From NCBI GenBank assembly GCA_030690165.1, contig JAUYHF010000033.1, positions 1-64,000 of the forward strand: a stretch of 64,000 nucleotides of DNA, read 5' to 3'. This DNA comes from Deltaproteobacteria bacterium (GTDB lineage: Bacteria; Desulfobacterota; GWC2-55-46; UBA9637). Below, one piece after another: positions 1 to 64,000 of this stretch; the first letter of the stretch is position 1; every line of letters begins with the position of its first letter. The notes under the pieces were generated by a model that did not search any database, was not told where the DNA came from, and saw nothing but the letters and a program-made list of their open reading frames with translations. The position numbers were made by a program, and so were the translations under genes.

Positions 1-2
1 AT

Positions 3-86
3 CCATGGAGGAGATTGAACTACAGTAAACATGCTGACAGATATAAAGATATAAACAAAAAAGAATTGAGGGAGGCTGATACATAA
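3..86 (+). CDS. 3' end of an unidentified ORF, possibly a transposase/integrase
   Basis: An open frame enters from the left edge and ends at TAA 84-86, giving 27 basic residues (ends KELREADT). The 5' part lies outside the window. It is followed within 5 nt by two copies of a 17-bp direct repeat of the kind seen at insertion-sequence ends, so I infer it is the tail of a transposase. The protein fragment alone is too short to assign to a family. Confidence 0.35.
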   Translation, partial: PWRRLNYSKHADRYKDINKKELREADT

Positions 87-90
87 AACA

Positions 91-132
91 GGACATTTCT
101 ATTTTGGTAAGAATAGGACATTTCTATTTTGG
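91..132. repeat. Two direct copies of a 17-bp repeat, likely insertion-sequence end
   Basis: GGACATTTCTATTTTGG occurs at 91-107 and again at 116-132, spaced 25 bp start to start. Short tandem copies of such a motif at element termini are typical of IS21/IS481-like elements, whose transposases bind repeated end motifs. Together with the upstream ORF tail this suggests the right end of an element mostly outside the window. Confidence 0.5.
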
Positions 133-180
133 CTTTACAGAGCCATAAATTTTTCTTGAATTTTGGGGAAATAAGCGTTA

Positions 181-193
181 GTATACTGTATAC
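181..193. promoter_or_regulatory. Palindromic operator-like site before the ferredoxin/Hdr/glutamate synthase operon
   Basis: GTATACTGTATAC is a perfect 6-1-6 inverted repeat. It contains TATACT (182-187), a plausible -10 element. A TTGAAT at about 155 is spaced rather far (about 20 nt) to be a good -35. A repressor bound here would block the promoter; the regulator is unknown, though GntR-type proteins often use such sites. Confidence 0.4.
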
Positions 194-242
194 AATATCA
201 AAAAAGGATTAAAGGTTAGAGGTAAATAACGAAAGGAGGTAA

Positions 243-434
<192 letters not shown>

Positions 435-438
435 TTAT

Positions 439-485
439 GGGTTTTAGGGATTGAGGGTTAGGGGATAGCCCTGACCCTCGAACCC
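439..485. repeat. Short-period hairpin repeat between ferredoxin and hdrB-like gene
   Basis: G-rich direct units based on AGGGTTA/AGGGATTG on the left are answered by C-rich units (CCCTGACCCTCGAACCCT) on the right, giving an imperfect hairpin in the 72-nt gap. The units are 7-8 nt long. It belongs to the same class as the hairpins at 4507, 51641, 52625, 56382, 57589, 58118, 60624 and 63577. Confidence 0.5.
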
Positions 486-506
486 TGCTTTGGAGAAAAC
501 AATAAG

Positions 507-1460
507 ATGAAAGACTTCGCAATATTCTGGGGTTGTACAATACCAGCCCGTTTTCCATTTCTTGAAAAATCAACGCGGATGGTTCTGGAGGGTTTTGATC
601 TGCCCTACAGAGACCTCGACGGCTTTACATGCTGTCCTGAGAAATCGCTTGTAAATAATGTTGATCACGGCCTGTGGGTTCTTACTGCCGCAAGGAATAT
701 CGCGCTTCTGGATAAGGCGCAGGTTGACCTTGTAAGCCCGTGCACAGGCTGCGCATCCAATCTTGCGACAGTTAATTCAGAGCTTCATATGAATCATAAA
801 GAGAAAGAGAGGGTTAACAACATATTGAAAGAGGTCGGCCTGGAATTTAAAGGCAAAAGCAAGCTCCGTCATCTTGTGCCGTTTTTTCATGACGAGGTCG
901 GCATTCCAAAGATAAAGAATAAGATTATAAAGCCCTTTAATGGGATGAGGATTGCAATACATTATGGCTGCCACATGATACGGCCGAGTCATGCCTTGAA
1001 AAACGACGACCCGCTCGACCCGAAAAAGTTTGACAACCTCATAAGGGCAATGGGCGCAGAGAGCGTCCAATATATGACAAAGCTTATGTGCTGCGGTCAG
1101 GGACTTGACAGGGTTGACCAGCATGAAAATGCCCTGCATTTTGCAAGGATAAAACTTAAAGAACTTAAGGCTATGAATGTTGACGCAATGGCGCTTTGCT
1201 GTCCTTCCTGCTATCTCCAGTTTGACAATAACCAGTTCCTGATGGAAAAGGAAGGAGAAAAATTCGGCATACCGATACTCTATTTTTCGGAGCTTATGGG
1301 GCTTGCAATGGGATATAAGCCTGAAGAGTTAGGCCTCGATTCCCACAGGGTTGATGTAAACGGTTTCATGGAGAAGCTGGAGAGGCTTAACAGTGAGCTA
1401 ATCAAGACAGAAGAAATCACAAAGGCAATGGAGGCAGGCTTTGGAATCGCTCAATCTTAA
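507..1460 (+). CDS. Heterodisulfide reductase subunit B-like protein (two CCG domains)
   Basis: A cytoplasmic electron-transfer protein of the HdrB family, 317 residues. It has two cysteine-rich CCG domains: the first uses the Cys in WGCTIP, then CCPEKS and CTGC; the second uses YGCHM, MCCGQG and CCPSC. In methanogen HdrB these residues hold two non-cubane [4Fe-4S] clusters that reduce disulfides. The next gene is an HdrC-like protein overlapping its 3' end by 20 nt, so the pair is translationally coupled. No HdrA (flavin subunit) lies in the visible part. The substrate is unknown; context points to electron supply to or from the downstream glutamate synthase. Confidence 0.85.
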   Translation: MKDFAIFWGCTIPARFPFLEKSTRMVLEGFDLPYRDLDGFTCCPEKSLVNNVDHGLWVLTAARNIALLDKAQVDLVSPCTGCASNLATVNSELHMNHKEKERVNNILKEVGLEFKGKSKLRHLVPFFHDEVGIPKIKNKIIKPFNGMRIAIHYGCHMIRPSHALKNDDPLDPKKFDNLIRAMGAESVQYMTKLMCCGQGLDRVDQHENALHFARIKLKELKAMNVDAMALCCPSCYLQFDNNQFLMEKEGEKFGIPILYFSELMGLAMGYKPEELGLDSHRVDVNGFMEKLERLNSELIKTEEITKAMEAGFGIAQS

Positions 1461-1887
1461 ATTATTGGAGGTGTGCTCAAGATGCGGCGCATGTTATCAT
1501 ATATGCCCGTCGTGCATTAATCTGCCCGATTACGACCCAAGGGCTGTTATAAAAGATATACTGGCCGGCAAGTATGAAAAATGGCTGAATCACAAATCCA
1601 TCTGGCAATGTCTTGAATGCCACCACTGCCTTGAGATATGTTTTCAGCACTACGGTTTTGAAAATGCAATGGCCGCTATGAGAACAGTTGCGTCAAAGAA
1701 AGGCATTACACCGCCTCAGGTAAAGAGAGGGTGGGACATGTTTATAAAAACGGGCAGACTCGGCGAGCCAATGGCATCGGCAAGAAAGAAGCTGAATCTG
1801 CCGGAGGCCGCAAAGAGCGGGGCAGAGGATTTTAAGAAGATGGTGAAAATATACCAGGAGGAAAAAACAGCAGGCAGTAAGGAGTAG
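1441..1887 (+). CDS. Heterodisulfide reductase subunit C-like iron-sulfur protein
   Basis: A 148-residue protein with two [4Fe-4S] motifs, CSRCGACYHICPSC (residues 12-25) and CLECHHCLEIC (residues 57-67), as in HdrC. It would relay electrons from ferredoxin to the HdrB-like catalytic subunit. The start is TTG at 1441, inside the end of the hdrB-like gene, with GGAGG at 1430-1434 as ribosome-binding site. The lysine-rich C-terminus has no recognised domain. Its place between hdrB and the glutamate synthase genes supports a shared role. Confidence 0.85.
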   Translation: MESLNLKLLEVCSRCGACYHICPSCINLPDYDPRAVIKDILAGKYEKWLNHKSIWQCLECHHCLEICFQHYGFENAMAAMRTVASKKGITPPQVKRGWDMFIKTGRLGEPMASARKKLNLPEAAKSGAEDFKKMVKIYQEEKTAGSKE

Positions 1888-1908
1888 GACTGCTTACTGA
1901 AATATTAT

Positions 1909-2994
1909 ATGAGCTACGATTTTCAGAAAGACATATCAGGCTGCGGCCTTGTCGGCATTATAAATAAGGACGGCAAGAGGATTGACGGCAGTTACATAAA
2001 AAAATCGCTCTGCCTTATGAACGACAGGGGAAACGGGCTTGGCGCAGGATATGCGGCATACGGCATATATCCAAAATATAAAGACCTGTATGCGTTTCAT
2101 ATAATGTATGACGAGCCGTCGGCAAAGACCATTGCCGAGGAGTATCTTAAAATCAACTATCACATTGAGAAAAAGGAAGAGATGCCGACCGCGCCTGTGG
2201 AAGGGATTACAATACACCCCATCCTGTGGAGGTATTTTGTAAAACCTCTCGCTCAAAAGGCAGAGAGGGAGATGGCAGACCTTTCCGACGACGATTTTGT
2301 TGTGCGGACCGTAATGAAGATAAACTCCGAGATAGAAGGCGCATATATATTCTCGAGCGGCAAAAACATGGGGGCGTTCAAGGGTGTTGGCATGCCTTCG
2401 GCCATTGCCAGATTTTTCAGGCTTGAAGAGTATGAAGGTTATATATGGACAGGCCACACGAGATTCCCTACAAACACGCCTGGCTGGTGGGGCGGCGCTC
2501 ATCCGTTTACGCTCCTTGACTGGTCAATCGTGCACAACGGTGAAATATCGTCATACGGCATAAACAAAAGATACCTTGAGATGTACGGGTATAAGCTGAC
2601 CCTTTTGACTGATACAGAGGTTGTTGCATATCTCTTTGATTTGCTTGTAAGGAGGCACGGCCTGGATATACCTACTGCATGCACTGCCCTTGCAGCGCCT
2701 TTCTGGAAAAATATTGACGATATGGATGGAGATAAAAGAGATGCAATAACTGCGATTAGAATGGTATACGGCAGCGCCTTGATGAACGGCCCATTTTCTA
2801 TCTTATTCGGACACAGCAAAGGTCTCGTCGGATTAAATGACAGGATTAAATTAAGGCCCCTTGTCGCGGCAATAAAAGGAAAGACTGTTTATATGGCGAG
2901 TGAGGAATCTTCAATAAGGGAAATTTGTCCAAGCCCTGATAAGGTCTGGGCGCCGCGGGCAGGGGAGCCTGTGATTGCGGAATTGGAGGCGTAA
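1909..2994 (+). CDS. Glutamate synthase, glutamine amidotransferase domain subunit (archaeal-type split GltB)
   Basis: A class II glutamine amidotransferase (361 residues) that releases ammonia from glutamine for glutamate synthesis. The nucleophile is predicted to be Cys12 in SGCGLVGI, so the first 11 residues would be removed as in other split glutamate synthases. GHTRFPTN and HNGEISS (residues about 184-220) are the class II substrate-binding signatures. It corresponds to the N-terminal domain of full-length GltB. The next two genes supply the FMN/synthase domain and the GXGXG domain. The intergenic gap to the FMN-domain gene is zero, so the three are one operon. Confidence 0.9.
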
Positions 2995-4506
2995 ATGTTT
3001 AAGAGTCTTGCAGTGCCGGAATTTCTGGCTAAAATAGATAAAGTAAAATGCATAAGGTGCAAAAGGTGCATCCAGAACTGCGGCTGGGGCGTGTATTCAT
3101 GGGGCGGGGATAATGTCCTTATTGATACATTCAAATGCGTAAAATGTCTGCGGTGCTATCACTATTGCCCTGAAGAGGCGATTACAATAGAAGACAACCC
3201 TGTCCGATACAGAAACAATGCAAACTGGGGTTTTTACAATATAAGAAATATCAAAAAGCAGGCAGAGACAGGCGGCGTCCTGCTGACAGGCATGGGGAGC
3301 GATATGCCATATCCTGTGCTCTTTGACAGTCTCCTGATAGACGCATGTCAGGTTACAAATCCGTCCATTGACCCGCTGAGAGAGCCGATGGAGCTAAGGA
3401 CATACCTCGGCAAAAAGCCTGCAAGGCTTGAATTTGAAAAAGGCCCTGACGGCAAATCAAAACTCAAGACAAAGATGCCTCCGCAGATAAAGCTGGATTT
3501 GCCGTTCATATTTGCGCCTATGTCATACGGCTCAATAAGCTTGAATGCGCAAAAGACCCTTGCCATAGCCGCAAAAGAACTTGGCATTGTAATGAATACC
3601 GGAGAGGGTGGGCTGCATGAGGAGATTTACCCCTATCGCAGCAATATAATAGTTCAGGTGGCATCAGGCAGATTCGGCGTAAATCCCGATTACTTAAATG
3701 CCGGGGTCGCTGTTGAAATAAAGATCGGCCAGGGCGCAAAGCCTGGAATAGGCGGACACCTCCCCGGAGAAAAGATACCCCTTGATATTGCTAAAACGAG
3801 AATGATACCTGTCGGCACAGATGCGCTTTCGCCGGCCCCGCAGCATGACATCTATTCCATAGAGGATTTAAAACAGCTCATATACGCTATAAAAGAGGCG
3901 ACAAATTACACAAAGCCTGTTTCAGTAAAGATTGCGGCTGTGCACAATGTTGCCGCGATTGCGTCAGGCATTGTGAGGGCAGGCGCGGATATTGTTTATA
4001 TAGACGGGTTCAGGGGCGGCACAGGCGCGGCGCCTTCTACTATAAGAGACCATCTCGGCATTCCGATAGAATATGCTATTGCCGCTGTTGATGAAAGGTT
4101 AAGGCAGGAAGGCATAAGGAACGAGGCCTCTATCATAGCCGCGGGCGGCATACGGAGCAGCGCGGATGCTGCCAAGGCGATTGCGCTTGGCGCTGATGCT
4201 GTTGCGCTGGGCACTTCCGCGCTTGTAACTATGGGCTGCACTGTCTGCGGCAAGTGCTATACAGGCAACTGCTCATGGGGTATAACAACACAGAGGCCTG
4301 AGCTTACAGTAAGGCTTAACCCTGAAATATTTGCAGAACGGCTTATAAATCTAATCCACGCATGGACACATGAACTGAAGGAGATACTCGGCGCGCTTGG
4401 CATAAATGCGGTAGAGAGCCTGAGGGGCAGCAGGGAAAGACTGCGCGGCGTCGGCATGGATGCACAGACGTTGGATATACTTGGTATAAAACCGGCGGGA
4501 AGGTAA
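2995..4506 (+). CDS. Glutamate synthase, FMN-binding catalytic subunit with ferredoxin domain
   Basis: Makes glutamate from 2-oxoglutarate and ammonia using reduced ferredoxin or an equivalent donor. The N-terminus (residues about 16-60) carries two [4Fe-4S] motifs, CIRCKRCIQNC and CVKCLRCYHYCP. The (beta/alpha)8 FMN domain follows, with the conserved GEGGLHEE and HLPGEK stretches and GGTGAAPS. The CTVCGKCYTGNC segment near residue 420 corresponds to the [3Fe-4S] site of GltB. At 503 residues it is the usual length for archaeal-type split enzymes. No NADPH-oxidising GltD subunit is present, so the electron source must be ferredoxin or the Hdr-like proteins upstream. Confidence 0.92.
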   Translation: MFKSLAVPEFLAKIDKVKCIRCKRCIQNCGWGVYSWGGDNVLIDTFKCVKCLRCYHYCPEEAITIEDNPVRYRNNANWGFYNIRNIKKQAETGGVLLTGMGSDMPYPVLFDSLLIDACQVTNPSIDPLREPMELRTYLGKKPARLEFEKGPDGKSKLKTKMPPQIKLDLPFIFAPMSYGSISLNAQKTLAIAAKELGIVMNTGEGGLHEEIYPYRSNIIVQVASGRFGVNPDYLNAGVAVEIKIGQGAKPGIGGHLPGEKIPLDIAKTRMIPVGTDALSPAPQHDIYSIEDLKQLIYAIKEATNYTKPVSVKIAAVHNVAAIASGIVRAGADIVYIDGFRGGTGAAPSTIRDHLGIPIEYAIAAVDERLRQEGIRNEASIIAAGGIRSSADAAKAIALGADAVALGTSALVTMGCTVCGKCYTGNCSWGITTQRPELTVRLNPEIFAERLINLIHAWTHELKEILGALGINAVESLRGSRERLRGVGMDAQTLDILGIKPAGR

Positions 4507-4603
4507 AATAAAAATTCAAAATGCAAAGTGCAAAATGCAAAATTTGAAAAAGTCTTTTTAATTTGCAATTTACAATTTTCACTTTGCAATGGAGCGATGC
4601 GAC
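4507..4603. repeat. Heptad hairpin repeat ending in a ribosome-binding site
   Basis: Left arm units TGCAAAG, TGCAAAA, TGCAAAA are matched by right arm units such as CAATTTA and CAATTTT, giving an imperfect hairpin with a 7-nt period. The right end, TTTGCAATGGAGCGATGCGA, contains the GGAG used by the gene starting at 4604. Near-identical ends occur in inverse orientation at about 51641 and 52625. Confidence 0.75.
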
Positions 4604-5341
4604 ATGCTTACCATAGACGCAAAAGGGGTTTACTACAGAGAGTTGAACAGCAAGGTTCGGGATGCTGTTTCCAAAGGCGAGAAGGAGATACTCCTCAAGA
4701 ATGTCAACGGCCAGTATTATATCGGAGACGGCCTGCAGGGCGATGCAAAAATCACTATTGAGGGCGTGCCGGGCAATGACCTTGCCGCATTTATGGACGG
4801 TCCTACAATTATTATAAAGGCCAATGCGCAGGATAATATCAGCAACACTATGAACAGCGGAAAGGTTATCGTCCACGGCAATGCAGGCGATGTCCTGGGA
4901 TACGGCATGAGGGGAGGGAAGCTTCACATCAAAGGCGATGTCGGCTACAGGGTCGGCATCCACATGAAGGGATATAAAAAGCAGATGCCGGTTATTATTG
5001 CAGGAGGCAAGGCAGGGGATTTTTTTGGCGAATATATGGCAGGCGGAATTTTAATCCTGCTTGGTCTTGACAGCAATGATAAAAGGCCGTTGGTAGGCGA
5101 CTATCTTGGCACGGGTATGCACGGCGGGATGATATTTATAAGAGGCGCTGTTGACAAGAAACTGTGCGGGGCGGAAGTAGGGGTAATGGATTTAAACGAA
5201 GAGGATATCAAACTCCTTACAGACTATTTGAAAGATTACTGCAATGATTTCGGCCTTAAATTAGATGAGGTTATGAAGACCCCTTTCAAAAAACTTATTC
5301 CCGCATCACTTCGGCCATACGGAAACCTTTACGCATATTAA
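4604..5341 (+). CDS. Glutamate synthase, GXGXG (C-terminal) domain subunit
   Basis: The third part of the split glutamate synthase, about 245 residues, a right-handed beta-helix with the family's G-x-G repeats (for example GKVIVHGNAGDVLGYGMRGG and GDYLGTGMHGG). In full-length GltB this domain is structural and links the amidotransferase to the synthase domain. An ATG at 4589 is in frame, but the ATG at 4604 has GGAG 9 nt upstream and starts at the family's usual MLTIDAKG, so I prefer it. The 3' end overlaps the convergent gene by 4 nt. Confidence 0.88.
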   Translation: MLTIDAKGVYYRELNSKVRDAVSKGEKEILLKNVNGQYYIGDGLQGDAKITIEGVPGNDLAAFMDGPTIIIKANAQDNISNTMNSGKVIVHGNAGDVLGYGMRGGKLHIKGDVGYRVGIHMKGYKKQMPVIIAGGKAGDFFGEYMAGGILILLGLDSNDKRPLVGDYLGTGMHGGMIFIRGAVDKKLCGAEVGVMDLNEEDIKLLTDYLKDYCNDFGLKLDEVMKTPFKKLIPASLRPYGNLYAY

Positions 5342-5721
5342 AAGGCGCCGGGCTTGAGGTTAATAAGAAAGAGTATCTGACCTGCGCTTTCAGGACTTAA
5401 AAGCAAAAGTGGCTTAAAAATCTTTAGATGCCTGGTTATATCAGGTCTTTTTGTTAAATTGTCTACAGAGAACGACAGATATTCCTCGGCCGCCAGATCA
5501 CGCCACCGCAAGAGTTCCTTTCTGAAACCCCTCCGGGAATTCGCCGCTACCGTGAGGTCTGTTAAATAAAGTATCCTTTCGTAACAGAGTTTTAAACCTT
5601 CTTTATCCAGAGGAGAAAATAATCTCTTTGCCCTGTTCATCTCATTCGCTATCATGAGTATCTGCTGCACGGGTGGAAAAGACGACCATCTCTCTTGTGT
5701 AAGCGTAGAATGCTGAGCCAT
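5338..5721 (-). CDS. Hypothetical protein, helical
   Basis: A 127-residue predicted all-helical soluble protein that I do not recognise. It is rich in Arg and Leu, with a central stretch (residues 20-75) that looks like a helical bundle. It begins one base after the decayed ORFs at 5722-5900, so the two formed one transcription unit. This arrangement resembles small two-gene accessory modules, but no toxin or antitoxin signature is visible. It converges on the glutamate synthase gene with a 4-nt overlap. Confidence 0.6.
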   Translation of the reverse strand: MAQHSTLTQERWSSFPPVQQILMIANEMNRAKRLFSPLDKEGLKLCYERILYLTDLTVAANSRRGFRKELLRWRDLAAEEYLSFSVDNLTKRPDITRHLKIFKPLLLLSPESAGQILFLINLKPGAF

Positions 5722-5900
5722 TTATAAAGCTTCTCCCTTTCCTATGAAATCAAAGGTTATCTCTTTAATCTTTTCCCGCAAATCCTCGTTTACGATTTCC
5801 ATGCTGTTGTTTCCCCCCCCATATCCTTGAAGCCTTCGTCAACAAGCCTTTTCAATTCATCTTTATCTATTTTTGTAGTTATTAGTTTTATGTCAGACAT
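5722..5900 (-). pseudogene. Decayed DUF5674-like gene, internal deletion and frame break at a G8 run
   Basis: From ATG 5900 the frame reads MSDIKLITTKIDKDELKR through VDEGFKDM, which looks like a DUF5674 N-terminus, then meets eight G residues (minus strand, 5813-5820) and stops at 5790. In another frame the tail MEIVNEDLREKIKEIT continues to a stop at 5722. A single extra G would join both into one 59-residue frame. That is shorter than DUF5674 proteins because the middle is missing. The simplest reading is an internal deletion plus frameshift. Family assignment is tentative. Confidence 0.45.
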
Positions 5901-5945
5901 AAAAATATGAGGAATGTCCCGTTCCACCTTTCTCCACTTATTTTA

Positions 5946-7913
5946 TTACGGATATATCTCACGCCAGTTAATAATGGGGACATAGCGTTCAGAGGCTATA
6001 AAAACCCGCTCCAGGACAGGATCGGGCACCGTGGGGCCGGCCCAGACAGGATCGCTCGGCGTGGTAGATGGACTGCTCAGGGTGGACCATGCGGCGCTAC
6101 CGCCGGTCAAGTGCATCTCCCGGATATCATCTGATCCTGCCGCGCTGTCTTCGTAAACTGCGGTAAGCACTGTCCTGCTTTGAGGAAGCGCCAGAAGCTG
6201 CACTAAAGCAGTATCATCTCCTACAGTAGTTGGGGCACCCCAGCTATTGGTAGCGGAATCCCACTGTTTTCTTGAAACATTTGCAGCATTTCCCCACACA
6301 AGCCATGCTTTCCCGGCATTTGCAGGATGGGTTTCAAACACTATGTCAAAGTTCCTGCTATCAGTATCTTCAGTGGTGCCATCATGCTCAGGATGCTGAG
6401 CAACTGTGTCCCATGCAATGCCGTTCCAGAGGCGCGTATTTAAGTCGCGGCCGTTGTCTTGAACCCCGACCATCAGTTGATTAGAACCAGGAGTAGGATT
6501 GGGCACCAATCTTATCCAATTCGCGACATCGGCCATTGTGCCAATCACAAGATCTGTACGCACTGGGTCTAATGTGACTGTAGCGCTATCCCAAATACGA
6601 TACGGTAGTCTTTGGTTACCACCTCCTCGATCGTCGTCGCCCCAGATAAACATGGCTCTTCCCGATGTTTGCTCATAGGCCACATCGATAATCTTTGGGA
6701 AATCGTTCATGTTAGGGACGTTAGTATCGTTAACGGCGGTCGTGGTATCCCATGCTCCGGGAGCACCCATGTCATTCCATGCTGCCCCGGTCCAATACCG
6801 AGCATAGACGTCTGTATTGTTCTTAAGCGTAATCATGGCAATCTCATCGTTTTGAGGATTAGGCGCGAGTTCGATCCAAATCGGTCTCGCGCCAGCAATG
6901 GGTATATCCGCGGCAGCCGACCAAGGCGGTGTGCCATTCCAGATACGATAACTGGGGTTACCGTCACCATCGTTGTAGACCACGATTGCGCGGTCACTGG
7001 TGGTTTCATATTCAATATCAAAACCGCGATACAGGGAGTCGCCACCGCCAACGGTAAACAATAGCAGTGGGGCGCCCCATGTCTGTGTATTTCCATTCCA
7101 TACTTGCACATTTATTGCACCGGTTGACGATAATGTCCCGAGAATTGCCTCATTGCGGGTTCTGGAGAACTTAAGAACCAAATATCGGATAGTAGATGGT
7201 ACAGCGGTAGCGTTGCGTTCCGGTCCCCAGTTGGTCCCGTCCCACCGCCGGTAGTACACATTACCGTCAATGTTTGCCTTTGCATATACCATCATTGCCC
7301 CGGGCATCTGAATCCCTTTTTCAACAATGCGCTGGGCAGAACTATTGGTAACGGTGCCGGTGGAGCGGACAAGGCACTCTTCCTGCGCCGTATTAACGCC
7401 TGCGCCGGCATTGTGGAGAACAGCGGTGCTGCCTGCAACGCCACGTTGCGCTCCGGTAAAACAGGCAGGCGATGCAAACGGGGCGCAGGTTGTGGATGTT
7501 GCCGCATAGTTTATGTCTTCATTCTCTATTCTTATACGGCCGTGGCTGGCATAGCCTGCTGTGGAATTTACAGGGATTACCGTATCCGCGGCCGTAATAT
7601 TGGCATCCAGGAGAACATTCATGGTGTGCAGGGTTGGGGCTGTTGTAAAACTACCGGCGCCTAATGAATTGGTATAGACAAGGGATGCGCATGGTGTGTT
7701 GTTTTTGACAAATTCGGTAAGCGCCTTTTCAATACCGCCTTCCGCGATATTGAACGCCTGCTCAGACTGGAGCTGGTTTATGGAAATATCGCTGCCTGTT
7801 GTAACCAGCGACACAAGCGCCGCGCCCATTACAGCAAGTATGAGCATGATGGCTATGACGGCGATTATGGATGCGCCTTTTTGATTTGAGATAATATCTA
7901 TTTTTTCAGCCAT
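5946..7913 (-). CDS. PilX-like minor pilin with C-terminal propeller-like WxG repeats
   Basis: A 655-residue protein starting with a type IV pilin/PilX-type N-terminus: basic residues, QKGASI, then a hydrophobic helix (IIAVIAIMLILAVMGAALVS) and the Glu/aromatic pattern QAFNIAEGGIEKAL. Residues about 230-610 hold seven or eight repeats of roughly 50-60 residues, each with a WNG/WDG/WDS...W core (RRWDGTNWG, VWNGNTQTWG, RIWNGTPPW, RYWTGAAW, RIWDS, RLWNGIAW, KQWDSATNSWG), as in beta-propellers. I infer a pilus-tip or surface-display protein. An in-frame ATG at 7937 is possible; neither start has a good ribosome-binding site. No other pilus gene is nearby. Confidence 0.75.
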   Translation of the reverse strand: MAEKIDIISNQKGASIIAVIAIMLILAVMGAALVSLVTTGSDISINQLQSEQAFNIAEGGIEKALTEFVKNNTPCASLVYTNSLGAGSFTTAPTLHTMNVLLDANITAADTVIPVNSTAGYASHGRIRIENEDINYAATSTTCAPFASPACFTGAQRGVAGSTAVLHNAGAGVNTAQEECLVRSTGTVTNSSAQRIVEKGIQMPGAMMVYAKANIDGNVYYRRWDGTNWGPERNATAVPSTIRYLVLKFSRTRNEAILGTLSSTGAINVQVWNGNTQTWGAPLLLFTVGGGDSLYRGFDIEYETTSDRAIVVYNDGDGNPSYRIWNGTPPWSAAADIPIAGARPIWIELAPNPQNDEIAMITLKNNTDVYARYWTGAAWNDMGAPGAWDTTTAVNDTNVPNMNDFPKIIDVAYEQTSGRAMFIWGDDDRGGGNQRLPYRIWDSATVTLDPVRTDLVIGTMADVANWIRLVPNPTPGSNQLMVGVQDNGRDLNTRLWNGIAWDTVAQHPEHDGTTEDTDSRNFDIVFETHPANAGKAWLVWGNAANVSRKQWDSATNSWGAPTTVGDDTALVQLLALPQSRTVLTAVYEDSAAGSDDIREMHLTGGSAAWSTLSSPSTTPSDPVWAGPTVPDPVLERVFIASERYVPIINWREIYP

Positions 7914-8036
7914 TCTATCTCTACTATCCACCTTCATCCCCTTTGCATATAGTGCCAGGCTTTAGTTTTTTGAGTATAACTTATCGTAAAAAGCATGTCA
8001 ATCTTACCCAGGTTCAGCTTTGCAAAAAGATTATCC

Positions 8037-8066
8037 TTGAATGGACAGCAGTTCTTCTTGTAGAAT
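8037..8066 (+). promoter_or_regulatory. Candidate sigma-70 promoter for hisBHA
   Basis: TTGAAT (8037-8042) and TAGAAT (8061-8066) are separated by 18 nt and lie 35-64 nt before hisB. The region between the divergent pilin gene and hisB is otherwise empty. hisB has AGGGGGG as ribosome-binding site. Confidence 0.5.
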
Positions 8067-8100
8067 GCATTCTGTGGCAAATATGGATTAGGGGGGATAT

Positions 8101-8691
8101 ATGTCCAGAAAGGCGCAGATAATCAGAAAAACAAAAGAAACAGATATAACCCTTTCTTTAAATCTGGATGGCAATGGCGCGTATAATATTCATACATCCA
8201 TCCCTTTCCTTGACCACATGCTGTCGCTGTTTGCAAGGCATGGGCTGTTTGATTTAAAGATAAAGGCAAAGGGAGACATTGAAATAGACTATCACCATAC
8301 AGTTGAGGATGTCGGGATATGTCTCGGCGATGCCTTGAAAAAGGCGCTTGGCAGCAAGGCTGGCATTAAAAGGTATGGCAATGCCACAGTGCCTATGGAT
8401 GAGGCCATTGCGTCAGCGGCAATTGATGTCAGCGACAGGCCTTATCTGGTTTATAAATTGACATTGCCTAAAAAGAGCAGGATAAAAAACTTTAATGCAG
8501 ACCTTGTGGAGGATTTTCTTCAGGCCGTTGTTTCAAGAAGCGGGATTACCCTGCATGTCTCTTCGGCCTATGGAAGAAATATCCATCATATAATAGAGGC
8601 TGTGTTCAAGGCATTTGGCAGGGCTTTGAAAGAGGCCGTAAGCATAGACCCAAGGATAAAGGGTGTAATGTCAACGAAGGGAAGGCTGTGA
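8101..8691 (+). CDS. hisB: Imidazoleglycerol-phosphate dehydratase
   Basis: Dehydrates imidazole glycerol phosphate to imidazole acetol phosphate in histidine synthesis. The 196-residue monofunctional form shows the Mn-binding histidine signatures [27 protein letters not shown] and the second half [17 protein letters not shown] 8101 is preceded by AGGGGGGATAT. It is the first gene of hisB-hisH-hisA, with hisH starting directly after its TGA. No phosphatase domain is fused. Confidence 0.97.
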
Positions 8692-9309
8692 GTGATTGCC
8701 ATAATTGATTATGACATGGGAAATCTGAGGAGCGTTCAGAAGGGTTTTGAAAGGGTTGGACACAACTGCATTATTACAAGAAACCCGGAGGAAATTTCCA
8801 ATGCAAGCCATGTGGTTCTGCCCGGGGTCGGCGCATTTAAGAATTGTATGGACAACCTCAGGAATTACGGCCTTATTGAACCCATATTAAATGCCATAAA
8901 ATCAGGCAGGCCCTTTTTGGGCATATGCCTCGGTCTTCAGCTTCTATTTTCGGAAAGTGAAGAGTTTGGAAAACACAAAGGGCTTGATGTTATTAAGGGC
9001 AAGGTGGTAAGATTTCCATCCGAATCCCATGCCCATCTTAAGATCCCCCATATGGGCTGGAATGACATAAAAATAAAGAATAGGCCGGCTGTCCTGAAAG
9101 ACATTCCGGACGGCTCTTACCTCTACTTTGTCCATTCATACTATGTTGCGCCTGAGGATGCAGATGTTATAGCAACGACAACTTTCTACGGGATAGACTT
9201 TGCAAGCAGTATCTGGAAAGACAATATATTTGCATGCCAGTTTCACCCTGAAAAGAGCCAGAAGACAGGGCTTAAGATATTAAAAAATTTCGGCGACATG
9301 AAAGGATAA
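8692..9309 (+). CDS. hisH: Imidazole glycerol phosphate synthase, glutaminase subunit
   Basis: Class I glutamine amidotransferase that feeds ammonia to HisF. It has the oxyanion strand LPGVGAF, the nucleophile elbow GICLGLQLLF (Cys near residue 83), and the His-Glu pair in CQFHPEKSQ. GTG start at 8692 abuts the hisB stop. Its partner hisF is not here but 41 kb away at 50296, which is unusual because hisH, hisA and hisF are normally neighbours. Confidence 0.96.
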   Translation: MIAIIDYDMGNLRSVQKGFERVGHNCIITRNPEEISNASHVVLPGVGAFKNCMDNLRNYGLIEPILNAIKSGRPFLGICLGLQLLFSESEEFGKHKGLDVIKGKVVRFPSESHAHLKIPHMGWNDIKIKNRPAVLKDIPDGSYLYFVHSYYVAPEDADVIATTTFYGIDFASSIWKDNIFACQFHPEKSQKTGLKILKNFGDMKG

Positions 9310-9314
9310 ACTTT

Positions 9315-10043
9315 ATGATAATCATCCCGGCCATAGACATAAAAAATGGCAAATGCGTCCGTCTCACGCAGGGGAGGATGGATGCAGAAACAGTATATTC
9401 TGAAAACCCTGTTGAAATAGCAAAGAGGTGGGAGGACTGCGGCGCAAAACTGATCCACCTTGTTGACCTTGATGGCGCAATTGAAGGGGCGCCGAAGAAT
9501 ATGGACATTATAAAAAAGATAATAAGCGCTATAAAAACACCTGTTGAGATTGGCGGCGGAATCAGGGACGCAGGCATTATTAAAGACTATCTCGGCATTA
9601 AAGGCGTAAGGCGTGTAATCATAGGGACAGTGGCTGAGGAAAACCCTGAGTTTGTGGAAAAGGCATGCAGGGAGTTTCCCGGAGGCATAGCAGCAGGGAT
9701 AGATGCTGTAGATGGCATGGTTGCAACGCGCGGCTGGGTAAAGGTTACTAAGGAGAAGGCAACTAATCTGGCAAAAAAGCTTGAGGGGCTTGGAGTATCA
9801 TGCATAATTTATACAGACATATCAAGGGATGGAATGCTCACAGGCCCGAATGTGAAGGCCACAAAAGAGATGGCGCATGCAGTAAATATACCGGTGATTG
9901 CGTCCGGCGGCATGAGCTCTGTTAAGGATATAGAGGGTTTTAAAGGTATGAAACTGGAAGGAATAATAATCGGCAAGGCCCTTTATACAGGGGATATAGA
10001 TTTAAAAGAGGCGATAGAAACAGCTGAAATGCTCAATCTCTGA
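9315..10043 (+). CDS. hisA: Phosphoribosylformimino-AICAR phosphate isomerase
   Basis: (beta/alpha)8 isomerase of histidine synthesis, 242 residues. The N-terminal IIPAIDIKNGKCVRLTQG includes the catalytic Asp near residue 8. The second catalytic Asp is in YTDISRDGMLTGPN, and both half-barrel phosphate sites (GGGIRD, ASGGMSS) are present. It follows hisH by 5 nt. Its 3' end overlaps the convergent prmA frame by 61 bp. Confidence 0.96.
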   Translation: MIIIPAIDIKNGKCVRLTQGRMDAETVYSENPVEIAKRWEDCGAKLIHLVDLDGAIEGAPKNMDIIKKIISAIKTPVEIGGGIRDAGIIKDYLGIKGVRRVIIGTVAEENPEFVEKACREFPGGIAAGIDAVDGMVATRGWVKVTKEKATNLAKKLEGLGVSCIIYTDISRDGMLTGPNVKATKEMAHAVNIPVIASGGMSSVKDIEGFKGMKLEGIIIGKALYTGDIDLKEAIETAEMLNL

Positions 10044-10948
10044 CGGAGTATGCAGGAAAAGGGTGAGACAGCAGATTTTGACGTGGGGGTTTTACTGTCT
10101 CTCTTGCGCAGGATGAGGCATATCCATTCCCCTCTACTATAAGTCTTGAAGGGCTTGAAACCCAGCCGCTTATATACAACCTCAACCTCCCTGACCCTAT
10201 CTTTTAATACTCCGGACAGTATCAAAAATCCATTATCCATTATCCTTGCCTTAAGATGGCCGGCAATCTTTATGAGCTCTTCAGCAATTATATTTGCAAA
10301 GATTATAGAAAATCTATTTTTAATCTTTTCCAAAGGTTTGCCGGTTAGTTTGACGATACTGCTTACCTTGTTCAATCTGATATTTTTCTTTGCAACCTTT
10401 ATGGCCTCCGGATCTATGTCAAGGCCAACCGCATTTTCCGCTCCGAGTTTTGCAGCGGCTATGGCAAGGATTCCAGAGCCTGTTCCAACATCAAGAACGC
10501 TATTCCCTTTGATAGCATTGGCGAGTTTGACGACTGCCTTGAGACACATCATGGTTGATGCGTGAGAGCCTGTGCCAAATGCCATTCCCGGGTCTATCTC
10601 TATAATTATCCTCCCCGGCTTCCTCTCAACTTTTTTCCATGTTGGCTTTATGATTAAGCTGTTGGAGACCCTGATTGGCTTTATATGCTCCTTCCATTTA
10701 CTAAGCCAATCCATGTTTTCAAAGAAGCTCCCTTTATATGTCCACCCGAATTTTTTAAGGCTTTTCTTTAACAAAATCCTATTTTTGTTAAGAGATAAAT
10801 CTGCCGGGATATATGCCTTTATGATCTTTTTATCTTCCTGTCCCTCTTCCAGCACGGCAGGGCTTCCGGCCTCTATTAACAGGCCTGTTATTGATTCTGC
10901 CGCCTTTGCAGGACCGATGGCTGTTATTTCAAACCATTTTTTTATCAT
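9983..10948 (-). CDS. prmA: Ribosomal protein L11 methyltransferase
   Basis: S-adenosylmethionine-dependent methylase of ribosomal protein L11. The C-terminal Rossmann domain has VLDVGTGSGILAIAAAKLGA and the PrmA-specific IFANIIAEEL; the N-terminal substrate domain begins MIKKWFEIT. I place the start at ATG 10948; a TTG 12 nt upstream is also in frame. The family normally ends near the GEWICLILRK segment, but here the frame runs about 35 residues further through the antisense strand of hisA, so the tail is probably a read-through extension without function. Confidence 0.93.
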   Translation of the reverse strand: MIKKWFEITAIGPAKAAESITGLLIEAGSPAVLEEGQEDKKIIKAYIPADLSLNKNRILLKKSLKKFGWTYKGSFFENMDWLSKWKEHIKPIRVSNSLIIKPTWKKVERKPGRIIIEIDPGMAFGTGSHASTMMCLKAVVKLANAIKGNSVLDVGTGSGILAIAAAKLGAENAVGLDIDPEAIKVAKKNIRLNKVSSIVKLTGKPLEKIKNRFSIIFANIIAEELIKIAGHLKARIMDNGFLILSGVLKDRVREVEVVYKRLGFKPFKTYSRGEWICLILRKRDSKTPTSKSAVSPFSCILRQRLSISAVSIASFKSISPV

Positions 10949-10960
10949 CTCGCTACCCAA

Positions 10961-11740
10961 CTATCTGCCTTGCAGCGCCTTTATCATTTCATCATGAATC
11001 AAACAATTACTTGCCAGAGTTTCGCCTGAATAGAGGGAAAATTCTTTGCCGTTAAAGCCTGTTACCATGCCACCGGCCTCTTTAATTATAAGCCATGCCG
11101 CAGCAGTATCCCACGGTTTCAGCTTCATCTCCCAGAAACCGTCAATCCTTCCGCAGGCAACATAACACATATCCAGCGCGGCCGAGCCTGCCCTTCTTAT
11201 GGCCTGAGCCCTTACGGCGAAATTTGCAAAATGGGCGATGTTATTGTCCCGGGATGTCCTGATATCGTACGGAAACCCGGTTGCAAGAAGGCTTTTTGTA
11301 AGCTCTTTAATATCGGACACCTTTATCTTTTTGTTGTTGAGATATGCCCCTTTGTTTTTTTCTGCTGTAAACAATTCATTTAGCATTGGATTGTAAACAG
11401 CGCCAAGGATTATTCCTTCCCCGCTTTTTTCTAACGCAATAGATACGCAAAAAACAGGAAATCCGTGTGAATAGTTTGTGGTGCCGTCCAACGGGTCAAT
11501 TATCCAACGGTATCCTGAATCGGATTTTTGCTCCAGGCTCTCCTCTGTCAGTATCCCATGCTCAGGAAACTTATTTTTAATTATTTTCATTATCAGGTCC
11601 TCTGCCTTCCTGTCCATCTCTGTTACAATATCTATCGCGCCCTTGAATTCAATGCGATGCGCATTGCCGATATTTTTTTTAAGAATGGCTCCGGCGCTTT
11701 TAGCAGCGGTAATGGCTGTTTTTTTAAATGTGTTTGTCAT
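10961..11740 (-). CDS. suhB: Inositol monophosphatase family protein (SuhB-like)
   Basis: Mg-dependent phosphatase, probably acting on inositol monophosphate or a related sugar phosphate. The metal-binding motifs are in order: the Glu in LTEES, WIIDPLDGTTNYSHGFP and KPWDTAAAWLIIKEAGG. About 259 residues. ATG 11740 (MTNTFKK) is chosen; a GTG at 11752 is possible and neither start has a clear ribosome-binding site. It lies directly upstream of prmA, one base apart from its upstream in-frame TTG, suggesting a shared message. Confidence 0.9.
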   Translation of the reverse strand: MTNTFKKTAITAAKSAGAILKKNIGNAHRIEFKGAIDIVTEMDRKAEDLIMKIIKNKFPEHGILTEESLEQKSDSGYRWIIDPLDGTTNYSHGFPVFCVSIALEKSGEGIILGAVYNPMLNELFTAEKNKGAYLNNKKIKVSDIKELTKSLLATGFPYDIRTSRDNNIAHFANFAVRAQAIRRAGSAALDMCYVACGRIDGFWEMKLKPWDTAAAWLIIKEAGGMVTGFNGKEFSLYSGETLASNCLIHDEMIKALQGR

Positions 11741-11793
11741 AATTGGCTGCACTTTGAGAAGATAAGCGGTTAATAGGTTTAGAAGCGTATAGC

Positions 11794-13467
11794 CTACATC
11801 TCTAATATAAGCGGAAGTATAATTGGTTTTCTTTCCAGCGCCTTGTTAAAAAACCTCCTGAGGGCCTTTCTTATCTCTTCCTTAACCTCAAGCCAATCGG
11901 TCTTTGCCTCTGTATTTATATTGCCAAGCGCCCCCAGGACTACATTTTTAGCGTCCTCAAGAAGTTCGGCAGACTCCTGCTCAAATATAAGCCCCCTTGT
12001 GATTATGTCCGGGCCGTATATGACCTCCCCTGTTTTTTCATTCAACGCCAAAATAGCAATCACCAATCCATCCTGCGAAAGGTGTTTTCTGTCTTTCAAC
12101 ACCATGTCGCCCACATCTCCGACACCCTTGCCGTCCACAAAGACCTTTCCATACTCAACCTTTTCTCTAACAGACATACTGTCCTTTGTAATCTCCACAA
12201 CATCGCCGTCTTCAGCAAGGATAATATTCTCTTTTTTTATCCCCACCTTTTCTGCAAGCTGGCTGTGTTTTACCAGATGCCTGTACTCGCCGTGTATCGG
12301 GATAAAATATTTGGGCCTGACCATATTGAGCATTATCTTGAGTTCCTCCTGGCTTGCATGGCCGGAGACATGTATCTCAGACACCTTTTCATATATAACC
12401 TCTGCCCCGCGTCTGTATAGGTGGTTCATCATGTTGGAGATTGCCTTTTCATGCCCTGGAATAAACTTAGAGGAAAGGATAACAGTGTCGCCCCTCTGAA
12501 CCTTTATCTGTTTATGGTCATTCATTGCCATTCTGGTTAAAGCGCTCATCGGTTCGCCCTGGCTCCCTGTTGTCAAAAGGCAGACCCTCTGCGGCGGGAG
12601 ACTGTCAATTTCTCTCAAATCAACTATAAGCCCGTCCGGTGCCTTAAGATAGCCGAGTTCCTGCGCTATTCCCACATTGCCTACCATACTCCTGCCGTTA
12701 AGCAGGACCTTTCTTCCAAATTTTTCCGCAACATCCATCACTTGCTGAACCCTGTGGATATTAGACGAAAAAGCGGCGATGATGATCCGTCCTTCACTTT
12801 TACTGAATATTTCTTCAAAGGTTGTGCCTACATCCCTCTCGGACACTGTATAGCCTTCCTTTTCCACATTCGTGGAATCAGAAAGGAGCAAGAGAGCGCC
12901 CCTTTCGCCGTATTCTGAAAATCTGGCATAATCCAGCACCTCTCCGTCAACCGGTGTCTGGTCAAGCTTAAAGTCGCCGGTGTGGATTACAACACCAACA
13001 GGGGTTGTAATTGCAAGGCCTACACCGTCGGCAATTGAATGGCTTACCCTTATGAATTCTATCTCAAACGGGCCAATAGAAACCTTTCCACGGGGCTTGA
13101 CAGTCTTAAACTCTGTATCTTTATTAAGATTAAATTCCTCAAGTTTTTGCTTAATAAGACCAAGGGTAAGCGCTGTCCCATATATCGGCGCTTTTATGTC
13201 CCGCAGGACAAACGGCAGAGCGCCTGTATGGTCCTCGTGGCCGTGTGTTATAAGAAAGGCCTTAACTTTCTCTCTGTTTTTTCTAAGGTAGGATATGTCA
13301 GGAATGACTATGTCTATTCCGAGCATATAATCTTCAGGAAACATCAGGCCGCAATCTATGACAATTATAGTATCATCATATTCCATAACCATCATATTCA
13401 GGCCTATTTCGCCAAGACCGCCAAGCGGAATAATGCGGAGGGGATTTTGCATAGCTGTATTTTCCAT
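11794..13467 (-). CDS. rnj: Ribonuclease J
   Basis: Metallo-beta-lactamase/beta-CASP ribonuclease for 5'-end RNA processing and decay. It has LITHGHEDHTGALPF (zinc ligands), the beta-CASP domain with LSSKFIPGHEKAI and the HVSGHASQEELK motif, then the C-terminal domain. About 557 residues, normal for RNase J. The start is uncertain: ATG 13467 gives MENTAMQNPLRIIPLGG, matching the family start, and an upstream TTG at 13506 extends it by 13 residues. It is divergent from mgtE. Confidence 0.93.
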   Translation of the reverse strand: MENTAMQNPLRIIPLGGLGEIGLNMMVMEYDDTIIVIDCGLMFPEDYMLGIDIVIPDISYLRKNREKVKAFLITHGHEDHTGALPFVLRDIKAPIYGTALTLGLIKQKLEEFNLNKDTEFKTVKPRGKVSIGPFEIEFIRVSHSIADGVGLAITTPVGVVIHTGDFKLDQTPVDGEVLDYARFSEYGERGALLLLSDSTNVEKEGYTVSERDVGTTFEEIFSKSEGRIIIAAFSSNIHRVQQVMDVAEKFGRKVLLNGRSMVGNVGIAQELGYLKAPDGLIVDLREIDSLPPQRVCLLTTGSQGEPMSALTRMAMNDHKQIKVQRGDTVILSSKFIPGHEKAISNMMNHLYRRGAEVIYEKVSEIHVSGHASQEELKIMLNMVRPKYFIPIHGEYRHLVKHSQLAEKVGIKKENIILAEDGDVVEITKDSMSVREKVEYGKVFVDGKGVGDVGDMVLKDRKHLSQDGLVIAILALNEKTGEVIYGPDIITRGLIFEQESAELLEDAKNVVLGALGNINTEAKTDWLEVKEEIRKALRRFFNKALERKPIILPLILEM

Positions 13468-13525
13468 AATGCCGGCTAACATACCACAACAGCAGTTAAG
13501 CGTCAAAAACTATCTTTTTTTCGTA

Positions 13526-13555
13526 TTGACTTAACCTTTTTGTATATGCTAATTT
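13526..13555 (+). promoter_or_regulatory. Candidate promoter for mgtE
   Basis: TTGACT (13526-13531) and TAATTT (13550-13555) with 18-nt spacing lie 35 nt before the mgtE start. The 83-nt divergent gap has no room for an M-box magnesium riboswitch, so none controls this mgtE. Confidence 0.5.
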
Positions 13556-13589
13556 TTAAAATCAAGTATACTTTTTTAAAGGCGGAGCA

Positions 13590-14948
13590 ATGGCTGAAGA
13601 TATCGTAGCAAATAATATTGAGGAATTAAAACGCCTCATCCAGAAGAAGGATGATAAGGCTGTGACCGGTTTTATCTCTCACCTTCATCAATCTGATATC
13701 GCCAAACTCCTTACAGGCCTTGAAGATGAGGAAAAGATAGCGGTCTTCGGGCTACTCCCCCCCGAAGCGGCTTCAAATGTGCTTTTGGAGGTAGATGAAA
13801 AGACAAGGGAAAAACTCATTGCGTCAATATCAAAGGCAGAACTTACAGAGATCGTGGATGAGATGGCAACTGATGATGCCGCTGATGTGATTGCAGAACT
13901 CCCGCACGAAGAGGCAAAAACAGTCCTTGAGGGCATAGGCTGGGAAGAATCCGCAGAGGTTCAAAAGCTTCTTAAATATCCTGAGGATACTGCCGGCGGT
14001 ATAATGCAGACCGAGATGGTGATGGTAAGTGAGGATGCCACCATTCAGGAAACCATAGAGCAGGTGCGGACAAAAAGCGAGGGAATGTCTAATGTACATA
14101 ATGTCTTTGTTGTAGATGATTCCTTACGGCTTATAGGGCTTGTCCCGCTGGAAAAGCTGATCCTTACAAGACCGCACCTGCCGATCAAAGATATCATGAA
14201 TAATAAACCGGTTAAGGTGTTGGCTGAGACAGACCAGGAAGAGGTTGCCAGGATATTCCAGAAATATGACCTTGTTACCCTGCCCGTTGTAGATAAAGAT
14301 GACAGGCTTCTGGGCAGAATTACCATAGATGATGTCATGGATGTTATAGAAGAAGAAATCTTTGAGGACTTTTACAAGATGGCAAGCCTCAATACGGATG
14401 AGAGAGTGCTGGACTCACCTTCAAGATCGTTTAAAATGAGGTTCCCCTGGCTCCTTATAAATCTCGCAACAGCTTTCCTTGCAGCAAGCGTTGTAAAGGT
14501 GTTTGAAAATACAATCCAGACTGTTGTTACATTGGCGGTTCTCATGCCGGTTGTCGCAGGAATGGGCGGCAATGCGGCAACCCAGACGATTACCGTGGTT
14601 GTCAGGGGGCTTGCCCTCGGAGAACTGGAATTAAAACATGCAAAGAAGGTGCTTTTAAAAGAGGTCATGGTTGGTTTTGCCAATGGCGCATTAAACGGCA
14701 TAGTAGCTGCGGCTGCCGCATATTTCCTTGGTGTGAATTATATGATAGGGGTGCTCCTGTTTCTTGCCATGATTGCCAACCTTGTAATAGCAGGTTTCAG
14801 CGGAACCATTATCCCGTTGATACTTAAGTGGTATAAGGCAGACCCGGCGCTTTCAGCGACAGTCTTTGTTACCACCTGCACTGATGTAGGCGGCTTTTTC
14901 TCGTTTCTGGGGCTTGCGGCAGTGTTTATTAAATATGGATTGCTTTAA
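13590..14948 (+). CDS. mgtE: Magnesium transporter MgtE
   Basis: Mg2+ channel of the inner membrane, 452 residues. Residues 1-135 form the helical MgtE N domain (Asp/Glu-rich repeats such as DEMATDDAADVIAELP). Residues about 135-260 hold a CBS pair that senses cytosolic Mg2+ (DDVMDVIEEE). The C-terminal part has five membrane helices including MPVVAGMGGNAATQT, the pore signature. AAAGGCGGAG precedes the ATG. A hairpin repeat starts one base after its stop. Confidence 0.96.
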   Translation: MAEDIVANNIEELKRLIQKKDDKAVTGFISHLHQSDIAKLLTGLEDEEKIAVFGLLPPEAASNVLLEVDEKTREKLIASISKAELTEIVDEMATDDAADVIAELPHEEAKTVLEGIGWEESAEVQKLLKYPEDTAGGIMQTEMVMVSEDATIQETIEQVRTKSEGMSNVHNVFVVDDSLRLIGLVPLEKLILTRPHLPIKDIMNNKPVKVLAETDQEEVARIFQKYDLVTLPVVDKDDRLLGRITIDDVMDVIEEEIFEDFYKMASLNTDERVLDSPSRSFKMRFPWLLINLATAFLAASVVKVFENTIQTVVTLAVLMPVVAGMGGNAATQTITVVVRGLALGELELKHAKKVLLKEVMVGFANGALNGIVAAAAAYFLGVNYMIGVLLFLAMIANLVIAGFSGTIIPLILKWYKADPALSATVFVTTCTDVGGFFSFLGLAAVFIKYGLL

Positions 14949-14997
14949 CCCCCTCACCCTTCCCTCTCCCCAAAGGGGAGAGGATTAAGGTGAGGGG
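14949..14997. repeat. C-rich/G-rich hairpin repeat between mgtE and recO
   Basis: Left arm 14949-14971 (CCCTCACCCTTCCCTCTCCC) pairs with right arm 14975-14997 (GGGGAGAGG...AAGGTGAGGGG) around an AAA loop. The right arm supplies AAGGTGAGGGG about 13 nt before the recO start. Similar C/G hairpins are embedded in coding sequence at 32006-32050 and 63214-63252. It could also terminate mgtE transcription, although no T-run follows. Confidence 0.7.
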
Positions 14998-15010
14998 AAA
15001 TTTTTATAAT

Positions 15011-15802
15011 ATGACCGGTCATTTTAATACAGAGGCTATTGTCTTAAACTCAATGGATTACGGAGAATCTGATAAGATAGTAACAATTTACACATTGGAA
15101 TTTGGCAAGATTAAAGGCATAGCAAAGGGCGCCAAGCGGAGCAAAAAAAGATTTGTAAACAATCTTGAACCATTCTCATATATAAGGTTGTTGTTTTTCC
15201 AGAAACAGGGCAGGGATCTTGTGATGCTGGAGCAGGCCGATATTATCAAAAGATTTGACAGCCTTTTCCTGGAGATAGACAGGATTGCCTTTGGAAGCTA
15301 CTGTCTTGAGCTGCTTAATGAGATGACGCCGGAAGGTCAAAAAAATCAAAAGGCCTTTGAACTCCTCCTGGAATCTCTCATCATGCTTGATAAAGGCGCC
15401 AACATCAGAACCATTGTGATGTTTTTTGAGATGAAACTTTTATCCATACTCGGCTATCACCCTCATCTTGATATGTGTGTTGTATGTAAAAAGCCGGCCA
15501 CAAGAGCCGGCGCTGCTGAAACAAAGATATTTTTTTCCTCTGTTAGAAGTGGTATACTGTGCCTTAATTGCAAGGCGATGGAGAGGTCTCTTATTTCTGT
15601 TTCTCCAGGGACAATAAAATTTCTCATGCTGGCGGCAAAGATTGATGTTGACAAGGCTGACAGAATAACCATGCCAGATTGGGCAGTAGAAGAATGCAAA
15701 AAGATTATGGATGATTTTCTAAGGTATCAGTTAGGCAAGGAGTTAAAGAGTAAAAGATTTTTGGAAAAAATACAGGTACTGGGCGCGGGCTATAAGCGGT
15801 GA
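15011..15802 (+). CDS. recO: DNA repair protein RecO
   Basis: Recombination mediator that loads RecA with RecR. It has an N-terminal OB fold ([33 protein letters not shown]) and a helical C-terminal domain with a zinc site (CVVCKK about residue 158 and CLNCK about residue 187). 263 residues. ATG 15011 gives the family's usual start. An in-frame GTG at 14990 lies inside the hairpin repeat. Its TGA overlaps the GTG of glyQ. Confidence 0.93.
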
Positions 15803-16647
15803 CAACTATATATTTTCAGGACATAATAACAAATCTGCAGATATACTGGGCAAAAGAGGGATGTGTAATCTGCCAGCCGTATGATATGGAAAAAGGCGCA
15901 GGGACATTCAATCCCGCCACATTTTTAAGGGTTCTTGGGCCTAAGCCGTGGAAGGCTGCGTATGTGGAGCCGTCGCGGCGTCCCACAGACGGCCGTTACG
16001 GTGAAAATCCGAATAGGCTTCAGCACTATTATCAGTTTCAGGTTATCCTGAAACCGTCTCCTGACGATATTCAGGACATATATCTGAAGAGCTTAAAAAA
16101 ACTCGGCATAAATCCGTTAAGGCATGATATACGATTTGTTGAGGACGACTGGGAATCGCCTACACTGGGCGCATGGGGGCTCGGCTGGGAGGTATGGCTT
16201 GACGGCATGGAGATAACGCAGTTTACATATTTTCAGCAGGCAGGCGGCATGGAACTTAAGCCGGTTTCCGGCGAGATTACTTACGGCCTTGAGAGGATAG
16301 CGATGTATCTGCAGGGTGTTGACAACATCTTTGATATAGAGTGGGCAAAGGGGATTAAATATAGTAATGTCCATTACAGGGACGAGGTTGAATATTCATT
16401 CTATAATTTTCAGGATGCTGATATAGATATGCTTTTTAAGCTGTTTGATATGTATGAGAAGGAGGCCTTAAGGCTTCTTGAGAAAAGCCTTGTGCTGCCC
16501 GCGTATGATTACTGCCTGAAAAGCTCCCATACATTCAATCTCCTTGACGCAAGAGGCGCCATAAGCGTGGCCGAGAGGACAAGGTTCATAGGAAGGGTGA
16601 GGGATATTACAAAAAAATGCGCGGAGGAGTATTTAAAAAAAGGGTGA
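15799..16647 (+). CDS. glyQ: Glycyl-tRNA synthetase alpha subunit
   Basis: Catalytic subunit of the bacterial-type alpha2beta2 glycyl-tRNA synthetase, 282 residues, with [19 protein letters not shown] at the start, the class II motif [19 protein letters not shown] and [11 protein letters not shown]. It starts at GTG 15799, overlapping recO by 4 nt. The beta subunit gene glyS, normally next, is absent; a polyprenyl synthase gene follows instead. glyS must lie elsewhere for the enzyme to work. Confidence 0.96.
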
Positions 16648-16665
16648 GGTTAAGAGTTTATTTTT

Positions 16666-17640
16666 ATGCGTATTCAAGAAGCATACGACACAATAAAACA
16701 AGACCTTAAAGATGTGGATCTTGAGTTCAGGAAAAATCTTGACTCAGATGTCCACCTCATTAAAAAGGTCGGGGAATATGTCTTAAACAACGGAGGAAAG
16801 CGGCTGAGGCCGTCACTTCTGCTCCTGTCCGCCAGACTTTGCGGCTATCAGGGCAGCCGCCACATACCGCTTGCCACGGTCATAGAGTTTATCCACACAG
16901 CCACGTTGCTCCATGACGATGTTGTTGACAATGCAGGTATACGAAGGGGAAAGGCCGCCGCAAATACCCTCTGGGGAAGAGGCGCAAGCATCCTTATAGG
17001 CGATTTCCTTTTTTCCAAATCATTTTACCTTACAGTGGCTGATGGCGATTTAAATATCCTTAAGGTCTTATCGTCAACTACTACACGGATGGCAGAGGGC
17101 GAGGTCTTGCAGCTCCTTAAAGACAGCGATGTGGAAACTACAGAGAGGGATTACCTGGCTGTTGTAACAAATAAAACCGCATCGCTTATATCTGTCGCAT
17201 GTCAGATAGGGGCAATATTAGGAAAGGCGTCTGCAGAAAAAGAAAAAGCCCTTGCCGGATACGGCATGGATGTAGGCATAGCATTTCAATTAGTAGATGA
17301 CTGTCTGGACTACACCTCAAGCAATGAGGAATTGGGCAAGGCAATTGGGAATGATTTGAAAGAGGGAAAGATAACGCTTCCGTTAATACACGTCATTAAA
17401 AATGCCGCAGCCTCAGAAAGGGAAGAGATACTGACAGCTATAAAGGCCGACGACCTTAAAAATTCGCAGCTTTCATCGGTAATCAGCTTAATCAATAAAT
17501 ATAAAGGGATAGATTACACCTTAAGCAGGGCAAGACAGTATGTGGAAAATGCAAAGGCCTGTCTTAATATATTTGAACCGAATGTTGAATGGGCTGCGCT
17601 TATAGCCCTTGCGGATTATGCGGTGGAAAGAACATATTAA
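16666..17640 (+). CDS. Polyprenyl diphosphate synthase (IspB/HepT type)
   Basis: Chain-elongating prenyltransferase making the quinone side chain, 324 residues. It has GGKRLRPSLLLLSA, the first Asp-rich motif LLHDDVVDNAGIRRGK and the second FQLVDDCLDYT. Small residues before the first Asp motif and the overall length fit long-chain (C35-C50) products; exact chain length cannot be read. It follows glyQ by 18 nt in the same direction. Confidence 0.92.
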   Translation: MRIQEAYDTIKQDLKDVDLEFRKNLDSDVHLIKKVGEYVLNNGGKRLRPSLLLLSARLCGYQGSRHIPLATVIEFIHTATLLHDDVVDNAGIRRGKAAANTLWGRGASILIGDFLFSKSFYLTVADGDLNILKVLSSTTTRMAEGEVLQLLKDSDVETTERDYLAVVTNKTASLISVACQIGAILGKASAEKEKALAGYGMDVGIAFQLVDDCLDYTSSNEELGKAIGNDLKEGKITLPLIHVIKNAAASEREEILTAIKADDLKNSQLSSVISLINKYKGIDYTLSRARQYVENAKACLNIFEPNVEWAALIALADYAVERTY

Positions 17641-17691
17641 AACAGGTTGAGGTTTAGAATTCCCTCAGCCTTAACCTTAACCTTTTATCTT

Positions 17692-18330
17692 ATGACTCTT
17701 TCTGAAAAGGCAAAAAAGGTTCTGGACATCCTTGAGAAAGAATATCCAAATCCAAAAATCGCATTAAATTTCAAGACCCCCCTTGAACTCCTCATAGCAA
17801 CAATACTTTCTGCGCAATGCACTGATGAAAGGGTAAATAAAACAACACCTGTCCTGTTTAAGAAATACAAAAAGACAAAAGACTATGATGAGGCTGATTT
17901 GAAAGAACTGGAAGGGTATATCAGTTCTATAAATTTTTTTAGAAATAAAGCAAAAAATATCCAGGCCTGCTGTAAAAAGATTGTGAATGAGTTTGGAGGG
18001 GAGATTCCTGATACGTTGGAAAGGCTGATAACACTTCCCGGTATTGGCAGAAAGACAGCTAATATTGTCCTCGGCAGCGCATTCGGTAAAGATGCCATTG
18101 CAGTTGATACCCATGTAAAGCGCGTCTCCAACCGCATCGGCCTCGCTTCTTCTGATAAACCTGACAAGATTGAAGAGGAACTCTGTAAGATTATTCCACA
18201 GAAGAGATGGATAAAGGCAACAAATCTTTTAATACTTCATGGAAGGAATACATGTGTCGCAAAAAAGCCGAAATGCGAAATATGCAAAATAAAGGATTAC
18301 TGCAACTACTTTAAGGGTTCAGACACATAA
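17692..18330 (+). CDS. nth: Endonuclease III
   Basis: DNA glycosylase/AP lyase for oxidised pyrimidines. It has LIATILSAQCTDERVN, the helix-hairpin-helix LPGIGRKTANIVLG with catalytic Lys, the VDTHVKRVSNR motif with catalytic Asp, and the C-terminal [4Fe-4S] site CVAKKPKCEICKIKDYC. 212 residues. ATG 17692 matches the family start. The preceding 45 nt contain a short-period inverted repeat (AGGTTGAGG... / ...CCTTAACCTTAACC) and no good ribosome-binding site. Confidence 0.95.
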   Translation: MTLSEKAKKVLDILEKEYPNPKIALNFKTPLELLIATILSAQCTDERVNKTTPVLFKKYKKTKDYDEADLKELEGYISSINFFRNKAKNIQACCKKIVNEFGGEIPDTLERLITLPGIGRKTANIVLGSAFGKDAIAVDTHVKRVSNRIGLASSDKPDKIEEELCKIIPQKRWIKATNLLILHGRNTCVAKKPKCEICKIKDYCNYFKGSDT

Positions 18331-18402
18331 AGATTGATGCTAATTTACCCCATGTATTACAAGGAATGACCGATGCTTAAAGAAAAGACAGAATCAATCT
18401 AT

Positions 18403-18428
18403 CCTGCCCGAAAATCAAATTTTGGTGC
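18403..18428. repeat. Left att-like direct repeat of the restriction island
   Basis: This 26-bp stretch matches 22153-22178 at 23 positions; the shared core is AAAATCAAATT followed by one variable base and TGGTGC. The right copy runs into the 3' end of the tRNA-Leu gene (CCA end). The pair encloses 3.7 kb carrying the restriction-modification genes, which fits an integrated element. Confidence 0.6.
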
Positions 18429-18480
18429 AGTTATTTGACCAAATCCGAACCTATTTTGAACGGAGCTGGCGCTTCGGCTC

Positions 18481-18521
18481 GGGCGAGGCGGAATTCCCCC
18501 CACCCCCCTTCCGCCTCGCCC
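18481..18521. terminator. GC-rich hairpin after the restriction operon
   Basis: A perfect 13-bp inverted repeat, GGGCGAGGCGGAA (18481-18493) with its complement at 18509-18521, lies 37 nt beyond the stop of the minus-strand nuclease gene. It is much more GC-rich than the island genes. It probably ends transcription of the operon, although no long T-run follows on the minus strand. Confidence 0.45.
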
Positions 18522-18557
18522 TCGCTTGGGCTGGCGAAAATTTTTGCGGCGGGGTTT

Positions 18558-20114
18558 TCAAATACCTGCCTTCAAGTTTGCAAAGAAATTATAATAAATC
18601 CTATCTAAAAAATCCACCCGATAGATTTCTGTATTTCCATTCACTACATCCACGATAGAGTGATATAAATTTTGTTGCTTGTCTTTTGATTGTTGACATA
18701 CCAACTCAAATTCCCAACAGCCAAAAATGTAAAAATTATCTGATTGCTCTTTCATTTTTTCTTTAATTTTTTCTCTCGCATACCTATTTATGGCGAACAT
18801 TTCGTCTAAAAATACTATAATGTTTATAATTTTTTGATTTTTGTAATTTATCCCGTCAACCTTACCGTCTTTGAGGTGTTTTTCCTTTTTAGCAATCTTA
18901 TCCACTTCTTTTGCTATATCGCCAAGCAACCCTTCAATACCGGTGCCATTGGTGTTTTGTATCCCTGCTTTTGAATAGTTATCAATTTTTCGCTTTTTGC
19001 ATTCAATCTGGAAGATATACTCGTCTGAAACTAAAATCCAATCAGCACTTTTCCACTCCTCGCCATCTATTTTGTAAGTTTTTTCTGGAAAAATTTGTGC
19101 TCGGCTCAAAACATCAATATTGTATTGTTTTATAAATTCACCGATATACACTTCAAAAATTGTTCCGATTTCCTTAAATAGATTATCCTTTTCCTTTGCT
19201 TCAAGTTTATCAAGCAAAACATAATACAAGCCCTCAAAAGAACCATAGAGAAAATCGGAAAGAGATGGAATGATATACTGCTCGTTTTTCTTTTCTGAAT
19301 TCGTTTTAATAACAGGAAACCTTTTTAGTGGATTAAACTCATACTTTTTTAGCGTTACTTCGGCTAACTCATATTTTTTATATTCTTTCTGAAACTGCTC
19401 GGGTGTTATCGCAAAAATATCAAAAAATTTAAGAATATTTTCTTCTGTCAATAATGGCTTAAGAGCTTCAATTGTGGTGTTTACATAACTGTCCATCAAA
19501 AACGAGGTGGCAAATTTTCCATCTTCCCTTGGACAAAAATTGGCATAAATACAAGTGCCGATTTTCATTGCCTTAAAAATTTCAAGTCCTAGTGCCTGAT
19601 CTAACCTTGTGCCCAATGCATTGTTACGCTCAAAAATTTTTGAAAAAATCCAAAAATATCTGGCTATAATGCTGGAGTGAAATCTCAAATAATACCACTG
19701 GTGATTGGTTGATCTAATCACCCATAACCAACCCTTATCTTTTGTTTCGCCATCTGTCTCTATTTTATGTAAATCAATTTCAAGATTGCCGTATAAATAG
19801 ATTAGATTTAACAGATCGACATCGTTGTATTGAATATCTTTTTTCTCACAATTCACTAAAACCTGTTTTGCAATGAAAGATACAAGGTCTCTCGTTAGCA
19901 TTCCCGCTCTCAATTTAATTTTCGGAGAGGCATAAAATTCAAATTCTATATTCGCATTTACATAAACTTGATTTCCCATTAAGGCACCAAGTTTCTGCAA
20001 AAACATCAATGAACCAACCGAATCAAAAATTTTTACTATTGAATTAAAATCATCAATCGTAAAGTTTCTTGAAAATTCTATATCAGATGAAGTTTGAATT
20101 TTGATATTGGCCAT
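18558..20114 (-). CDS. Putative PD-(D/E)XK nuclease of a restriction-modification island
   Basis: A 518-residue protein I cannot assign to a named family. Residues about 350-370 read ADWILVSDEYIFQIECKKRK, an Asp...Glu-x-Lys arrangement with flanking beta strands typical of PD-(D/E)XK nucleases. The first 330 residues are rich in aromatic and charged residues without recognised motifs. It is third in a minus-strand operon after an EcoRV-like nuclease and an adenine methylase, 5 nt from the latter, and is AT-rich like them. It may be a second restriction or modification-dependent nuclease; that is inference. Confidence 0.6.
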   Translation of the reverse strand: MANIKIQTSSDIEFSRNFTIDDFNSIVKIFDSVGSLMFLQKLGALMGNQVYVNANIEFEFYASPKIKLRAGMLTRDLVSFIAKQVLVNCEKKDIQYNDVDLLNLIYLYGNLEIDLHKIETDGETKDKGWLWVIRSTNHQWYYLRFHSSIIARYFWIFSKIFERNNALGTRLDQALGLEIFKAMKIGTCIYANFCPREDGKFATSFLMDSYVNTTIEALKPLLTEENILKFFDIFAITPEQFQKEYKKYELAEVTLKKYEFNPLKRFPVIKTNSEKKNEQYIIPSLSDFLYGSFEGLYYVLLDKLEAKEKDNLFKEIGTIFEVYIGEFIKQYNIDVLSRAQIFPEKTYKIDGEEWKSADWILVSDEYIFQIECKKRKIDNYSKAGIQNTNGTGIEGLLGDIAKEVDKIAKKEKHLKDGKVDGINYKNQKIINIIVFLDEMFAINRYAREKIKEKMKEQSDNFYIFGCWEFELVCQQSKDKQQNLYHSIVDVVNGNTEIYRVDFLDRIYYNFFANLKAGI

Positions 20115-20119
20115 ATTGT

Positions 20120-21202
20120 TTATTGAGCGATGATAAGTACTTCTTTTGAGTTTCCATTGCTCAAAACATATTTATAGTCCAGCTTTTTAACTTCCACGGA
20201 CTTCTTGTGTTTTTTGAGCATATTTACCAATTCAGATATTGTCGGAGTGCCGTCATCACGATAGGAAACTACTAAAATTGAATTTTTAAACTTATCAAAC
20301 AATCGCTCAAAAGCACCATGTATTTCGCCTTTGTTGCACCATTCACTTTTGCCGTTTTTTATCTTTTTGTGTTTTGAATTTTCATCAATGAGTTTTGCCC
20401 ATTCATCATAGAAAACAATGCCTTCCAAAAAATGATAAAAATCGAAATAGTTTACGCCTACGCCCCTTGCAGAAATATATGGTGTATCAATATAAACAAG
20501 GTCAATTCCCGGAATTGTTAAATCGAAAATATCTGAATGAAATGCTTGATTTTTTTTGCCATTATCAAACGCGGAATTATTTGCTTCTTCAACAAACTTT
20601 AAAAAATGATCCTCAAACGGAGTATCCCATGTTTTCTTGTTGCCGAAACTTCGTTCAACTTCTGCCGTCCTGATATAGAGATTTTTACGATGAAATAAAT
20701 TATATGGCCGTTTGATTATGCAGGACTGAAACAAGGCATAATATGCTAATGCCTGTTTGTATTTATCCCGCATCTCTCCAATGTTTGTTATGACAACATC
20801 AAGCCATTTATTTTCCTCGTCCGTAAAATAAATGTCGTGGAAAGTATCCTGAATGAAGGACGGGTATTTTATTTTAGAGTGTTTTTTGAGAATAAAATCC
20901 AAATCTTCATTTGTTAGTGCGGTGTCTTTGTTTTCAATTAAAGCAAGCCCGACATAATGATTAAATTTTAGTGAATCATTATAAAAAACCTGCTTGCCAT
21001 TTTTTTTGTACATATAACCAACGCAACCAGTTCCACCGAAAGCGTCAAGTACTGTGTCAAAATCTAAATCTTTTGTATAGTAATCTATCCATTTGAGGAT
21101 TTTATATTTACTTCCTTGATAGCGAGTAGACGGCAAAACACCAGCATTTTTTGTTGGAATCTCATTGAATAATTGTGATTGCTGTTGTTTTACGCTTCTC
21201 AT
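20120..21202 (-). CDS. Adenine-specific DNA methyltransferase (D12/COG3392-like)
   Basis: N6-adenine methylase, 360 residues, presumably protecting the host from the neighbouring nuclease. Motif I is VLDAFGGTGCVG (residues 51-62), preceded by RYQGSKYKIL, the motif X of D12-class enzymes. The catalytic motif IV is YIDTPY near residue 238, a DTPY variant of DPPY. It does not look like M.EcoRV outside these motifs. It starts 2 nt after the EcoRV-like gene and overlaps nothing. It is AT-rich compared with host genes. Confidence 0.88.
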   Translation of the reverse strand: MRSVKQQQSQLFNEIPTKNAGVLPSTRYQGSKYKILKWIDYYTKDLDFDTVLDAFGGTGCVGYMYKKNGKQVFYNDSLKFNHYVGLALIENKDTALTNEDLDFILKKHSKIKYPSFIQDTFHDIYFTDEENKWLDVVITNIGEMRDKYKQALAYYALFQSCIIKRPYNLFHRKNLYIRTAEVERSFGNKKTWDTPFEDHFLKFVEEANNSAFDNGKKNQAFHSDIFDLTIPGIDLVYIDTPYISARGVGVNYFDFYHFLEGIVFYDEWAKLIDENSKHKKIKNGKSEWCNKGEIHGAFERLFDKFKNSILVVSYRDDGTPTISELVNMLKKHKKSVEVKKLDYKYVLSNGNSKEVLIIAQ

Positions 21203-21204
21203 GG

Positions 21205-21990
21205 CTAAAGATTTTTTATGTTGCGATATTTCAAATAATCTTTGAGGTTTGAGTATGGCGGCCGTTTCAGTTTCGCGCTCCGCGCCATCTCTAATGTCAT
21301 ATAATTTATCCAGTAGTCGTCGAACACCTTAACTCCCAGCGTAGAAAACGGCCCCGTTCCCTCTTTCAATTCACTCATCTTTACGCAGGAGCCAATATTT
21401 TTTGTGTTTCCACTTCCGGGACGGTCTTTGGCAATTCTGTATTTTTCTTGAACGATGAAATCAAAATCCTTTACCACCGACAAAATGTCTTCCAAATCAT
21501 CAATGGTATAAACTTTGTTTTCGTCTATCAATTCTTCCTGTTGAGTATAGATAATGCCGAGAATGTAATGCTTGTCATATTCTTTGTATGGAAAGGTGAT
21601 ATTTTTCTTTGAATCCCTGTAACGAAAATATCCGGTAAATGCACCGAGTGTAAAACCAGAAATTGCCTCGTGATTTTTTCGGTAAGTGCTTTTGAGATCG
21701 AGGGCGATTTTCTTTTTATCTTTCGTAACAAAAGTAACATCGGGGTAATGATTTTGTTCCGCGGAAAAAATCATTTCGTAGCTATTCTCTTTCGCGAATT
21801 TCTGAATGACCGGAAACATCATCAACTCGATGATCTTTGAAACAACCTTTGTATCAACCGAGATGGTGTAGATATTTTTTGCTATATCAATAAAACCCTT
21901 CACTGACCAATCACCGGACGGGGTGGCGAGGACTTTCCTAAAGTCCTCTGTGTGTTTGAGTAAATTCTTTTGAAAAATGTCTTGTTCCAT
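21205..21990 (-). CDS. Type II restriction endonuclease, EcoRV family
   Basis: A 261-residue nuclease clearly related to EcoRV. It keeps the active site NHYPDVTF with Asp84, then IALDLKSTY with Asp98 and Lys100 (EcoRV Asp74, Asp90, Lys92). The DNA-recognition R-loop appears as GSGNTKNIGS at residues 192-201, matching EcoRV GSGNTTNIGS including the residues that read the bases. I therefore predict cleavage at or near GATATC. It heads the operon nuclease-methylase-second nuclease. A broken regulator gene ends 4 nt upstream, at the place of a controller gene. Confidence 0.92.
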   Translation of the reverse strand: MEQDIFQKNLLKHTEDFRKVLATPSGDWSVKGFIDIAKNIYTISVDTKVVSKIIELMMFPVIQKFAKENSYEMIFSAEQNHYPDVTFVTKDKKKIALDLKSTYRKNHEAISGFTLGAFTGYFRYRDSKKNITFPYKEYDKHYILGIIYTQQEELIDENKVYTIDDLEDILSVVKDFDFIVQEKYRIAKDRPGSGNTKNIGSCVKMSELKEGTGPFSTLGVKVFDDYWINYMTLEMARSAKLKRPPYSNLKDYLKYRNIKNL

Positions 21991-21994
21991 AATG

Positions 21995-22150
21995 TTATTT
22001 CATCAAGTCATCGAGCAAAATGCCGATTGCTTTAGCGATTTTCTATAGAGTTTCAACTGTTGGGTTCGGGCTTTCGCCTGTTTCTATTTTAATAACAGTA
22101 TTCAAGACAATATCAGCGTTTTTTGATAGGCGAGTTTGAGAGATGCATTT
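21995..22150 (-). pseudogene. Truncated XRE/HTH regulator with an in-frame stop (former controller gene)
   Basis: The minus strand reads SQTRLSKNADIVLNTVIKIE, then TGESPNPTVETL, stop, KIAKAIGILLDDLMK, stop. This is the DNA-binding half of an XRE-type repressor. The TAG at 22043-22045 replaces the Gln usually found before KIAKA, a CAG to TAG change. The first helix and start codon are missing: homology stops at about 22142, next to the att-like repeat. Its stop lies 4 nt before the EcoRV-like gene, the usual position of a controller (C) protein. Confidence 0.7.
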
Positions 22151-22152
22151 TG

Positions 22153-22178
22153 CCTGTCTGAAAATCAAATTCTGGTGC
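22153..22178. repeat. Right att-like direct repeat, abutting tRNA-Leu 3' end
   Basis: Partner of 18403-18428 (23 of 26 identical, same orientation). Its last bases overlap the encoded CCA end and the acceptor stem of tRNA-Leu at 22173-22178. Integration next to the 3' end of a tRNA gene is common for genomic islands. No integrase is present between the repeats, so the element would be immobile now. Confidence 0.6.
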
Positions 22179-22256
22179 CGAAGGGGGGACTCGAACCCCC
22201 ACAGGTCGCCCCACTAGAACCTGAATCTAGCGCGTCTGCCATTCCGCCACTTCGGC
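22173..22256 (-). tRNA. tRNA-Leu(CAG)
   Basis: An 84-nt class II tRNA on the minus strand with encoded CCA. The acceptor stem GCCGAAG pairs with CTTCGGC, the anticodon loop is TTCAGGT with anticodon CAG between CTAGA/TCTAG stems, a long variable arm follows, and the T-arm is GGGGGTTCGAGTCCCCC. It has its own promoter (22288-22316). The restriction island begins directly downstream of its 3' end. Confidence 0.95.
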
Positions 22257-22287
22257 ATGAAAATCTTGTTGAACAAATCTTGTTTTT

Positions 22288-22316
22288 AATCTATACTCAA
22301 ACACTGTTTATGTCAA
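22288..22316 (-). promoter_or_regulatory. Promoter of tRNA-Leu
   Basis: On the minus strand TTGACA (22311-22316) and TAGATT (22288-22293) are spaced 17 nt, placing the start about 25 nt before the tRNA. Confidence 0.65.
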
Positions 22317-22336
22317 GAAAATCATAAGGGGGGTTT

Positions 22337-22984
22337 ATGAAATTTTTTATTGATACCGCAAATATTACGGAGATAAAGAAGGCCAGCGAGTGGGGACTTG
22401 TGGACGGTGTAACAACAAACCCGTCTCTTGTGTCAAAGGAAGGCAGGGATTTTAAAGACCTCATCAAGGAGATATGCTCAATAGTGGACGGCCCTGTCAA
22501 TGCCGAAGTCATAAGCCTTAATGCAGAGGGTATGATTAAGGAGGCAAGGGAGTTAAGCAAGATTCACAAAAATATCGTTGTCAAAATGCCCATGACACTG
22601 GAAGGGCTTAAGGCTGTAAAGACTGTTTCCAGAGAAGGTATTAAAACAAACGTCACTCTGGTATTCTCACCCACTCAGGCTCTTATGGCTGCAAAGGCAG
22701 GGGCAACTTATGCGAGTCCGTTTGTAGGCAGGCTTGATGATATTTCGCATAACGGCATGGATTTGGTTAGTCAGATTTTGACCATTTATGAAAACTACGA
22801 TTTTGCTACTGAAGTGATTGTTGCCAGTGTAAGGCATCCTCTGCATGTGGTGGATGCGGCGCTTTTGGGGGCACATATAGCCACCATACCATTCAAGGTC
22901 ATAGAGCAGTTATCCAAACATCCCCTCACAGATATCGGCATTGAGAGGTTTCTGGAAGATTGGAAAAAGGTGCCGAAGAAATAG
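22337..22984 (+). CDS. Transaldolase-like protein, fructose-6-phosphate aldolase family
   Basis: Small (215-residue) transaldolase of the TalC/FSA type, moving dihydroxyacetone units in the non-oxidative pentose phosphate pathway. It has [10 protein letters not shown] at the start, the Schiff-base lysine in [38 protein letters not shown] split by normal family spacing, and [23 protein letters not shown] precedes ATG 22337. Whether it acts as transaldolase or aldolase cannot be told from sequence alone. Confidence 0.93.
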
Positions 22985-23004
22985 AGAACAAAAAGAGATT
23001 CATT

Positions 23005-24546
23005 ATGCAAAAACCCGCCTACCGCTGGTTCCGTCTTGGCGATATAAACGCCTTCTTCGGCCTCATGGGCGACAACATGAGCGACCTTGTTATTATGGCG
23101 GGGTTACTCGTCGGCGTATTTCAGTTTCCTGCTGATATTGTCCTTTATAAGATGATACCAGGGACTGCCATAGGCGTCCTGATAGGCGATCTTGTTTATA
23201 CCCGGATGGCAATAAGGCTTGCAAAAAAGACAGGCAGAGATGATGTTACCGCAATGCCTCTTGGTCTTGATACGCCGTCCACATTCGGTCTTACATTCGG
23301 AGTTATAGGCCCGGCATTCCTTGCAACAAAGGATGCCATGCTCTCGTGGAAGATTGCAATGGCAGTAGTTGTTGCAATGGGTGTTATAAAACTTATCGGC
23401 GCGTGGATAGGACCGTCCATAAGAAGGAATGTGCCAAGGGCAGGGCTTCTTGGCTCAATAGCAGCAGTGGCGCTTATTCTGATTGCCTTTCTCCCTTCGC
23501 TGGAGGTATTTGCCAATCCTATTGTTGGGCTTGTATCCTTCGGCATAATACTCATGACACTTATTGCAAAGGTGAGGTTTCCATTTAAACTCCCCGGCGC
23601 GCTCGCGGCGGTTTTATTCGGCACAATAATCTTTTATCTCCTCTATCTTGTGGGTGTTATTCCGGCAGAAAAACTCCACCTCTCTGATTCGGCAAGTTTT
23701 AATTTTTCATTCCCTTGGCCTACACTTGGTTTTCTTGAAGGTCTGCCGCATGCGCTTCAGTATCTCCCTGTTGCCATCCCTTTTGCTATCGCTATAATTG
23801 TAGGCTCTGTGGATGTTATAGAAAGCGCTGCAGTGGCAGGGGATGAATACAATACAAGGGATATTATTTTAACAGACGGCATTGCCACCATAATTGCAGG
23901 ACTCTGCGGCGGAGTTGCCCAGTCAACGCCTTACATCGGCCACCCCGCGTACAAAGACATGGGCGGCAGGGCAGGATATACATTTGCAACTGCACTGTTT
24001 ATCGGCATCGGCGGGCTATTGGGGTATCTCTCGTTTTTTGTGAATCTTCTTCCAAAGGCGGCTGTTGCGCCGATATTGATTTTTATAGGCATGGAGATAA
24101 CTGCGCAGGCATTTGAGGCAACGTCAAAAAAACATGCAAAGGCAGTTGCATTTGCATTTGTGCCTGTTATAGCCAACCTTCTTTTAATAGAAATAGGCTC
24201 GCTTTTGGCCAATCTTGGGAAAAATGCCGCTGATCTAACCGGCGGATTCGCAGAAACATACCATAGCATTATTGTGCTGGCCAATGGCTTTATCATATCT
24301 TCCATGATATGGGGCGCGGCCATTGCATATATCATAGACCACAAACTCCACACCGCTGCATTCTATTTCTTTGCAGCAGCAATACTGTCTCTGTTCGGCA
24401 TTATCCATTCACCTCTGGAAAACGGCGGCCTGTTCCTGCCATGGCAAACAAACTCATCAGCGCCAATAACCTTATTTGCAGGCTATCTTGCAACAGGCTT
24501 GATGCTGAATTATGTGGGCTTTCATAATAAGAGGTTTGAGGGGTAA
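23005..24546 (+). CDS. NCS2-family permease (xanthine/uracil/guanine-hypoxanthine type)
   Basis: A polytopic inner-membrane transporter of about 513 residues with 12-14 hydrophobic helices. The start MQKPAYRWFRLGDINAFFGL and the conserved SVDVIESAAVAGDEYN and GGVAQSTPYIGHPAYKDMGGR segments place it in the AdeP/azgA-like branch or a near relative. The substrate is probably a nucleobase, but this is not certain. ATG 23005 is chosen over an in-frame ATG at 22960 that overlaps the transaldolase gene. Confidence 0.85.
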   Translation: MQKPAYRWFRLGDINAFFGLMGDNMSDLVIMAGLLVGVFQFPADIVLYKMIPGTAIGVLIGDLVYTRMAIRLAKKTGRDDVTAMPLGLDTPSTFGLTFGVIGPAFLATKDAMLSWKIAMAVVVAMGVIKLIGAWIGPSIRRNVPRAGLLGSIAAVALILIAFLPSLEVFANPIVGLVSFGIILMTLIAKVRFPFKLPGALAAVLFGTIIFYLLYLVGVIPAEKLHLSDSASFNFSFPWPTLGFLEGLPHALQYLPVAIPFAIAIIVGSVDVIESAAVAGDEYNTRDIILTDGIATIIAGLCGGVAQSTPYIGHPAYKDMGGRAGYTFATALFIGIGGLLGYLSFFVNLLPKAAVAPILIFIGMEITAQAFEATSKKHAKAVAFAFVPVIANLLLIEIGSLLANLGKNAADLTGGFAETYHSIIVLANGFIISSMIWGAAIAYIIDHKLHTAAFYFFAAAILSLFGIIHSPLENGGLFLPWQTNSSAPITLFAGYLATGLMLNYVGFHNKRFEG

Positions 24547-24550
24547 ACCC

Positions 24551-24575
24551 AAGCGCCAAAATTTTTGGCGCGGGG
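24551..24575. repeat. Small palindrome in front of the rRNA methylase gene
   Basis: AGCGCCAAAATTTTTGGCGC folds into a perfect short hairpin and is followed by GGGG, 9 nt before the methylase start, where it acts as ribosome-binding site. A similar sequence (TGGCGAAAATTTTTGCGGCG) lies at 18532-18551 beside the restriction island. Confidence 0.5.
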
Positions 24576-24583
24576 TAAATTAC

Positions 24584-25321
24584 ATGCGTATAATCTACGG
24601 TATAAATCCACTGACGGAAGCCTTAAAATCCCATCCCGAATATTTTAAAGACATACTCATTGCGCATGGCAGGGCTGGTCAGGAGGTTGAAAAAATAAGA
24701 AAACTTGCCGGGCAGCACAATATTAAATACAGGATAGTTGAGAAAGAGGATATTGAAAGCCTTGCCGGAACTGCGCATCATCAAGGTGTTGCCGCTATTC
24801 TGTCTGAATTCAAATATGCAGATGTGGAAGATGTATTGGAGAGATGGCGGTCGTCTAAAGAAAAAGCTATTATTCTTATCCTTGACTGCATCCAGGACCC
24901 GCAGAATCTGGGTTCGTTAATCAGGACAGCCAATGCAGCAGCCGTTCACGGTGTAATTATTCCAAAAGACAGGGCAACAGAAGTTACGCCAGCAGTTGTA
25001 AAGGCATCTGCTGGCGCGATAGAGCATATCTTGATTAGCCGTGTAACCAATATCGCAGATACAATAACAAGGCTCAAAAATACCGGCATCTGGGTTATAG
25101 GCATAGAGGCAGACAGTAAAGAAGATATCTACTCGTTTGATATGGATACAGACCTGGCGATTGTAATAGGGAGCGAGGGCAAGGGCATAAGACGTCTTGT
25201 CAAAGAAAAATGCGATGTATGTCTTTCTATACCGATGAAAGGCAATATCTCGTCCTTAAATGCCTCTGTTGCCGGAGGGGTAGCTCTTTTTGAGGTGTTG
25301 AGAAGAAGGCATAAAAGATAA
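24584..25321 (+). CDS. rlmB: SpoU/TrmH-family RNA 2'-O-ribose methyltransferase (RlmB-like)
   Basis: Methylates a ribose 2'-OH in rRNA, 245 residues. An N-terminal substrate-binding domain (GINPLTEALK, KYRIVEKEDIESLAGTAHHQGVAA) is followed by the knotted SPOUT domain with LDCIQDPQNLGSLIRTANA, VIGSEGKGIRRLV and LNASVAGGVALFE. These motifs and length match RlmB (23S rRNA G2251). The 3' end overlaps rdgB by 66 bp on the opposite strand. Confidence 0.92.
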   Translation: MRIIYGINPLTEALKSHPEYFKDILIAHGRAGQEVEKIRKLAGQHNIKYRIVEKEDIESLAGTAHHQGVAAILSEFKYADVEDVLERWRSSKEKAIILILDCIQDPQNLGSLIRTANAAAVHGVIIPKDRATEVTPAVVKASAGAIEHILISRVTNIADTITRLKNTGIWVIGIEADSKEDIYSFDMDTDLAIVIGSEGKGIRRLVKEKCDVCLSIPMKGNISSLNASVAGGVALFEVLRRRHKR

Positions 25322-25909
25322 TAGAATAGTCGTAAGTTTTTCCTTCAGTTTTGCCAGCGCCTTTCCCCTGTGACTTATGCGGTTTTTTATATCAGGCGGG
25401 AGTTCTGCCATAGCCTTTCCATATTCTGGAACATAGAATAGCGGGTCGTAGCCAAAACCGCCTTTGCCTTTTGGCTCAAGGGCTATAAAGCCATTGCAGT
25501 TTCCATCAACTGTTTCTTCCTCTCCTGAAGGAAAAACAATTGCAATAACACATTTGTAATGCGCGCATCTTTTTTCAAGGGGAATATCTTTTAATTCCAG
25601 GAGCAGTTTTTTATTGTTTTCCTCATCTGCGGCATTTTCCCCTGCATAGCGGGCAGACAATATCCCCGGCCTTTTGTCCAGGGCATCCACCTCAATCCCT
25701 GAATCATCGGCAAGGGCAGGGATATTCAAATATCGGGATACAAACCTTGCCTTTTTTAACGCATTTTCTTTAAAGGTTTTTCCATCCTCAATTATAGAAG
25801 GGACTTTAGGAAAATCATTAAGGGAGAGCATATCCAAATCCAAGCCTCTAAGAATCTCTTTAATCTCCTTAACCTTACCCATATTTCTGGTCGCAAGCAC
25901 GATCTTCAT
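25256..25909 (-). CDS. rdgB: Non-canonical purine NTP pyrophosphatase (RdgB/HAM1)
   Basis: Hydrolyses ITP, dITP and XTP to keep them out of nucleic acids. It has the start KIVLATRNMGKVKEIKEIL, ALADDSGIEVDAL, PGILSARYAGE, and GKGGFGYDPLFYVPEYGK, ending with SHRGKALAKLKE. The frame then runs about 25 residues past the usual end through the antisense strand of the rRNA methylase gene. ATG 25909. It lies 33 nt downstream of ilvE. Confidence 0.95.
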   Translation of the reverse strand: MKIVLATRNMGKVKEIKEILRGLDLDMLSLNDFPKVPSIIEDGKTFKENALKKARFVSRYLNIPALADDSGIEVDALDKRPGILSARYAGENAADEENNKKLLLELKDIPLEKRCAHYKCVIAIVFPSGEEETVDGNCNGFIALEPKGKGGFGYDPLFYVPEYGKAMAELPPDIKNRISHRGKALAKLKEKLTTILLSFMPSSQHLKKSYPSGNRGI

Positions 25910-25942
25910 AAAATGGACATATTCAATAGCTACTACTGTTAT

Positions 25943-26860
25943 TTATGCTATATATGTCAGCCAGTCCGCGTATTTTTTATCTTTCCCTTTGACGGTATTG
26001 AAAAATGTCTCCTGAATCGTCTTTGTTGCTGCTCCCGGTTTTCCTTGGCCAATTTTTCTATTATCAACCTCTCGTATGGGAGTTATCTCTGCGGCAGTGC
26101 CTGTGAAAAATGCCTCGTCTGCTGTGTAGAGTTCATCGCGGCTGAATCTGCCTTCAAGCACAGTGATGCCTTTGTCTTTTGCAATTTTTATTACAGAATC
26201 TCTGGTAATTCCTTTTAAAACAGATGTTAAAGGCGTAGTTTTTAAAATGCCATCTTTTACAATAAAGATATTTTCTCCGCTTCCCTCTGACACATAACCG
26301 TCTGTATCAAGCAGCAGGGCTTCATCATAGCCATTAGCGAAAACTTCACGTTTGGCAAGTATAGAATTTACATAGTTTCCCACAACCTTTGCCTTTGTCA
26401 TTCCCACATTGACATGGTGTCTTGTAAAAGAGGATATTTTTACACGAATACCTTCCTTGATCCCTTTTTCACCGAGGTATGCGCCCCAGTTCCATGCGGC
26501 AATTGCAACCTTTACAGGATTTTCTTTTGGATATATGCCCATACTGCCTTCAGCCAGATAAACCAATGGCCTTATGTACCCTTCCTTCAAATCATTGATT
26601 TTCAGGGTTTCAATGATGGCCTTGTTTATCTCATCCCGTGTAAATGGTATGTCAATCTGCATTATATGGGCTGATTCAAACAGTCTGTTTGTATGCTCCT
26701 TGAGCCTGAATACCGCAGATTTTCCATTCTCGCATTTGTAGCACCTTATGCCTTCAAATACACCCAGTCCATAATGCAACGTGTGCGTCAGGATATGCAC
26801 ATTAGCGTCATCCCAGTTTACAAATTTTCCGTCCATCCAGATTTTTTTTGTCTTTTCCAC
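25943..26860 (-). CDS. ilvE: Branched-chain amino acid aminotransferase
   Basis: Class IV PLP aminotransferase for the last step of Val, Leu and Ile synthesis, 305 residues. It has [17 protein letters not shown], the PLP lysine in [28 protein letters not shown] and TAAEITPI. The start is GTG 26860 because AAGGAG lies 6 nt upstream; an in-frame start at 26902 lacks one. No other branched-chain gene is in the window. Confidence 0.95.
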
Positions 26861-26986
26861 GATATGCTCCTTATTATAGATTTTTAAAATAATCACATCC
26901 ATTACAGCGCAGTTTACAAAGCCTTAGCTTCGGCCTAATAATATAATAGCGAGGTTGGACCGGTGCGCTACAACTAATGATTATTT

Positions 26987-29188
26987 TTACCATGTATTAT
27001 TTTTTACTATAAGTCCCCACTTTTTACCTCTATTACGCATTGTAGTCGTCAATGCATCCACAAGACTAAAGAGCCATATAAGAATTACTGTTATAATTAG
27101 CAGCCAGAGTCCCATCATATCAACACTGCTTGTTCTATATACCGCCGCCATTATTGGATTCATTGAGTAAAGCACTATTATGCCAAAATATGCCATGATT
27201 GCTATGCCTTTCTCAAATTCATGGTTATAAAGTTGTCACATTCCAGGTAAAAGCATTGAAAGTATCGCCGGTTTCCAAAGGTTTATTTTACTGACCTCGC
27301 AAACCGTGCAGCCTGCGCTCTCCAATATTTTTCCGCACGTTGTGCATCTGTCTATAAAAGCTGGTAATGTTGGAGTTTTTATAATATTGCATTTTGATAT
27401 TTCATTGCACAGCTCTTTTGCAGCAATATAATCTATTAAATTCAAATTATACGGTGTGCCGTCTTCAGAGGTTTTAAAAATAAAATAAGTGATAGGATAA
27501 TCCATGGGCCACAATTTACCGCTCAAGGTTTTCTTTTCTATTAATGTCGTTGATTTTAAGCAGGTGCAGTCAATCTCCTGAATACGATGCGCGATATTTT
27601 CAAACCTGCTTAGTGTAACTACAAACATCTTGTTTTCTATCAAAAGAACTAATGCCTGATATCCATCAATAATAGCCGTGGAGTAATGCTTAATAACTGT
27701 TTCACCTTCTGCCAGTTTTTCAATAATTTCAGCGTGTTTTGACATCAACCTCCTTGCATAATAGTGAAATACCGGATGATAACGGCCTCTGCGGGAGCCT
27801 CTGGCCAGAATAAAGCTTCCTGCGGCAGAAAACATAAGAGTAATCAGAATTGCTATCAAAAATATACCGAGCAATAAAATCCATAGCGCAACCCATATAA
27901 TAATTGGAGAGGCTCGTGTGTATGGCTTGGAAATCGGCACTACCGTGCTGATTAATATTAGCTGTAAAATCAGACCTACCGTGCTAATTAATATTAGCCA
28001 TGCCACTATCCTGACAGTTAATCTGAACAGAAGAATACTCGTAGTAAGCAGGGCTAATTCAAGGCGCAGGAAAAGAGATGGCCTTTCAACAAGAGAATCA
28101 GTTTTAACCGTTGCCTTGATAGGGCGATTGTATTCTGTTCTGCGAACAGCAGCCAATATTATAAACAAAGCAAATAGAATAACGCCAAGCAAAACCTGTC
28201 CCGTCAATATTGTCATTTCATAAGTCTTATGGCGCAGCTTGAGGGTATCAAGCACATTCTGAAATTCCGGACTGCCAAATCTGCTGAATGAATTTTTCAG
28301 CAAATCCAGCCTGCGTATCTGGAAGTTAAAGTGATCAGTAAAAAGCAGATCGTTTTTTCCTGCAACAATAGCTACGGGCTGAGCGCGGTTCAGAAGGGGA
28401 ATAAGAGATTCTCGCTTCCCCTGTTGATTGAGTTTTACAATCTCAGCAAATTCCAGATTATTGTCATGATTGGTTACATAGGTATTGCCGGAATTATCTA
28501 TTGCCAGATGCACAGGCCATTGAAATCTATAGGGGCTATTTGAATAAAGGGCTGAAGCAAGAGGATTCCATGTCGTCTCTATTGTTAACGATGGGTGAAG
28601 CACTTTTATATCATGATTATTAGTATCGGCAACAATGATTCTTCCCGCGGCATCTACAACGATGTCATTAGGAAAATGAAAAATTCCTGGCACTGACCGG
28701 CTCAACAGTGTGCCATCCCTGCTTAACATGATAATGCGGTGATTGCTTGTATCTGTAAGCAGGATTGCATCCTTTTCAGGATAATAAGCGAGATGAAACA
28801 GGCGGAACGGTTTGCCGGCGCCTGTTGCGTGAAGGTCAATAACTGCTCCAAGCGAGCCATCAACATGAATAAAGTGTATCTTGGCCGACTCTTGACTGCC
28901 AATAAGCATGTCTCCATTTGGCAATGCTGCAATACCCGCAAAAGGCGGTTGAATTCCCATTTGATTAGCAGTTAGTTGCCTAATTATTTTTCCATCTTCA
29001 CCCAATATGTAAAACTCGTCATTTACCTGAACCCATATTTGCCCCGTATTGTCCAATGAAATCAAACCAAGCCCGCTATTTGCAGAATCCTTAAACGACA
29101 CCCAAGAAACAATGCCAGCAAGAACAGCAATAACAAGCAATGCTATATAGAATATTGCCTTCCTGTGTTTTTGTAATTTTTGAATCAC
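26987..29188 (-). pseudogene. NHL-repeat membrane protein interrupted by one in-frame TGA
   Basis: Starting at GTG 29188, it has an N-terminal membrane helix, about 300 residues of NHL-type repeats (ALPNGDMLIG, DTSNHRIIMLSRDG, NDIVVDAAGRIIVADTNNHD), four or so membrane helices, a cytoplasmic stretch, and a zinc ribbon CTTCGKILESAGCTVC. The frame reaches LSMLLPGM and hits TGA at 27236-27238. It then continues as QLYNHEFEKGIAIMAYFG and three more hydrophobic stretches to a stop at 26987. LLPG-x-GQLYN is a common motif of small membrane domains, so the TGA probably replaces a Gly codon (GGA). It follows the cell-shape genes in the same operon; its role is unknown. Confidence 0.65.
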
Positions 29189-29194
29189 GACTTT

Positions 29195-30991
29195 TTATCT
29201 AACCGCCACCGGTTCTCCAATCTGTATCTTTGTCTTGCCTATAACAATCCCTTCTCTGGTTACCACTATTTCATTGTCTCTGTTTGCAGCATAATTCTTG
29301 TTAAAGGTTATAATCTTGTTTACGTTTCCAAATTCATTGCCGGAAAAATTTACTTTTACACCGCCGTTTCCATTGACATTGGTCTTCACATCTATAATCT
29401 CCAGGGTGTCCTTTGCTGTAACCGATATGGTGTCTCCATTGGCATACCACCTCTTGCCGCCCTGTCCGTGTTTCACCACAATGTAATTGAGTTTAGGCTC
29501 TTCCATATCAACAAAGACCTCTCCGAACTTTTTATCCTTATAACTTATTGCAACCGTGTATTCAAGGCCTTTACCGCCCTTTGAATATTTCAGCCACAGG
29601 TCTTTTGCCGTATTGATGAGATAACCTCTGTCTTCTCCGGTGTTTTTCATTTTATTTCCCACAAAGCCGAGAAAATTTACCGTCAGCGCCATCATATCAT
29701 TGGCAGCACTTATCCCGTCCACAACAACATCCAGAAGTTTCATTTTGTCGCCTTTAATAATCCTGAGATGCTCTTCATGAGAAAGAACCTGCCGCAGGCC
29801 GTTTACCTCAACTATAAGATATTTGAATTTGGAGGATTGAGCGGATGGCGGCGCATTTTTTATCCCGGCATCCTGCACATCTGATACCGAGATTGTTATT
29901 TCTCCGCAGGGGAAACTATCTTTTCTTACCATGGCCTTTGTTGCAGCATTTATCTCAAATTCTTTGTTCAGATCATTTGCCGTGCCTATATTAAGTATAT
30001 CAACGCTCAAACCGCGTTCGTAATTGGCCTCTATCTGGGAGATTTTTATCCTGTCCCCTTTTCTTAATTTAATCTCGTCTCCGTCTCTCGCCATGATATT
30101 TTGAGTTCCATTTACGGATAGTATGACATATTTAAGCCTCGGCGGGTCCAGCGCCACCCTGGGGTTCTCCGGTATGATGCCGAACTCGTCCATAAAGACG
30201 TTGATGACCATAGTCTGCATCCTGACCTTTGCCTCAATCTCCTTTATCTCTTTGGATGTCTCTACTCCAAATGCAGGTATCCCATAAGTGGAGAGGGCAT
30301 AAAAGGTAGCAGACTTCTTCTGTTCAGGATGGCTGGTGTTTTTCTCAAATGTCCTGTGATTATTAAATCTGAAATGGTATTGCTGATTATCTATTATTTT
30401 ATTTACATGGTCTGCTATCTTTCTTGCTATGTCCCCGAGAGGGATGTTTGCCCCTTTTTCCTTTGAATAATATATGTCTGCGTCTGCAATTATAGATTGG
30501 CCGAACCTCATGGGGTTTTTCAGACCGCTCTCATAGCTTTCTCTAAAAAAGCCGGAACCCTCATGCAGATTGAGAAAAAAATCGCTCTGGCTCATCAGGC
30601 CTTTGAGTATCTCTACAATCTTGTCTTCATAATATTCCTTGCTGTTTGCAATAGCAAACCTCCGGTTCATGTCCCAGTTGATAGCCCTTTTATGCTCTAT
30701 GATGGAAAAAAAATTAGCGCGCGGCACAACAATCAGATTCCCTTTGTGAAGGGCCATATCCGCATACAAGTCTGCCGACAGATAGCCGCCCGGCTCATCC
30801 CCCTGTATGCCGCCTACTATCATAAGGGTTTTTCCTTTTTCTGCTCCATATACCTTGTAGATATTCAGCTCATATTCGGTATCTTTAAAGTAAACCTCGT
30901 GCAGGGTTTTGCAAAATCCATTGCCGGCAAGAAATATGAGAAAAAAGGCTGCTCCGAATGCATACACGGCTTTTCTTTTTAAATTTTTCAC
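29195..30991 (-). CDS. Csd4-like peptidoglycan carboxypeptidase (M14/M99 type)
   Basis: A secreted zinc carboxypeptidase, 598 residues, with signal peptide (residues 1-27, ending GFC). The zinc site is GGIQGDEPGG with Gln63 and Glu66, and LNLHEGSGF with His143. The first ligand is Gln rather than the His of ordinary M14 enzymes, the same substitution known in Helicobacter Csd4. Csd4 trims tripeptide stems to dipeptides to create helical cell shape. Residues about 285-598 hold two or three beta-rich repeats starting LKYVILSVNG, FKYLIVEVNG and LNYIVVKHG. It overlaps the next upstream gene by 4 nt and sits in an operon with bactofilin and a Csd6-like protein. Confidence 0.85.
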   Translation of the reverse strand: MKNLKRKAVYAFGAAFFLIFLAGNGFCKTLHEVYFKDTEYELNIYKVYGAEKGKTLMIVGGIQGDEPGGYLSADLYADMALHKGNLIVVPRANFFSIIEHKRAINWDMNRRFAIANSKEYYEDKIVEILKGLMSQSDFFLNLHEGSGFFRESYESGLKNPMRFGQSIIADADIYYSKEKGANIPLGDIARKIADHVNKIIDNQQYHFRFNNHRTFEKNTSHPEQKKSATFYALSTYGIPAFGVETSKEIKEIEAKVRMQTMVINVFMDEFGIIPENPRVALDPPRLKYVILSVNGTQNIMARDGDEIKLRKGDRIKISQIEANYERGLSVDILNIGTANDLNKEFEINAATKAMVRKDSFPCGEITISVSDVQDAGIKNAPPSAQSSKFKYLIVEVNGLRQVLSHEEHLRIIKGDKMKLLDVVVDGISAANDMMALTVNFLGFVGNKMKNTGEDRGYLINTAKDLWLKYSKGGKGLEYTVAISYKDKKFGEVFVDMEEPKLNYIVVKHGQGGKRWYANGDTISVTAKDTLEIIDVKTNVNGNGGVKVNFSGNEFGNVNKIITFNKNYAANRDNEIVVTREGIVIGKTKIQIGEPVAVR

Positions 30992-31623
30992 AGGCCCGCC
31001 TCCTTTTTAATAAGGAGGTCCCCATCTGCTGAATATACAAATATACTTACCATTTTTATAGCATTGCCATTGAAAGATGGGAATATCCTCTCTATATGCT
31101 TCTGCCACTTTATGGTAAATTTGTCCCCTTTTTTAAAATCAACAGGAAAACCATCTTTTACCTCTACATCTTCAGGAAAACAAATATAGGTTCCTCCATA
31201 ATCTCCAACTATAAAAACATAACCATGCAATGTTTCACCGGCGCTGTTTGTCTTGGCCATGTCAAAGCTAACCGCAAGGTTGCCGCCATCTTTTTTAATC
31301 TGAAAATCATGAAGTGAAATAAGTTCTGTTTTTTTCTCATTTCCGTTATTAACAGCCCCTTTATCTGTTGAGGCTGTTTTTGCCACCATATCCTTAAACC
31401 TTTCCTCTAATGATTTTTTCTCCATGTTTGCGGAGGCAAGTTCATCGGTTAACCTCCCTTTTTCAATATACAGCTTAAAGGAAAAGATGGCGGCGGTTAT
31501 TGAAACAAGTATTAAAATAAAAAGACCGACTATGAGCAATGCCAGACTTTTTAGAGAAAATTCTACAGTGCGAGCCTTTCCAGCGTTATCTGTAAAATAT
31601 ATTATTGTTATCGTCTGTTTCAT
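30988..31623 (-). CDS. Single-span membrane protein with coiled coil, cell-shape operon
   Basis: A 211-residue protein with a cytoplasmic N-terminus (KQTITIIYFTDNAGKARTVEF), one membrane helix (residues about 27-50), a short coiled coil (IEKGRLTDELASANMEKKSL) and a periplasmic C-terminal domain (residues about 105-211). That domain resembles the end of the next upstream protein: both share a DFxI/DFAI start, a GFPVDFKKGD/GIPMDFRKGE turn and an ending VSIFVYSADGDLLIKK/VTVLVYSRTGELLLHK. It overlaps both neighbours by 4 nt. I do not recognise a named family; it may connect cytoplasmic bactofilin to periplasmic hydrolases. Confidence 0.75.
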   Translation of the reverse strand: MKQTITIIYFTDNAGKARTVEFSLKSLALLIVGLFILILVSITAAIFSFKLYIEKGRLTDELASANMEKKSLEERFKDMVAKTASTDKGAVNNGNEKKTELISLHDFQIKKDGGNLAVSFDMAKTNSAGETLHGYVFIVGDYGGTYICFPEDVEVKDGFPVDFKKGDKFTIKWQKHIERIFPSFNGNAIKMVSIFVYSADGDLLIKKEAGL

Positions 31624-33266
31624 TGAACTGTTCGTGGCTGCCCCTGAATGTTTCTATCATGGGAAGGAAATTTTTTATGAAGCAGCAGTTCGCCTGTTCT
31701 TGAATAAACCAGAACTGTAACATGGTCAACAATATTTTCGCCAAGTTCCCCGTTTACAATCTTAAAACGTCTTATTGAAAACCACTCGCCTTTTCTAAAA
31801 TCCATGGGAATACCCTGTTCAAGCGTAATTGGCGGATATGCTGTGTGGCGAATCCCATTGTCGTTTTTGTTTGCAGCTACAATTACCACCCTTCCTGATA
31901 TCATTTGCTGTTCCATTGTTTTATTTATCAGCTTGAATTTGACCTTATTTGCAGCCATTCCTTTATCAATTGCAAAGTCTTCTATATCTACAAGTGGCCT
32001 GCCCTTGACCCACCCCTTTATCCCCTCCAGGGAGGGGAAGGGGTGGGTCAGGGGTGTTTTTGATAAAACAGTTACGTCAGAAGGTAGTGTTGCTCCTGCT
32101 GCTGTCCCATTGGAAGGAGCCGATTGTAAGGTTTCGGTCTTTGCCACTTTATAGGCAGTATATCTTTTTGCGACCTCTGCCGGCCTTTGTGTCGGCAAAG
32201 GGCTCCATTCTTCTCCAATTATTTTCCATTCCCCGATAGAAGCATTCGGGGACAGGGCCGCATTTTCATTAACAAGATAGAGCCTCTTTATTCCAATGCT
32301 TGTCAGCCTGTCATTTTTATAGCGCTGCGCAAATGAGACAACCACATGGTTATTATGACGAAGGATTTTGATGTCTGACAAGGAGACATTTATATGTTTA
32401 TATTGCCGGTTAAGACTCTCTTTATATTTTCTCCATCTTTCAAAATCCATACCATTTGTTCTGAAATTTTTTGAATACGTATCCGTATAACGGTTAATAT
32501 CTTTTTTCTGCCAGCCGGTCTGCCACTTTTCAATCAGGCGCTCAATTTCCCTGCGGGTGTTCGCTATATTTTCACCGCTGTCATATTCAATCTTGTCCAC
32601 GATGATCATCGGCGTTGTCTGAAGTTTTATATATTCCGCAAGCTCAAGGACGTCTTCATTTGCGGCTACAACACAGCCCCGCGTATCATACGGTTTTAAA
32701 GGCCGATCCGGTTGATCGGTTGCATGAAACCAGATGCCGTTTCCTTTTTTATGCAGAGTGGCATCTATGAAATTCGGATAATTTATCGGCATGGCCATTA
32801 CGCCGTATTCAGGCAGCAGTTCCCTGTCATCCTTAACCACTGTAAAAAAATAAACCCCTTCAGGAGTTTTACGGTCCCCGCTCCTGCCCTTGTCCCCTTG
32901 ATTCCGGCCTGTAGTAACCTGAAAGGTTTTTATCAATTTATAATATTTATCGTAGAGATATAGTTTTTGGGTTGATTTTTCCACAAGTATTGCGTAATCC
33001 CAAAGCCCTATAAAATAAAAAGGGATCGTAGTTTGCAGAGATGTATCAGATATGCGGCCATTGATAGAATTACTGTTTTGTAGATTACCGTTAGTCGGTT
33101 CGGCAGACTCACGATGAGGTTGCGCCGCTGTTTCTGCCCCGGAAGAAGGGGTTTTTGCGAGGGAGCTTATCTGATTATTATCAGAAAAAACATATCCCGC
33201 ATTGCCTGCCATCCAAAACAGGACGAGGCCTATTCTGACCACTGACCACTGACCACTATCTTTCAA
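31620..33266 (-). CDS. Csd6-like L,D-carboxypeptidase/transpeptidase (YkuD + NTF2-like)
   Basis: Secreted peptidoglycan enzyme, about 548 residues. After a signal peptide comes a YkuD domain: ILVEKSTQKLYLYD, TGRNQGDKGRSGDRKTPEGVY, WFHATDQPDRPLKPYDTRGC, where His and Cys (about 181 and 198 from this start) are catalytic; the usual SHGC is TRGC. An NTF2-like domain follows (WQKKDINRYTDTYSKNF to WKIIGEEW), the layout of Helicobacter Csd6. A third C-terminal domain is shared with the next gene. The start is probably TTG 33266, with GGAGG of the bactofilin end as ribosome-binding site; GTG 33242 is possible. A hairpin repeat is inserted in frame at 32006-32050 and a heptad repeat at 33236-33256. 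Confidence 0.82.
   Translation of the reverse strand: MKDSGQWSVVRIGLVLFWMAGNAGYVFSDNNQISSLAKTPSSGAETAAQPHRESAEPTNGNLQNSNSINGRISDTSLQTTIPFYFIGLWDYAILVEKSTQKLYLYDKYYKLIKTFQVTTGRNQGDKGRSGDRKTPEGVYFFTVVKDDRELLPEYGVMAMPINYPNFIDATLHKKGNGIWFHATDQPDRPLKPYDTRGCVVAANEDVLELAEYIKLQTTPMIIVDKIEYDSGENIANTRREIERLIEKWQTGWQKKDINRYTDTYSKNFRTNGMDFERWRKYKESLNRQYKHINVSLSDIKILRHNNHVVVSFAQRYKNDRLTSIGIKRLYLVNENAALSPNASIGEWKIIGEEWSPLPTQRPAEVAKRYTAYKVAKTETLQSAPSNGTAAGATLPSDVTVLSKTPLTHPFPSLEGIKGWVKGRPLVDIEDFAIDKGMAANKVKFKLINKTMEQQMISGRVVIVAANKNDNGIRHTAYPPITLEQGIPMDFRKGEWFSIRRFKIVNGELGENIVDHVTVLVYSRTGELLLHKKFPSHDRNIQGQPRTVQ
32006..32050. repeat. Hairpin repeat inserted in the Csd6-like coding sequence
   Basis: TGACCCACCCCTT...TCCCCTCC pairs with GGAGGGGAAGGGGTGGGTCA around a 2-nt loop, about 20 bp of stem. 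It is translated in frame as LTHPFPSLEGIKGWVKG in the linker between the NTF2-like and C-terminal domains. Confidence 0.75.
33236..33256. repeat. Three perfect TGACCAC heptads at the start of the Csd6-like gene
   Basis: TGACCAC occurs three times without error. On the coding strand it reads GTGGTCA units, translated as part of SGQWSVV just before the signal-peptide hydrophobic core. It belongs to the heptad class, here without a pairing arm. Confidence 0.7.
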
Positions 33267-33267
33267 C

Positions 33268-33678
33268 CTACAGCGCCTCCATTTTTTGACCTTCCGCCCC
33301 TGCGCCAAGTGTATGCCCGCCTTTCTTCTCACCCATCTCGCATGTACCTTCAAATATCACGCCTTCGCCAATAATGAGGTTGGTTGTCCTGATATTCCCG
33401 AACAGCTTGCCAGGCACTCTCAGTTCTATCCTGCTTTTTCCCTCTATGTTTCCCCTAAACTCGCCGCTTATAATAGCTGTGTCCACTGCTGCCTTTGCTT
33501 CTATAAGCGCGCCCTCGCCTACAATAAGGGTTCCGTTTATTGCGTCAACTTCGCCGTTAAATTTCCCGTCAATTCTGACAGAGCCCTCAAACTCAAGCTT
33601 TCCGGTAATAGCCACATCCTTGCCGATGAATCCGTTCATCTGCATGTCCCCTCTTTTTTTGTCCTTTTCGCCAAACAT
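33268..33678 (-). CDS. Bactofilin (CcmA-like)
   Basis: Polymer-forming cytoskeletal protein, 136 residues, with the repetitive beta-helix core of bactofilins (GKDVAITGKLEFEGSVRIDGKFNGEV, SGEFRGNIEGKSRIELRVPGKLFGNIRTTNLIIGEGVIFEG in pieces). It assembles at the membrane and positions peptidoglycan hydrolases. ATG 33678 has GGAGG 5 nt upstream and gives MFGEKDKKRGD. It is the first gene of the operon with the Csd6-like and Csd4-like enzymes, the same functional set that sets helical shape in Helicobacter. Confidence 0.92.
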   Translation of the reverse strand: MFGEKDKKRGDMQMNGFIGKDVAITGKLEFEGSVRIDGKFNGEVDAINGTLIVGEGALIEAKAAVDTAIISGEFRGNIEGKSRIELRVPGKLFGNIRTTNLIIGEGVIFEGTCEMGEKKGGHTLGAGAEGQKMEAL

Positions 33679-33721
33679 GATTTCCTCCTTTTTTTTATTT
33701 CTCAAACATAAAGCCTTGATG

Positions 33722-34564
33722 TTATGCCTTGATATTTCTCATCATCTCCAATATCCGTTCCAATTCTTCATAAGAATAAAACTCTATCTCCAAACGGCCT
33801 TTCCCCTTGTTTTCCTTCACCAAAACCTTTGTGCCGAAAATACCCCTTAGTTCATCCTCAACCGATTGCTGATGACCAGCCTTCTTGTGATGGGTTTTAT
33901 CTTTGTTGATCCCCCTTTTTACAGCCTCTTCAGTCTCCCTTACAGACAGCCCCTTTTGTATTATTTTTCTACAAAGCTCTCTTTGACCGGCATGGCTGTC
34001 AAGGCCAAGGAGGACCTTGGCATGTCCCATAGATATTGCGCCTTTTTGCAACTCATTCTTTACCTCAGGCGCAAGTTTCAGGAGTCTTAAATAATTTGCA
34101 ACCGTTGCCCTTTCCTTGCCCACCTTTTTTGCCGTATCGTCCTGAGAAAGAGAGAACCTCTCCATCAGGCTTTTATAGGCCAATGCCTCTTCAATAGGAT
34201 TTAAGTCCTGCCTCTGGATATTTTCTATAATTGCAAGCTCAAGACTCTCTTCCTCTGTAGCATCCCTTACAACAACAGGAACCTCTTTAAGCCCTGCAAG
34301 CCCCGCTGCGCGCCATCTCCGTTCGCCTGCTATCAGTTCATACCCGTTTTCCGACCTTCTGACAATAAGAGGCTCTATAATCCCCTTTTCCCTGATGGAA
34401 TCGGCAAGCTCTTTAAGCTGCTCTTCATTAAAATCCTTTCGCGGCTGAACCTTGCTGGGGGTTATTTCATCTATAGGGCAGACAAGGTAATTGTCCCCTG
34501 TTTTTTCAATATTCTGAATCAATGCGCCCAGCCCCTTGCCGAGCGCCTTTCTCTTTACCAACAT
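33722..34564 (-). CDS. parB: Chromosome partitioning protein ParB
   Basis: Binds parS and forms the partition complex. It has KRKALGKGLGALIQ, the CTPase/arginine box GERRWRAAGLAG with KEVPVVV, the helix-turn-helix region (SLSQDDTAKKVGKERATVANYLRLLKL) and the C-terminal dimerisation segment. 280 residues. It lies 10 nt after parA in the same operon. Two parS-like sites are at 35519 and 38133. Confidence 0.95.
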   Translation of the reverse strand: MLVKRKALGKGLGALIQNIEKTGDNYLVCPIDEITPSKVQPRKDFNEEQLKELADSIREKGIIEPLIVRRSENGYELIAGERRWRAAGLAGLKEVPVVVRDATEEESLELAIIENIQRQDLNPIEEALAYKSLMERFSLSQDDTAKKVGKERATVANYLRLLKLAPEVKNELQKGAISMGHAKVLLGLDSHAGQRELCRKIIQKGLSVRETEEAVKRGINKDKTHHKKAGHQQSVEDELRGIFGTKVLVKENKGKGRLEIEFYSYEELERILEMMRNIKA

Positions 34565-34574
34565 AGCTAACCCC

Positions 34575-35336
34575 TTAATTTTTCAAAAGAATTTCCTTTG
34601 CCAGCTCCATATAACTCAATGCGCCTTTGGATGTTATATCGTAAAGTATTACAGGTTTTCCAAAACTCGGACTTTCGCTTAGCCTTACATTTCTTGGTAT
34701 TATTGTCTTGAATATCTTACTGGCAAAATGCGTTTTTACCTCTTCGGCTACCTGATGGGCAAGATTATTTCTTGGGTCAAACATGGTAAGTAGTATGCCC
34801 TCTATTTCTAAATGAGGATTAAGATTTTTCTTTATAAGACCTATGGTTTTCATAAGCTGTGACAGGCCTTCTAATGCATAATATTCGCACTGCATAGGTA
34901 TGATAACTGAATCTGCTGCTGTCAGGGCATTTACTGTTAAAAGACTCAAAGATGGAGGACAGTCAATAAAAATATAATCATAGTCATTAACGATATCCTT
35001 TAAGGCATCTTTTAATTTTATCTCTCTTCTTGGGTCGTCTATTAATTCCACCTCAGCGCCTATAAGGTCTATTGTGGAAGGGACAGTTTTTAGAAATGGA
35101 ATCTCGGTGTCTTTAATAACCTCTTTTAGTCCTTTGTGCTGAATTATTGCCTGGTATATACTGTCCTTTGAGCCGTTTTTTGAGAGTCCAACTCCACTGG
35201 TAGTATTGCCCTGAGGGTCAAAATCAATCAGAAGAACCCTTTTTTCTGCAACAGCGATGGATGCAGAAAGATTTACAGCCGTCGTGGTTTTGCCAACACC
35301 ACCCTTTTGATTTGCTATTCCTATTATTCTTGCCAT
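34575..35336 (-). CDS. parA: Chromosome partitioning ATPase ParA (Soj)
   Basis: Walker-type ATPase that segregates origins with ParB and can act on DnaA. It has the deviant Walker A KGGVGKTTTAVNL, DFDPQGNTTSG and YDYIFIDCPPSLSLLT. 253 residues, no N-terminal HTH, so it is the chromosomal Soj type. The gene precedes parB. A structured sequence (35350-35427) lies in its leader. Confidence 0.96.
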   Translation of the reverse strand: MARIIGIANQKGGVGKTTTAVNLSASIAVAEKRVLLIDFDPQGNTTSGVGLSKNGSKDSIYQAIIQHKGLKEVIKDTEIPFLKTVPSTIDLIGAEVELIDDPRREIKLKDALKDIVNDYDYIFIDCPPSLSLLTVNALTAADSVIIPMQCEYYALEGLSQLMKTIGLIKKNLNPHLEIEGILLTMFDPRNNLAHQVAEEVKTHFASKIFKTIIPRNVRLSESPSFGKPVILYDITSKGALSYMELAKEILLKN

Positions 35337-35349
35337 TTATTTTAAGTAA

Positions 35350-35427
35350 ACCCCGTTAGAAGTCTCCTCCGTCAGGGGTAAGCCCTGATGGAAGAATAGT
35401 TTCCTGATAGGTAAACTTCTAACAGGG
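35350..35427 (-). promoter_or_regulatory. Large nested hairpin in the parA leader
   Basis: ACCCCGTTAGAAGT (35350-35363) pairs with ACTTCTAACAGGGT (35414-35427), 13 of 14 positions. Within it TCCGTCAGGG (35368-35377) pairs with CCCTGATGGA (35383-35392) around a 5-nt loop. The element lies 13 nt upstream of the parA start on the minus strand. The outer arm resembles the flank of another hairpin (38090-38119) in front of mnmG. It matches no riboswitch class I know. Confidence 0.55.
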
Positions 35428-35518
35428 TAAACTCCGAATCTTCCTCGCCCCTGATTTCGTAGGAAAGTTTACCATACAGTTTTCATTTTTCAAGGAAAAA
35501 ATTGGCGGCTGTCTTTAT

Positions 35519-35534
35519 TGTTCCACATGGAACA
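35519..35534. promoter_or_regulatory. parS-like site
   Basis: TGTTCCACATGGAACA differs at one central base from the palindromic parS sequence TGTTCCACGTGGAACA found complete at 38133. It lies between rsmG and parA. Confidence 0.75.
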
Positions 35535-35555
35535 GTTTTTCGGGTTATCGTTGGT

Positions 35556-36206
35556 TTAAATCTTTTTAAAACTCAAAATGGTTGTTGCAATATCTATAAA
35601 CGGCAATTTTATTTCTTTTGCCCCAACATATTCCACATCAAGCTGCTTGAGCCCTTTTAATTCTTCCATCCACTTGGGGCCTTTTACTGATAGGAGGGCG
35701 CCTCCCTTTTTTGCGTAAGGCGCAGCTATATTTAAAAAACTACCAAGCCCGGCAAATGCCCTGGATGTAACAACATCAAAATAGGCGGCAAACTTTGTTA
35801 TGGTTTCCTTATCTTCAGCCCTTGCCTGAACAGCCTCTATATTCTTAAGCCCGATTGTCCTTATTATATGCCTCATAAAAATAACCTTTTTATTGACAGA
35901 ATCCATTAACGTTATCTTTAAATCAGGAATGACAATATTTAAAGGAATACCAGGGAATCCAGCGCCAGAGCCAATATCAAGAAGGGTTTCTTTGCCGGAC
36001 AGGAAGGAAGCCAATGTCAATGAATCCAGGAAATGTCTTATTATTATATCTTTATCATCTGTAATGGCAGTGAGATTAATCTTTTTATTCCACTCTTTTA
36101 GCTCCTTAAGATATGAGGGGAAGGAGGATAATGCTTTATCTCCGATGGTAAGCCCAAGTTCTTTACCGCCTGCCTTTAAAATATTTTTTTGCTCTTCGTT
36201 TGTCAT
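35556..36206 (-). CDS. rsmG: 16S rRNA (guanine527-N7)-methyltransferase
   Basis: Methylates G527 of 16S rRNA. The Rossmann domain has LLDIGSGAGFPGIPL, LMDSVNKKVIFMRHI and VVTSRAFAGL; the N-terminus has KEWNKKINLTAITDDKDIIIRHFLDSL. 216 residues. It follows mnmG by 3 nt, the classic mnmG-rsmG-parA-parB order found near bacterial origins. Confidence 0.96.
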   Translation of the reverse strand: MTNEEQKNILKAGGKELGLTIGDKALSSFPSYLKELKEWNKKINLTAITDDKDIIIRHFLDSLTLASFLSGKETLLDIGSGAGFPGIPLNIVIPDLKITLMDSVNKKVIFMRHIIRTIGLKNIEAVQARAEDKETITKFAAYFDVVTSRAFAGLGSFLNIAAPYAKKGGALLSVKGPKWMEELKGLKQLDVEYVGAKEIKLPFIDIATTILSFKKI

Positions 36207-36209
36207 GGC

Positions 36210-38081
36210 CTAAATATGCCCTGTCTTTTTCAAATGTATCAAAAGCATGGACACCGCAGCAGGCGTGATGCCGGACACCCTTGCTGCCTGACCAATGGAT
36301 TCGGGCTTTATTGAAACGAGTTTCTCCATGACCTCTTTTGAAAGGCCGCTTACATCATCAAAAGATATGTTTGACGGTATCTTAATCTCCTCCATCTTTT
36401 TAAATCGTTCAACCTGCCCCTGCTGCTGGTTTATATATCCTTCGTATTTAATCATTATCTCAACCTGTTCCATAACATCCAACGGCGGCAGGTTCTTCCA
36501 CTGCATAAGTTCATACACTGTTTTTACATAAACGCCATGTCTTTTGACGAGCTCTTTCAGGGTCGCGGCTTTTTTAATATCATCCAATTTGAGTATTCTA
36601 AGCATATTGTTTATATCGTGGGTCGGCAAAACCCTGTTTCCCTCAAGTTTTTTCAACTCATCCTCAATTGCCGCTTCCTTGGCCTTAAATATCCCGTAAG
36701 CAGTATCATTTATCAGTCCGATCTTATAACCCTTTTCTCTCAATCTCAAATCCGCATTATCTTCCCTTAAAAGCAGGCGGTATTCTGCCCTTGAGGTAAA
36801 CATCCGGTAAGGTTCTTTTGTCCCCTTTGTCACAAGGTCGTCTATCATTACCCCGATATAGGCCTCGGAACGGTCAAGCACAAGCGGCGGGCTGCCTTTT
36901 ATTTTTAAACCTGCGCTGACACCAGCAACAAGCCCTTGGGCTGCTGCCTCTTCATAGCCGGACGTCCCGTTTATTTGACCGGCAAGATAAAGGCCTTCTA
37001 TCATCTTTGTTTCAAGGGTTGGTTTTAGCTGGGTTGGCTCTACATAATCATATTCTATGGCATAGCCAGGCCTTAGAATCTCTACATTCTCCAGCCCTAT
37101 TATGGTCCTTAAAAACCTGAGCTGAATATCAATTGGCAGGCTTGTGGACAGGCCATTCGGGTATATTTCTGTTGTCTCATATCCCTCAGGCTCAAGAAAT
37201 ATCTGGTGACGTTCCTTATCAGAAAATCGTACAACCTTATCCTCAATAGACGGGCAATATCTCGGCCCGGTTCCCTGAATTACGCCGCTGTAGAGTGGAG
37301 AGCGGTCAAGGTTTTCTTTTATGACTGTATGCGTTTTATGGTTTGTATAGGTAATGTGGCAGGGAACCTGTTTATTTGTAATCTTTTTTGTTGAAAAAGA
37401 AAATGGCGGTGGAGGATTATCGCCATCATGGACATCCAATTTTGAAAAATCTATTGTTTTTGCATCAAGTCTCGGACATGTGCCTGTTTTTAACCTCCCC
37501 ATGTTAAAACCGAGTTCTTTGAGGGAGAGGGAAAGATTTACAGACGGCATATCTCCGGCCCTCCCGCCAGGGAAATTATTCAGCCCAATATGGATAAGAC
37601 CCCTTAAAAAAGTCCCTGTTGTTATAACAACAGCCTTTGCATTAAAAATCTCTCCTATATTTGTCTCCACCCCGCAAACCTTGCTATCCTTTACTAAAAT
37701 CTTCTCAACCAATACCTGTCTTATATAAAGATTTTTCTGCGATTCAAGAACAGACTTCATCCTTAGGCGGTATAGCTGCCTATCTGCCTGAGCCCTTGTT
37801 GCCCTTACAGCAGGTCCTTTGCTCATATTAAGTGTTCTGAACTGGATGCCTGTGGCGTCAATATTCTTTCCCATCTCGCCGCCAAGGGCATCTATCTCTC
37901 TTACAAGATGTCCCTTTGCAATCCCGCCTATGGCAGGGTTGCACGACATAAGGCCAATGGTATCGAGATTTATGGTGAGAATAAGGGTTTTTAGCCCCAT
38001 TCTTGCACAGGCCAGGGCTGCCTCGCAACCGGCATGTCCGGCGCCAATAACTATTACATCATATTGATTTTCTTTTGCCAT
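36210..38081 (-). CDS. mnmG: tRNA uridine 5-carboxymethylaminomethyl modification enzyme MnmG (GidA)
   Basis: FAD enzyme that with MnmE modifies U34 of tRNAs. The N-terminal nucleotide site is [18 protein letters not shown]; further signatures are [51 protein letters not shown] and the C-terminal [18 protein letters not shown] 38081 (MAKENQYD) gives 623 residues. A hairpin and a perfect parS lie upstream. Confidence 0.95.
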
Positions 38082-38089
38082 AATTTTAA

Positions 38090-38119
38090 ACCCCGTAAGA
38101 CCTTCGGTCTCTTGGGGGT
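38090..38119 (-). promoter_or_regulatory. Hairpin in the mnmG leader
   Basis: Two stacked pairings are visible: AGACC (38098-38102) with GGTCT (38106-38110), and CCCC (38091-38094) with the GGGGG run (38114-38118). It lies directly before the mnmG start on the minus strand. The gap 38082-38385 otherwise holds parS (38133) and the promoter of the plus-strand response regulator; 38150-38340 is AT-rich with no gene I can support. Confidence 0.45.
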
Positions 38120-38132
38120 AAACCTGAATCAA

Positions 38133-38148
38133 TGTTCCACGTGGAACA
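38133..38148. promoter_or_regulatory. parS: parS site, perfect palindrome
   Basis: TGTTCCACGTGGAACA is a perfect 16-bp palindrome matching the bacterial parS consensus bound by ParB. It lies upstream of mnmG, 3.6 kb from parB. Confidence 0.92.
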
Positions 38149-38348
38149 ATACTCAGTTTAAAAATTTTAATTTGTAGGCTTGCAGACTTATGAGACTGCC
38201 TTTAATAGAACAAAAACTACAGAAGGATCTGCCCATATAGGCGTTTACTATAACAAAGCTTTGGTTTAAATACAAGACTGGGCAATAACTATAGAAAAAT
38301 ATTTTTATGCAGTTTGTCTTTTCCTGGTTTTTAGCGGGCTAAAATCCC

Positions 38349-38377
38349 TTGACAGACACAGACCATACAGGTTATAT
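38349..38377 (+). promoter_or_regulatory. Promoter giving a nearly leaderless message
   Basis: TTGACA (38349-38354) and TTATAT (38372-38377) are spaced exactly 17 nt. The ATG of the response regulator is only 8 nt past the -10 hexamer, so transcription would start at or within one or two bases of the start codon. No ribosome-binding site is present. Confidence 0.6.
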
Positions 38378-38385
38378 GAGATACC

Positions 38386-39027
38386 ATGGCAGAGAAGAAA
38401 CCCATAGAGATAGAATGTCCGGGATGTAAGATAAAGTTTCGCTTATGGGTTCCTGCGGATCTCTTTTCAAAGTGGAAGAATGGGGAAAAGGTAGGATGTA
38501 TAAAATGTGGAGCACACATCATATTGGAAAAAGAGGGCGATAGTTTCCGGGTCAAGTCCAAACAGCCGGTTGAAACAATAATAACAGAGCCTGCGCCGGA
38601 AGAAACCTCTGAAACCGTTGAAGCTATAGATGGAGTCATTCTTGTTGTTGACGACGACGGTCTTGTCAGGAAGATGGCAGAAAATGTGCTTAAAAAAAAT
38701 AGATTTATGCCTTTAACAGCAAAAAACGGACCAGAGGCATTGAGGAGTATAGAACAAAACCGTGTGGCGCTTGTAGTGGTTGACCTGCATCTTAAAAACC
38801 CAAAAGATCCTGAATCCATTATGGATGGAGAAGAATTTTTACAAAGGCTTGTAGATTCTGGAAAGAATATCCCGGCCATAGTAACTACCGGCAAAGATAT
38901 TATTGATGACATAATCTTTGAGCCAAAATGGTATGACCTTCATGTTATGGCTTTTATTCAGAAGGGGAGCCCCTTTTGGACTGATGATCTTCTGGTAAAA
39001 ATAAAAGAAACTTTAAAAAAGGATTAG
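38386..39027 (+). CDS. Response regulator receiver protein with N-terminal zinc ribbon
   Basis: A 213-residue protein. The N-terminus has a zinc-ribbon pair, CPGCKIKFRLWVP and CIKCGAHI. After a Pro/Glu/Thr-rich linker comes a CheY-like receiver (residues about 84-213) with the acidic pocket VVDDDG and phosphorylated Asp in VVVDLHLKN; a Thr (TTGKD) and Lys (IQKGSP) complete the site. There is no DNA-binding or enzyme output domain. The receiver has a small insertion (NPKDPESIMDGEE) after the phospho-Asp strand. Its partner kinase is not visible. Confidence 0.85.
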   Translation: MAEKKPIEIECPGCKIKFRLWVPADLFSKWKNGEKVGCIKCGAHIILEKEGDSFRVKSKQPVETIITEPAPEETSETVEAIDGVILVVDDDGLVRKMAENVLKKNRFMPLTAKNGPEALRSIEQNRVALVVVDLHLKNPKDPESIMDGEEFLQRLVDSGKNIPAIVTTGKDIIDDIIFEPKWYDLHVMAFIQKGSPFWTDDLLVKIKETLKKD

Positions 39028-39049
39028 GAAGCAGGGTGGGAAAAATATA

Positions 39050-40318
39050 ATGAATATATTAGTTGTGGGAAGCGGCGGCCGCGAACATGCTCTGGCATGG
39101 AAGATAGCCAAAAGCCGAAAAGTAAAAAAAATCTTTTGCGCGCCCGGAAATCCAGGAATTGCTCAGTTGGCAGAATGTGTTTCCATAAAGATTGATGATA
39201 TAAACGGCCTTAGAGAATTTGCTGTTAAGGAAAAGATAGACCTTACAGTTGTAGGCCCGGAACTGCCGTTAACGTTAGGTATAGTTGACAGCTTTGAAGA
39301 AAAGGGGCTTAATATCTTTGGCCCTTCAAAAAAGGCAGCAGAGATAGAAGGGAGTAAGGTCTTTGCAAAAGACCTGATGCAGAAATATGAAATACCAACA
39401 GCAGTTTATAGGGTATTTAAAAATCCAAAAAATGCAAAAGACTATGTAAAGGAACACAGCCTCCCGCTGGTTGTCAAGGCAGACGGCCTTGCGGCAGGTA
39501 AAGGGGTTATAATCTGTAAAACAAATGAGGATGCGCTTGACGCAATAAGGCTTATAATGGAAAAAAGGGAATTTGGCAGAGCCGGAGACAGGGTAATCGT
39601 GGAAGAATTTTTAAAAGGCCAAGAGGTGTCATTTCTGGCAATAACTGACGGTAAGACAGTTATCCCCCTGCCACCTTGCCAGGATCACAAGGCTGTGTTT
39701 GATGGGGATAAGGGGCCGAACACAGGCGGCATGGGCGCCTATTCCCCAACACCGCTCGTAACTGCCAAATTAAAAGATGAGATAATGAACAGCATAATGA
39801 TTCCGACTGTTAAGGCAATGGAAAAAGAGGAAAGACCTTATAAAGGCGTGCTTTATGCAGGACTTATGATTACAAAAGACGGCCCCAGAGTTTTGGAATA
39901 TAACTGTAGATTTGGCGACCCTGAAGCGCAGCCTATAATGATGAGGCTTAAAAATGATCTGATAGATGTTCTTTCAGCATCGGTTGAGAAGAGGCTTAAT
40001 AGGATTAAGCTTAATTGCGATAACAAGGTTGCTATATCCGTTGTTATGGCATCAAAAGGTTATCCGGGAAATTATGAAAAGGGTAAAGAAATAAGAGGAG
40101 TTGAAGATGTATCGAGACTAAAAAATGTTGTTGTTTTTCATGCCGGCACAGCAATAAATGGTAACAAACTTGTGACAGCAGGGGGCAGGGTTCTCGATGT
40201 AACTGCCATGGGCGTTGGAATAAAAAGGGCTATGAATAAAGTCTATGAGGCGGTATCAAGGATAAAATGGGAAGGTGTGCATTATCGGAAGGATATTGGG
40301 GCAAAGGCGATAAAATAG
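39050..40318 (+). CDS. purD: Phosphoribosylamine-glycine ligase
   Basis: ATP-grasp enzyme of purine synthesis making GAR, 422 residues. It has the N-terminal NILVVGSGGREHALAWKIA, VVKADGLAAGKGVIIC, EEFLKGQEVSFLAITDG, PCQDHKAVFDGDKGPNTGGMGAYSP split into its usual segments, and RFGDPEAQPIMMRL. GTGGGAAA precedes ATG 39050. purE should follow, but a 4-kb defence insertion separates them. Confidence 0.97.
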   Translation: MNILVVGSGGREHALAWKIAKSRKVKKIFCAPGNPGIAQLAECVSIKIDDINGLREFAVKEKIDLTVVGPELPLTLGIVDSFEEKGLNIFGPSKKAAEIEGSKVFAKDLMQKYEIPTAVYRVFKNPKNAKDYVKEHSLPLVVKADGLAAGKGVIICKTNEDALDAIRLIMEKREFGRAGDRVIVEEFLKGQEVSFLAITDGKTVIPLPPCQDHKAVFDGDKGPNTGGMGAYSPTPLVTAKLKDEIMNSIMIPTVKAMEKEERPYKGVLYAGLMITKDGPRVLEYNCRFGDPEAQPIMMRLKNDLIDVLSASVEKRLNRIKLNCDNKVAISVVMASKGYPGNYEKGKEIRGVEDVSRLKNVVVFHAGTAINGNKLVTAGGRVLDVTAMGVGIKRAMNKVYEAVSRIKWEGVHYRKDIGAKAIK

Positions 40319-40473
40319 TTATTCACGCTCAAAAATTGCCCATCTGCTGCGTTGTCGCTGCGGTTTCGTCTACACTGCCAATTGGGAGTATAGACGAACC
40401 TATTCATTTATGAGCAAGATAGGTAACATTTTGCTTGCAGACTTAAGAAAAACAAAAGGCAAGGAAATTGGAA
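40319..40473. other. Intergenic sequence at the left edge of the defence insertion
   Basis: The 155-nt gap has a GC-rich part (CTGCTGCGTTGTCGCTGCGG) and the pair GTCTACACTGCCAATTGG / ...TATAGAC, a weak inverted repeat (TCGTCTA...TAGACGA at 40367-40373 and 40392-40398). It may be a terminator-like remnant of the purD end. No clear promoter for the next gene is seen. Confidence 0.4.
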
Positions 40474-43400
40474 ATGTTAAGTAACAATACTGAAAAATCT
40501 TTACAGGAGATATTGCGTCAAATTCAACAAGGGAAAGTAGCACTGTTTCTTGGCGCTGGTGCTTCTCATTCCGCAGGAGGACCTACAGGGAAAAAACTTA
40601 CCGAAATGATAAAAGAGAGGTTTTTAAATATCGACCAGTCCCTAAATGGTTTTATTGAGGTTTGCCAGGATGTTATTGATACACCGCCTTATAATCGTAA
40701 TGAGCTTGAGGAATTTATAAAAAGTAAGCTTGAATCTCTTCAGCCTACCATATCACATGAAATAATGACAAAATATGATTGGGCAGCTATTTTTACCACG
40801 AACTTCGATGACCTTGTTGAGGTAGCATATAGGATAAATACCGAAGAACGGTTTAAACCTTGTCAGCCAATCTATTCAGAGAAGTTTCAGGTAAACCCTT
40901 CCGATAGAAGCAAAGTTTGTTTATTTAAAATAATGGGCTCTATAACAGCCACAGAAGGTGAGAGTGGCCGTATGGTATTGTCCAGAGCAGACTATAACCA
41001 TGCTCTCATAAGAAGACGAAAGTACCTCGAGTTGCTTTCAGACTTTGTTAAATCTGGAACTACAATTTTCATGGGATATAGCTTTGGAGATCGTTTAGTT
41101 TTGGATATCATAGACGATTTAATCGAAATCTATGGTAAAGACAGGCTACCATGGAGTTATGCCCTCTTTGATCAATTACAACCAATGGATGAAAAGACGC
41201 AGCATATGTTTTCAAGTAGGAAGATAATTCCTTTGGAATATGGTTTTGATAATTTTTTTAAGTTTTTAGATAAGAACCACCAAATCCCTGCAGAAAAATA
41301 TGTTGCTAAGAATGTGCGATTAAAACTGAAAGGACATACTCTGGAAATTAGCGATGCCGATGAGAGACAATACGCAGAGTATTTTGAGATTTTAAACGAA
41401 GAAAAAATCTATCAGCAACTAGGTGAAAAAGATAGATTTTTTATGGGGACTAACAAAAGCTGGGGGGCTTTTAGAGAGGACTGGGATTTCAAGCGAGACC
41501 TTTACATATCACCTAATTTCAAGCGAATATCTGGTGAAAAAGAATTCTCGAGATGTCTTAAAGATAGGGTATTTGATGAACTCAAGAAACATGACATTGA
41601 AAATAATAAGGTGCTTTTGCTAACAGGGATGTCTGGGGTTGGCAAGACAATGATGTTAAGGAGATTGGCATATGATGTATATAGAAGCGGTGAGGCACCT
41701 GTCATTATTGTTAGCTCATCTCGGATTAGTTTTGATTATAAATTAGTCGCAAGTTTAATAGAAAACCTGAACCATGAACTTAATCAGAAAATTCCTGAAG
41801 GCCAACACATACCTCCGATAAAGCCTGTTATTATAATTGATGACGCAGCTTCACTCATCCGACATGTAAATCGTTTAAAGGATTACCTTACGTCAAGAGG
41901 CAGACCTGCTCTCATCATTGCTGCTGAGCGCAAGGGGGAATGGGATTTGATGTGGAAGACATTTCCATTCCAAATACCGAAAGAAAATATTTATGAATTA
42001 AGTGAACAATTGACTGATGATGAAAAGATTAAAATTATTGATCATCTTTATAATTTGGGTTACATCCAAACAAAAGGAACATTTTGGGATGCTATCATTG
42101 ACAGGGAGTTAGAAGATTCCTTTTTTGCTACGATATATACTTTAGTCCATCCTTCAAAAAAACCGTTGAATCTGATTATCCAAGACCAATATCAAAATCT
42201 AACTAATCTTACACAGAAAGCTTTTCAATATATATGCTGTTTCCATCAATTCAATCTTCCAATGAACCTCGAACTTTTAGTCCGATCTTTAAAATGTACT
42301 TATGCCGATTTTAATAGCGATGTTATTGAGAAAGATGCTGCCAAAGTAATATTTGAAGAACAAGATGAAATTGGGAATCTTCTTTATCGCACTCACCACC
42401 GTATTATAGCCAAAAAAACAGTAGAATCATTCTTTGGTGACCCAGAAATGCAAAAAAATATCTTCTTAGAAATCTTCAAGGAAGCCATTTTAACAAATCG
42501 TAAGGAAAGGGAAATCTGTGAGAAACTTTTGGTTGAGCATATTGGACCAAATGCTAAGCCACAGATTCTTTCCCATGAACAACAAAGACAAATCTTTAGA
42601 ACAATTTGTGAAAAGAATCCTGTTCGGAGTTTGGTACATCATTGGGGCGTGTTAGAAGTGGATGACCATCAACCTTTGGAAGCAGAAAGGTTATTGAAAT
42701 GGGCTTTGGAAATACCACGAGATGATATTGAATCATATCGTGGTGAATCAGACCAAAATATTCTAACCTCTCTTGGTAGTCTTTATTCCCGTATGGGCAT
42801 AGATTGCATCAAAAAAAGTAAAATGAAAGAAGCCGAAGAATATTTTGAAAAAGCTGAAGCATCCTTTCAAAACGCAAAACATGGAGAATTCCCAAATGCG
42901 TATGCCTATCATAGTCATGCGTATATGTGGTATTCGAGAGGGAATCAAACAGGAGATGAAGTAGAAAAAATAAATCATTATGCTAATGCCTTAGAAATCT
43001 TATCAATTGCAAAGGACAACTTGAATGAAGAGGAACTTCAACAAATTTATGAGTTAGAAACATTAATCTGGTCTCAAATTGGAGATGAAACAAGAATTGT
43101 CCAAAGCTTGGAAACCTTGCGAGATAAATTTAAAAGTGCACGCGGTTATTATCTAAACGCTGAGTTACTGTGGCGCAAGGCACAGGAGAAAGAAGGCGAA
43201 GAAAGAAAAAAGATTTTTGAGTTAGCAATGAGGAAAGTTGAAAAGGGACTCAAAGTTTTCCCTCAAGACGAACATTGCCTCCGTTTGCAGTGTAAATTAT
43301 TAAAAGAACTATTGCCCGGTGATTTAAATGGGTATTACGAATCTCTGACGAAATGGAAAACAGCAGCCACTATGCCAAATGCATGGCTTTTATATGAATT

Positions 43401-43737
43401 GGGAAGGACTGCCTTCATCTTAGGATATTATGACCATTCTAAAGACTTCTTTAAAGAATTAGAAACTGGCGTTGGGATGGGACATAAATTGCGTTCTCGT
43501 CCTCGGAATCCTATCCTTGATGAAAAAGAATATAAGAAAGAATTTGAGGGAAATATAGTAAAGATATTATCATCATATGAGGGATACATCCGATGTGAGA
43601 CTCTACGAAGCTTAAGATATAATATTGCATTTCGTCCAATTGCCAGTAATTTTACACCTTCTCCTGGAGATTCAGTAAAATTCCATATAGAGTTTAGCTA
43701 TAGAGGACTAAGAGCAGAAAATGTAAGAAAAATATAA
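40474..43737 (+). CDS. SIR2-STAND NTPase antiphage-type protein (Avs5-like) with helical repeat C-terminus
   Basis: A 1087-residue three-part protein. Residues about 18-225 form a SIR2-like domain: ALFLGAGASHSAG, IFTTNFDDLVE, FMGYSFGD. The usual His of the K-x-HG motif is Met here (FKIMGSI). Residues about 355-620 are a STAND-type P-loop NTPase: Walker A GMSGVGKT and Walker B VIIIDD. Residues about 690-1000 look like TPR-type helices (SRMGIDCIKKSKMKEAEEYF). This layout (NAD-degrading effector, NTPase switch, sensor repeats) is that of SIR2-STAND antiphage proteins. ATG 40474 has AAGGAA 7 nt upstream. The gene is AT-rich compared with purD and purE. Confidence 0.85.
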   Translation: MLSNNTEKSLQEILRQIQQGKVALFLGAGASHSAGGPTGKKLTEMIKERFLNIDQSLNGFIEVCQDVIDTPPYNRNELEEFIKSKLESLQPTISHEIMTKYDWAAIFTTNFDDLVEVAYRINTEERFKPCQPIYSEKFQVNPSDRSKVCLFKIMGSITATEGESGRMVLSRADYNHALIRRRKYLELLSDFVKSGTTIFMGYSFGDRLVLDIIDDLIEIYGKDRLPWSYALFDQLQPMDEKTQHMFSSRKIIPLEYGFDNFFKFLDKNHQIPAEKYVAKNVRLKLKGHTLEISDADERQYAEYFEILNEEKIYQQLGEKDRFFMGTNKSWGAFREDWDFKRDLYISPNFKRISGEKEFSRCLKDRVFDELKKHDIENNKVLLLTGMSGVGKTMMLRRLAYDVYRSGEAPVIIVSSSRISFDYKLVASLIENLNHELNQKIPEGQHIPPIKPVIIIDDAASLIRHVNRLKDYLTSRGRPALIIAAERKGEWDLMWKTFPFQIPKENIYELSEQLTDDEKIKIIDHLYNLGYIQTKGTFWDAIIDRELEDSFFATIYTLVHPSKKPLNLIIQDQYQNLTNLTQKAFQYICCFHQFNLPMNLELLVRSLKCTYADFNSDVIEKDAAKVIFEEQDEIGNLLYRTHHRIIAKKTVESFFGDPEMQKNIFLEIFKEAILTNRKEREICEKLLVEHIGPNAKPQILSHEQQRQIFRTICEKNPVRSLVHHWGVLEVDDHQPLEAERLLKWALEIPRDDIESYRGESDQNILTSLGSLYSRMGIDCIKKSKMKEAEEYFEKAEASFQNAKHGEFPNAYAYHSHAYMWYSRGNQTGDEVEKINHYANALEILSIAKDNLNEEELQQIYELETLIWSQIGDETRIVQSLETLRDKFKSARGYYLNAELLWRKAQEKEGEERKKIFELAMRKVEKGLKVFPQDEHCLRLQCKLLKELLPGDLNGYYESLTKWKTAATMPNAWLLYELGRTAFILGYYDHSKDFFKELETGVGMGHKLRSRPRNPILDEKEYKKEFEGNIVKILSSYEGYIRCETLRSLRYNIAFRPIASNFTPSPGDSVKFHIEFSYRGLRAENVRKI

Positions 43738-43831
43738 GTAAAATGGGTAAATGAAAGGTAAATGGGACAAAGGCCTCACCCTTCTCAAGCACTCAGAACC
43801 GTTCTTCACAATCGCACCCTGAGAGAATGGA

Positions 43832-44116
43832 ATGTCAAGGATACAAAAGATTAGGCAGAGGATTAGTGATAAGGACTATTACATTTCATCACATGCAGAA
43901 GATGAAATGCTTGATGATAAAATAGAGAGAGTTGATATAGAGAATGCCGTTCTTAAAGGAAGGATTGAAAAGAAACTAACAGAGGACATAAGGGGCGTAA
44001 GATATAGAATTGAAGGGCCTGCCAGAGATGGCAGAAAACTTCATGTTATTTGTAGACAAAAAGACGACGGAAATCTTATTATAATAACAGCATATGCTTT
44101 AACGGAGGGAATATGA
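43832..44116 (+). CDS. DUF4258 protein, predicted toxin of a toxin-antitoxin pair
   Basis: A 94-residue basic protein with the DUF4258 pattern: ISSHAEDEMLDDKIERVDIENAV, then YRIEGPARDGRKLHVICRQ and a final ITAY strand. DUF4258 proteins share the RelE/MqsR-like compact fold and often pair with YgiT-type zinc-finger antitoxins, as here (4-nt ATGA overlap). Ribonuclease activity is inferred from this context, not seen in the sequence. Confidence 0.8.
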   Translation: MSRIQKIRQRISDKDYYISSHAEDEMLDDKIERVDIENAVLKGRIEKKLTEDIRGVRYRIEGPARDGRKLHVICRQKDDGNLIIITAYALTEGI

Positions 44117-44334
44117 TTTGTGAATTCTGTGGAGGACAAACAGCAACGAAGAAGGTTAAAAGGCAACACTGGCTCCATAACAAACTGTATATAGTTGAAA
44201 ATGTAGAGGCAGAGGTCTGTTCTGAATGCGGCGAGCGCTATTTTCATGCCAAAGTCCTTGAAGAGATAGACTATCTTCTTGAAAAAGAACATGTTGTCAA
44301 AGAACAAATAAATGTAGAAGTTGTTAGCCTATAA
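44113..44334 (+). CDS. YgiT-type zinc-finger protein, predicted antitoxin
   Basis: 73 residues with two CxxC pairs, CEFCGGQ and CSECGERYF, the zinc finger of MqsA/YgiT antitoxins. The C-terminus is short and has no visible HTH, so unlike E. coli MqsA it may not bind DNA by itself. It overlaps the DUF4258 gene by 4 nt. The pair lies between the SIR2-STAND gene and purE. Confidence 0.85.
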   Translation: MICEFCGGQTATKKVKRQHWLHNKLYIVENVEAEVCSECGERYFHAKVLEEIDYLLEKEHVVKEQINVEVVSL

Positions 44335-44372
44335 AAATAGAGTAGAAAAAAACTCCATGCTCCGGAGGCGCT

Positions 44373-44894
44373 ATGGCAAAACCTTTAGTTGGCATATTAA
44401 TGGGTAGCGATTCAGACCTTCCTGTCATGGAAGAGGCTGTAAAGGTGTTAAAGGATTTTGATATACCGTATGAAATCACAATTTCATCTGCCCATCGTTC
44501 ACCAAAAAGAACTTCGGATTATGCAAAAAGCGCGGCAGACAGGGGTATCAAGGTTATTATTGCAGGCGCAGGAAGAGCAGCGCACCTTGCAGGATTTATA
44601 GCAGCAGAGACAATATTGCCTGTTATTGGCGTACCCATAGATTCATCTTCTTTAAAAGGTATGGATGCGCTTCTATCCACTGTCCAGATGCCTGGGGGTG
44701 TGCCTGTTGCAGCAATGGCAATCGGCAAGGCAGGGGCAAAGAATGCAGGGATATTTGCGGCGCAGATACTTGCTACGGCTGATAAAGGGCTGCATGAAAA
44801 ACTTAAGGCATACAAAGAAAAACAGGCAAGCGCGGTGGAGAAAAAGGCAAAAAAACTCAACTCCTCGATTAAAGATTTCGGGGACAAGCTATGA
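44373..44894 (+). CDS. purE: N5-carboxyaminoimidazole ribonucleotide mutase
   Basis: Class I PurE, moving the carboxyl group to CAIR in purine synthesis. It has GILMGSDSDLPVMEEAV, SAHRSPKRT, IIAGAGRAAHLAGFIA and LLSTVQMPGGVPVAAMAIG. 173 residues. TCCGGAGGCGCT precedes the start. purK is not adjacent. tsaC overlaps its end by 4 nt. Confidence 0.96.
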   Translation: MAKPLVGILMGSDSDLPVMEEAVKVLKDFDIPYEITISSAHRSPKRTSDYAKSAADRGIKVIIAGAGRAAHLAGFIAAETILPVIGVPIDSSSLKGMDALLSTVQMPGGVPVAAMAIGKAGAKNAGIFAAQILATADKGLHEKLKAYKEKQASAVEKKAKKLNSSIKDFGDKL

Positions 44895-45526
44895 CCATCT
44901 TTTTTAAAGGAGCCGACGTATTACTCAACGGTTCAGCTCAGAAGCAGATTCCGGATATTTTTAAAAGAGGCGGAGTAATTGTATATCCCACAGAAACCTT
45001 TTACGGCCTTGGGGTTGACCCTTTTAATGAGGCTGCGGTAAATAAACTTTTTAAATTAAAAGCCCGCGACCCTGACAAACCGATATCAATCCTGATTAAA
45101 GATGAAAAGATGCTTCTGGAGCTTGTTGAAGAAATCCCGTCATCCGCAGAAATATTGAGAAAAAAATTCTGGCCGGGGCCTTTGACAATTATATTCAAGG
45201 CAAAAAAATTAATTCCATCCGTTATTACTGGAAACACAGGCAAAATAGCCGTTAGAATATCCAGTAACCCTATAACTCAAAAACTTCTTGAAATAATAGA
45301 TTCTCCTATTACAACAACCAGCGCTAATCCATCGGGCAAAAAAAGTCCAGTAACAGCAGATGAGGTTGCAGGCTATTTTGGAGATAAAATAGACCTGATA
45401 ATTGATGGCGGCCTGTTATCCGGTAAACTCGGCTCAACGATTGTAGATGCGACAGAAGAAAAATTGAAAGTAATAAGAGAAGGTGAAATCCCTGTAAAGA
45501 CCGTATTAGCGTCGGTTCAACAATAA
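44891..45526 (+). CDS. tsaC: L-threonylcarbamoyladenylate synthase (TsaC/Sua5 family)
   Basis: Makes threonylcarbamoyl-AMP for the t6A37 modification of ANN-decoding tRNAs. It has GGVIVYPTETFYGLGVDPFNE, KARDPDKPISILI, FWPGPLTIIFKA, AVRISSNPITQKLL and TTSANPSGKKSP. 211 residues, a single YrdC domain without the Sua5 C-terminal domain. It overlaps purE (ATGA). The 168 nt after it hold no gene I can support. Confidence 0.94.
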   Translation: MTIFFKGADVLLNGSAQKQIPDIFKRGGVIVYPTETFYGLGVDPFNEAAVNKLFKLKARDPDKPISILIKDEKMLLELVEEIPSSAEILRKKFWPGPLTIIFKAKKLIPSVITGNTGKIAVRISSNPITQKLLEIIDSPITTTSANPSGKKSPVTADEVAGYFGDKIDLIIDGGLLSGKLGSTIVDATEEKLKVIREGEIPVKTVLASVQQ

Positions 45527-45694
45527 AGCGCACCGCTTGGGAAAGCAGAAAGGATATCCTGATCAGATGGCGCTTGCCTAAAGGGACTGATTTCAGTAAG
45601 ATTAGCGATGTGCAGATAACAGAGATATAATCATCGCTCTTAAACAATCGCCCCAGGAAATGGATAGGGGTTAAATTCACCACTGGAGGTATGA

Positions 45695-46942
45695 ATGACC
45701 AATAATAATTCCTTTCAAGAAGTTCTGGACAGACTTGAGAAGGTAAATAAACATCTCAATCTCCCCCCCGCAATCTACAACAGGCTGCGCTGCCCCCGAC
45801 GTTCTCTGATAGTCTCCCTCCCTGTTAGGATGGACAATGGAGAGGTCAGATATTTTGAAGGCTACAGGGTGCATTATAACACTGCCAGAGGCCCTGCCAA
45901 AGGCGGTATAAGATACCATCCTAATGTTACGCTAAATGAAATAATAACCCTTGCTGCGCTTATGACATGGAAATGCGCGGTTGTAGACGTACCGTTCGGG
46001 GGCGCTAAAGGCGGCGTTGCCTGCGACACCACAAAAATGAGCCGCGACGAGATAAAACATTTGACCCGCAGGTATACATACGAAATAGCGATGCTGATAG
46101 GTCCTGAGTCTGACATACCCGCGCCTGATATGTATACAAACGAACAGGTAATGGCATGGATAATGGATACCTACAGCACAATAAAAGGATACTCTGTGCC
46201 GGGTGTTGTTACAGGAAAACCTGTTTGTATCGGAGGCTCTCTGGGTAGAAAGACCGCCACCTCCCAGGGTCTTGTAACTGTGCTGCTGGAGGCTGTCAAA
46301 CATCTTGGGCTTCCGCAGACAGGTCTTACAATTTCTATAATAGGCTTTGGCAATGTGGGAGCAGCAGCAGCAGACATACTATATGAAAAGGGGATGCGCA
46401 TAGTGGGCCTAGCAGATTCCAAAGCCGCTATCTATAATCCCAAGGGACTGGATATAAACGCTGTGAAAAAACATAAGTCTGATAAAAAATATCTTGCGGG
46501 CTTCAAAGGCGCAGATGAGATTTCTGTGGATGAGTTGGTCGGCCTTAAGTGCGATGTGCTGATCCCTGCTGCACTGGAAGGCCAGATAAACTCAAAAAAT
46601 GCAAACAATGTTAAAGCCAAAATCATTGCAGAAGGCGCTAATGACCCGACAACCCGGGAGGCAGATACAGTACTGAATGAAAAGGGTGTGTTTATACTCC
46701 CCGATATCTTGGCCAATGCTGGAGGCGTTGTTGTCTCATACTTTGAATGGGTACAGGATATACAACGGTTTTTTTGGCAGGAAGACGAGATACAAAAAAA
46801 ATTAGATGGGATTATGATTAAAGCCTTTAAACATGTGCTGGCAATATCTCAGGATAAAAAAGTAGATATGCGAACGGCTGCAATGATTCTGGGGGTTGGC
46901 CGGGTAGCTGAAGCCAGCGCGGTAAGAGGTTTGTATCCCTGA
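45695..46942 (+). CDS. gdhA: Glutamate dehydrogenase (Glu/Leu/Phe/Val family)
   Basis: Reversible amination of 2-oxoglutarate, 415 residues. It has the substrate motif VDVPFGGAKGGVACD with catalytic Lys, DIPAPDMYTN, the NAD(P) fold ISIIGFGNVGAAAADIL, EGANDPTT and LPDILANAGGVVVSYFEW. GGAGGT lies 5 nt before ATG 45695; an ATG 4 nt earlier is out of frame. The window thus has both gdhA and a glutamate synthase, two routes to assimilate ammonia. Confidence 0.96.
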   Translation: MTNNNSFQEVLDRLEKVNKHLNLPPAIYNRLRCPRRSLIVSLPVRMDNGEVRYFEGYRVHYNTARGPAKGGIRYHPNVTLNEIITLAALMTWKCAVVDVPFGGAKGGVACDTTKMSRDEIKHLTRRYTYEIAMLIGPESDIPAPDMYTNEQVMAWIMDTYSTIKGYSVPGVVTGKPVCIGGSLGRKTATSQGLVTVLLEAVKHLGLPQTGLTISIIGFGNVGAAAADILYEKGMRIVGLADSKAAIYNPKGLDINAVKKHKSDKKYLAGFKGADEISVDELVGLKCDVLIPAALEGQINSKNANNVKAKIIAEGANDPTTREADTVLNEKGVFILPDILANAGGVVVSYFEWVQDIQRFFWQEDEIQKKLDGIMIKAFKHVLAISQDKKVDMRTAAMILGVGRVAEASAVRGLYP

Positions 46943-47082
46943 TTCACGTTGACAAAATACAGATGATAAAATACCTCTTGAAAAGTTAAAATAACTCTGC
47001 TAAATTTGTCATCTTCTTCTTCACTAAACTTGCCCCTGATTGCCCCCGACAGAATCTATCGGGGGGTACCAATGGCAGGTAG

Positions 47083-47114
47083 TTATCAACAGGTGTTGAT
47101 AATGTTGTGGGTAA
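47083..47114. promoter_or_regulatory. Three DnaA-box-like sites in front of dnaA
   Basis: TTATCAACA (47083-47091), its inverse TGTTGATAA (47094-47102) and TGTGGGTAA (47106-47114, complement TTACCCACA) each differ by one base from TTATCCACA. They lie 22-53 nt before dnaA, where DnaA would autoregulate. A TTGACA at 46949 may belong to the dnaA promoter, and CCCCCGA/TCGGGGG (about 47043-47065) forms a hairpin between. Confidence 0.6.
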
Positions 47115-47135
47115 TTTTCTTTGGGTGTTTTTACT

Positions 47136-48482
47136 ATGAGTACAATTGACATCTGGAAAAAATGTCTTGAGGCTGTTAAGGGCCAAATACCCGGTCAGCA
47201 TTTTAATACATGGTTTAAGCCTATAAGTGTAGCAGGTATCAATGAAACCTCTTTAGAATTGGAGGTTCCCAACCGCTTTTTTCTGGAATGGCTGAAGGAC
47301 CATTATCTCCCTCTTATACAAGAGGCCATTACAAAAACAAGTCAGAGGGAATATTCTATCGTATGGCGTATAGGAAAAGTATCGACGCAACGTACCTCCA
47401 TACCTGTTTCAACCGCCCTTTCACAAACATCTGCTGTCGCTGAAAGAGTTCTGACAAACACAGGTTTTAACCCGTATTATACCTTTGAAAATTTTGTTGT
47501 GGGAAAAGATAATCAACTTGCCCACGCAGCGTGTACTGCTGTGGCTAATCAATTTTCCAATAAATATAATCCTCTTTTTGTATACGGCGGGGTTGGGTTG
47601 GGGAAAACTCATCTCCTCCAGGCTATTGGACATAATGTCCTTCAAAGAACTAACTCCACCAAGATATGCTACTATACATCTGAAGGATTTATGAATGAGT
47701 TTGTAAGCGCGATGCAGCGCGGTAAGATGGATGATTTTAGAAATAGGTTCAGGCGGTCAGATCTCCTCCTTATAGATGATGTCCAGTTTTGGGCAGGAGG
47801 CAAGGGGAGAACCCAGGAGGAATTCTTTCATACCTTTAACGCCCTCTATGAGGCACATAAGCAAATTGTAATTACCAGCGATAAATACCCGAAAGATCTT
47901 GATGGCCTGGAGGAAAGGCTCAGGAGCCGTTTTGAGATGGGTTTAATTGTTGATATCCAGCCCCCTGATATGGAAACAAAAATGGCCATTCTGCAAAAAA
48001 AAGCAGTGTTGGAATCCGTCGTCCTTCCTGATGATGTCACCCGTTTTTTGGCATCTCTTGGCAGCTCCAATATCAGGGAGTTAGAGGGTTATCTTGCCAG
48101 GACAATCGCGGTATCTTCATTATCAAGCAAAGAGATTACTCTGTCTATGGTTAAGGATACTCTCAAAGATATAATGAAGGACAATAAAATAAAGGTTATA
48201 ACTATTGACATGGTTCAAAAGGCTGTGGCTTCATTTTTTAATATAAGTGTGGCTGACCTAAAATCCAAAAGAAGACTGAGAAATTTTGTTGTGCCGAGAC
48301 AAATAGCAATGTATTTTGCAAGGGAGTGTTGTAAATCTTCATTCCCTGAGATAGGAACCGCCTTTGGTAATAAAGATCATTCCACAGTTATCCATGCCGT
48401 CAATAGGATAAAAAAGCTAATAGAAAAAGACCCTGAGCAGAGAAGGGTTGTCCGTTCTATAAAAGATATTATAAATAAATGA
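47136..48482 (+). CDS. dnaA: Chromosomal replication initiator DnaA
   Basis: Replication initiator, 448 residues. Domain I (IWKKCLEAVKGQIPGQHFNTWFKPI), a short linker, then AAA+ domain III (NPYYTFENFVVGKDNQLAHAA in parts, Walker A GGVGLGKTHLLQAIG near residue 150, LLIDDVQFWAGG) and domain IV with the DnaA-box HTH (VPRQIAMYFARECC, FGNKDHSTVIHAV). ATG 47136 matches the family start, although no clear ribosome-binding site is present; an in-frame TTG is 15 nt upstream. Confidence 0.97.
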   Translation: MSTIDIWKKCLEAVKGQIPGQHFNTWFKPISVAGINETSLELEVPNRFFLEWLKDHYLPLIQEAITKTSQREYSIVWRIGKVSTQRTSIPVSTALSQTSAVAERVLTNTGFNPYYTFENFVVGKDNQLAHAACTAVANQFSNKYNPLFVYGGVGLGKTHLLQAIGHNVLQRTNSTKICYYTSEGFMNEFVSAMQRGKMDDFRNRFRRSDLLLIDDVQFWAGGKGRTQEEFFHTFNALYEAHKQIVITSDKYPKDLDGLEERLRSRFEMGLIVDIQPPDMETKMAILQKKAVLESVVLPDDVTRFLASLGSSNIRELEGYLARTIAVSSLSSKEITLSMVKDTLKDIMKDNKIKVITIDMVQKAVASFFNISVADLKSKRRLRNFVVPRQIAMYFARECCKSSFPEIGTAFGNKDHSTVIHAVNRIKKLIEKDPEQRRVVRSIKDIINK

Positions 48483-48716
48483 TAATAAATTGTGGAAATG
48501 GTGGTGTTTTATTGTGGATTTAAGTTTGTTTTTTTATAATAATGTTTTATTGGTTGTGTTTTTGTTGATAAGTTTTATTGTTTTCCATATATTAATAGTG
48601 GTGGATTGTTAATAAATTTTATATACTTATGTTTTTTTCCACAAAAATGGCTGCTCTATAACTACTACTAATTTAAATATATTTAATAAAGATATAAAAA
48701 CAAAAGGAGACTTATT
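48483..48716. other. oriC: Candidate replication origin (oriC) between dnaA and dnaN
   Basis: A 234-nt extremely AT-rich gap without genes. DnaA-box-like 9-mers: TGTGGAAAT (48491), TGTGGATTT (48513), TGTTGATAA (48563) and TTTTCCACA (48635). The T-rich strand between 48521 and 48640 is strongly T-biased and would melt easily. The dnaA-dnaN setting supports an origin; GC-skew switch would confirm. Confidence 0.7.
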
Positions 48717-49817
48717 ATGAAATTTCAAATTGAAAAACCTATATTTTTAAAAGCGCTTCAGCGGGTTCAGGGAATCGTTGAAAAAAGGAATACTATGCCA
48801 ATATTAGCCAATATACTAATAAAGGCACAGCATGGAAAGATTGAAATAATGGCAACCGATCTTGAAGTGTCAATTAAAGATTTATGCGATGTAGTGGTAA
48901 TAAAAGAGGGGAATGCGACAATAAACGCAAGAAAACTTTTTGAAATAATAAAAGAGGCCCCGGAAGACAAAATAGATATAGCAGATGAAGACGGCGGAAA
49001 AATAACCATAAAAAGTGGAAAGGCTAAATTTAATATAGTTGGTCTGCCTGTAGAAGAATTTCCATCTTTTCCTGTTTATGACGAAGGAGGGTTTTTTAGA
49101 GCGGCGCCGGAAACATTAAAGGAAATGATAGAAAAGACGGTCTTTGCCTCTTCCACAGATGAGACACGATATAATATAAACGGTGTGTTTGTGGAAAAAG
49201 ATGGGACAAAGATAAGAATGGTGGCAACAGACGGCCACCGCCTGGCTGTAATAGAAAAAAACAGTGAGTGGCCGGAGCTTAATAAAGGGGTTATACTGCC
49301 GCGAAAGGGAATTTTAGAGTTAAAGAAATTCCTTGATGACGCAGTGGAGGGGGCTTTCTCCTTGGCCTTTACAGTTAATAGTATGATTGTGAAAAAAGAC
49401 TCTACTGTTTTAGTTATACGACTTATAGATGGAGAATTCCCTGATTATAAACAGGTTATACCAAAGGGTAACGACAGTAAGGTAAAATTGGGGAGAGTGG
49501 ATTTTTTAAGTTCTTTAAGAAGGGTTTCCCTGCTCTCTATGGAAAAGGGAAGAGGTGTTAAATTCGGTTTGTCAAAAGGAAAGTTGGAGCTTTCTTCTAA
49601 TAATCCTGATGTCGGGGAGGCAAGGGAAGAGATAGGTGTGGACTATAAGAACGATGGGTTGGAGATTGGTTTTAATGCCACATATATGATGGAGGCTTTA
49701 GGGGTTATTGGAGGGGATGAAATTGTCCTTGAGCTTAAAGACCGTGAAAGTCCGGCCATGTTGAAATCAGCCATCCCAAATGGTTATGTGTATGTTATCA
49801 TGCCCATGAGAATTTAA
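48717..49817 (+). CDS. dnaN: DNA polymerase III beta subunit (sliding clamp)
   Basis: Ring-shaped processivity clamp, 366 residues in three repeated domains, starting [28 protein letters not shown] in segments, with [18 protein letters not shown] and the C-terminal [21 protein letters not shown] lies 7 nt before the ATG. It follows dnaA across the putative origin. Confidence 0.97.
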
Positions 49818-49851
49818 GCAATACGTTATACCTAAAAAACAGGGAGGATAT

Positions 49852-50268
49852 ATGGCAAGTCTTAACAAGGCAATGTTAATAGGAAATCTTGGCAAAGACC
49901 CTGAAATAAAATACACCCCGGAAGGTCTGGCAATAGCAAAGTTCAGTATAGCCACAAAAGAACAGTGGAAAGATAAAGACGGCAAAAAACAGGATAAGAC
50001 CGAATGGCATAATATTGTTACTTTTGGTAAATTGGCGGAGATATGCGGCGAATACCTTGTAAAGGGCAAACAAGTCTATATCGAGGGCAGGATACAGACA
50101 AGAAGTTGGGACGATAAGGACGGCAATAAAAAATATATGACAGAGATTGTCGCCAACACCATGCAGATGCTCGGCAAAGCAGATGCCTCATTAAAGGGCG
50201 CAACGGTTACCGATGAAAATGCTGTTGTTTCAGAACCACCTCATATGGATGAGGATGTTCCTTTTTAA
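49852..50268 (+). CDS. ssb: Single-stranded DNA-binding protein
   Basis: OB-fold tetrameric protein coating single-stranded DNA, 138 residues. It has [41 protein letters not shown], the [18 protein letters not shown] strand and the acidic tip MDEDVPF that binds partner proteins. GGGAGG precedes ATG 49852. It lies in a run dnaN-ssb-hisF. Confidence 0.96.
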
Positions 50269-50295
50269 GTTGATGAGTTTAGGAGATGGGAAATT

Positions 50296-51066
50296 ATGCT
50301 CGCCAAACGTATAATACCCTGTCTTGATGTAAAAGACGGCCGAGTCGTAAAGGGTATAAGTTTTGTTCAGCTTAAGGATGCAGGAGACCCTGTAGAATGT
50401 GCCAAGGCATATGAAGAACAAGGGGCGGACGAGATGGTCTTTCTGGACATAACCGCATCCTATGAAAAAAGAAACATTATTATTGACATTGTTGAAAGGA
50501 CAGCCACAGAGGTTTCTATGCCGCTCACAGTTGGCGGCGGCATAAGGACACTGGAGGATATAAAAACCTTACTTCGGGCAGGCGCGGATAAGGTGTCAAT
50601 CAATACCACAGCCGTAGAAGACCCGGAGTTTGTAAAAAAGGCGTCTGAAAGGTTTGGAAGCCAATGTATTGTTGTTGCCATTGACGCAAAGAGGAGAGAG
50701 GCGCTTGTGCCAGCATGGGACGTCTATACCAACGGCGGAAGAAAAGACAGCGGGCTTGACGCGGTTTCCTGGGCAAAGAGGGTGGAAGTGCTTGGCGCAG
50801 GCGAGATACTCTTGACCAGCATGGACAGGGATGGCACAAAGGAGGGATACGACATAGCTCTCACATCAAGCATATCAGAGAAAGTTGGCATACCTGTTAT
50901 TGCATCAGGCGGCGCAGGCAGCCTTGAGCATCTTTACACCGCATTTAAAGAGGGAAAGGCAGATGCTGTGCTTGCAGCCTCTATATTCCACTTCGGCGAG
51001 TTCACCATCCCGCAGACAAAAAGATTTCTTAAAGAAAAGGGGATAAATATAAGAGAAGAATATTAA
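50296..51066 (+). CDS. hisF: Imidazole glycerol phosphate synthase, cyclase subunit
   Basis: (beta/alpha)8 synthase making IGP and AICAR from PRFAR with ammonia from HisH. It has [18 protein letters not shown] with catalytic Asp11, [10 protein letters not shown], the second catalytic Asp in [15 protein letters not shown] and [11 protein letters not shown]. 256 residues. AGGAGATGGG precedes the ATG. It is 40 kb from hisBHA. It converges on korC with only 15 nt between stops. Its side product AICAR (ZMP) is the precursor of the ligand sensed by the ZTP riboswitch of the neighbouring operon. Confidence 0.96.
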
Positions 51067-51081
51067 AGAAATCTTTTCCTG

Positions 51082-51630
51082 TTATACCTTAAATCCTTTT
51101 GCTTTATCAAAACCAATCTGAAGGGCTTTTTTATTCAAATCAAGAAATGCGGCAGGAACCCGTGCGAGTACCGCCCTTTCAAGCGCCTCGTGGGAGATAA
51201 TCTTTGTAATCTCGGTTATCATACCCAAAGCAATTATATTGGCAACTATGGTTTTGCCAAGTTCATTCCTTGCAATAGTCGTTATAGGAAAAGAGTAGGC
51301 CTTGAAATTTCCGGAGGGAATATTCTTTACCTCGTCTGAATCCACAAGCAGTATGCCGCCGTCCTTTATGTCCTTATAGTATTTTGTGCATGCCTCCTGT
51401 GTCATGGCAAGCATGGCATCAATGCTGGTTGCCTTTGGGTAATCTATCTCCTCATCGCTTATTATAACCTCACTCTTGGATGCGCCGCCCCTTGACTCAG
51501 GGCCGTATGACTGGCTCTGCGAAGCGTTCTTGCCGCCGTATATTGATGCGGCCTCTGCCATTATAATACCAGCCAGAATTATACCCTGGCCGCCTAAACC
51601 GCTGAATCTCATTTCATATCTCTGTCCCAT
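51082..51630 (-). CDS. korC: 2-oxoacid:ferredoxin oxidoreductase, gamma subunit (KorC)
   Basis: Gamma subunit of the 2-oxoglutarate synthase, 182 residues, with EMRFSGLGGQGIILAGIIMAE in pieces, SYGPESRGGASKSEVIIS and the adenine-binding-like fold of the family. ATG 51630 has ATGGAGG 7 nt upstream, supplied by the end of the heptad repeat; an in-frame extension to 51714 reads through that repeat and is unlikely to be used. It is last in the sucCD-kor operon. Confidence 0.92.
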   Translation of the reverse strand: MGQRYEMRFSGLGGQGIILAGIIMAEAASIYGGKNASQSQSYGPESRGGASKSEVIISDEEIDYPKATSIDAMLAMTQEACTKYYKDIKDGGILLVDSDEVKNIPSGNFKAYSFPITTIARNELGKTIVANIIALGMITEITKIISHEALERAVLARVPAAFLDLNKKALQIGFDKAKGFKV

Positions 51631-51640
51631 TATAACCTCC

Positions 51641-51735
51641 ATGTCGCTTTGCTCCAATGCAAAATGCAAAGTGTAAATTTCAAATTTAAAAAACCTTAAT
51701 TTTACAATTTGCAATCTTCAATTTACAATTAGACA
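51641..51735. repeat. Heptad hairpin repeat between korB and korC
   Basis: Units CAATTTG, CAATCTT, CAATTTA on one arm and TGCAAAA, TGCAAAG on the other form an imperfect hairpin with 7-nt period. On the minus strand it ends TTGGAGCAAAGCGACATGGA, which carries the ribosome-binding site of korC. The same end appears at 4584-4606 and 52625. Confidence 0.8.
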
Positions 51736-51750
51736 TTCATAGAATATCGC

Positions 51751-52614
51751 TTACTTCCCCTGCGCCTTTGCCATTAACTTCTCATATTCCTCGCAATATT
51801 CCGGTCTCTCTGTTTTATGCAAAACCCCTCTCAAAAGTTTTCCCTGTAGCTGCTCCGGGGTCATTTTAGCTGCTTGAGCCACAGAAACAGTCCCTTCTTT
51901 CTCAACCTTCTCCATCATCTCAGATGCGCTCTTCATTTTGTTAAATCTTCCGTAATAGGTTGGGCAGGAATCAAGGATATCCACCACTGCCGTGCCTTTG
52001 TGCATGATAGCGTCATAGATTGTCTTTTCAAGCTCCTGGCAGTGATACGCAGTCCCCCTTGCCACAAATGTTGCGCCTGCAGCCTTTGCAAGATTACATG
52101 TGTCAAATGTCGGCTCAATGCTTCCGTATTTTGCTGTCGTTGCTATCATGCCCTGAGGGGTTGTTGGCGAAGACTGTCCGCTGGTCATACCATAGATATA
52201 ATTATTGTAAACCAGAATAACCATATCCATATTCCTTCTGCATGCATGGATGAAATGATTCCCTCCGATAGCCAATGCATCTCCATCTCCGGTTGTTATA
52301 ATCACTTTAAGTTTTGGCTTTACCAATTTAAGCCCTGTTGCATAAGCAATGGCCCTTCCGTGAAGGGTATGGAGTGTGTTGAAATCCAAATAGCCCGGCG
52401 TCCTGCTGGAGCAGCCTATGCCGGAGACCATGGCAATGTCGTCCTGCGGAATGCCTGTTGCATGGATAGCCCTTAAAAGGCTCTTCATCACTATTCCGTG
52501 CCCACATCCAGGACACCATAAATGCGGAAGCTTGCCTTTTCTCATATAAGAACTATAATCAAAGGGTTTTTTCTCTTTATAAGGAACTGTTGCTATTGCA
52601 GCCTGTGTAGACAT
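51751..52614 (-). CDS. korB: 2-oxoacid:ferredoxin oxidoreductase, beta subunit (KorB)
   Basis: TPP-binding subunit that, with KorA, interconverts 2-oxoglutarate and succinyl-CoA plus CO2 using ferredoxin. It has WCPGCGHGIVMKSLLRAI, GIGCSSRTPGYLDFNTLHTLHGRAI in pieces and the TPP motif TGDGDALAIGGNHFIHACRRN. 287 residues. ATG 52614 has GGAGG 6 nt upstream, again at the end of a heptad repeat; an in-frame extension to 52653 lies within that repeat. Confidence 0.93.
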   Translation of the reverse strand: MSTQAAIATVPYKEKKPFDYSSYMRKGKLPHLWCPGCGHGIVMKSLLRAIHATGIPQDDIAMVSGIGCSSRTPGYLDFNTLHTLHGRAIAYATGLKLVKPKLKVIITTGDGDALAIGGNHFIHACRRNMDMVILVYNNYIYGMTSGQSSPTTPQGMIATTAKYGSIEPTFDTCNLAKAAGATFVARGTAYHCQELEKTIYDAIMHKGTAVVDILDSCPTYYGRFNKMKSASEMMEKVEKEGTVSVAQAAKMTPEQLQGKLLRGVLHKTERPEYCEEYEKLMAKAQGK

Positions 52615-52624
52615 TGTATCCTCC

Positions 52625-52745
52625 ATGTCGCTTTGCTCCAATGCAAAATGCAAAATGCAAAGTGCAAAGTGTAAATTTCAAAATTTAAAAAACCTTAATT
52701 TTGCAATTTGCAATCTTCAATTTACAATTAGACATTCATAGAATG
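52625..52745. repeat. Heptad hairpin repeat between korA and korB
   Basis: Nearly the same sequence as 51641-51735, one or two TGCAAAA/TGCAAAG units longer (CAATGCAAAATGCAAAATGC). The long stretch AATTTGCAATCTTCAATTTA is shared with the korB-korC copy. The left end carries the korB ribosome-binding site. Similar copies in neighbouring junctions suggest local duplication or gene conversion. Confidence 0.8.
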
Positions 52746-52749
52746 TCGT

Positions 52750-53952
52750 TTACCCGTCTATCATATCCCTTGCAACCATCACATCAGCGGGAATCACTGT
52801 CGCATCAACCGGCTTGCCAAGAATGGCGTTCATTATCTGCTTCGGGTGAATCGGGTCTGTATCAACCCTGAATATGCCTCTTACCTCGCATCTGCCCCTG
52901 GATGCGCGCTGCACCTCATGTACAATCTGGCCAAGGTTCATCTCCGGCACTATAATGGTCTTCACCTGTTTTGCCATCTCCTCTACTGCATCATCAGGGA
53001 ACGGCCAGAGGGTTAATGGCCTTAAAAGCCCTGCCTTAATGCCTTTGCTCCTGAGCTCCTTAACGGCAAACTTTGCGCTCTTTGCGCACACACCGTATGC
53101 AAAGACCCCAATCTCCGCGTCGTCAAGATAAAACTCCTCATTCTTCCAGATAGTCTCTCTGTTATCGTATACCTTTTTTACAAGTCTTTCGTTGGATTCC
53201 TGGATAAGCTTTGTATTGCCGCTGGGAAAGCCGTCCGGCGCATGATAAAGCGCTGTAATATGGAACCTGTAACCTTCGCCGTAAGCAGCCAGCGGCGCAA
53301 CCTTGCCGTTTTTTACTTCATAAGATTTGTATTCTGAAGGAGGACAGGTTGGCTTTGCCCTTTCAATCACCTCTATCTCTCCAGGCTCAGGAAGGGTAAC
53401 AGCCTCTCTCATGTGACCTATGACCTCGTCATATAATATCAGCACAGGCGTCCTGTAGATCTCAGACAGGTTAAATGCCCTTATGGTTTCATGCAGCGCT
53501 TCCTGCACGGAAGAAGGGCTAAGGGTAATGGCAGGATGGTCGCCGTGGGTTCCCCATTTTGCCTGCATTACATCAGACTGGCTTGGACCTGTTGGATAAC
53601 CTGTGGACGGACCGCTCCTCATAACATCTACGATGACGCACGGTACCTCAGCCATGCACGCATAGCCGATGCCTTCCTGCATAAGAGAAAAACCGGGGCC
53701 CGATGTCGCTGTCATTGACTTTAGGCCGCCAAGCGCAGCCCCGACAATTGCGGATACGCTTGCAATCTCATCTTCCATCTGAATAAATACGCCGCCCATC
53801 TTTGGGAGCTTTGCAGCCATAACCTCCATAATCTCAGTGGACGGTGTAATTGGGTAACCTGCATAAAATCTGCATCCTGCATAAAGTGCACCCTCTACGC
53901 ATGCCTCATTACCCTGTATAAATTTCCTCTGTTTGCCTTTTTTTATGGTCAT
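52750..53952 (-). CDS. korA: 2-oxoacid:ferredoxin oxidoreductase, alpha subunit (KorA)
   Basis: Pyrimidine-binding subunit, 400 residues. It has FIQGNEACVEGALYAGCRFY, AGYPITPSTEIMEVMA, QMEDEIASVSAIVGAALGG, TSGPGFSLMQEGIGYA, and the C-terminal VPEMNLGQIVHEVQRASRG. The neighbouring sucCD genes favour 2-oxoglutarate as substrate over pyruvate. GGAGAG lies 5 nt before ATG 53952. In autotrophs the enzyme works in the reductive TCA direction, otherwise oxidatively; direction cannot be read here. Confidence 0.93.
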   Translation of the reverse strand: MTIKKGKQRKFIQGNEACVEGALYAGCRFYAGYPITPSTEIMEVMAAKLPKMGGVFIQMEDEIASVSAIVGAALGGLKSMTATSGPGFSLMQEGIGYACMAEVPCVIVDVMRSGPSTGYPTGPSQSDVMQAKWGTHGDHPAITLSPSSVQEALHETIRAFNLSEIYRTPVLILYDEVIGHMREAVTLPEPGEIEVIERAKPTCPPSEYKSYEVKNGKVAPLAAYGEGYRFHITALYHAPDGFPSGNTKLIQESNERLVKKVYDNRETIWKNEEFYLDDAEIGVFAYGVCAKSAKFAVKELRSKGIKAGLLRPLTLWPFPDDAVEEMAKQVKTIIVPEMNLGQIVHEVQRASRGRCEVRGIFRVDTDPIHPKQIMNAILGKPVDATVIPADVMVARDMIDG

Positions 53953-53969
53953 AAACTCTCCTCTATCGC

Positions 53970-54055
53970 GCTTGTATAATTTAACATAAAGTGTAAAGAG
54001 AAAAACTTAAAGCTCAAAATCTTAACTTTGCATTTTGCGAGCTTTACGCTGGAAA
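53970..54055. repeat. Heptad repeat between korD and korA
   Basis: On the minus strand units AGCGTAA, AGCTCGC, AAAATGC, AAAGTTA, then GAGCTTT, AAGTTTT, TCTCTTT, ACACTTT form the two arms. It begins inside the last codons and stop of korD (GCG TAA), so the repeat has replaced or created the korD 3' end. Confidence 0.6.
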
Positions 54056-54250
54056 GACCCGGATTGCAAAGTCAGGGCATCTTAAGTCGCATAGCTGGCA
54101 ACCTGTGCATGCCTCCAGATTTTTAACTCCCACAACCGTGCCTTTCATCTCTAACACATTGGTCGGACAAAAATCAACACAGATATCGCATCCCTTGCAG
54201 AACTTTTCATTAATCTCTATACGCCATATTTTTTTTGCCGCCTCAGCCAT
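54044..54250 (-). CDS. korD: 2-oxoacid:ferredoxin oxidoreductase, delta (ferredoxin) subunit (KorD)
   Basis: A 68-residue 2[4Fe-4S] ferredoxin-like subunit: CKGCDICVDFCP (residues 18-29) and CTGCQLCDLRCP (48-59). It passes electrons from the TPP subunit to free ferredoxin. It lies between sucD (14 nt) and korA. Its end falls in a heptad repeat. Confidence 0.93.
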   Translation of the reverse strand: MAEAAKKIWRIEINEKFCKGCDICVDFCPTNVLEMKGTVVGVKNLEACTGCQLCDLRCPDFAIRVFPA

Positions 54251-54264
54251 TTATTGCCTCCTTC

Positions 54265-55137
54265 TTATTTCTTTAACAACTCCATAATTGTCTTCCCAAT
54301 ATCCGCAGGGGTCTTTGTAACCTTTATCCCTGCCTTCATCATTGCCTCAAACTTTTCCTCCGCAGTTCCCTTGCCTCCCGATATTATCGCGCCTGCATGT
54401 CCCATCCTCTTCCCCTTCGGCGCTGTAACGCCTGCGATATAGCCCACCACAGGCTTTTTAACATTCCTCTTTACAAATTCCGCAGCCTCTTCCTCTGCTG
54501 TGCCGCCTATCTCGCCTATCATAATCACGGCATCCGTATCCTTATCCTTTTCAAACATCTCAAGCGCTTCTATAAAATTAGTGCCGTTCACAGGATCTCC
54601 GCCTATGCCAACACATGTTGACTGCCCCAAACCCAATCTTGTCAACTGGTCAACAGCCTCATAAGTAAGCGTGCCGCTCTTTGAAACAACGCCGACCCGC
54701 CCTTTTTTATGTATATGGCCCGGCATGATGCCTATCTTACATTCATCAGGGGTTATAACCCCCGGACAATTTGGCCCGATAAGCCTGGATTTTCTGCCAT
54801 CCATAAATCTTTTGACCTTCACCATATCCAGAACAGGTATCCCCTCTGTTATGCACACCACAAGCTCTATTCCTGCATCCACCGCCTCCATTATCGCATC
54901 TGCCGCAAATGCCGCAGGCACATATATTACAGATGCGCTTGCGCCGGTCTTTTTTCTTGCCTCATCCACTGTGTCAAAAACAGGAATACCGTCAACATTC
55001 ATGCCGCCTTTCCCCGGCGTTACGCCGCCCACCATCTTTGTGCCGTATTGAACCATCTGCCTTGTGTGAAATTGCCCCTGTTCGCCGGTTATTCCCTGAC
55101 AGATTACCTTGGTATTTTTATTTACAAGGATGCTCAT
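54265..55137 (-). CDS. sucD: Succinyl-CoA ligase alpha subunit
   Basis: Carries the phospho-histidine of succinyl-CoA synthetase, 290 residues. It has [34 protein letters not shown] and the active-site [20 protein letters not shown] in segments, with His in GHAGAI. It links succinate, CoA and NTP to succinyl-CoA, the substrate of the Kor enzyme in the reductive direction. 28 nt separate it from sucC. Confidence 0.96.
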
Positions 55138-55165
55138 GAAGCCTCCGCTAAACTCTTTAAACTAT

Positions 55166-56335
55166 TTAAAATGTCTTTGCTGCTTGTACTACCTTTTCCG
55201 CTGCCTCGTCCATCTTTTCCGCAGTTATAATATTTAAACCTGATTCAGATAAAATCTTTCTGCCCAAATCCACATTCGTCCCCTGCAAACGGACAACCAG
55301 CGGAACCTTTATGCCAACCTCTTTTGCGGCAGCTATCACACCCTCCGCGATTATATCGCATCTCATTATCCCGCCGAATATGTTTATCAAAACCGCCTTT
55401 ACCTTTTCATCTGACATCAAAATCTTAAATGCCGCAGTAACCTGATCCTTGTTTGCGCCGCCGCCCACATCAAGAAAATTCGCAGGCATGCCGCCGTAGA
55501 GTTTTATGATGTCCATTGTCGCCATTGCAAGACCAGCGCCATTTACCATACATCCTATGTTGCCGTCAAGCGCAACATAATTAAGGCTGTGCCGTGACGC
55601 ATCCACCTCTTTCGGGTCTTCTTCATCCAGGTCGCGCATATCATATATATCCTTGTGCCTGAAAAGCCCGTTATCGTCAAAACCCATCTTTGCGTCCAAT
55701 GCGATAATATTCCCGTCCTTTGTGATAACAAGCGGGTTTATCTCAGCCATTGATGCGTCAGAATCAACAAATGCCTGATAAAGTCCGGTCATAAATTTAA
55801 CAGCCTTATTCACAATGGACTTGTCTATATTGAGTCCGAATGCAAGTTTCCTTGCCTGAAATGCCTGCAAACCAACAGCAGGGTCAACATACTCCTTTAA
55901 AATTTTTTCAGGGCTCCTAACTGCAACCTCTTCTATCTCAACCCCGCCTTCCGATGATGCCATAACAACAACTCTCTGTGTGCCTCTGTCAACAACAATC
56001 CCAAGATAAAGTTCCCGTGCTATCTGACAGCCCTCTTCTATAAGAACCTTTTTTACCTTTTTGCCCTCAGGCCCTGTCTGATGGGTTACCAATTTTTTGC
56101 CGAGCATCACCTCTGCAAATTCCCTTGCCTCCTGATGATTCTTCGCAAGCTTCACACCGCCTGCCTTGCCCCTGCCGCCTGCGTGTATCTGCGCCTTTAC
56201 AACGCAAAGCCTATCGCCCATGAAGTTCTTGGCAATATCTTCTGCTTCATCAGGCGTCCACGCAACCCTCCCCTTCGGCACAGCAACACCATATTTTATC
56301 AAAATCTCTTTTGCCTGATATTCGTGGATATTCAC
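55166..56335 (-). CDS. sucC: Succinyl-CoA ligase beta subunit
   Basis: ATP-grasp subunit, 389 residues. It starts [20 protein letters not shown], has [34 protein letters not shown] and the C-terminal [18 protein letters not shown] start at 56335 is supported by GAGGAGG 11 nt upstream. It is first in the sucCD-korDABC operon and lies just after the terminator of a ZTP riboswitch. Confidence 0.96.
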
Positions 56336-56360
56336 TTTTACGAGACCTCCTCAACAAAAT

Positions 56361-56377
56361 AAAAAAACCGTCCGGCC
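56361..56377 (-). terminator. Terminator arm and T-run of the ZTP riboswitch expression platform
   Basis: On the minus strand GGCCGGACGG (56368-56377) is followed by seven T (56361-56367), 26 nt before sucC. The arm can pair with CCGTCTGGGC in P3/pseudoknot of the riboswitch (56454-56463; nine of ten pairs counting G-U). Pairing would give a Rho-independent terminator and would break the aptamer, so ligand binding should turn the operon on. Confidence 0.75.
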
Positions 56378-56381
56378 ATTT

Positions 56382-56447
56382 TAGTTGGGAGTTCGTAGTA
56401 CGGAGTATGTGTTTTTACTTCTAACTCCGAACTCAAAACTCATAACT
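56382..56447. repeat. Heptad hairpin inside the riboswitch expression platform
   Basis: On the minus strand the left arm has AGTTATG, AGTTTTG, AGTTCGG, AGTTAGA and the right arm complements AGTT-based units (ACTCCGT, ACTACGA, ACTCCCA, ACTA). Four positions of each 7-nt unit pair and three vary. It fills the loop between the two halves of the terminator stem. Confidence 0.75.
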
Positions 56448-56451
56448 TAAT

Positions 56452-56532
56452 CGCCCAGACGGTCGGCTTGTCTTTCAATAAAACCTCTTCCGCTCCCCGG
56501 TGGTAGCCACCTTTATTCCGTCAGTTGCGGAA
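56452..56532 (-). ncRNA. ZTP (pfl) riboswitch
   Basis: The minus strand matches the ZTP/ZMP aptamer. P1 is TTCCGC with GCGGAA (56527-56532 / 56488-56493). ACTGACGG and GGTGGCTACCACC (P2) follow, then the invariant CCGGGGAGCGG. After a linker comes GCCGACCGTCTGGGCG. The GACGG of the first loop can pair with CCGTC of the last segment, the expected pseudoknot. These RNAs sense ZTP/ZMP, which rise when 10-formyl-tetrahydrofolate is short. A TTGACA on the minus strand at 56581-56586 may be the -35 of its promoter. The controlled genes are sucCD and kor, not purine or folate genes. Confidence 0.9.
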
Positions 56533-56656
56533 AAAACCGGTTACTACTATGCACAGGTATGGTAACACAAGAAAAGCTGTTGTCAAGCGATTTTCGGAAA
56601 TTTGTCAACCCAAAGGAGGACAGTTTACTTGCTGCTAACACCGCATCTGAAAATTA

Positions 56657-56685
56657 TTGACTTGTTTACGAAAAAGGCATACTAT
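56657..56685 (+). promoter_or_regulatory. Promoter of galU
   Basis: TTGACT (56657-56662) and TACTAT (56680-56685) with 17-nt spacing, 37 nt before galU. Confidence 0.65.
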
Positions 56686-56722
56686 CCCATCTATTAAAGT
56701 TTAAAGAGATGGTGATTGGATT

Positions 56723-57586
56723 ATGAGGATACGAAAGGCTGTATTTCCTGCCGCTGGTTTTGGGACAAGATTTTTGCCTGCCACAAAGGCGATCCCAAAG
56801 GAGATGCTGCCTCTTATAGACAAGCCGTTAATCCAGTATTCTGTTGAGGAGGCCAAAAATTCCGGGCTTGAAGAGATAATTATTGTAACCGGGATGGGCA
56901 AAACCGCTATTGAAGACCACTTTGATGTAACCTTTGAATTAGAAATACTCCTGAAGGAAAAAAAGAAGACAGATATATTAAGGATGATCGAAGAGGTATC
57001 TAACCTGGCGCATTTCTCTTATACACGGCAGAAAAAACCATTAGGGCTCGGACACGCTATCCTTTGCGCAAAAAATCTTGTCGGCATGGAGCCATTTGCC
57101 GTATTCTTAAGCGATGATGTAATAGATGCAAATGTTCCGGTTATGAAACAGATGCTTAAGGTCTTCCGCCAATATCCGGCTACTATTCTGGCGGTTCAGC
57201 GGGTTCCGATGAAAGATGTGCATCATTACGGCATCATAGAAGCAAAAAAGATAGGGCCGAGGATTTACAAGGTTATTGACATGGTAGAAAAACCGCTCCC
57301 TAAAGATGCGCCTTCAAATCTGGCAATTATAGGCAGATATATCCTTATGCCTGAGATATTTGCCATGCTGGAACAGACAAAGACAGGCAAGGGCGGAGAG
57401 GTTCAACTTACTGACGGGCTTAAAATGCTTTCCAAAAAACAGCCCATATATGCATACGAATTTGAAGGGGACAGGTATGATGCTGGCGATAAACTCGGTT
57501 TTTTAAAGGCCAATGTATCCTTTGCGATAAAGAACCCTAATATAAAAAAAGAATTTAAGAAATTTTTAAAAGGGCTTAGGCTCTAA
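56723..57586 (+). CDS. galU: UTP-glucose-1-phosphate uridylyltransferase
   Basis: Makes UDP-glucose for envelope polysaccharides, 287 residues. It has AVFPAAGFGTRFLPATKAIPKEMLP in segments, KPLIQYSVEEA, GLGHAILCAK, VFLSDDVID and EFEGDRYDAGDKLGFLKA. It starts at ATG with a weak ribosome-binding site (GATTGG). A heptad repeat follows. Confidence 0.96.
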   Translation: MRIRKAVFPAAGFGTRFLPATKAIPKEMLPLIDKPLIQYSVEEAKNSGLEEIIIVTGMGKTAIEDHFDVTFELEILLKEKKKTDILRMIEEVSNLAHFSYTRQKKPLGLGHAILCAKNLVGMEPFAVFLSDDVIDANVPVMKQMLKVFRQYPATILAVQRVPMKDVHHYGIIEAKKIGPRIYKVIDMVEKPLPKDAPSNLAIIGRYILMPEIFAMLEQTKTGKGGEVQLTDGLKMLSKKQPIYAYEFEGDRYDAGDKLGFLKANVSFAIKNPNIKKEFKKFLKGLRL

Positions 57587-57588
57587 CA

Positions 57589-57660
57589 AATTGTAAAATG
57601 CAGATTGGAAATTGGAAATTTAAAATCTAAAATCTACAATCTTCATTTTTCCAATGGAGC
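57589..57660. repeat. Heptad hairpin between galU and hsp20
   Basis: Units GAAATTG, GAAATTT, AAAATCT, AAAATCT, ACAATCT make an imperfect hairpin. It ends TTTTTCCAATGGAGCGG, whose GGAG is the ribosome-binding site of the next gene, as in the copies at 4507, 51641 and 52625. Confidence 0.75.
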
Positions 57661-57665
57661 GGCAA

Positions 57666-58118
57666 GTGGCAAAGATACCTAAAAAAGAGGTCATGGATCA
57701 GCCAATTTCTAAAGACATTGGCATGATATTCCGATACTTGTATGAGGAGACGGAAAATATCGGGCTGCATAGTGAATCTGCTATAAACCATACCCCTGTT
57801 GTTGATATACTTTCAACATCAGACAGCATAATAATTGAGATTGAGCTGCCGGGCGTGAGGCAGGGAGAAATAGATGTTTCTATCCTGCGCAATGAGGTTA
57901 CTATTAAGGCCCTTAAGTATGAGTGCTTTGACGAAAAAAAGATAAATTTTGTCTGTATGGAAAGAAGCTTTGGGAATTTCTTCAGGGTTATAGACATTCC
58001 ATCTCCTGTTGACACAACCAGAATAAAGGCGGCATTCAGGGATGGCTTGTTAACCATTACATTGCCGAGGATTGAAGAGAAGCGCGGGGTTCCAAAAAAG
58101 ATTAGTATAGAATCATAA
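57666..58118 (+). CDS. Small heat shock protein (Hsp20/alpha-crystallin)
   Basis: ATP-independent chaperone, 150 residues. The alpha-crystallin domain covers residues about 45-145, with IIIEIELPGVRQGEIDVSIL, ERSFGNFFRVIDIP and the conserved FRDGLLTITLPRIEE. GTG 57666 with GGAG 7 nt upstream is preferred over an ATG at 57654 that overlaps that site. It lies directly before lon, pairing chaperone and protease. Confidence 0.9.
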   Translation: MAKIPKKEVMDQPISKDIGMIFRYLYEETENIGLHSESAINHTPVVDILSTSDSIIIEIELPGVRQGEIDVSILRNEVTIKALKYECFDEKKINFVCMERSFGNFFRVIDIPSPVDTTRIKAAFRDGLLTITLPRIEEKRGVPKKISIES

Positions 58119-58181
58119 AATTAGCTCATGGTTCATAGCTCATAGTTTTTACTATCAGCCATGAGCCATTAGCTATCAACT
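58118..58181. repeat. Heptad hairpin between hsp20 and lon
   Basis: Units AGCTCAT, GGTTCAT, AGCTCAT on the left; CAGCCAT, GAGCCAT, TAGCTAT on the right, pairing around a T-rich loop. lon's own ribosome-binding site (GGAGGGG) comes after the repeat. Confidence 0.75.
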
Positions 58182-58201
58182 CAATTATTTGGAGGGGCAT
58201 A

Positions 58202-60622
58202 GTGGCCGACGAAAAAGAAAAACAGGAACAAAAGGGAGAAGAACTTCAAATCCCTGATATCCTTCCCTTGCTGCCGATAAGGGATATAGTAATATTTCCT
58301 TTTATGATAGTCCCATTGTTTGTCGGAAGGGAAAAGTCCATATATGCTGTGGATTCGGCCCTTGCAAAGGAACGTCTTGTCTTTCTGACAACGCAGAAGG
58401 ATATTTCCAATGAGGAGCCGGGGCCAAATGACCTCTATCAGACAGGAACAGTTGGAATGGTAATGAGGATGCTGAAACTGCCTGACGGCCGTGTAAAGGT
58501 GCTTATTCAGGGGCTTGCGAGGGGAATTATAAAAGAGTATACCCAGGAAAAACCCGGCTATATTGTTAATATTGAAAAGGTTAAAGAAGCCCCTGTGCTT
58601 CAGCCAACCCCTGAGGTAGAGGCGCTGATGCGGAATGTAAGGGAGCAGCTTGAAAAACTTGCCTCGCTTGGCAAAACAATATCTCCGGAAATTATGATGA
58701 TAATAGAAACCGTAAATGAGCCAGGAAGATTAGCTGATATTGTGGCTGCAAATCTCGGCCTCAAGGTTGAAGATGCCCAGATTATCCTGGAAATAATAGA
58801 ACCTATAAAGCGGCTTGAAAGGGTGAATGAATACCTTGTAAAAGAGCTCCATGTTGCCACTATACAGGTAAAGATACAATCCCAGGCAAAAGAGGAAATG
58901 GATAAAAGCCAACGTGAATACTATCTGAGAGAACAGATGCGGGCCATAAAGAGCGAACTTGGCGAACTTGAGGAGATAACCGAAGAGATTGATGAGATAA
59001 GAAAAAAGATAAAAAAAGCCAAGATGCCGCCTGATGTTGAAAAAGAGACATTAAAACAGACAGACCGGCTTGAGTCAATGCACCCTGATGCGGCAGAGTC
59101 CGCAATTATAAGGACATACCTTGACTGGCTTGTTGAACTCCCGTGGAGCAAATCAACAAAGGACACGCTTGAAATTAAAAAGGCCAAGAATGTCCTTGAT
59201 GAAGACCACTATGACCTTGAAAAGATTAAAGAGCGCATACTTGAATATCTGGCGGTAAGAAAACTTCAAGAGAAGAGCAAAGGTCCGATACTTTGCTTTG
59301 TCGGCCCGCCTGGCGTTGGCAAAACCTCATTGGGCAGATCAATAGCAAGGGCCATGGGCAGGAAATTTGTGCGCATATCCCTAGGCGGGATAAAAGACGA
59401 GGCTGAGATAAGGGGACACAGGAGAACATACGTGGGCGCTCTGCCTGGAAGGATAATCCAGGGAATGAAGCAGGCAGGCACAAACAATCCTGTATTTATG
59501 ATGGATGAGATAGATAAGATAGGAACGGATTTCAGGGGCGACCCGTCTTCAGCCCTTCTGGAGGTTTTAGACCCTGAGCAGAACAATGCATTCAGCGACC
59601 ATTATCTGAATCTTCCCTTTGATCTTTCAAAGGTTATGTTCATAACAACAGCAAACATCCTTGATCCAATCCCTGATGCGCTTAAAGACAGGATGGAGGT
59701 GTTGGAGCTTGCAGGATATACTGGGGAAGAAAAACTTGAGATTGTAAAGAAATTTATAATAGAGAGACAGCTTAATGAAAACGGTTTAAACAGAAAACTC
59801 CTTGAGATAACCGACGATGCGCTTGAAAAGATAATCTCACAGTATACAAAGGAGGCGGGTTTAAGAAATCTGGAAAGGGAGATAGCCTCTGTATGCAGAA
59901 AGGTTGCCAGAAAGGTTGCAGAGGGTGAGAAGGTGCAAAGTCTTGTTACTGCAAAAACAGTTGAAGAATATCTTGGCATTCCTAAGTTCATACCGGAGAC
60001 GGAACAGGAAGAGGATGAGATAGGCGTTGCCACAGGCCTTGCATGGACGCCTGTAGGAGGGGAAATCCTTTATATAGAGGCGACAACAATGAAAGGAAAA
60101 GGGAATCTTACGCTTACAGGCCACCTCGGGGAGGTAATGAAGGAGTCGGCGCACGCAGCCTTAAGCTATACAAGGAGCAGGGCGAAGGTCATTGGGCTTG
60201 CAGAAGATTTTTATAAAGAGATTGACATACACATCCATGTGCCTGCCGGTGCAATACCGAAGGACGGACCGTCCGCCGGTGTTACTATGGCAACTGCCCT
60301 CATATCAACGCTTACAAAAACCCCTGTAAGCAAAGACATCGCTATGACAGGAGAGATTACCCTGAGAGGAAGGGTGCTGCCGATAGGCGGCATCAGGGAA
60401 AAGGCGCTGGCAGCGCTTCGGGCCAAAATAAGGACCATTATATTGCCAGAGAGGAATAAAAAAGATATTGAGGAGATACCAAAGGATATCCGGAAAAAGA
60501 TGAATTTTATATTTGTAAGGCATATGGACGATGTGCTGAAGATAGCGCTAAAGAAAAAGGTTAAGGCAATTAAAAAGCCCCTTCGTCCCATAGGCAAGAG
60601 AAATGTTGCTGTGGCAAGATGA
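58202..60622 (+). CDS. lon: ATP-dependent protease Lon
   Basis: Cytoplasmic AAA+ serine protease, 806 residues. N-terminal LAN domain ([23 protein letters not shown]), Walker [12 protein letters not shown] near residue 370, MDEIDKIG, and protease domain with catalytic Ser in [15 protein letters not shown] near 690 and Lys in [13 protein letters not shown] 58202 with GGAGGGG 5 nt upstream. It may be heat-inducible with the adjacent hsp20, but no CIRCE or sigma-32 site is evident. Confidence 0.97.
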
Positions 60623-60623
60623 A

Positions 60624-60717
60624 TAGCTCATGGCTCACAGTATTTGTATTTGCTATCAGCTATGAACTATCAGCTATGAACTATCAGCTATGAGCTATCA
60701 GATATGAGCTATCAGAT
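60624..60717. repeat. Heptad array between lon and thiL
   Basis: The clearest example: CTATCAG and CTATGAA/CTATGAG units alternate about ten times up to the thiL ATG, with complementary AGCTCAT-type units at the left end for pairing. The thiL start codon is part of the last unit (CAGATATG), and no ribosome-binding site other than GAG remains. Confidence 0.85.
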
Positions 60718-61734
60718 ATGGAAATCAAAAAACTTGGAGAACTTGCTCTTATAAAAAGGCTGGCTGAGCAATTTACACCCGGCCATCCAAGGGTTGTAAA
60801 AGGTATCGGGGATGATGCATCTGTTACAATACAAGATGATTCCCAATATCTCCTGTGCACCACAGATACACTGGTTGAAGATATACACTTCTCTCTGCAA
60901 TACACACCTTCCTACAATCTTGGCAGGAAGGCGGTAAGCATATCTCTAAGCGATATTGCAGCCATGGGTGGAACGCCGATGTTTCTCTTTACATCAATAA
61001 TCCTTCCGCCTGCAACTTCGACAGATTTTATAAACCTTCTTTACAAAGGGATAAAGGAAATGGCCCTTGAGTTTGATGTTGCGCTTATCGGCGGTAACAC
61101 ATCATCATCTCCGGACAAGATAATAATCAACACAACAATACTTGGAGAGGTTCCAAAAGATCAGGTGATGTTCAGGAAAGGGGCATCTGTTGGAAACAGG
61201 ATATATGTAACAGGCTGCCTTGGGGATTCAGGTCTGGGATTGAAGATGTTAAAAGAAAGTCAAAAGTCAAAAGTCAAAAGTCAAAACTTAAAAAATAAAG
61301 TCATACTGAAACATATTGACCCCTTGCCTCGTGTAAGGGAAGGAAGAGAGATAGCAAAAAAAAAACTTGCAACCTCAATGATTGATATAAGCGACGGCCT
61401 GATTTCAGATTTAAGGCATATCGCTGAAGAAAGCAGGGTTGGGGCGCAGATATGGCTTAAAAAACTGCCTCTCTCCACAGGCCTTAAAAAATGGCTGTCA
61501 GACCATCCTCAGGATATAGCGCTTGCGCTTAGCGGAGGAGAGGATTATGAGCTGCTATTTACTGCCCCAAAAGGGAATGACCCTCAGATAGATGCCCTGT
61601 CAAGTGAGCTGGGCATACCGATAACACAGATTGGTGAAATTGTGCCGGAGGGATGCGGGATAACTGTATTGGATGAGAAGGGAGATATATTCCATCTTGC
61701 AGTTGAGGGATTTGAACACTTTAAGACAGAGTAA
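60718..61734 (+). CDS. thiL: Thiamine-monophosphate kinase
   Basis: Phosphorylates thiamine phosphate to TPP, 338 residues, PurM-like fold. It has GIGDDASV, LLCTTDTLVEDIHF, SLSDIAAMGGTPMF, LIGGNTSSSP, ISDGLISDLRHIAEES and LSGGEDYELLFTA. Four AGTCAAA heptads are inserted in frame (61258-61285), translated as SQKSKVKSQ in a loop between GLGLKMLKE and KHIDPLPRV. TPP is the cofactor of KorB, though no direct link is shown. Confidence 0.95.
   Translation: MEIKKLGELALIKRLAEQFTPGHPRVVKGIGDDASVTIQDDSQYLLCTTDTLVEDIHFSLQYTPSYNLGRKAVSISLSDIAAMGGTPMFLFTSIILPPATSTDFINLLYKGIKEMALEFDVALIGGNTSSSPDKIIINTTILGEVPKDQVMFRKGASVGNRIYVTGCLGDSGLGLKMLKESQKSKVKSQNLKNKVILKHIDPLPRVREGREIAKKKLATSMIDISDGLISDLRHIAEESRVGAQIWLKKLPLSTGLKKWLSDHPQDIALALSGGEDYELLFTAPKGNDPQIDALSSELGIPITQIGEIVPEGCGITVLDEKGDIFHLAVEGFEHFKTE
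61258..61292. repeat. Four perfect AGTCAAA heptads within thiL
   Basis: AGTCAAA repeats without error at 61258, 61265, 61272 and 61279, followed by ACTTAAA. The reading frame stays open because 28 nt of heptads in phase with flanks encode Lys/Ser/Gln. The position is a variable surface loop. Confidence 0.85.
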
Positions 61735-61749
61735 AAATTTGGAGGCCTT

Positions 61750-63087
61750 ATGAAGATAAAAGTCCAGATAGGTTATAAATTTATAATCGGATTTATTTTA
61801 GTTGTTTCTACAGCCGCATTTGCGCCCCGCTTTGTAGAGTCGCTGGATATTGTGGAATGGTTAAAGGAGCCCCTGAGTTTTTTAATTGCAATCCTCATAG
61901 GGCTGATACTGGGTTCTATCCTTACAAGAACCATTACAAAAGGCTTTCGCCAGCTTACAACAATTGCCAATGATATAAGCAGCGGCGACCTGACAAGACC
62001 TGACAACATAGGTATGAACGGAAAAATACTTGAGGATGAATCCACTGAGCTTGCTGCCGCCTTAAATGTAATGCTAAAAAATCTCAAGGGACTTGTAAAT
62101 CATATAAAGGATGCGGCAGGCAATCTTTCTGAGGCTGCTGAAACATTAAATACACTGGTAACAAAAGGGCATAAAACTACCGAGGATATCAGCACAGGCA
62201 CATCAAAGATATTTGAAGGCGCATTGGAACAGGCTGGCTATGTGGAAAATGCCTCAAAGACAATGGAGGAGATGGCAAAGATGTCTGATGATGTGTCTCT
62301 TAAGGCAACGGATATGGCGGCTGTGGCGGCTCAAACCAGATCCAGAGTCCAGAAAGGCGCTGCAATATCTACATCGGCTTTGAAAAAGATGGAGTCCATA
62401 CTGCATGGCGTTGATTCCACAAAAGATATGATTATCGGCCTTGAGGAGAAGTTGAACAATATTCCGAAGATATTGGATGTAATCACTCACATATCAAGGC
62501 AAACAGACCTGCTTGCGATTAATGCAACCATAGAGGCGTCAAAGGCAGGCGAACACGGCAGGGGATTTGCAATTGTTGCCGAAGAGGTGCGCAGGTTCGC
62601 TGATAATACAAAACGTTCTGTAGAAGATGTTGCCTTTATAATCAAGGATATAAAGGCTGAGGTGGAGAGGCTGGTAAATGCTGAGGCAGAGAGCTCGGCG
62701 TTTACAAAGGAAGGGAGAGAGGATATCAATAAGGTTAAAGAATCGCTGGATGAGATTACTGCTTTTACTTCCGAGGTTGCGGATAAGGCAGAGAATATCC
62801 TTGTCCTTACGCAGAAACAGAAACAAGGAGGGGAAACGGCTGTCAGCCTTATAGAACAGATTGCGCATATAGCGAGAGAGAGTGTGTCTGCCACCGAAGA
62901 GGTGGATACGGTGGTTGATGGCCACAAGGCATCAATAGAAGAGATGTTGGCTTCTGCAAAAAAACTGTCAGGGTTTGCAGATGACTTAAAGCGGGTGGTA
63001 TCCAGATTTAAGCTGGAGCAGGATGATGTTGAGATTTTGCCGGAGAATAAACCTCAAGTGCTGGAAATGGCGGAAAGGGGCGTATGA
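61750..63087 (+). CDS. Methyl-accepting chemotaxis protein without a periplasmic sensor domain
   Basis: A 445-residue receptor. Two membrane helices (residues about 9-27 and 41-60) flank only about a dozen periplasmic residues, so it cannot bind ligands outside in the usual way. A HAMP-like segment (residues 60-115) and the long signalling hairpin follow, with the tip IVAEEVRRFADNTKRSVEDVA in pieces. GGAGG precedes ATG 61750. cheW overlaps its stop (ATGA) and cheA follows. It may sense membrane state or act with a partner. Confidence 0.9.
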   Translation: MKIKVQIGYKFIIGFILVVSTAAFAPRFVESLDIVEWLKEPLSFLIAILIGLILGSILTRTITKGFRQLTTIANDISSGDLTRPDNIGMNGKILEDESTELAAALNVMLKNLKGLVNHIKDAAGNLSEAAETLNTLVTKGHKTTEDISTGTSKIFEGALEQAGYVENASKTMEEMAKMSDDVSLKATDMAAVAAQTRSRVQKGAAISTSALKKMESILHGVDSTKDMIIGLEEKLNNIPKILDVITHISRQTDLLAINATIEASKAGEHGRGFAIVAEEVRRFADNTKRSVEDVAFIIKDIKAEVERLVNAEAESSAFTKEGREDINKVKESLDEITAFTSEVADKAENILVLTQKQKQGGETAVSLIEQIAHIARESVSATEEVDTVVDGHKASIEEMLASAKKLSGFADDLKRVVSRFKLEQDDVEILPENKPQVLEMAERGV

Positions 63088-63575
63088 CAGACGGCGATAA
63101 GCTTCTCATATACATAGATGACAAAATATTTGCCGTGGATGCGGATACGGTGGATGCGCTGGTGGAGACGGAACGGTTTTTCATGCTGCCGATGCTTCAG
63201 TCCCATTCATTTTCCGCCCCCTATCCCCTTCATGGAGGGGGACAGGGGGCGGTGGGATTTATAAAAGGCGTGATAACCAGGCGCGGTGATGTGGTCGTTG
63301 TGGTTGATATAGGGGATCTGTTTGGGGCGCCGTCGGTTCAAGGTGAAGGGAGATATAAGGTTCTTGTGCTTAAAAAAGACGCCTTATGTCTCGGAATATA
63401 TGTCGGCGCAAAAGGGCTGTCATTTCTCTGGGAAGAAGATCTAAAGAACCTTGAGTTTAAACCATTAACGGAAAATTATATTCATGGCATGATTGACCCT
63501 TCAGGTAAAAAAATACGCATTCTTGACTGGCAGAGGATATTGGAAGAGACACAGAGGTTGGTAAGCAGCAGGTAG
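63084..63575 (+). CDS. cheW: Chemotaxis coupling protein CheW
   Basis: Links receptor to CheA, 163 residues, one CheW SH3-like domain with LLIYIDDKIFAVDADTVDAL, GFIKGVITRRGDVVVVVDIGDLFG and VLVLKKDALCLGIYV. A C/G hairpin repeat at 63214-63252 is inserted in frame (APYPLHGGGQGAVG) in the loop before the GFIKG strand. ATG overlaps the MCP stop. Confidence 0.92.
   Translation: MTDGDKLLIYIDDKIFAVDADTVDALVETERFFMLPMLQSHSFSAPYPLHGGGQGAVGFIKGVITRRGDVVVVVDIGDLFGAPSVQGEGRYKVLVLKKDALCLGIYVGAKGLSFLWEEDLKNLEFKPLTENYIHGMIDPSGKKIRILDWQRILEETQRLVSSR
63214..63252. repeat. C/G hairpin repeat inserted in cheW
   Basis: CCGCCCCCTATCCCC (63214-63228) pairs with GGGGGACAGGGGGCGG around a CATG-containing loop. 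It is translated without disturbing the frame. Same type as at 14949-14997 and 32006-32050. Confidence 0.75.
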
Positions 63576-63576
63576 A

Positions 63577-63627
63577 GATAGCGGGTAGCGTTTAGTATTT
63601 CCTATCCGCTATCCGCTACCCGCTAAT
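63577..63627. repeat. Heptad hairpin between cheW and cheA
   Basis: ATAGCGGGTAGCG on the left pairs with units ATCCGCT, ATCCGCT, ACCCGCT on the right, 7-nt period. The last unit runs to one base before the cheA ATG, so cheA has no ordinary ribosome-binding site. Confidence 0.8.
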
Positions 63628-64000
63628 ATGGACACATCACAATACAAGACGCTTTTTCTTCAAGAAACAGAGGAACACCTTAAAGGAATAAGCGAGGAAC
63701 TGCTTAAACTGGAAAATGAACCGCATGCCCCTTCCGGCATAGATAATCTCTTCAGACACTTTCATTCCATTAAAGGGATGGCCGCATCAATGGGTTATGA
63801 AGCTATGGCCGGCTTCAGCCATCAATTAGAAGACCTCCTTGACGCGGTCAGAAAAAAAAAGATACCCCTCAGCCAGGAGATTATAGACGTCATTTTAAGC
63901 GGGACAGATATTCTGCAAACATTTACAAGACTCATTGCAGAGGATAAACCCCTTGATATGGATACCAGCCGCTTATTGTCAAGGATTAAGACCATATTGA
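63628..64000 (+). CDS. cheA: Chemotaxis histidine kinase CheA, N-terminal part
   Basis: Open from ATG 63628 to the window edge, 124 codons. It is a histidine phosphotransfer (Hpt) domain: MDTSQYKTLFLQETEEHL, then LFRHFHSIKGMAASMGYEAM, where the first His of HSIKG is phosphorylated, and HQLEDLLDAVR. The kinase part lies outside the window. It follows MCP and cheW. Confidence 0.92.
   Translation, partial: MDTSQYKTLFLQETEEHLKGISEELLKLENEPHAPSGIDNLFRHFHSIKGMAASMGYEAMAGFSHQLEDLLDAVRKKKIPLSQEIIDVILSGTDILQTFTRLIAEDKPLDMDTSRLLSRIKTIL

Follow-up and report, generated by a model that had tools for sequence, protein, structure and literature searches.

Upstream of the sucCD-korDABC operon lies a real, canonical ZTP riboswitch in a gene context that is both unusual and class-wide. 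We consider it likely that this RNA is a ZMP/ZTP-responsive transcriptional ON switch acting on sucCD-korDABC, and one copy of a regulon that extends over the whole class to which the genome belongs. The enzymes encoded in the operon interconvert succinate, succinyl-CoA and 2-oxoglutarate, and the operon is probably the succinate-to-2-oxoglutarate arm of the reductive TCA cycle. The RNA belongs to a known family, and the regulon appears to be new as far as the literature other than Kim et al. 2015 goes; in that literature, a search for ZTP riboswitches in connection with citrate lyase, the reductive TCA cycle or isocitrate dehydrogenase yielded nothing relevant.

Leader of the sucC operon

The Rfam cmscan search of the window, that is, of the whole 64-kb stretch of DNA analysed here, produced a single riboswitch match, to RF01750 (56.4 bits versus the gathering score of 39, E = 1.8e-6), which covers the model at full length (positions 1-86 of 86). 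The covariance-model check proposed in the first-pass annotation hence gave a significant match, and the ZTP aptamer with P1, P2 and the GACGG/CCGTC pseudoknot described there is confirmed. P1 (UUUUUUCCGC/GCGGAAGAGG), P2, P3 (GCC/GGC) and the pseudoknot between J1/2 and L3 are all found (Table 1). Folded alone, the aptamer is no better than its own shuffles (z -0.01), as expected, because a nested folding model cannot represent a pseudoknot; this part of the case is carried by the covariance model and by conservation, not by fold energy. In the Fusobacterium ulcerans aptamer ZMP is contacted by G63, G71 and the U-G of J1/2 (PMC11419147), and in our mapping of the numbering the equivalent bases here are unchanged. 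The RNA is a canonical member of the known family, with ZMP/ZTP as the predicted ligand.

Table 1. Features of the sucC leader, the operon and its convergent neighbour
Feature	Position	Strand	Basis
Promoter TTGACA, 16-nt spacer, TACCAT with TG extension	56559..56586	-	consensus scan, 10/12 matches
ZMP/ZTP aptamer, full length	56446..56538	-	cmscan RF01750
Pseudoknot 5' side GACGG in J1/2	56518..56522	-	sequence; class conservation of ACUGACGG
Pseudoknot 3' side CCGUC in loop 3, doubles as terminator 5' arm	56458..56462	-	sequence, fold
Intrinsic terminator, long hairpin 56464-56366, then seven T (56367-56361)	56361..56464	-	fold, conservation
sucC, ADP-forming succinate-CoA ligase beta, GTG start	55166..56335	-	NF001913, 597 bits, cut-off 370
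sucD, succinate-CoA ligase alpha	54265..55137	-	NF004230, 501 bits, cut-off 336
korD, ferredoxin-like subunit, 68 aa	54044..54250	-	Pfam Fer4
korA, 2-oxoacid:acceptor oxidoreductase alpha	52750..53952	-	NF006412, 570 bits, cut-off 411
korB, 2-oxoglutarate:ferredoxin oxidoreductase beta, start uncertain	51751..52653	-	NF007207, 341 bits, slightly below cut-off 364
korC, gamma subunit, start uncertain	51082..51714	-	NF006323, 214 bits, slightly below cut-off 235
hisF	50296..51066	+	NCBIfam

The region 56465-56357 folds at -40.6 kcal/mol, the mean for shuffled sequences being -21.8 (z -5.83; 0 of 200 shuffles were as good). The base of the hairpin is CCGUCUGG/CCGGACGG, and its outer pairs join ACCGUCUGG with CCGGACGGU, next to which the run of seven T begins. 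Since the 5' arm contains the same CCGUC that forms the pseudoknot, aptamer and terminator are mutually exclusive, and the earlier observation that a terminator arm pairs with the last segment of the aptamer holds. The terminator was also correctly placed upstream of sucC, the distance being 25 nt from the T-run to the GTG codon rather than 26; the start codon is preceded by GAGGAGG. The interior of the hairpin was considered as a mobile repeat; GAGTTCGGAGTTAGAAGT is present only once in the window, and therefore its repeat nature is unsupported.

An extended -10 promoter is located immediately upstream of the aptamer, and transcription is predicted to start a few bases upstream of the latter. 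We considered a start downstream of the aptamer, which would leave the RNA out of the sucC message, but the consensus scan of the interval between the aptamer and sucC revealed no promoter-like site, so that, as judged by sequence, such a start is unsupported. The layout of the leader is that of a transcriptional ON switch, the direction of control being a prediction. At low ligand the terminator arm would capture CCGUC and transcription would end before sucC, and when a Z-nucleotide is bound, the pseudoknot would keep CCGUC and RNA polymerase would continue into sucC. Published ZTP riboswitches are mostly of the ON type, with the ligand holding the pseudoknot and thereby blocking the terminator (PMC7337938, PMC2864571).

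The order sucC-sucD-korD-korA-korB-korC (56335-51082, minus strand) proposed by the first-pass annotation is supported by NCBIfam and, for korD, by Pfam Fer4, with galU diverging upstream. The 2-oxoglutarate:ferredoxin oxidoreductase is present as korDABC, with korB and korC slightly below the curated cut-offs. The peptide LHFALEQSDME occurs in the mechanically called starts of both korB and korC (window positions ~52620-52653 and 51640-51680, minus strand); therefore the two genes each appear to have a short repeated sequence in the intergenic stretch before them, and the true starts are probably further in than called.

Gene contexts of the aptamers in the class

RF01750 aptamers were found in 47 of 63 genomes of the class. 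We retrieved 101 of them, brought them into the same orientation and assigned the downstream genes by tblastn with representative proteins, their identities being based on sequence matches to NCBIfam, Pfam and PDB; this gave the list of downstream genes in related genomes that the first-pass annotation had suggested compiling. The most frequent first gene is the NADP-isocitrate dehydrogenase gene (IDH) or aclB (36 of 101; 22 genera, 6 families), followed by rnfC of the Rnf complex (n = 30; 12 genera) and an aminotransferase gene that precedes serA (n = 20). The remaining aptamers precede a Na+/H+ antiporter (n = 5), sucC (n = 4), pntA of the transhydrogenase or pyrophosphatase-pntA (n = 4) and Kup (n = 1), and one stands at a contig end. 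Hence the wiring, called unusual in the first-pass annotation, is indeed so, but the word understates it: the window copy is one of about 100 in the class, and the majority of these are found on operons for the reductive TCA cycle or for electron supply.

Published neighbours of ZTP riboswitches are mostly purH, fhs, pfl, glyA and folD (PMC2864571). None of these five genes follows any of the 101 class aptamers; purH, in particular, is found in 59 of the 63 genomes, never with the switch. At the window locus the usual purine and one-carbon neighbours, typical of RF01750 without defining it, are likewise absent, sucC standing in their place. Thus, the RNA shares the aptamer, the pseudoknot, the overlapping terminator and the predicted ON control with the described pfl RNA motif, and differs from it in the targets, which are sucCD-kor here and IDH-aclBA, Rnf and transhydrogenase in the class.

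Such a sharp departure from the published contexts could mean that the class aptamers kept the fold and changed the ligand, sensing another small molecule tied to the carbon or redox state; the absence of the classic purine and folate genes, and the purH genes that are common in the class and never switched, would then be explained. We regard this as unlikely, since in our mapping the bases that correspond to the reported ZMP contacts have not changed, the core matches RF01750, and 20 of the 101 aptamers are still located on a serine-synthesis operon, a known neighbour of ZTP riboswitches. ZMP/ZTP remains the preferred ligand.

Two described systems are close to parts of this picture. In Bacillus and Oceanobacillus, tandem ZTP/glycine riboswitches precede a serine-synthesis gene (PMC9481103), so that the first step from 3-phosphoglycerate to serine is under ZTP ON control, as is predicted for the 20 aminotransferase-serA operons here; in the class, however, the aptamer is single, no glycine switch was noted, and the control reaches the carbon-fixation cycle. 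Tandem ZTP aptamers before moeA, a single case with predicted OFF control (PMC9481103), offer an earlier example of a target that does not belong to folate or purine metabolism, whereas the class has about 80 loci outside the C1 and serine genes, with predicted ON control.

In a phylum-wide draw, RF01750 was present in 25 of 395 genomes, 14 of these 25 belonging to the class. The outside-class set comprised 13 genomes with one aptamer each, 11 from this draw and two reached via sucC relatives, whose kinship is not given. Twelve of the 13 aptamers precede serine hydroxymethyltransferase, formate-THF ligase or aminotransferase/serA genes (the names glyA and fhs come from NCBIfam for three and from reading the sequence for the others), and one precedes a BenE-type transporter. 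Since the contexts outside the class are of the serine, glycine and fhs kind, the switch seems to have been extended to operons of the reductive TCA cycle and of redox metabolism within the class itself.

The window's own genome (G000) contains three RF01750 matches, and two of the aptamers are situated on consecutive reductive-TCA operons, sucCD-kor and icd-aclBA. In the latter the NADP-isocitrate dehydrogenase gene is followed by aclB-like and aclA-like genes. The aclB-like protein has a Pfam Citrate_bind domain (68 bits) and PDB matches to citryl-CoA synthetase and ATP-citrate lyase; the aclA-like protein has CoA-ligase domains and matches citryl-CoA synthetase in PDB and, weakly and distantly, the ATP-citrate lyase alpha chain. 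Neither matched NCBIfam at 1e-60. The aclA-like protein (G000:C4:37600-46000, L034) is 903 aa long, versus 617 aa for the ATP-citrate lyase alpha chain in PDB, and the match is confined to its N-terminal CoA-ligase part. The third aptamer precedes a Kup-type potassium transporter, which scores below the curated cut-off. The Kup leader (L033) is nearly identical to the pntA leader of G002 (L036), where the operon order is pntA-pntA2-pntB-pyrophosphatase-Kup; therefore the Kup aptamer probably stems from a pnt operon whose first genes were lost. The rnfC and serA genes of the window's genome have no RF01750 match, and thus the regulon varies among members of the class.

Physiological reading of the regulon

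In 1982 ZTP was reportedly put forward as an alarmone that signals a lack of 10-formyl-THF. If 10-formyl-THF runs short, ZMP and ZTP would rise, and with them SucCD-Kor, Icd-Acl, Rnf (supplying ferredoxin), transhydrogenase (supplying NADPH) and serine synthesis; more CO2 would be fixed and more reduced ferredoxin, NADPH and serine made, the last being the donor of C1 units, and this would answer the C1 shortage. In a reductive-TCA autotroph, as these bacteria are predicted to be from their genomes, C1 units would come from serine and hence from fixed carbon. We tentatively propose that ZTP/ZMP acts through riboswitches as a global carbon-hunger alarmone in the whole class; taken jointly over reductive-TCA CO2 fixation, the machinery that provides ferredoxin and NADPH, ion homeostasis and serine (C1) synthesis, this claim seems to us a little short of an even chance. 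If true, the class-wide regulon would mean that C1 shortage is read as a call for fixed carbon and reductant, and would provide a way of controlling CO2 fixation through riboswitches.

The reactions of succinate-CoA ligase, Kor and IDH can go either way, and oxidative cycles also contain these enzymes. The cycle could accordingly run oxidatively, with the switch tuning 2-oxoglutarate/glutamate and ATP for purine synthesis rather than CO2 fixation. This is highly unlikely, as ATP-citrate lyase-like genes, a mark of the reductive direction, stand at the end of the commonest target operon, and Rnf and transhydrogenase provide the ferredoxin and NADPH needed by the reductive steps.

The first-pass annotation had pointed to hisF as the physiological link. 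Its convergence on the operon stands; the link itself was dropped, being an argument from position on which no finding depends, with nothing connecting the switch to hisF. The regulon suggests a simpler logic, in which the C1 units come from serine and CO2 fixation.

Conservation and variation of the leaders

Pairs 4-10 of P1 are standard in 89-97 of the 101 class aptamers with several pair types, i.e. P1 covaries, and ACUGACGG is present in 99 of 101. Most aptamers outside the class have GGCG/CGCC in the pseudoknot, whereas the class has GACG/CGUC, a compensated change. A terminator arm complementary to CCGUC, described by the pattern GRYGG-T4+ that allows for G-U pairs, is found in 89 of 100 class leaders versus about 3 expected by shuffling; the stricter pattern GACGG was found in just 29 of 100, because it ignores these pairs.

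The sucC switch has a narrow spread, as it is present in four genomes of two genera in one family (G000, G001 and G003 from one genus, G006 from the other), while in G002 the aptamer is absent and sucC is behind another gene, and in G004, G005 and G007 the search for a sucC relative found none. The promoter, the aptamer core and the base of the terminator align in all four leaders, and the middle of the hairpin varies; CTTGACA is kept in the three related ones. The confinement to one family, together with the loss of such a switch from the G002 IDH leader, might indicate that the aptamer before sucC was inserted by chance or is decaying, having been carried in with a promoter and playing no regulatory role. 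We give hardly any weight to this explanation, given the full score, the intact pocket and the strong overlapping terminator in the window, and the retention of promoter, aptamer and terminator base in two genera despite the drift in the hairpin interior. A regulatory switch on sucC is thus preferred.

G002 belongs to the window's genus and is 99% complete. Its IDH leader (L252, G002:C7:83400-84900, minus strand) retains the promoter and the 5' half of the aptamer, joined directly to the region of the ribosome-binding site, the 3' half and the terminator both being deleted. Such a deletion fits a functional terminator lost along with its antagonist. The allele may be seen as a natural loss-of-control one.

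In other operons a second promoter-like site (p<=0.1) is present between the terminator and the gene, namely in 24 of 34 IDH, 15 of 30 rnfC, 11 of 20 serA and 4 of 4 antiporter leaders (for example, L038, L082 and L117, with sites such as TTGACA-17-TTTAGT); the window's sucC leader lacks such a site. Therefore control of these operons is perhaps partial, and what the switch contributes may just come on top of a basal level of expression.

Several genomes of the family contain a palindromic element of ~30-90 bp with the ends ACCCCGTTAGA/TCTAACGGGGT, which looks like a MITE or a REP-type repeat. It occurs at 35351-35420 of the window and in L044 (2260-2338), L035 (2991-3070), L252 (1130-1209) and L033 (5467-5496), and in G001 and G006 it separates the ZTP terminator from sucC. 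A similar palindromic insert, CCCCCACACCAAA...TTTGGTGTGGGGG, is located between J1/2 and P2 in G006:C62:2461-2581, G003:C140:4783-4902 and L253 (G007), at the same point of the aptamer in different operons, and aptamers of G032 carry other inserts at this point.
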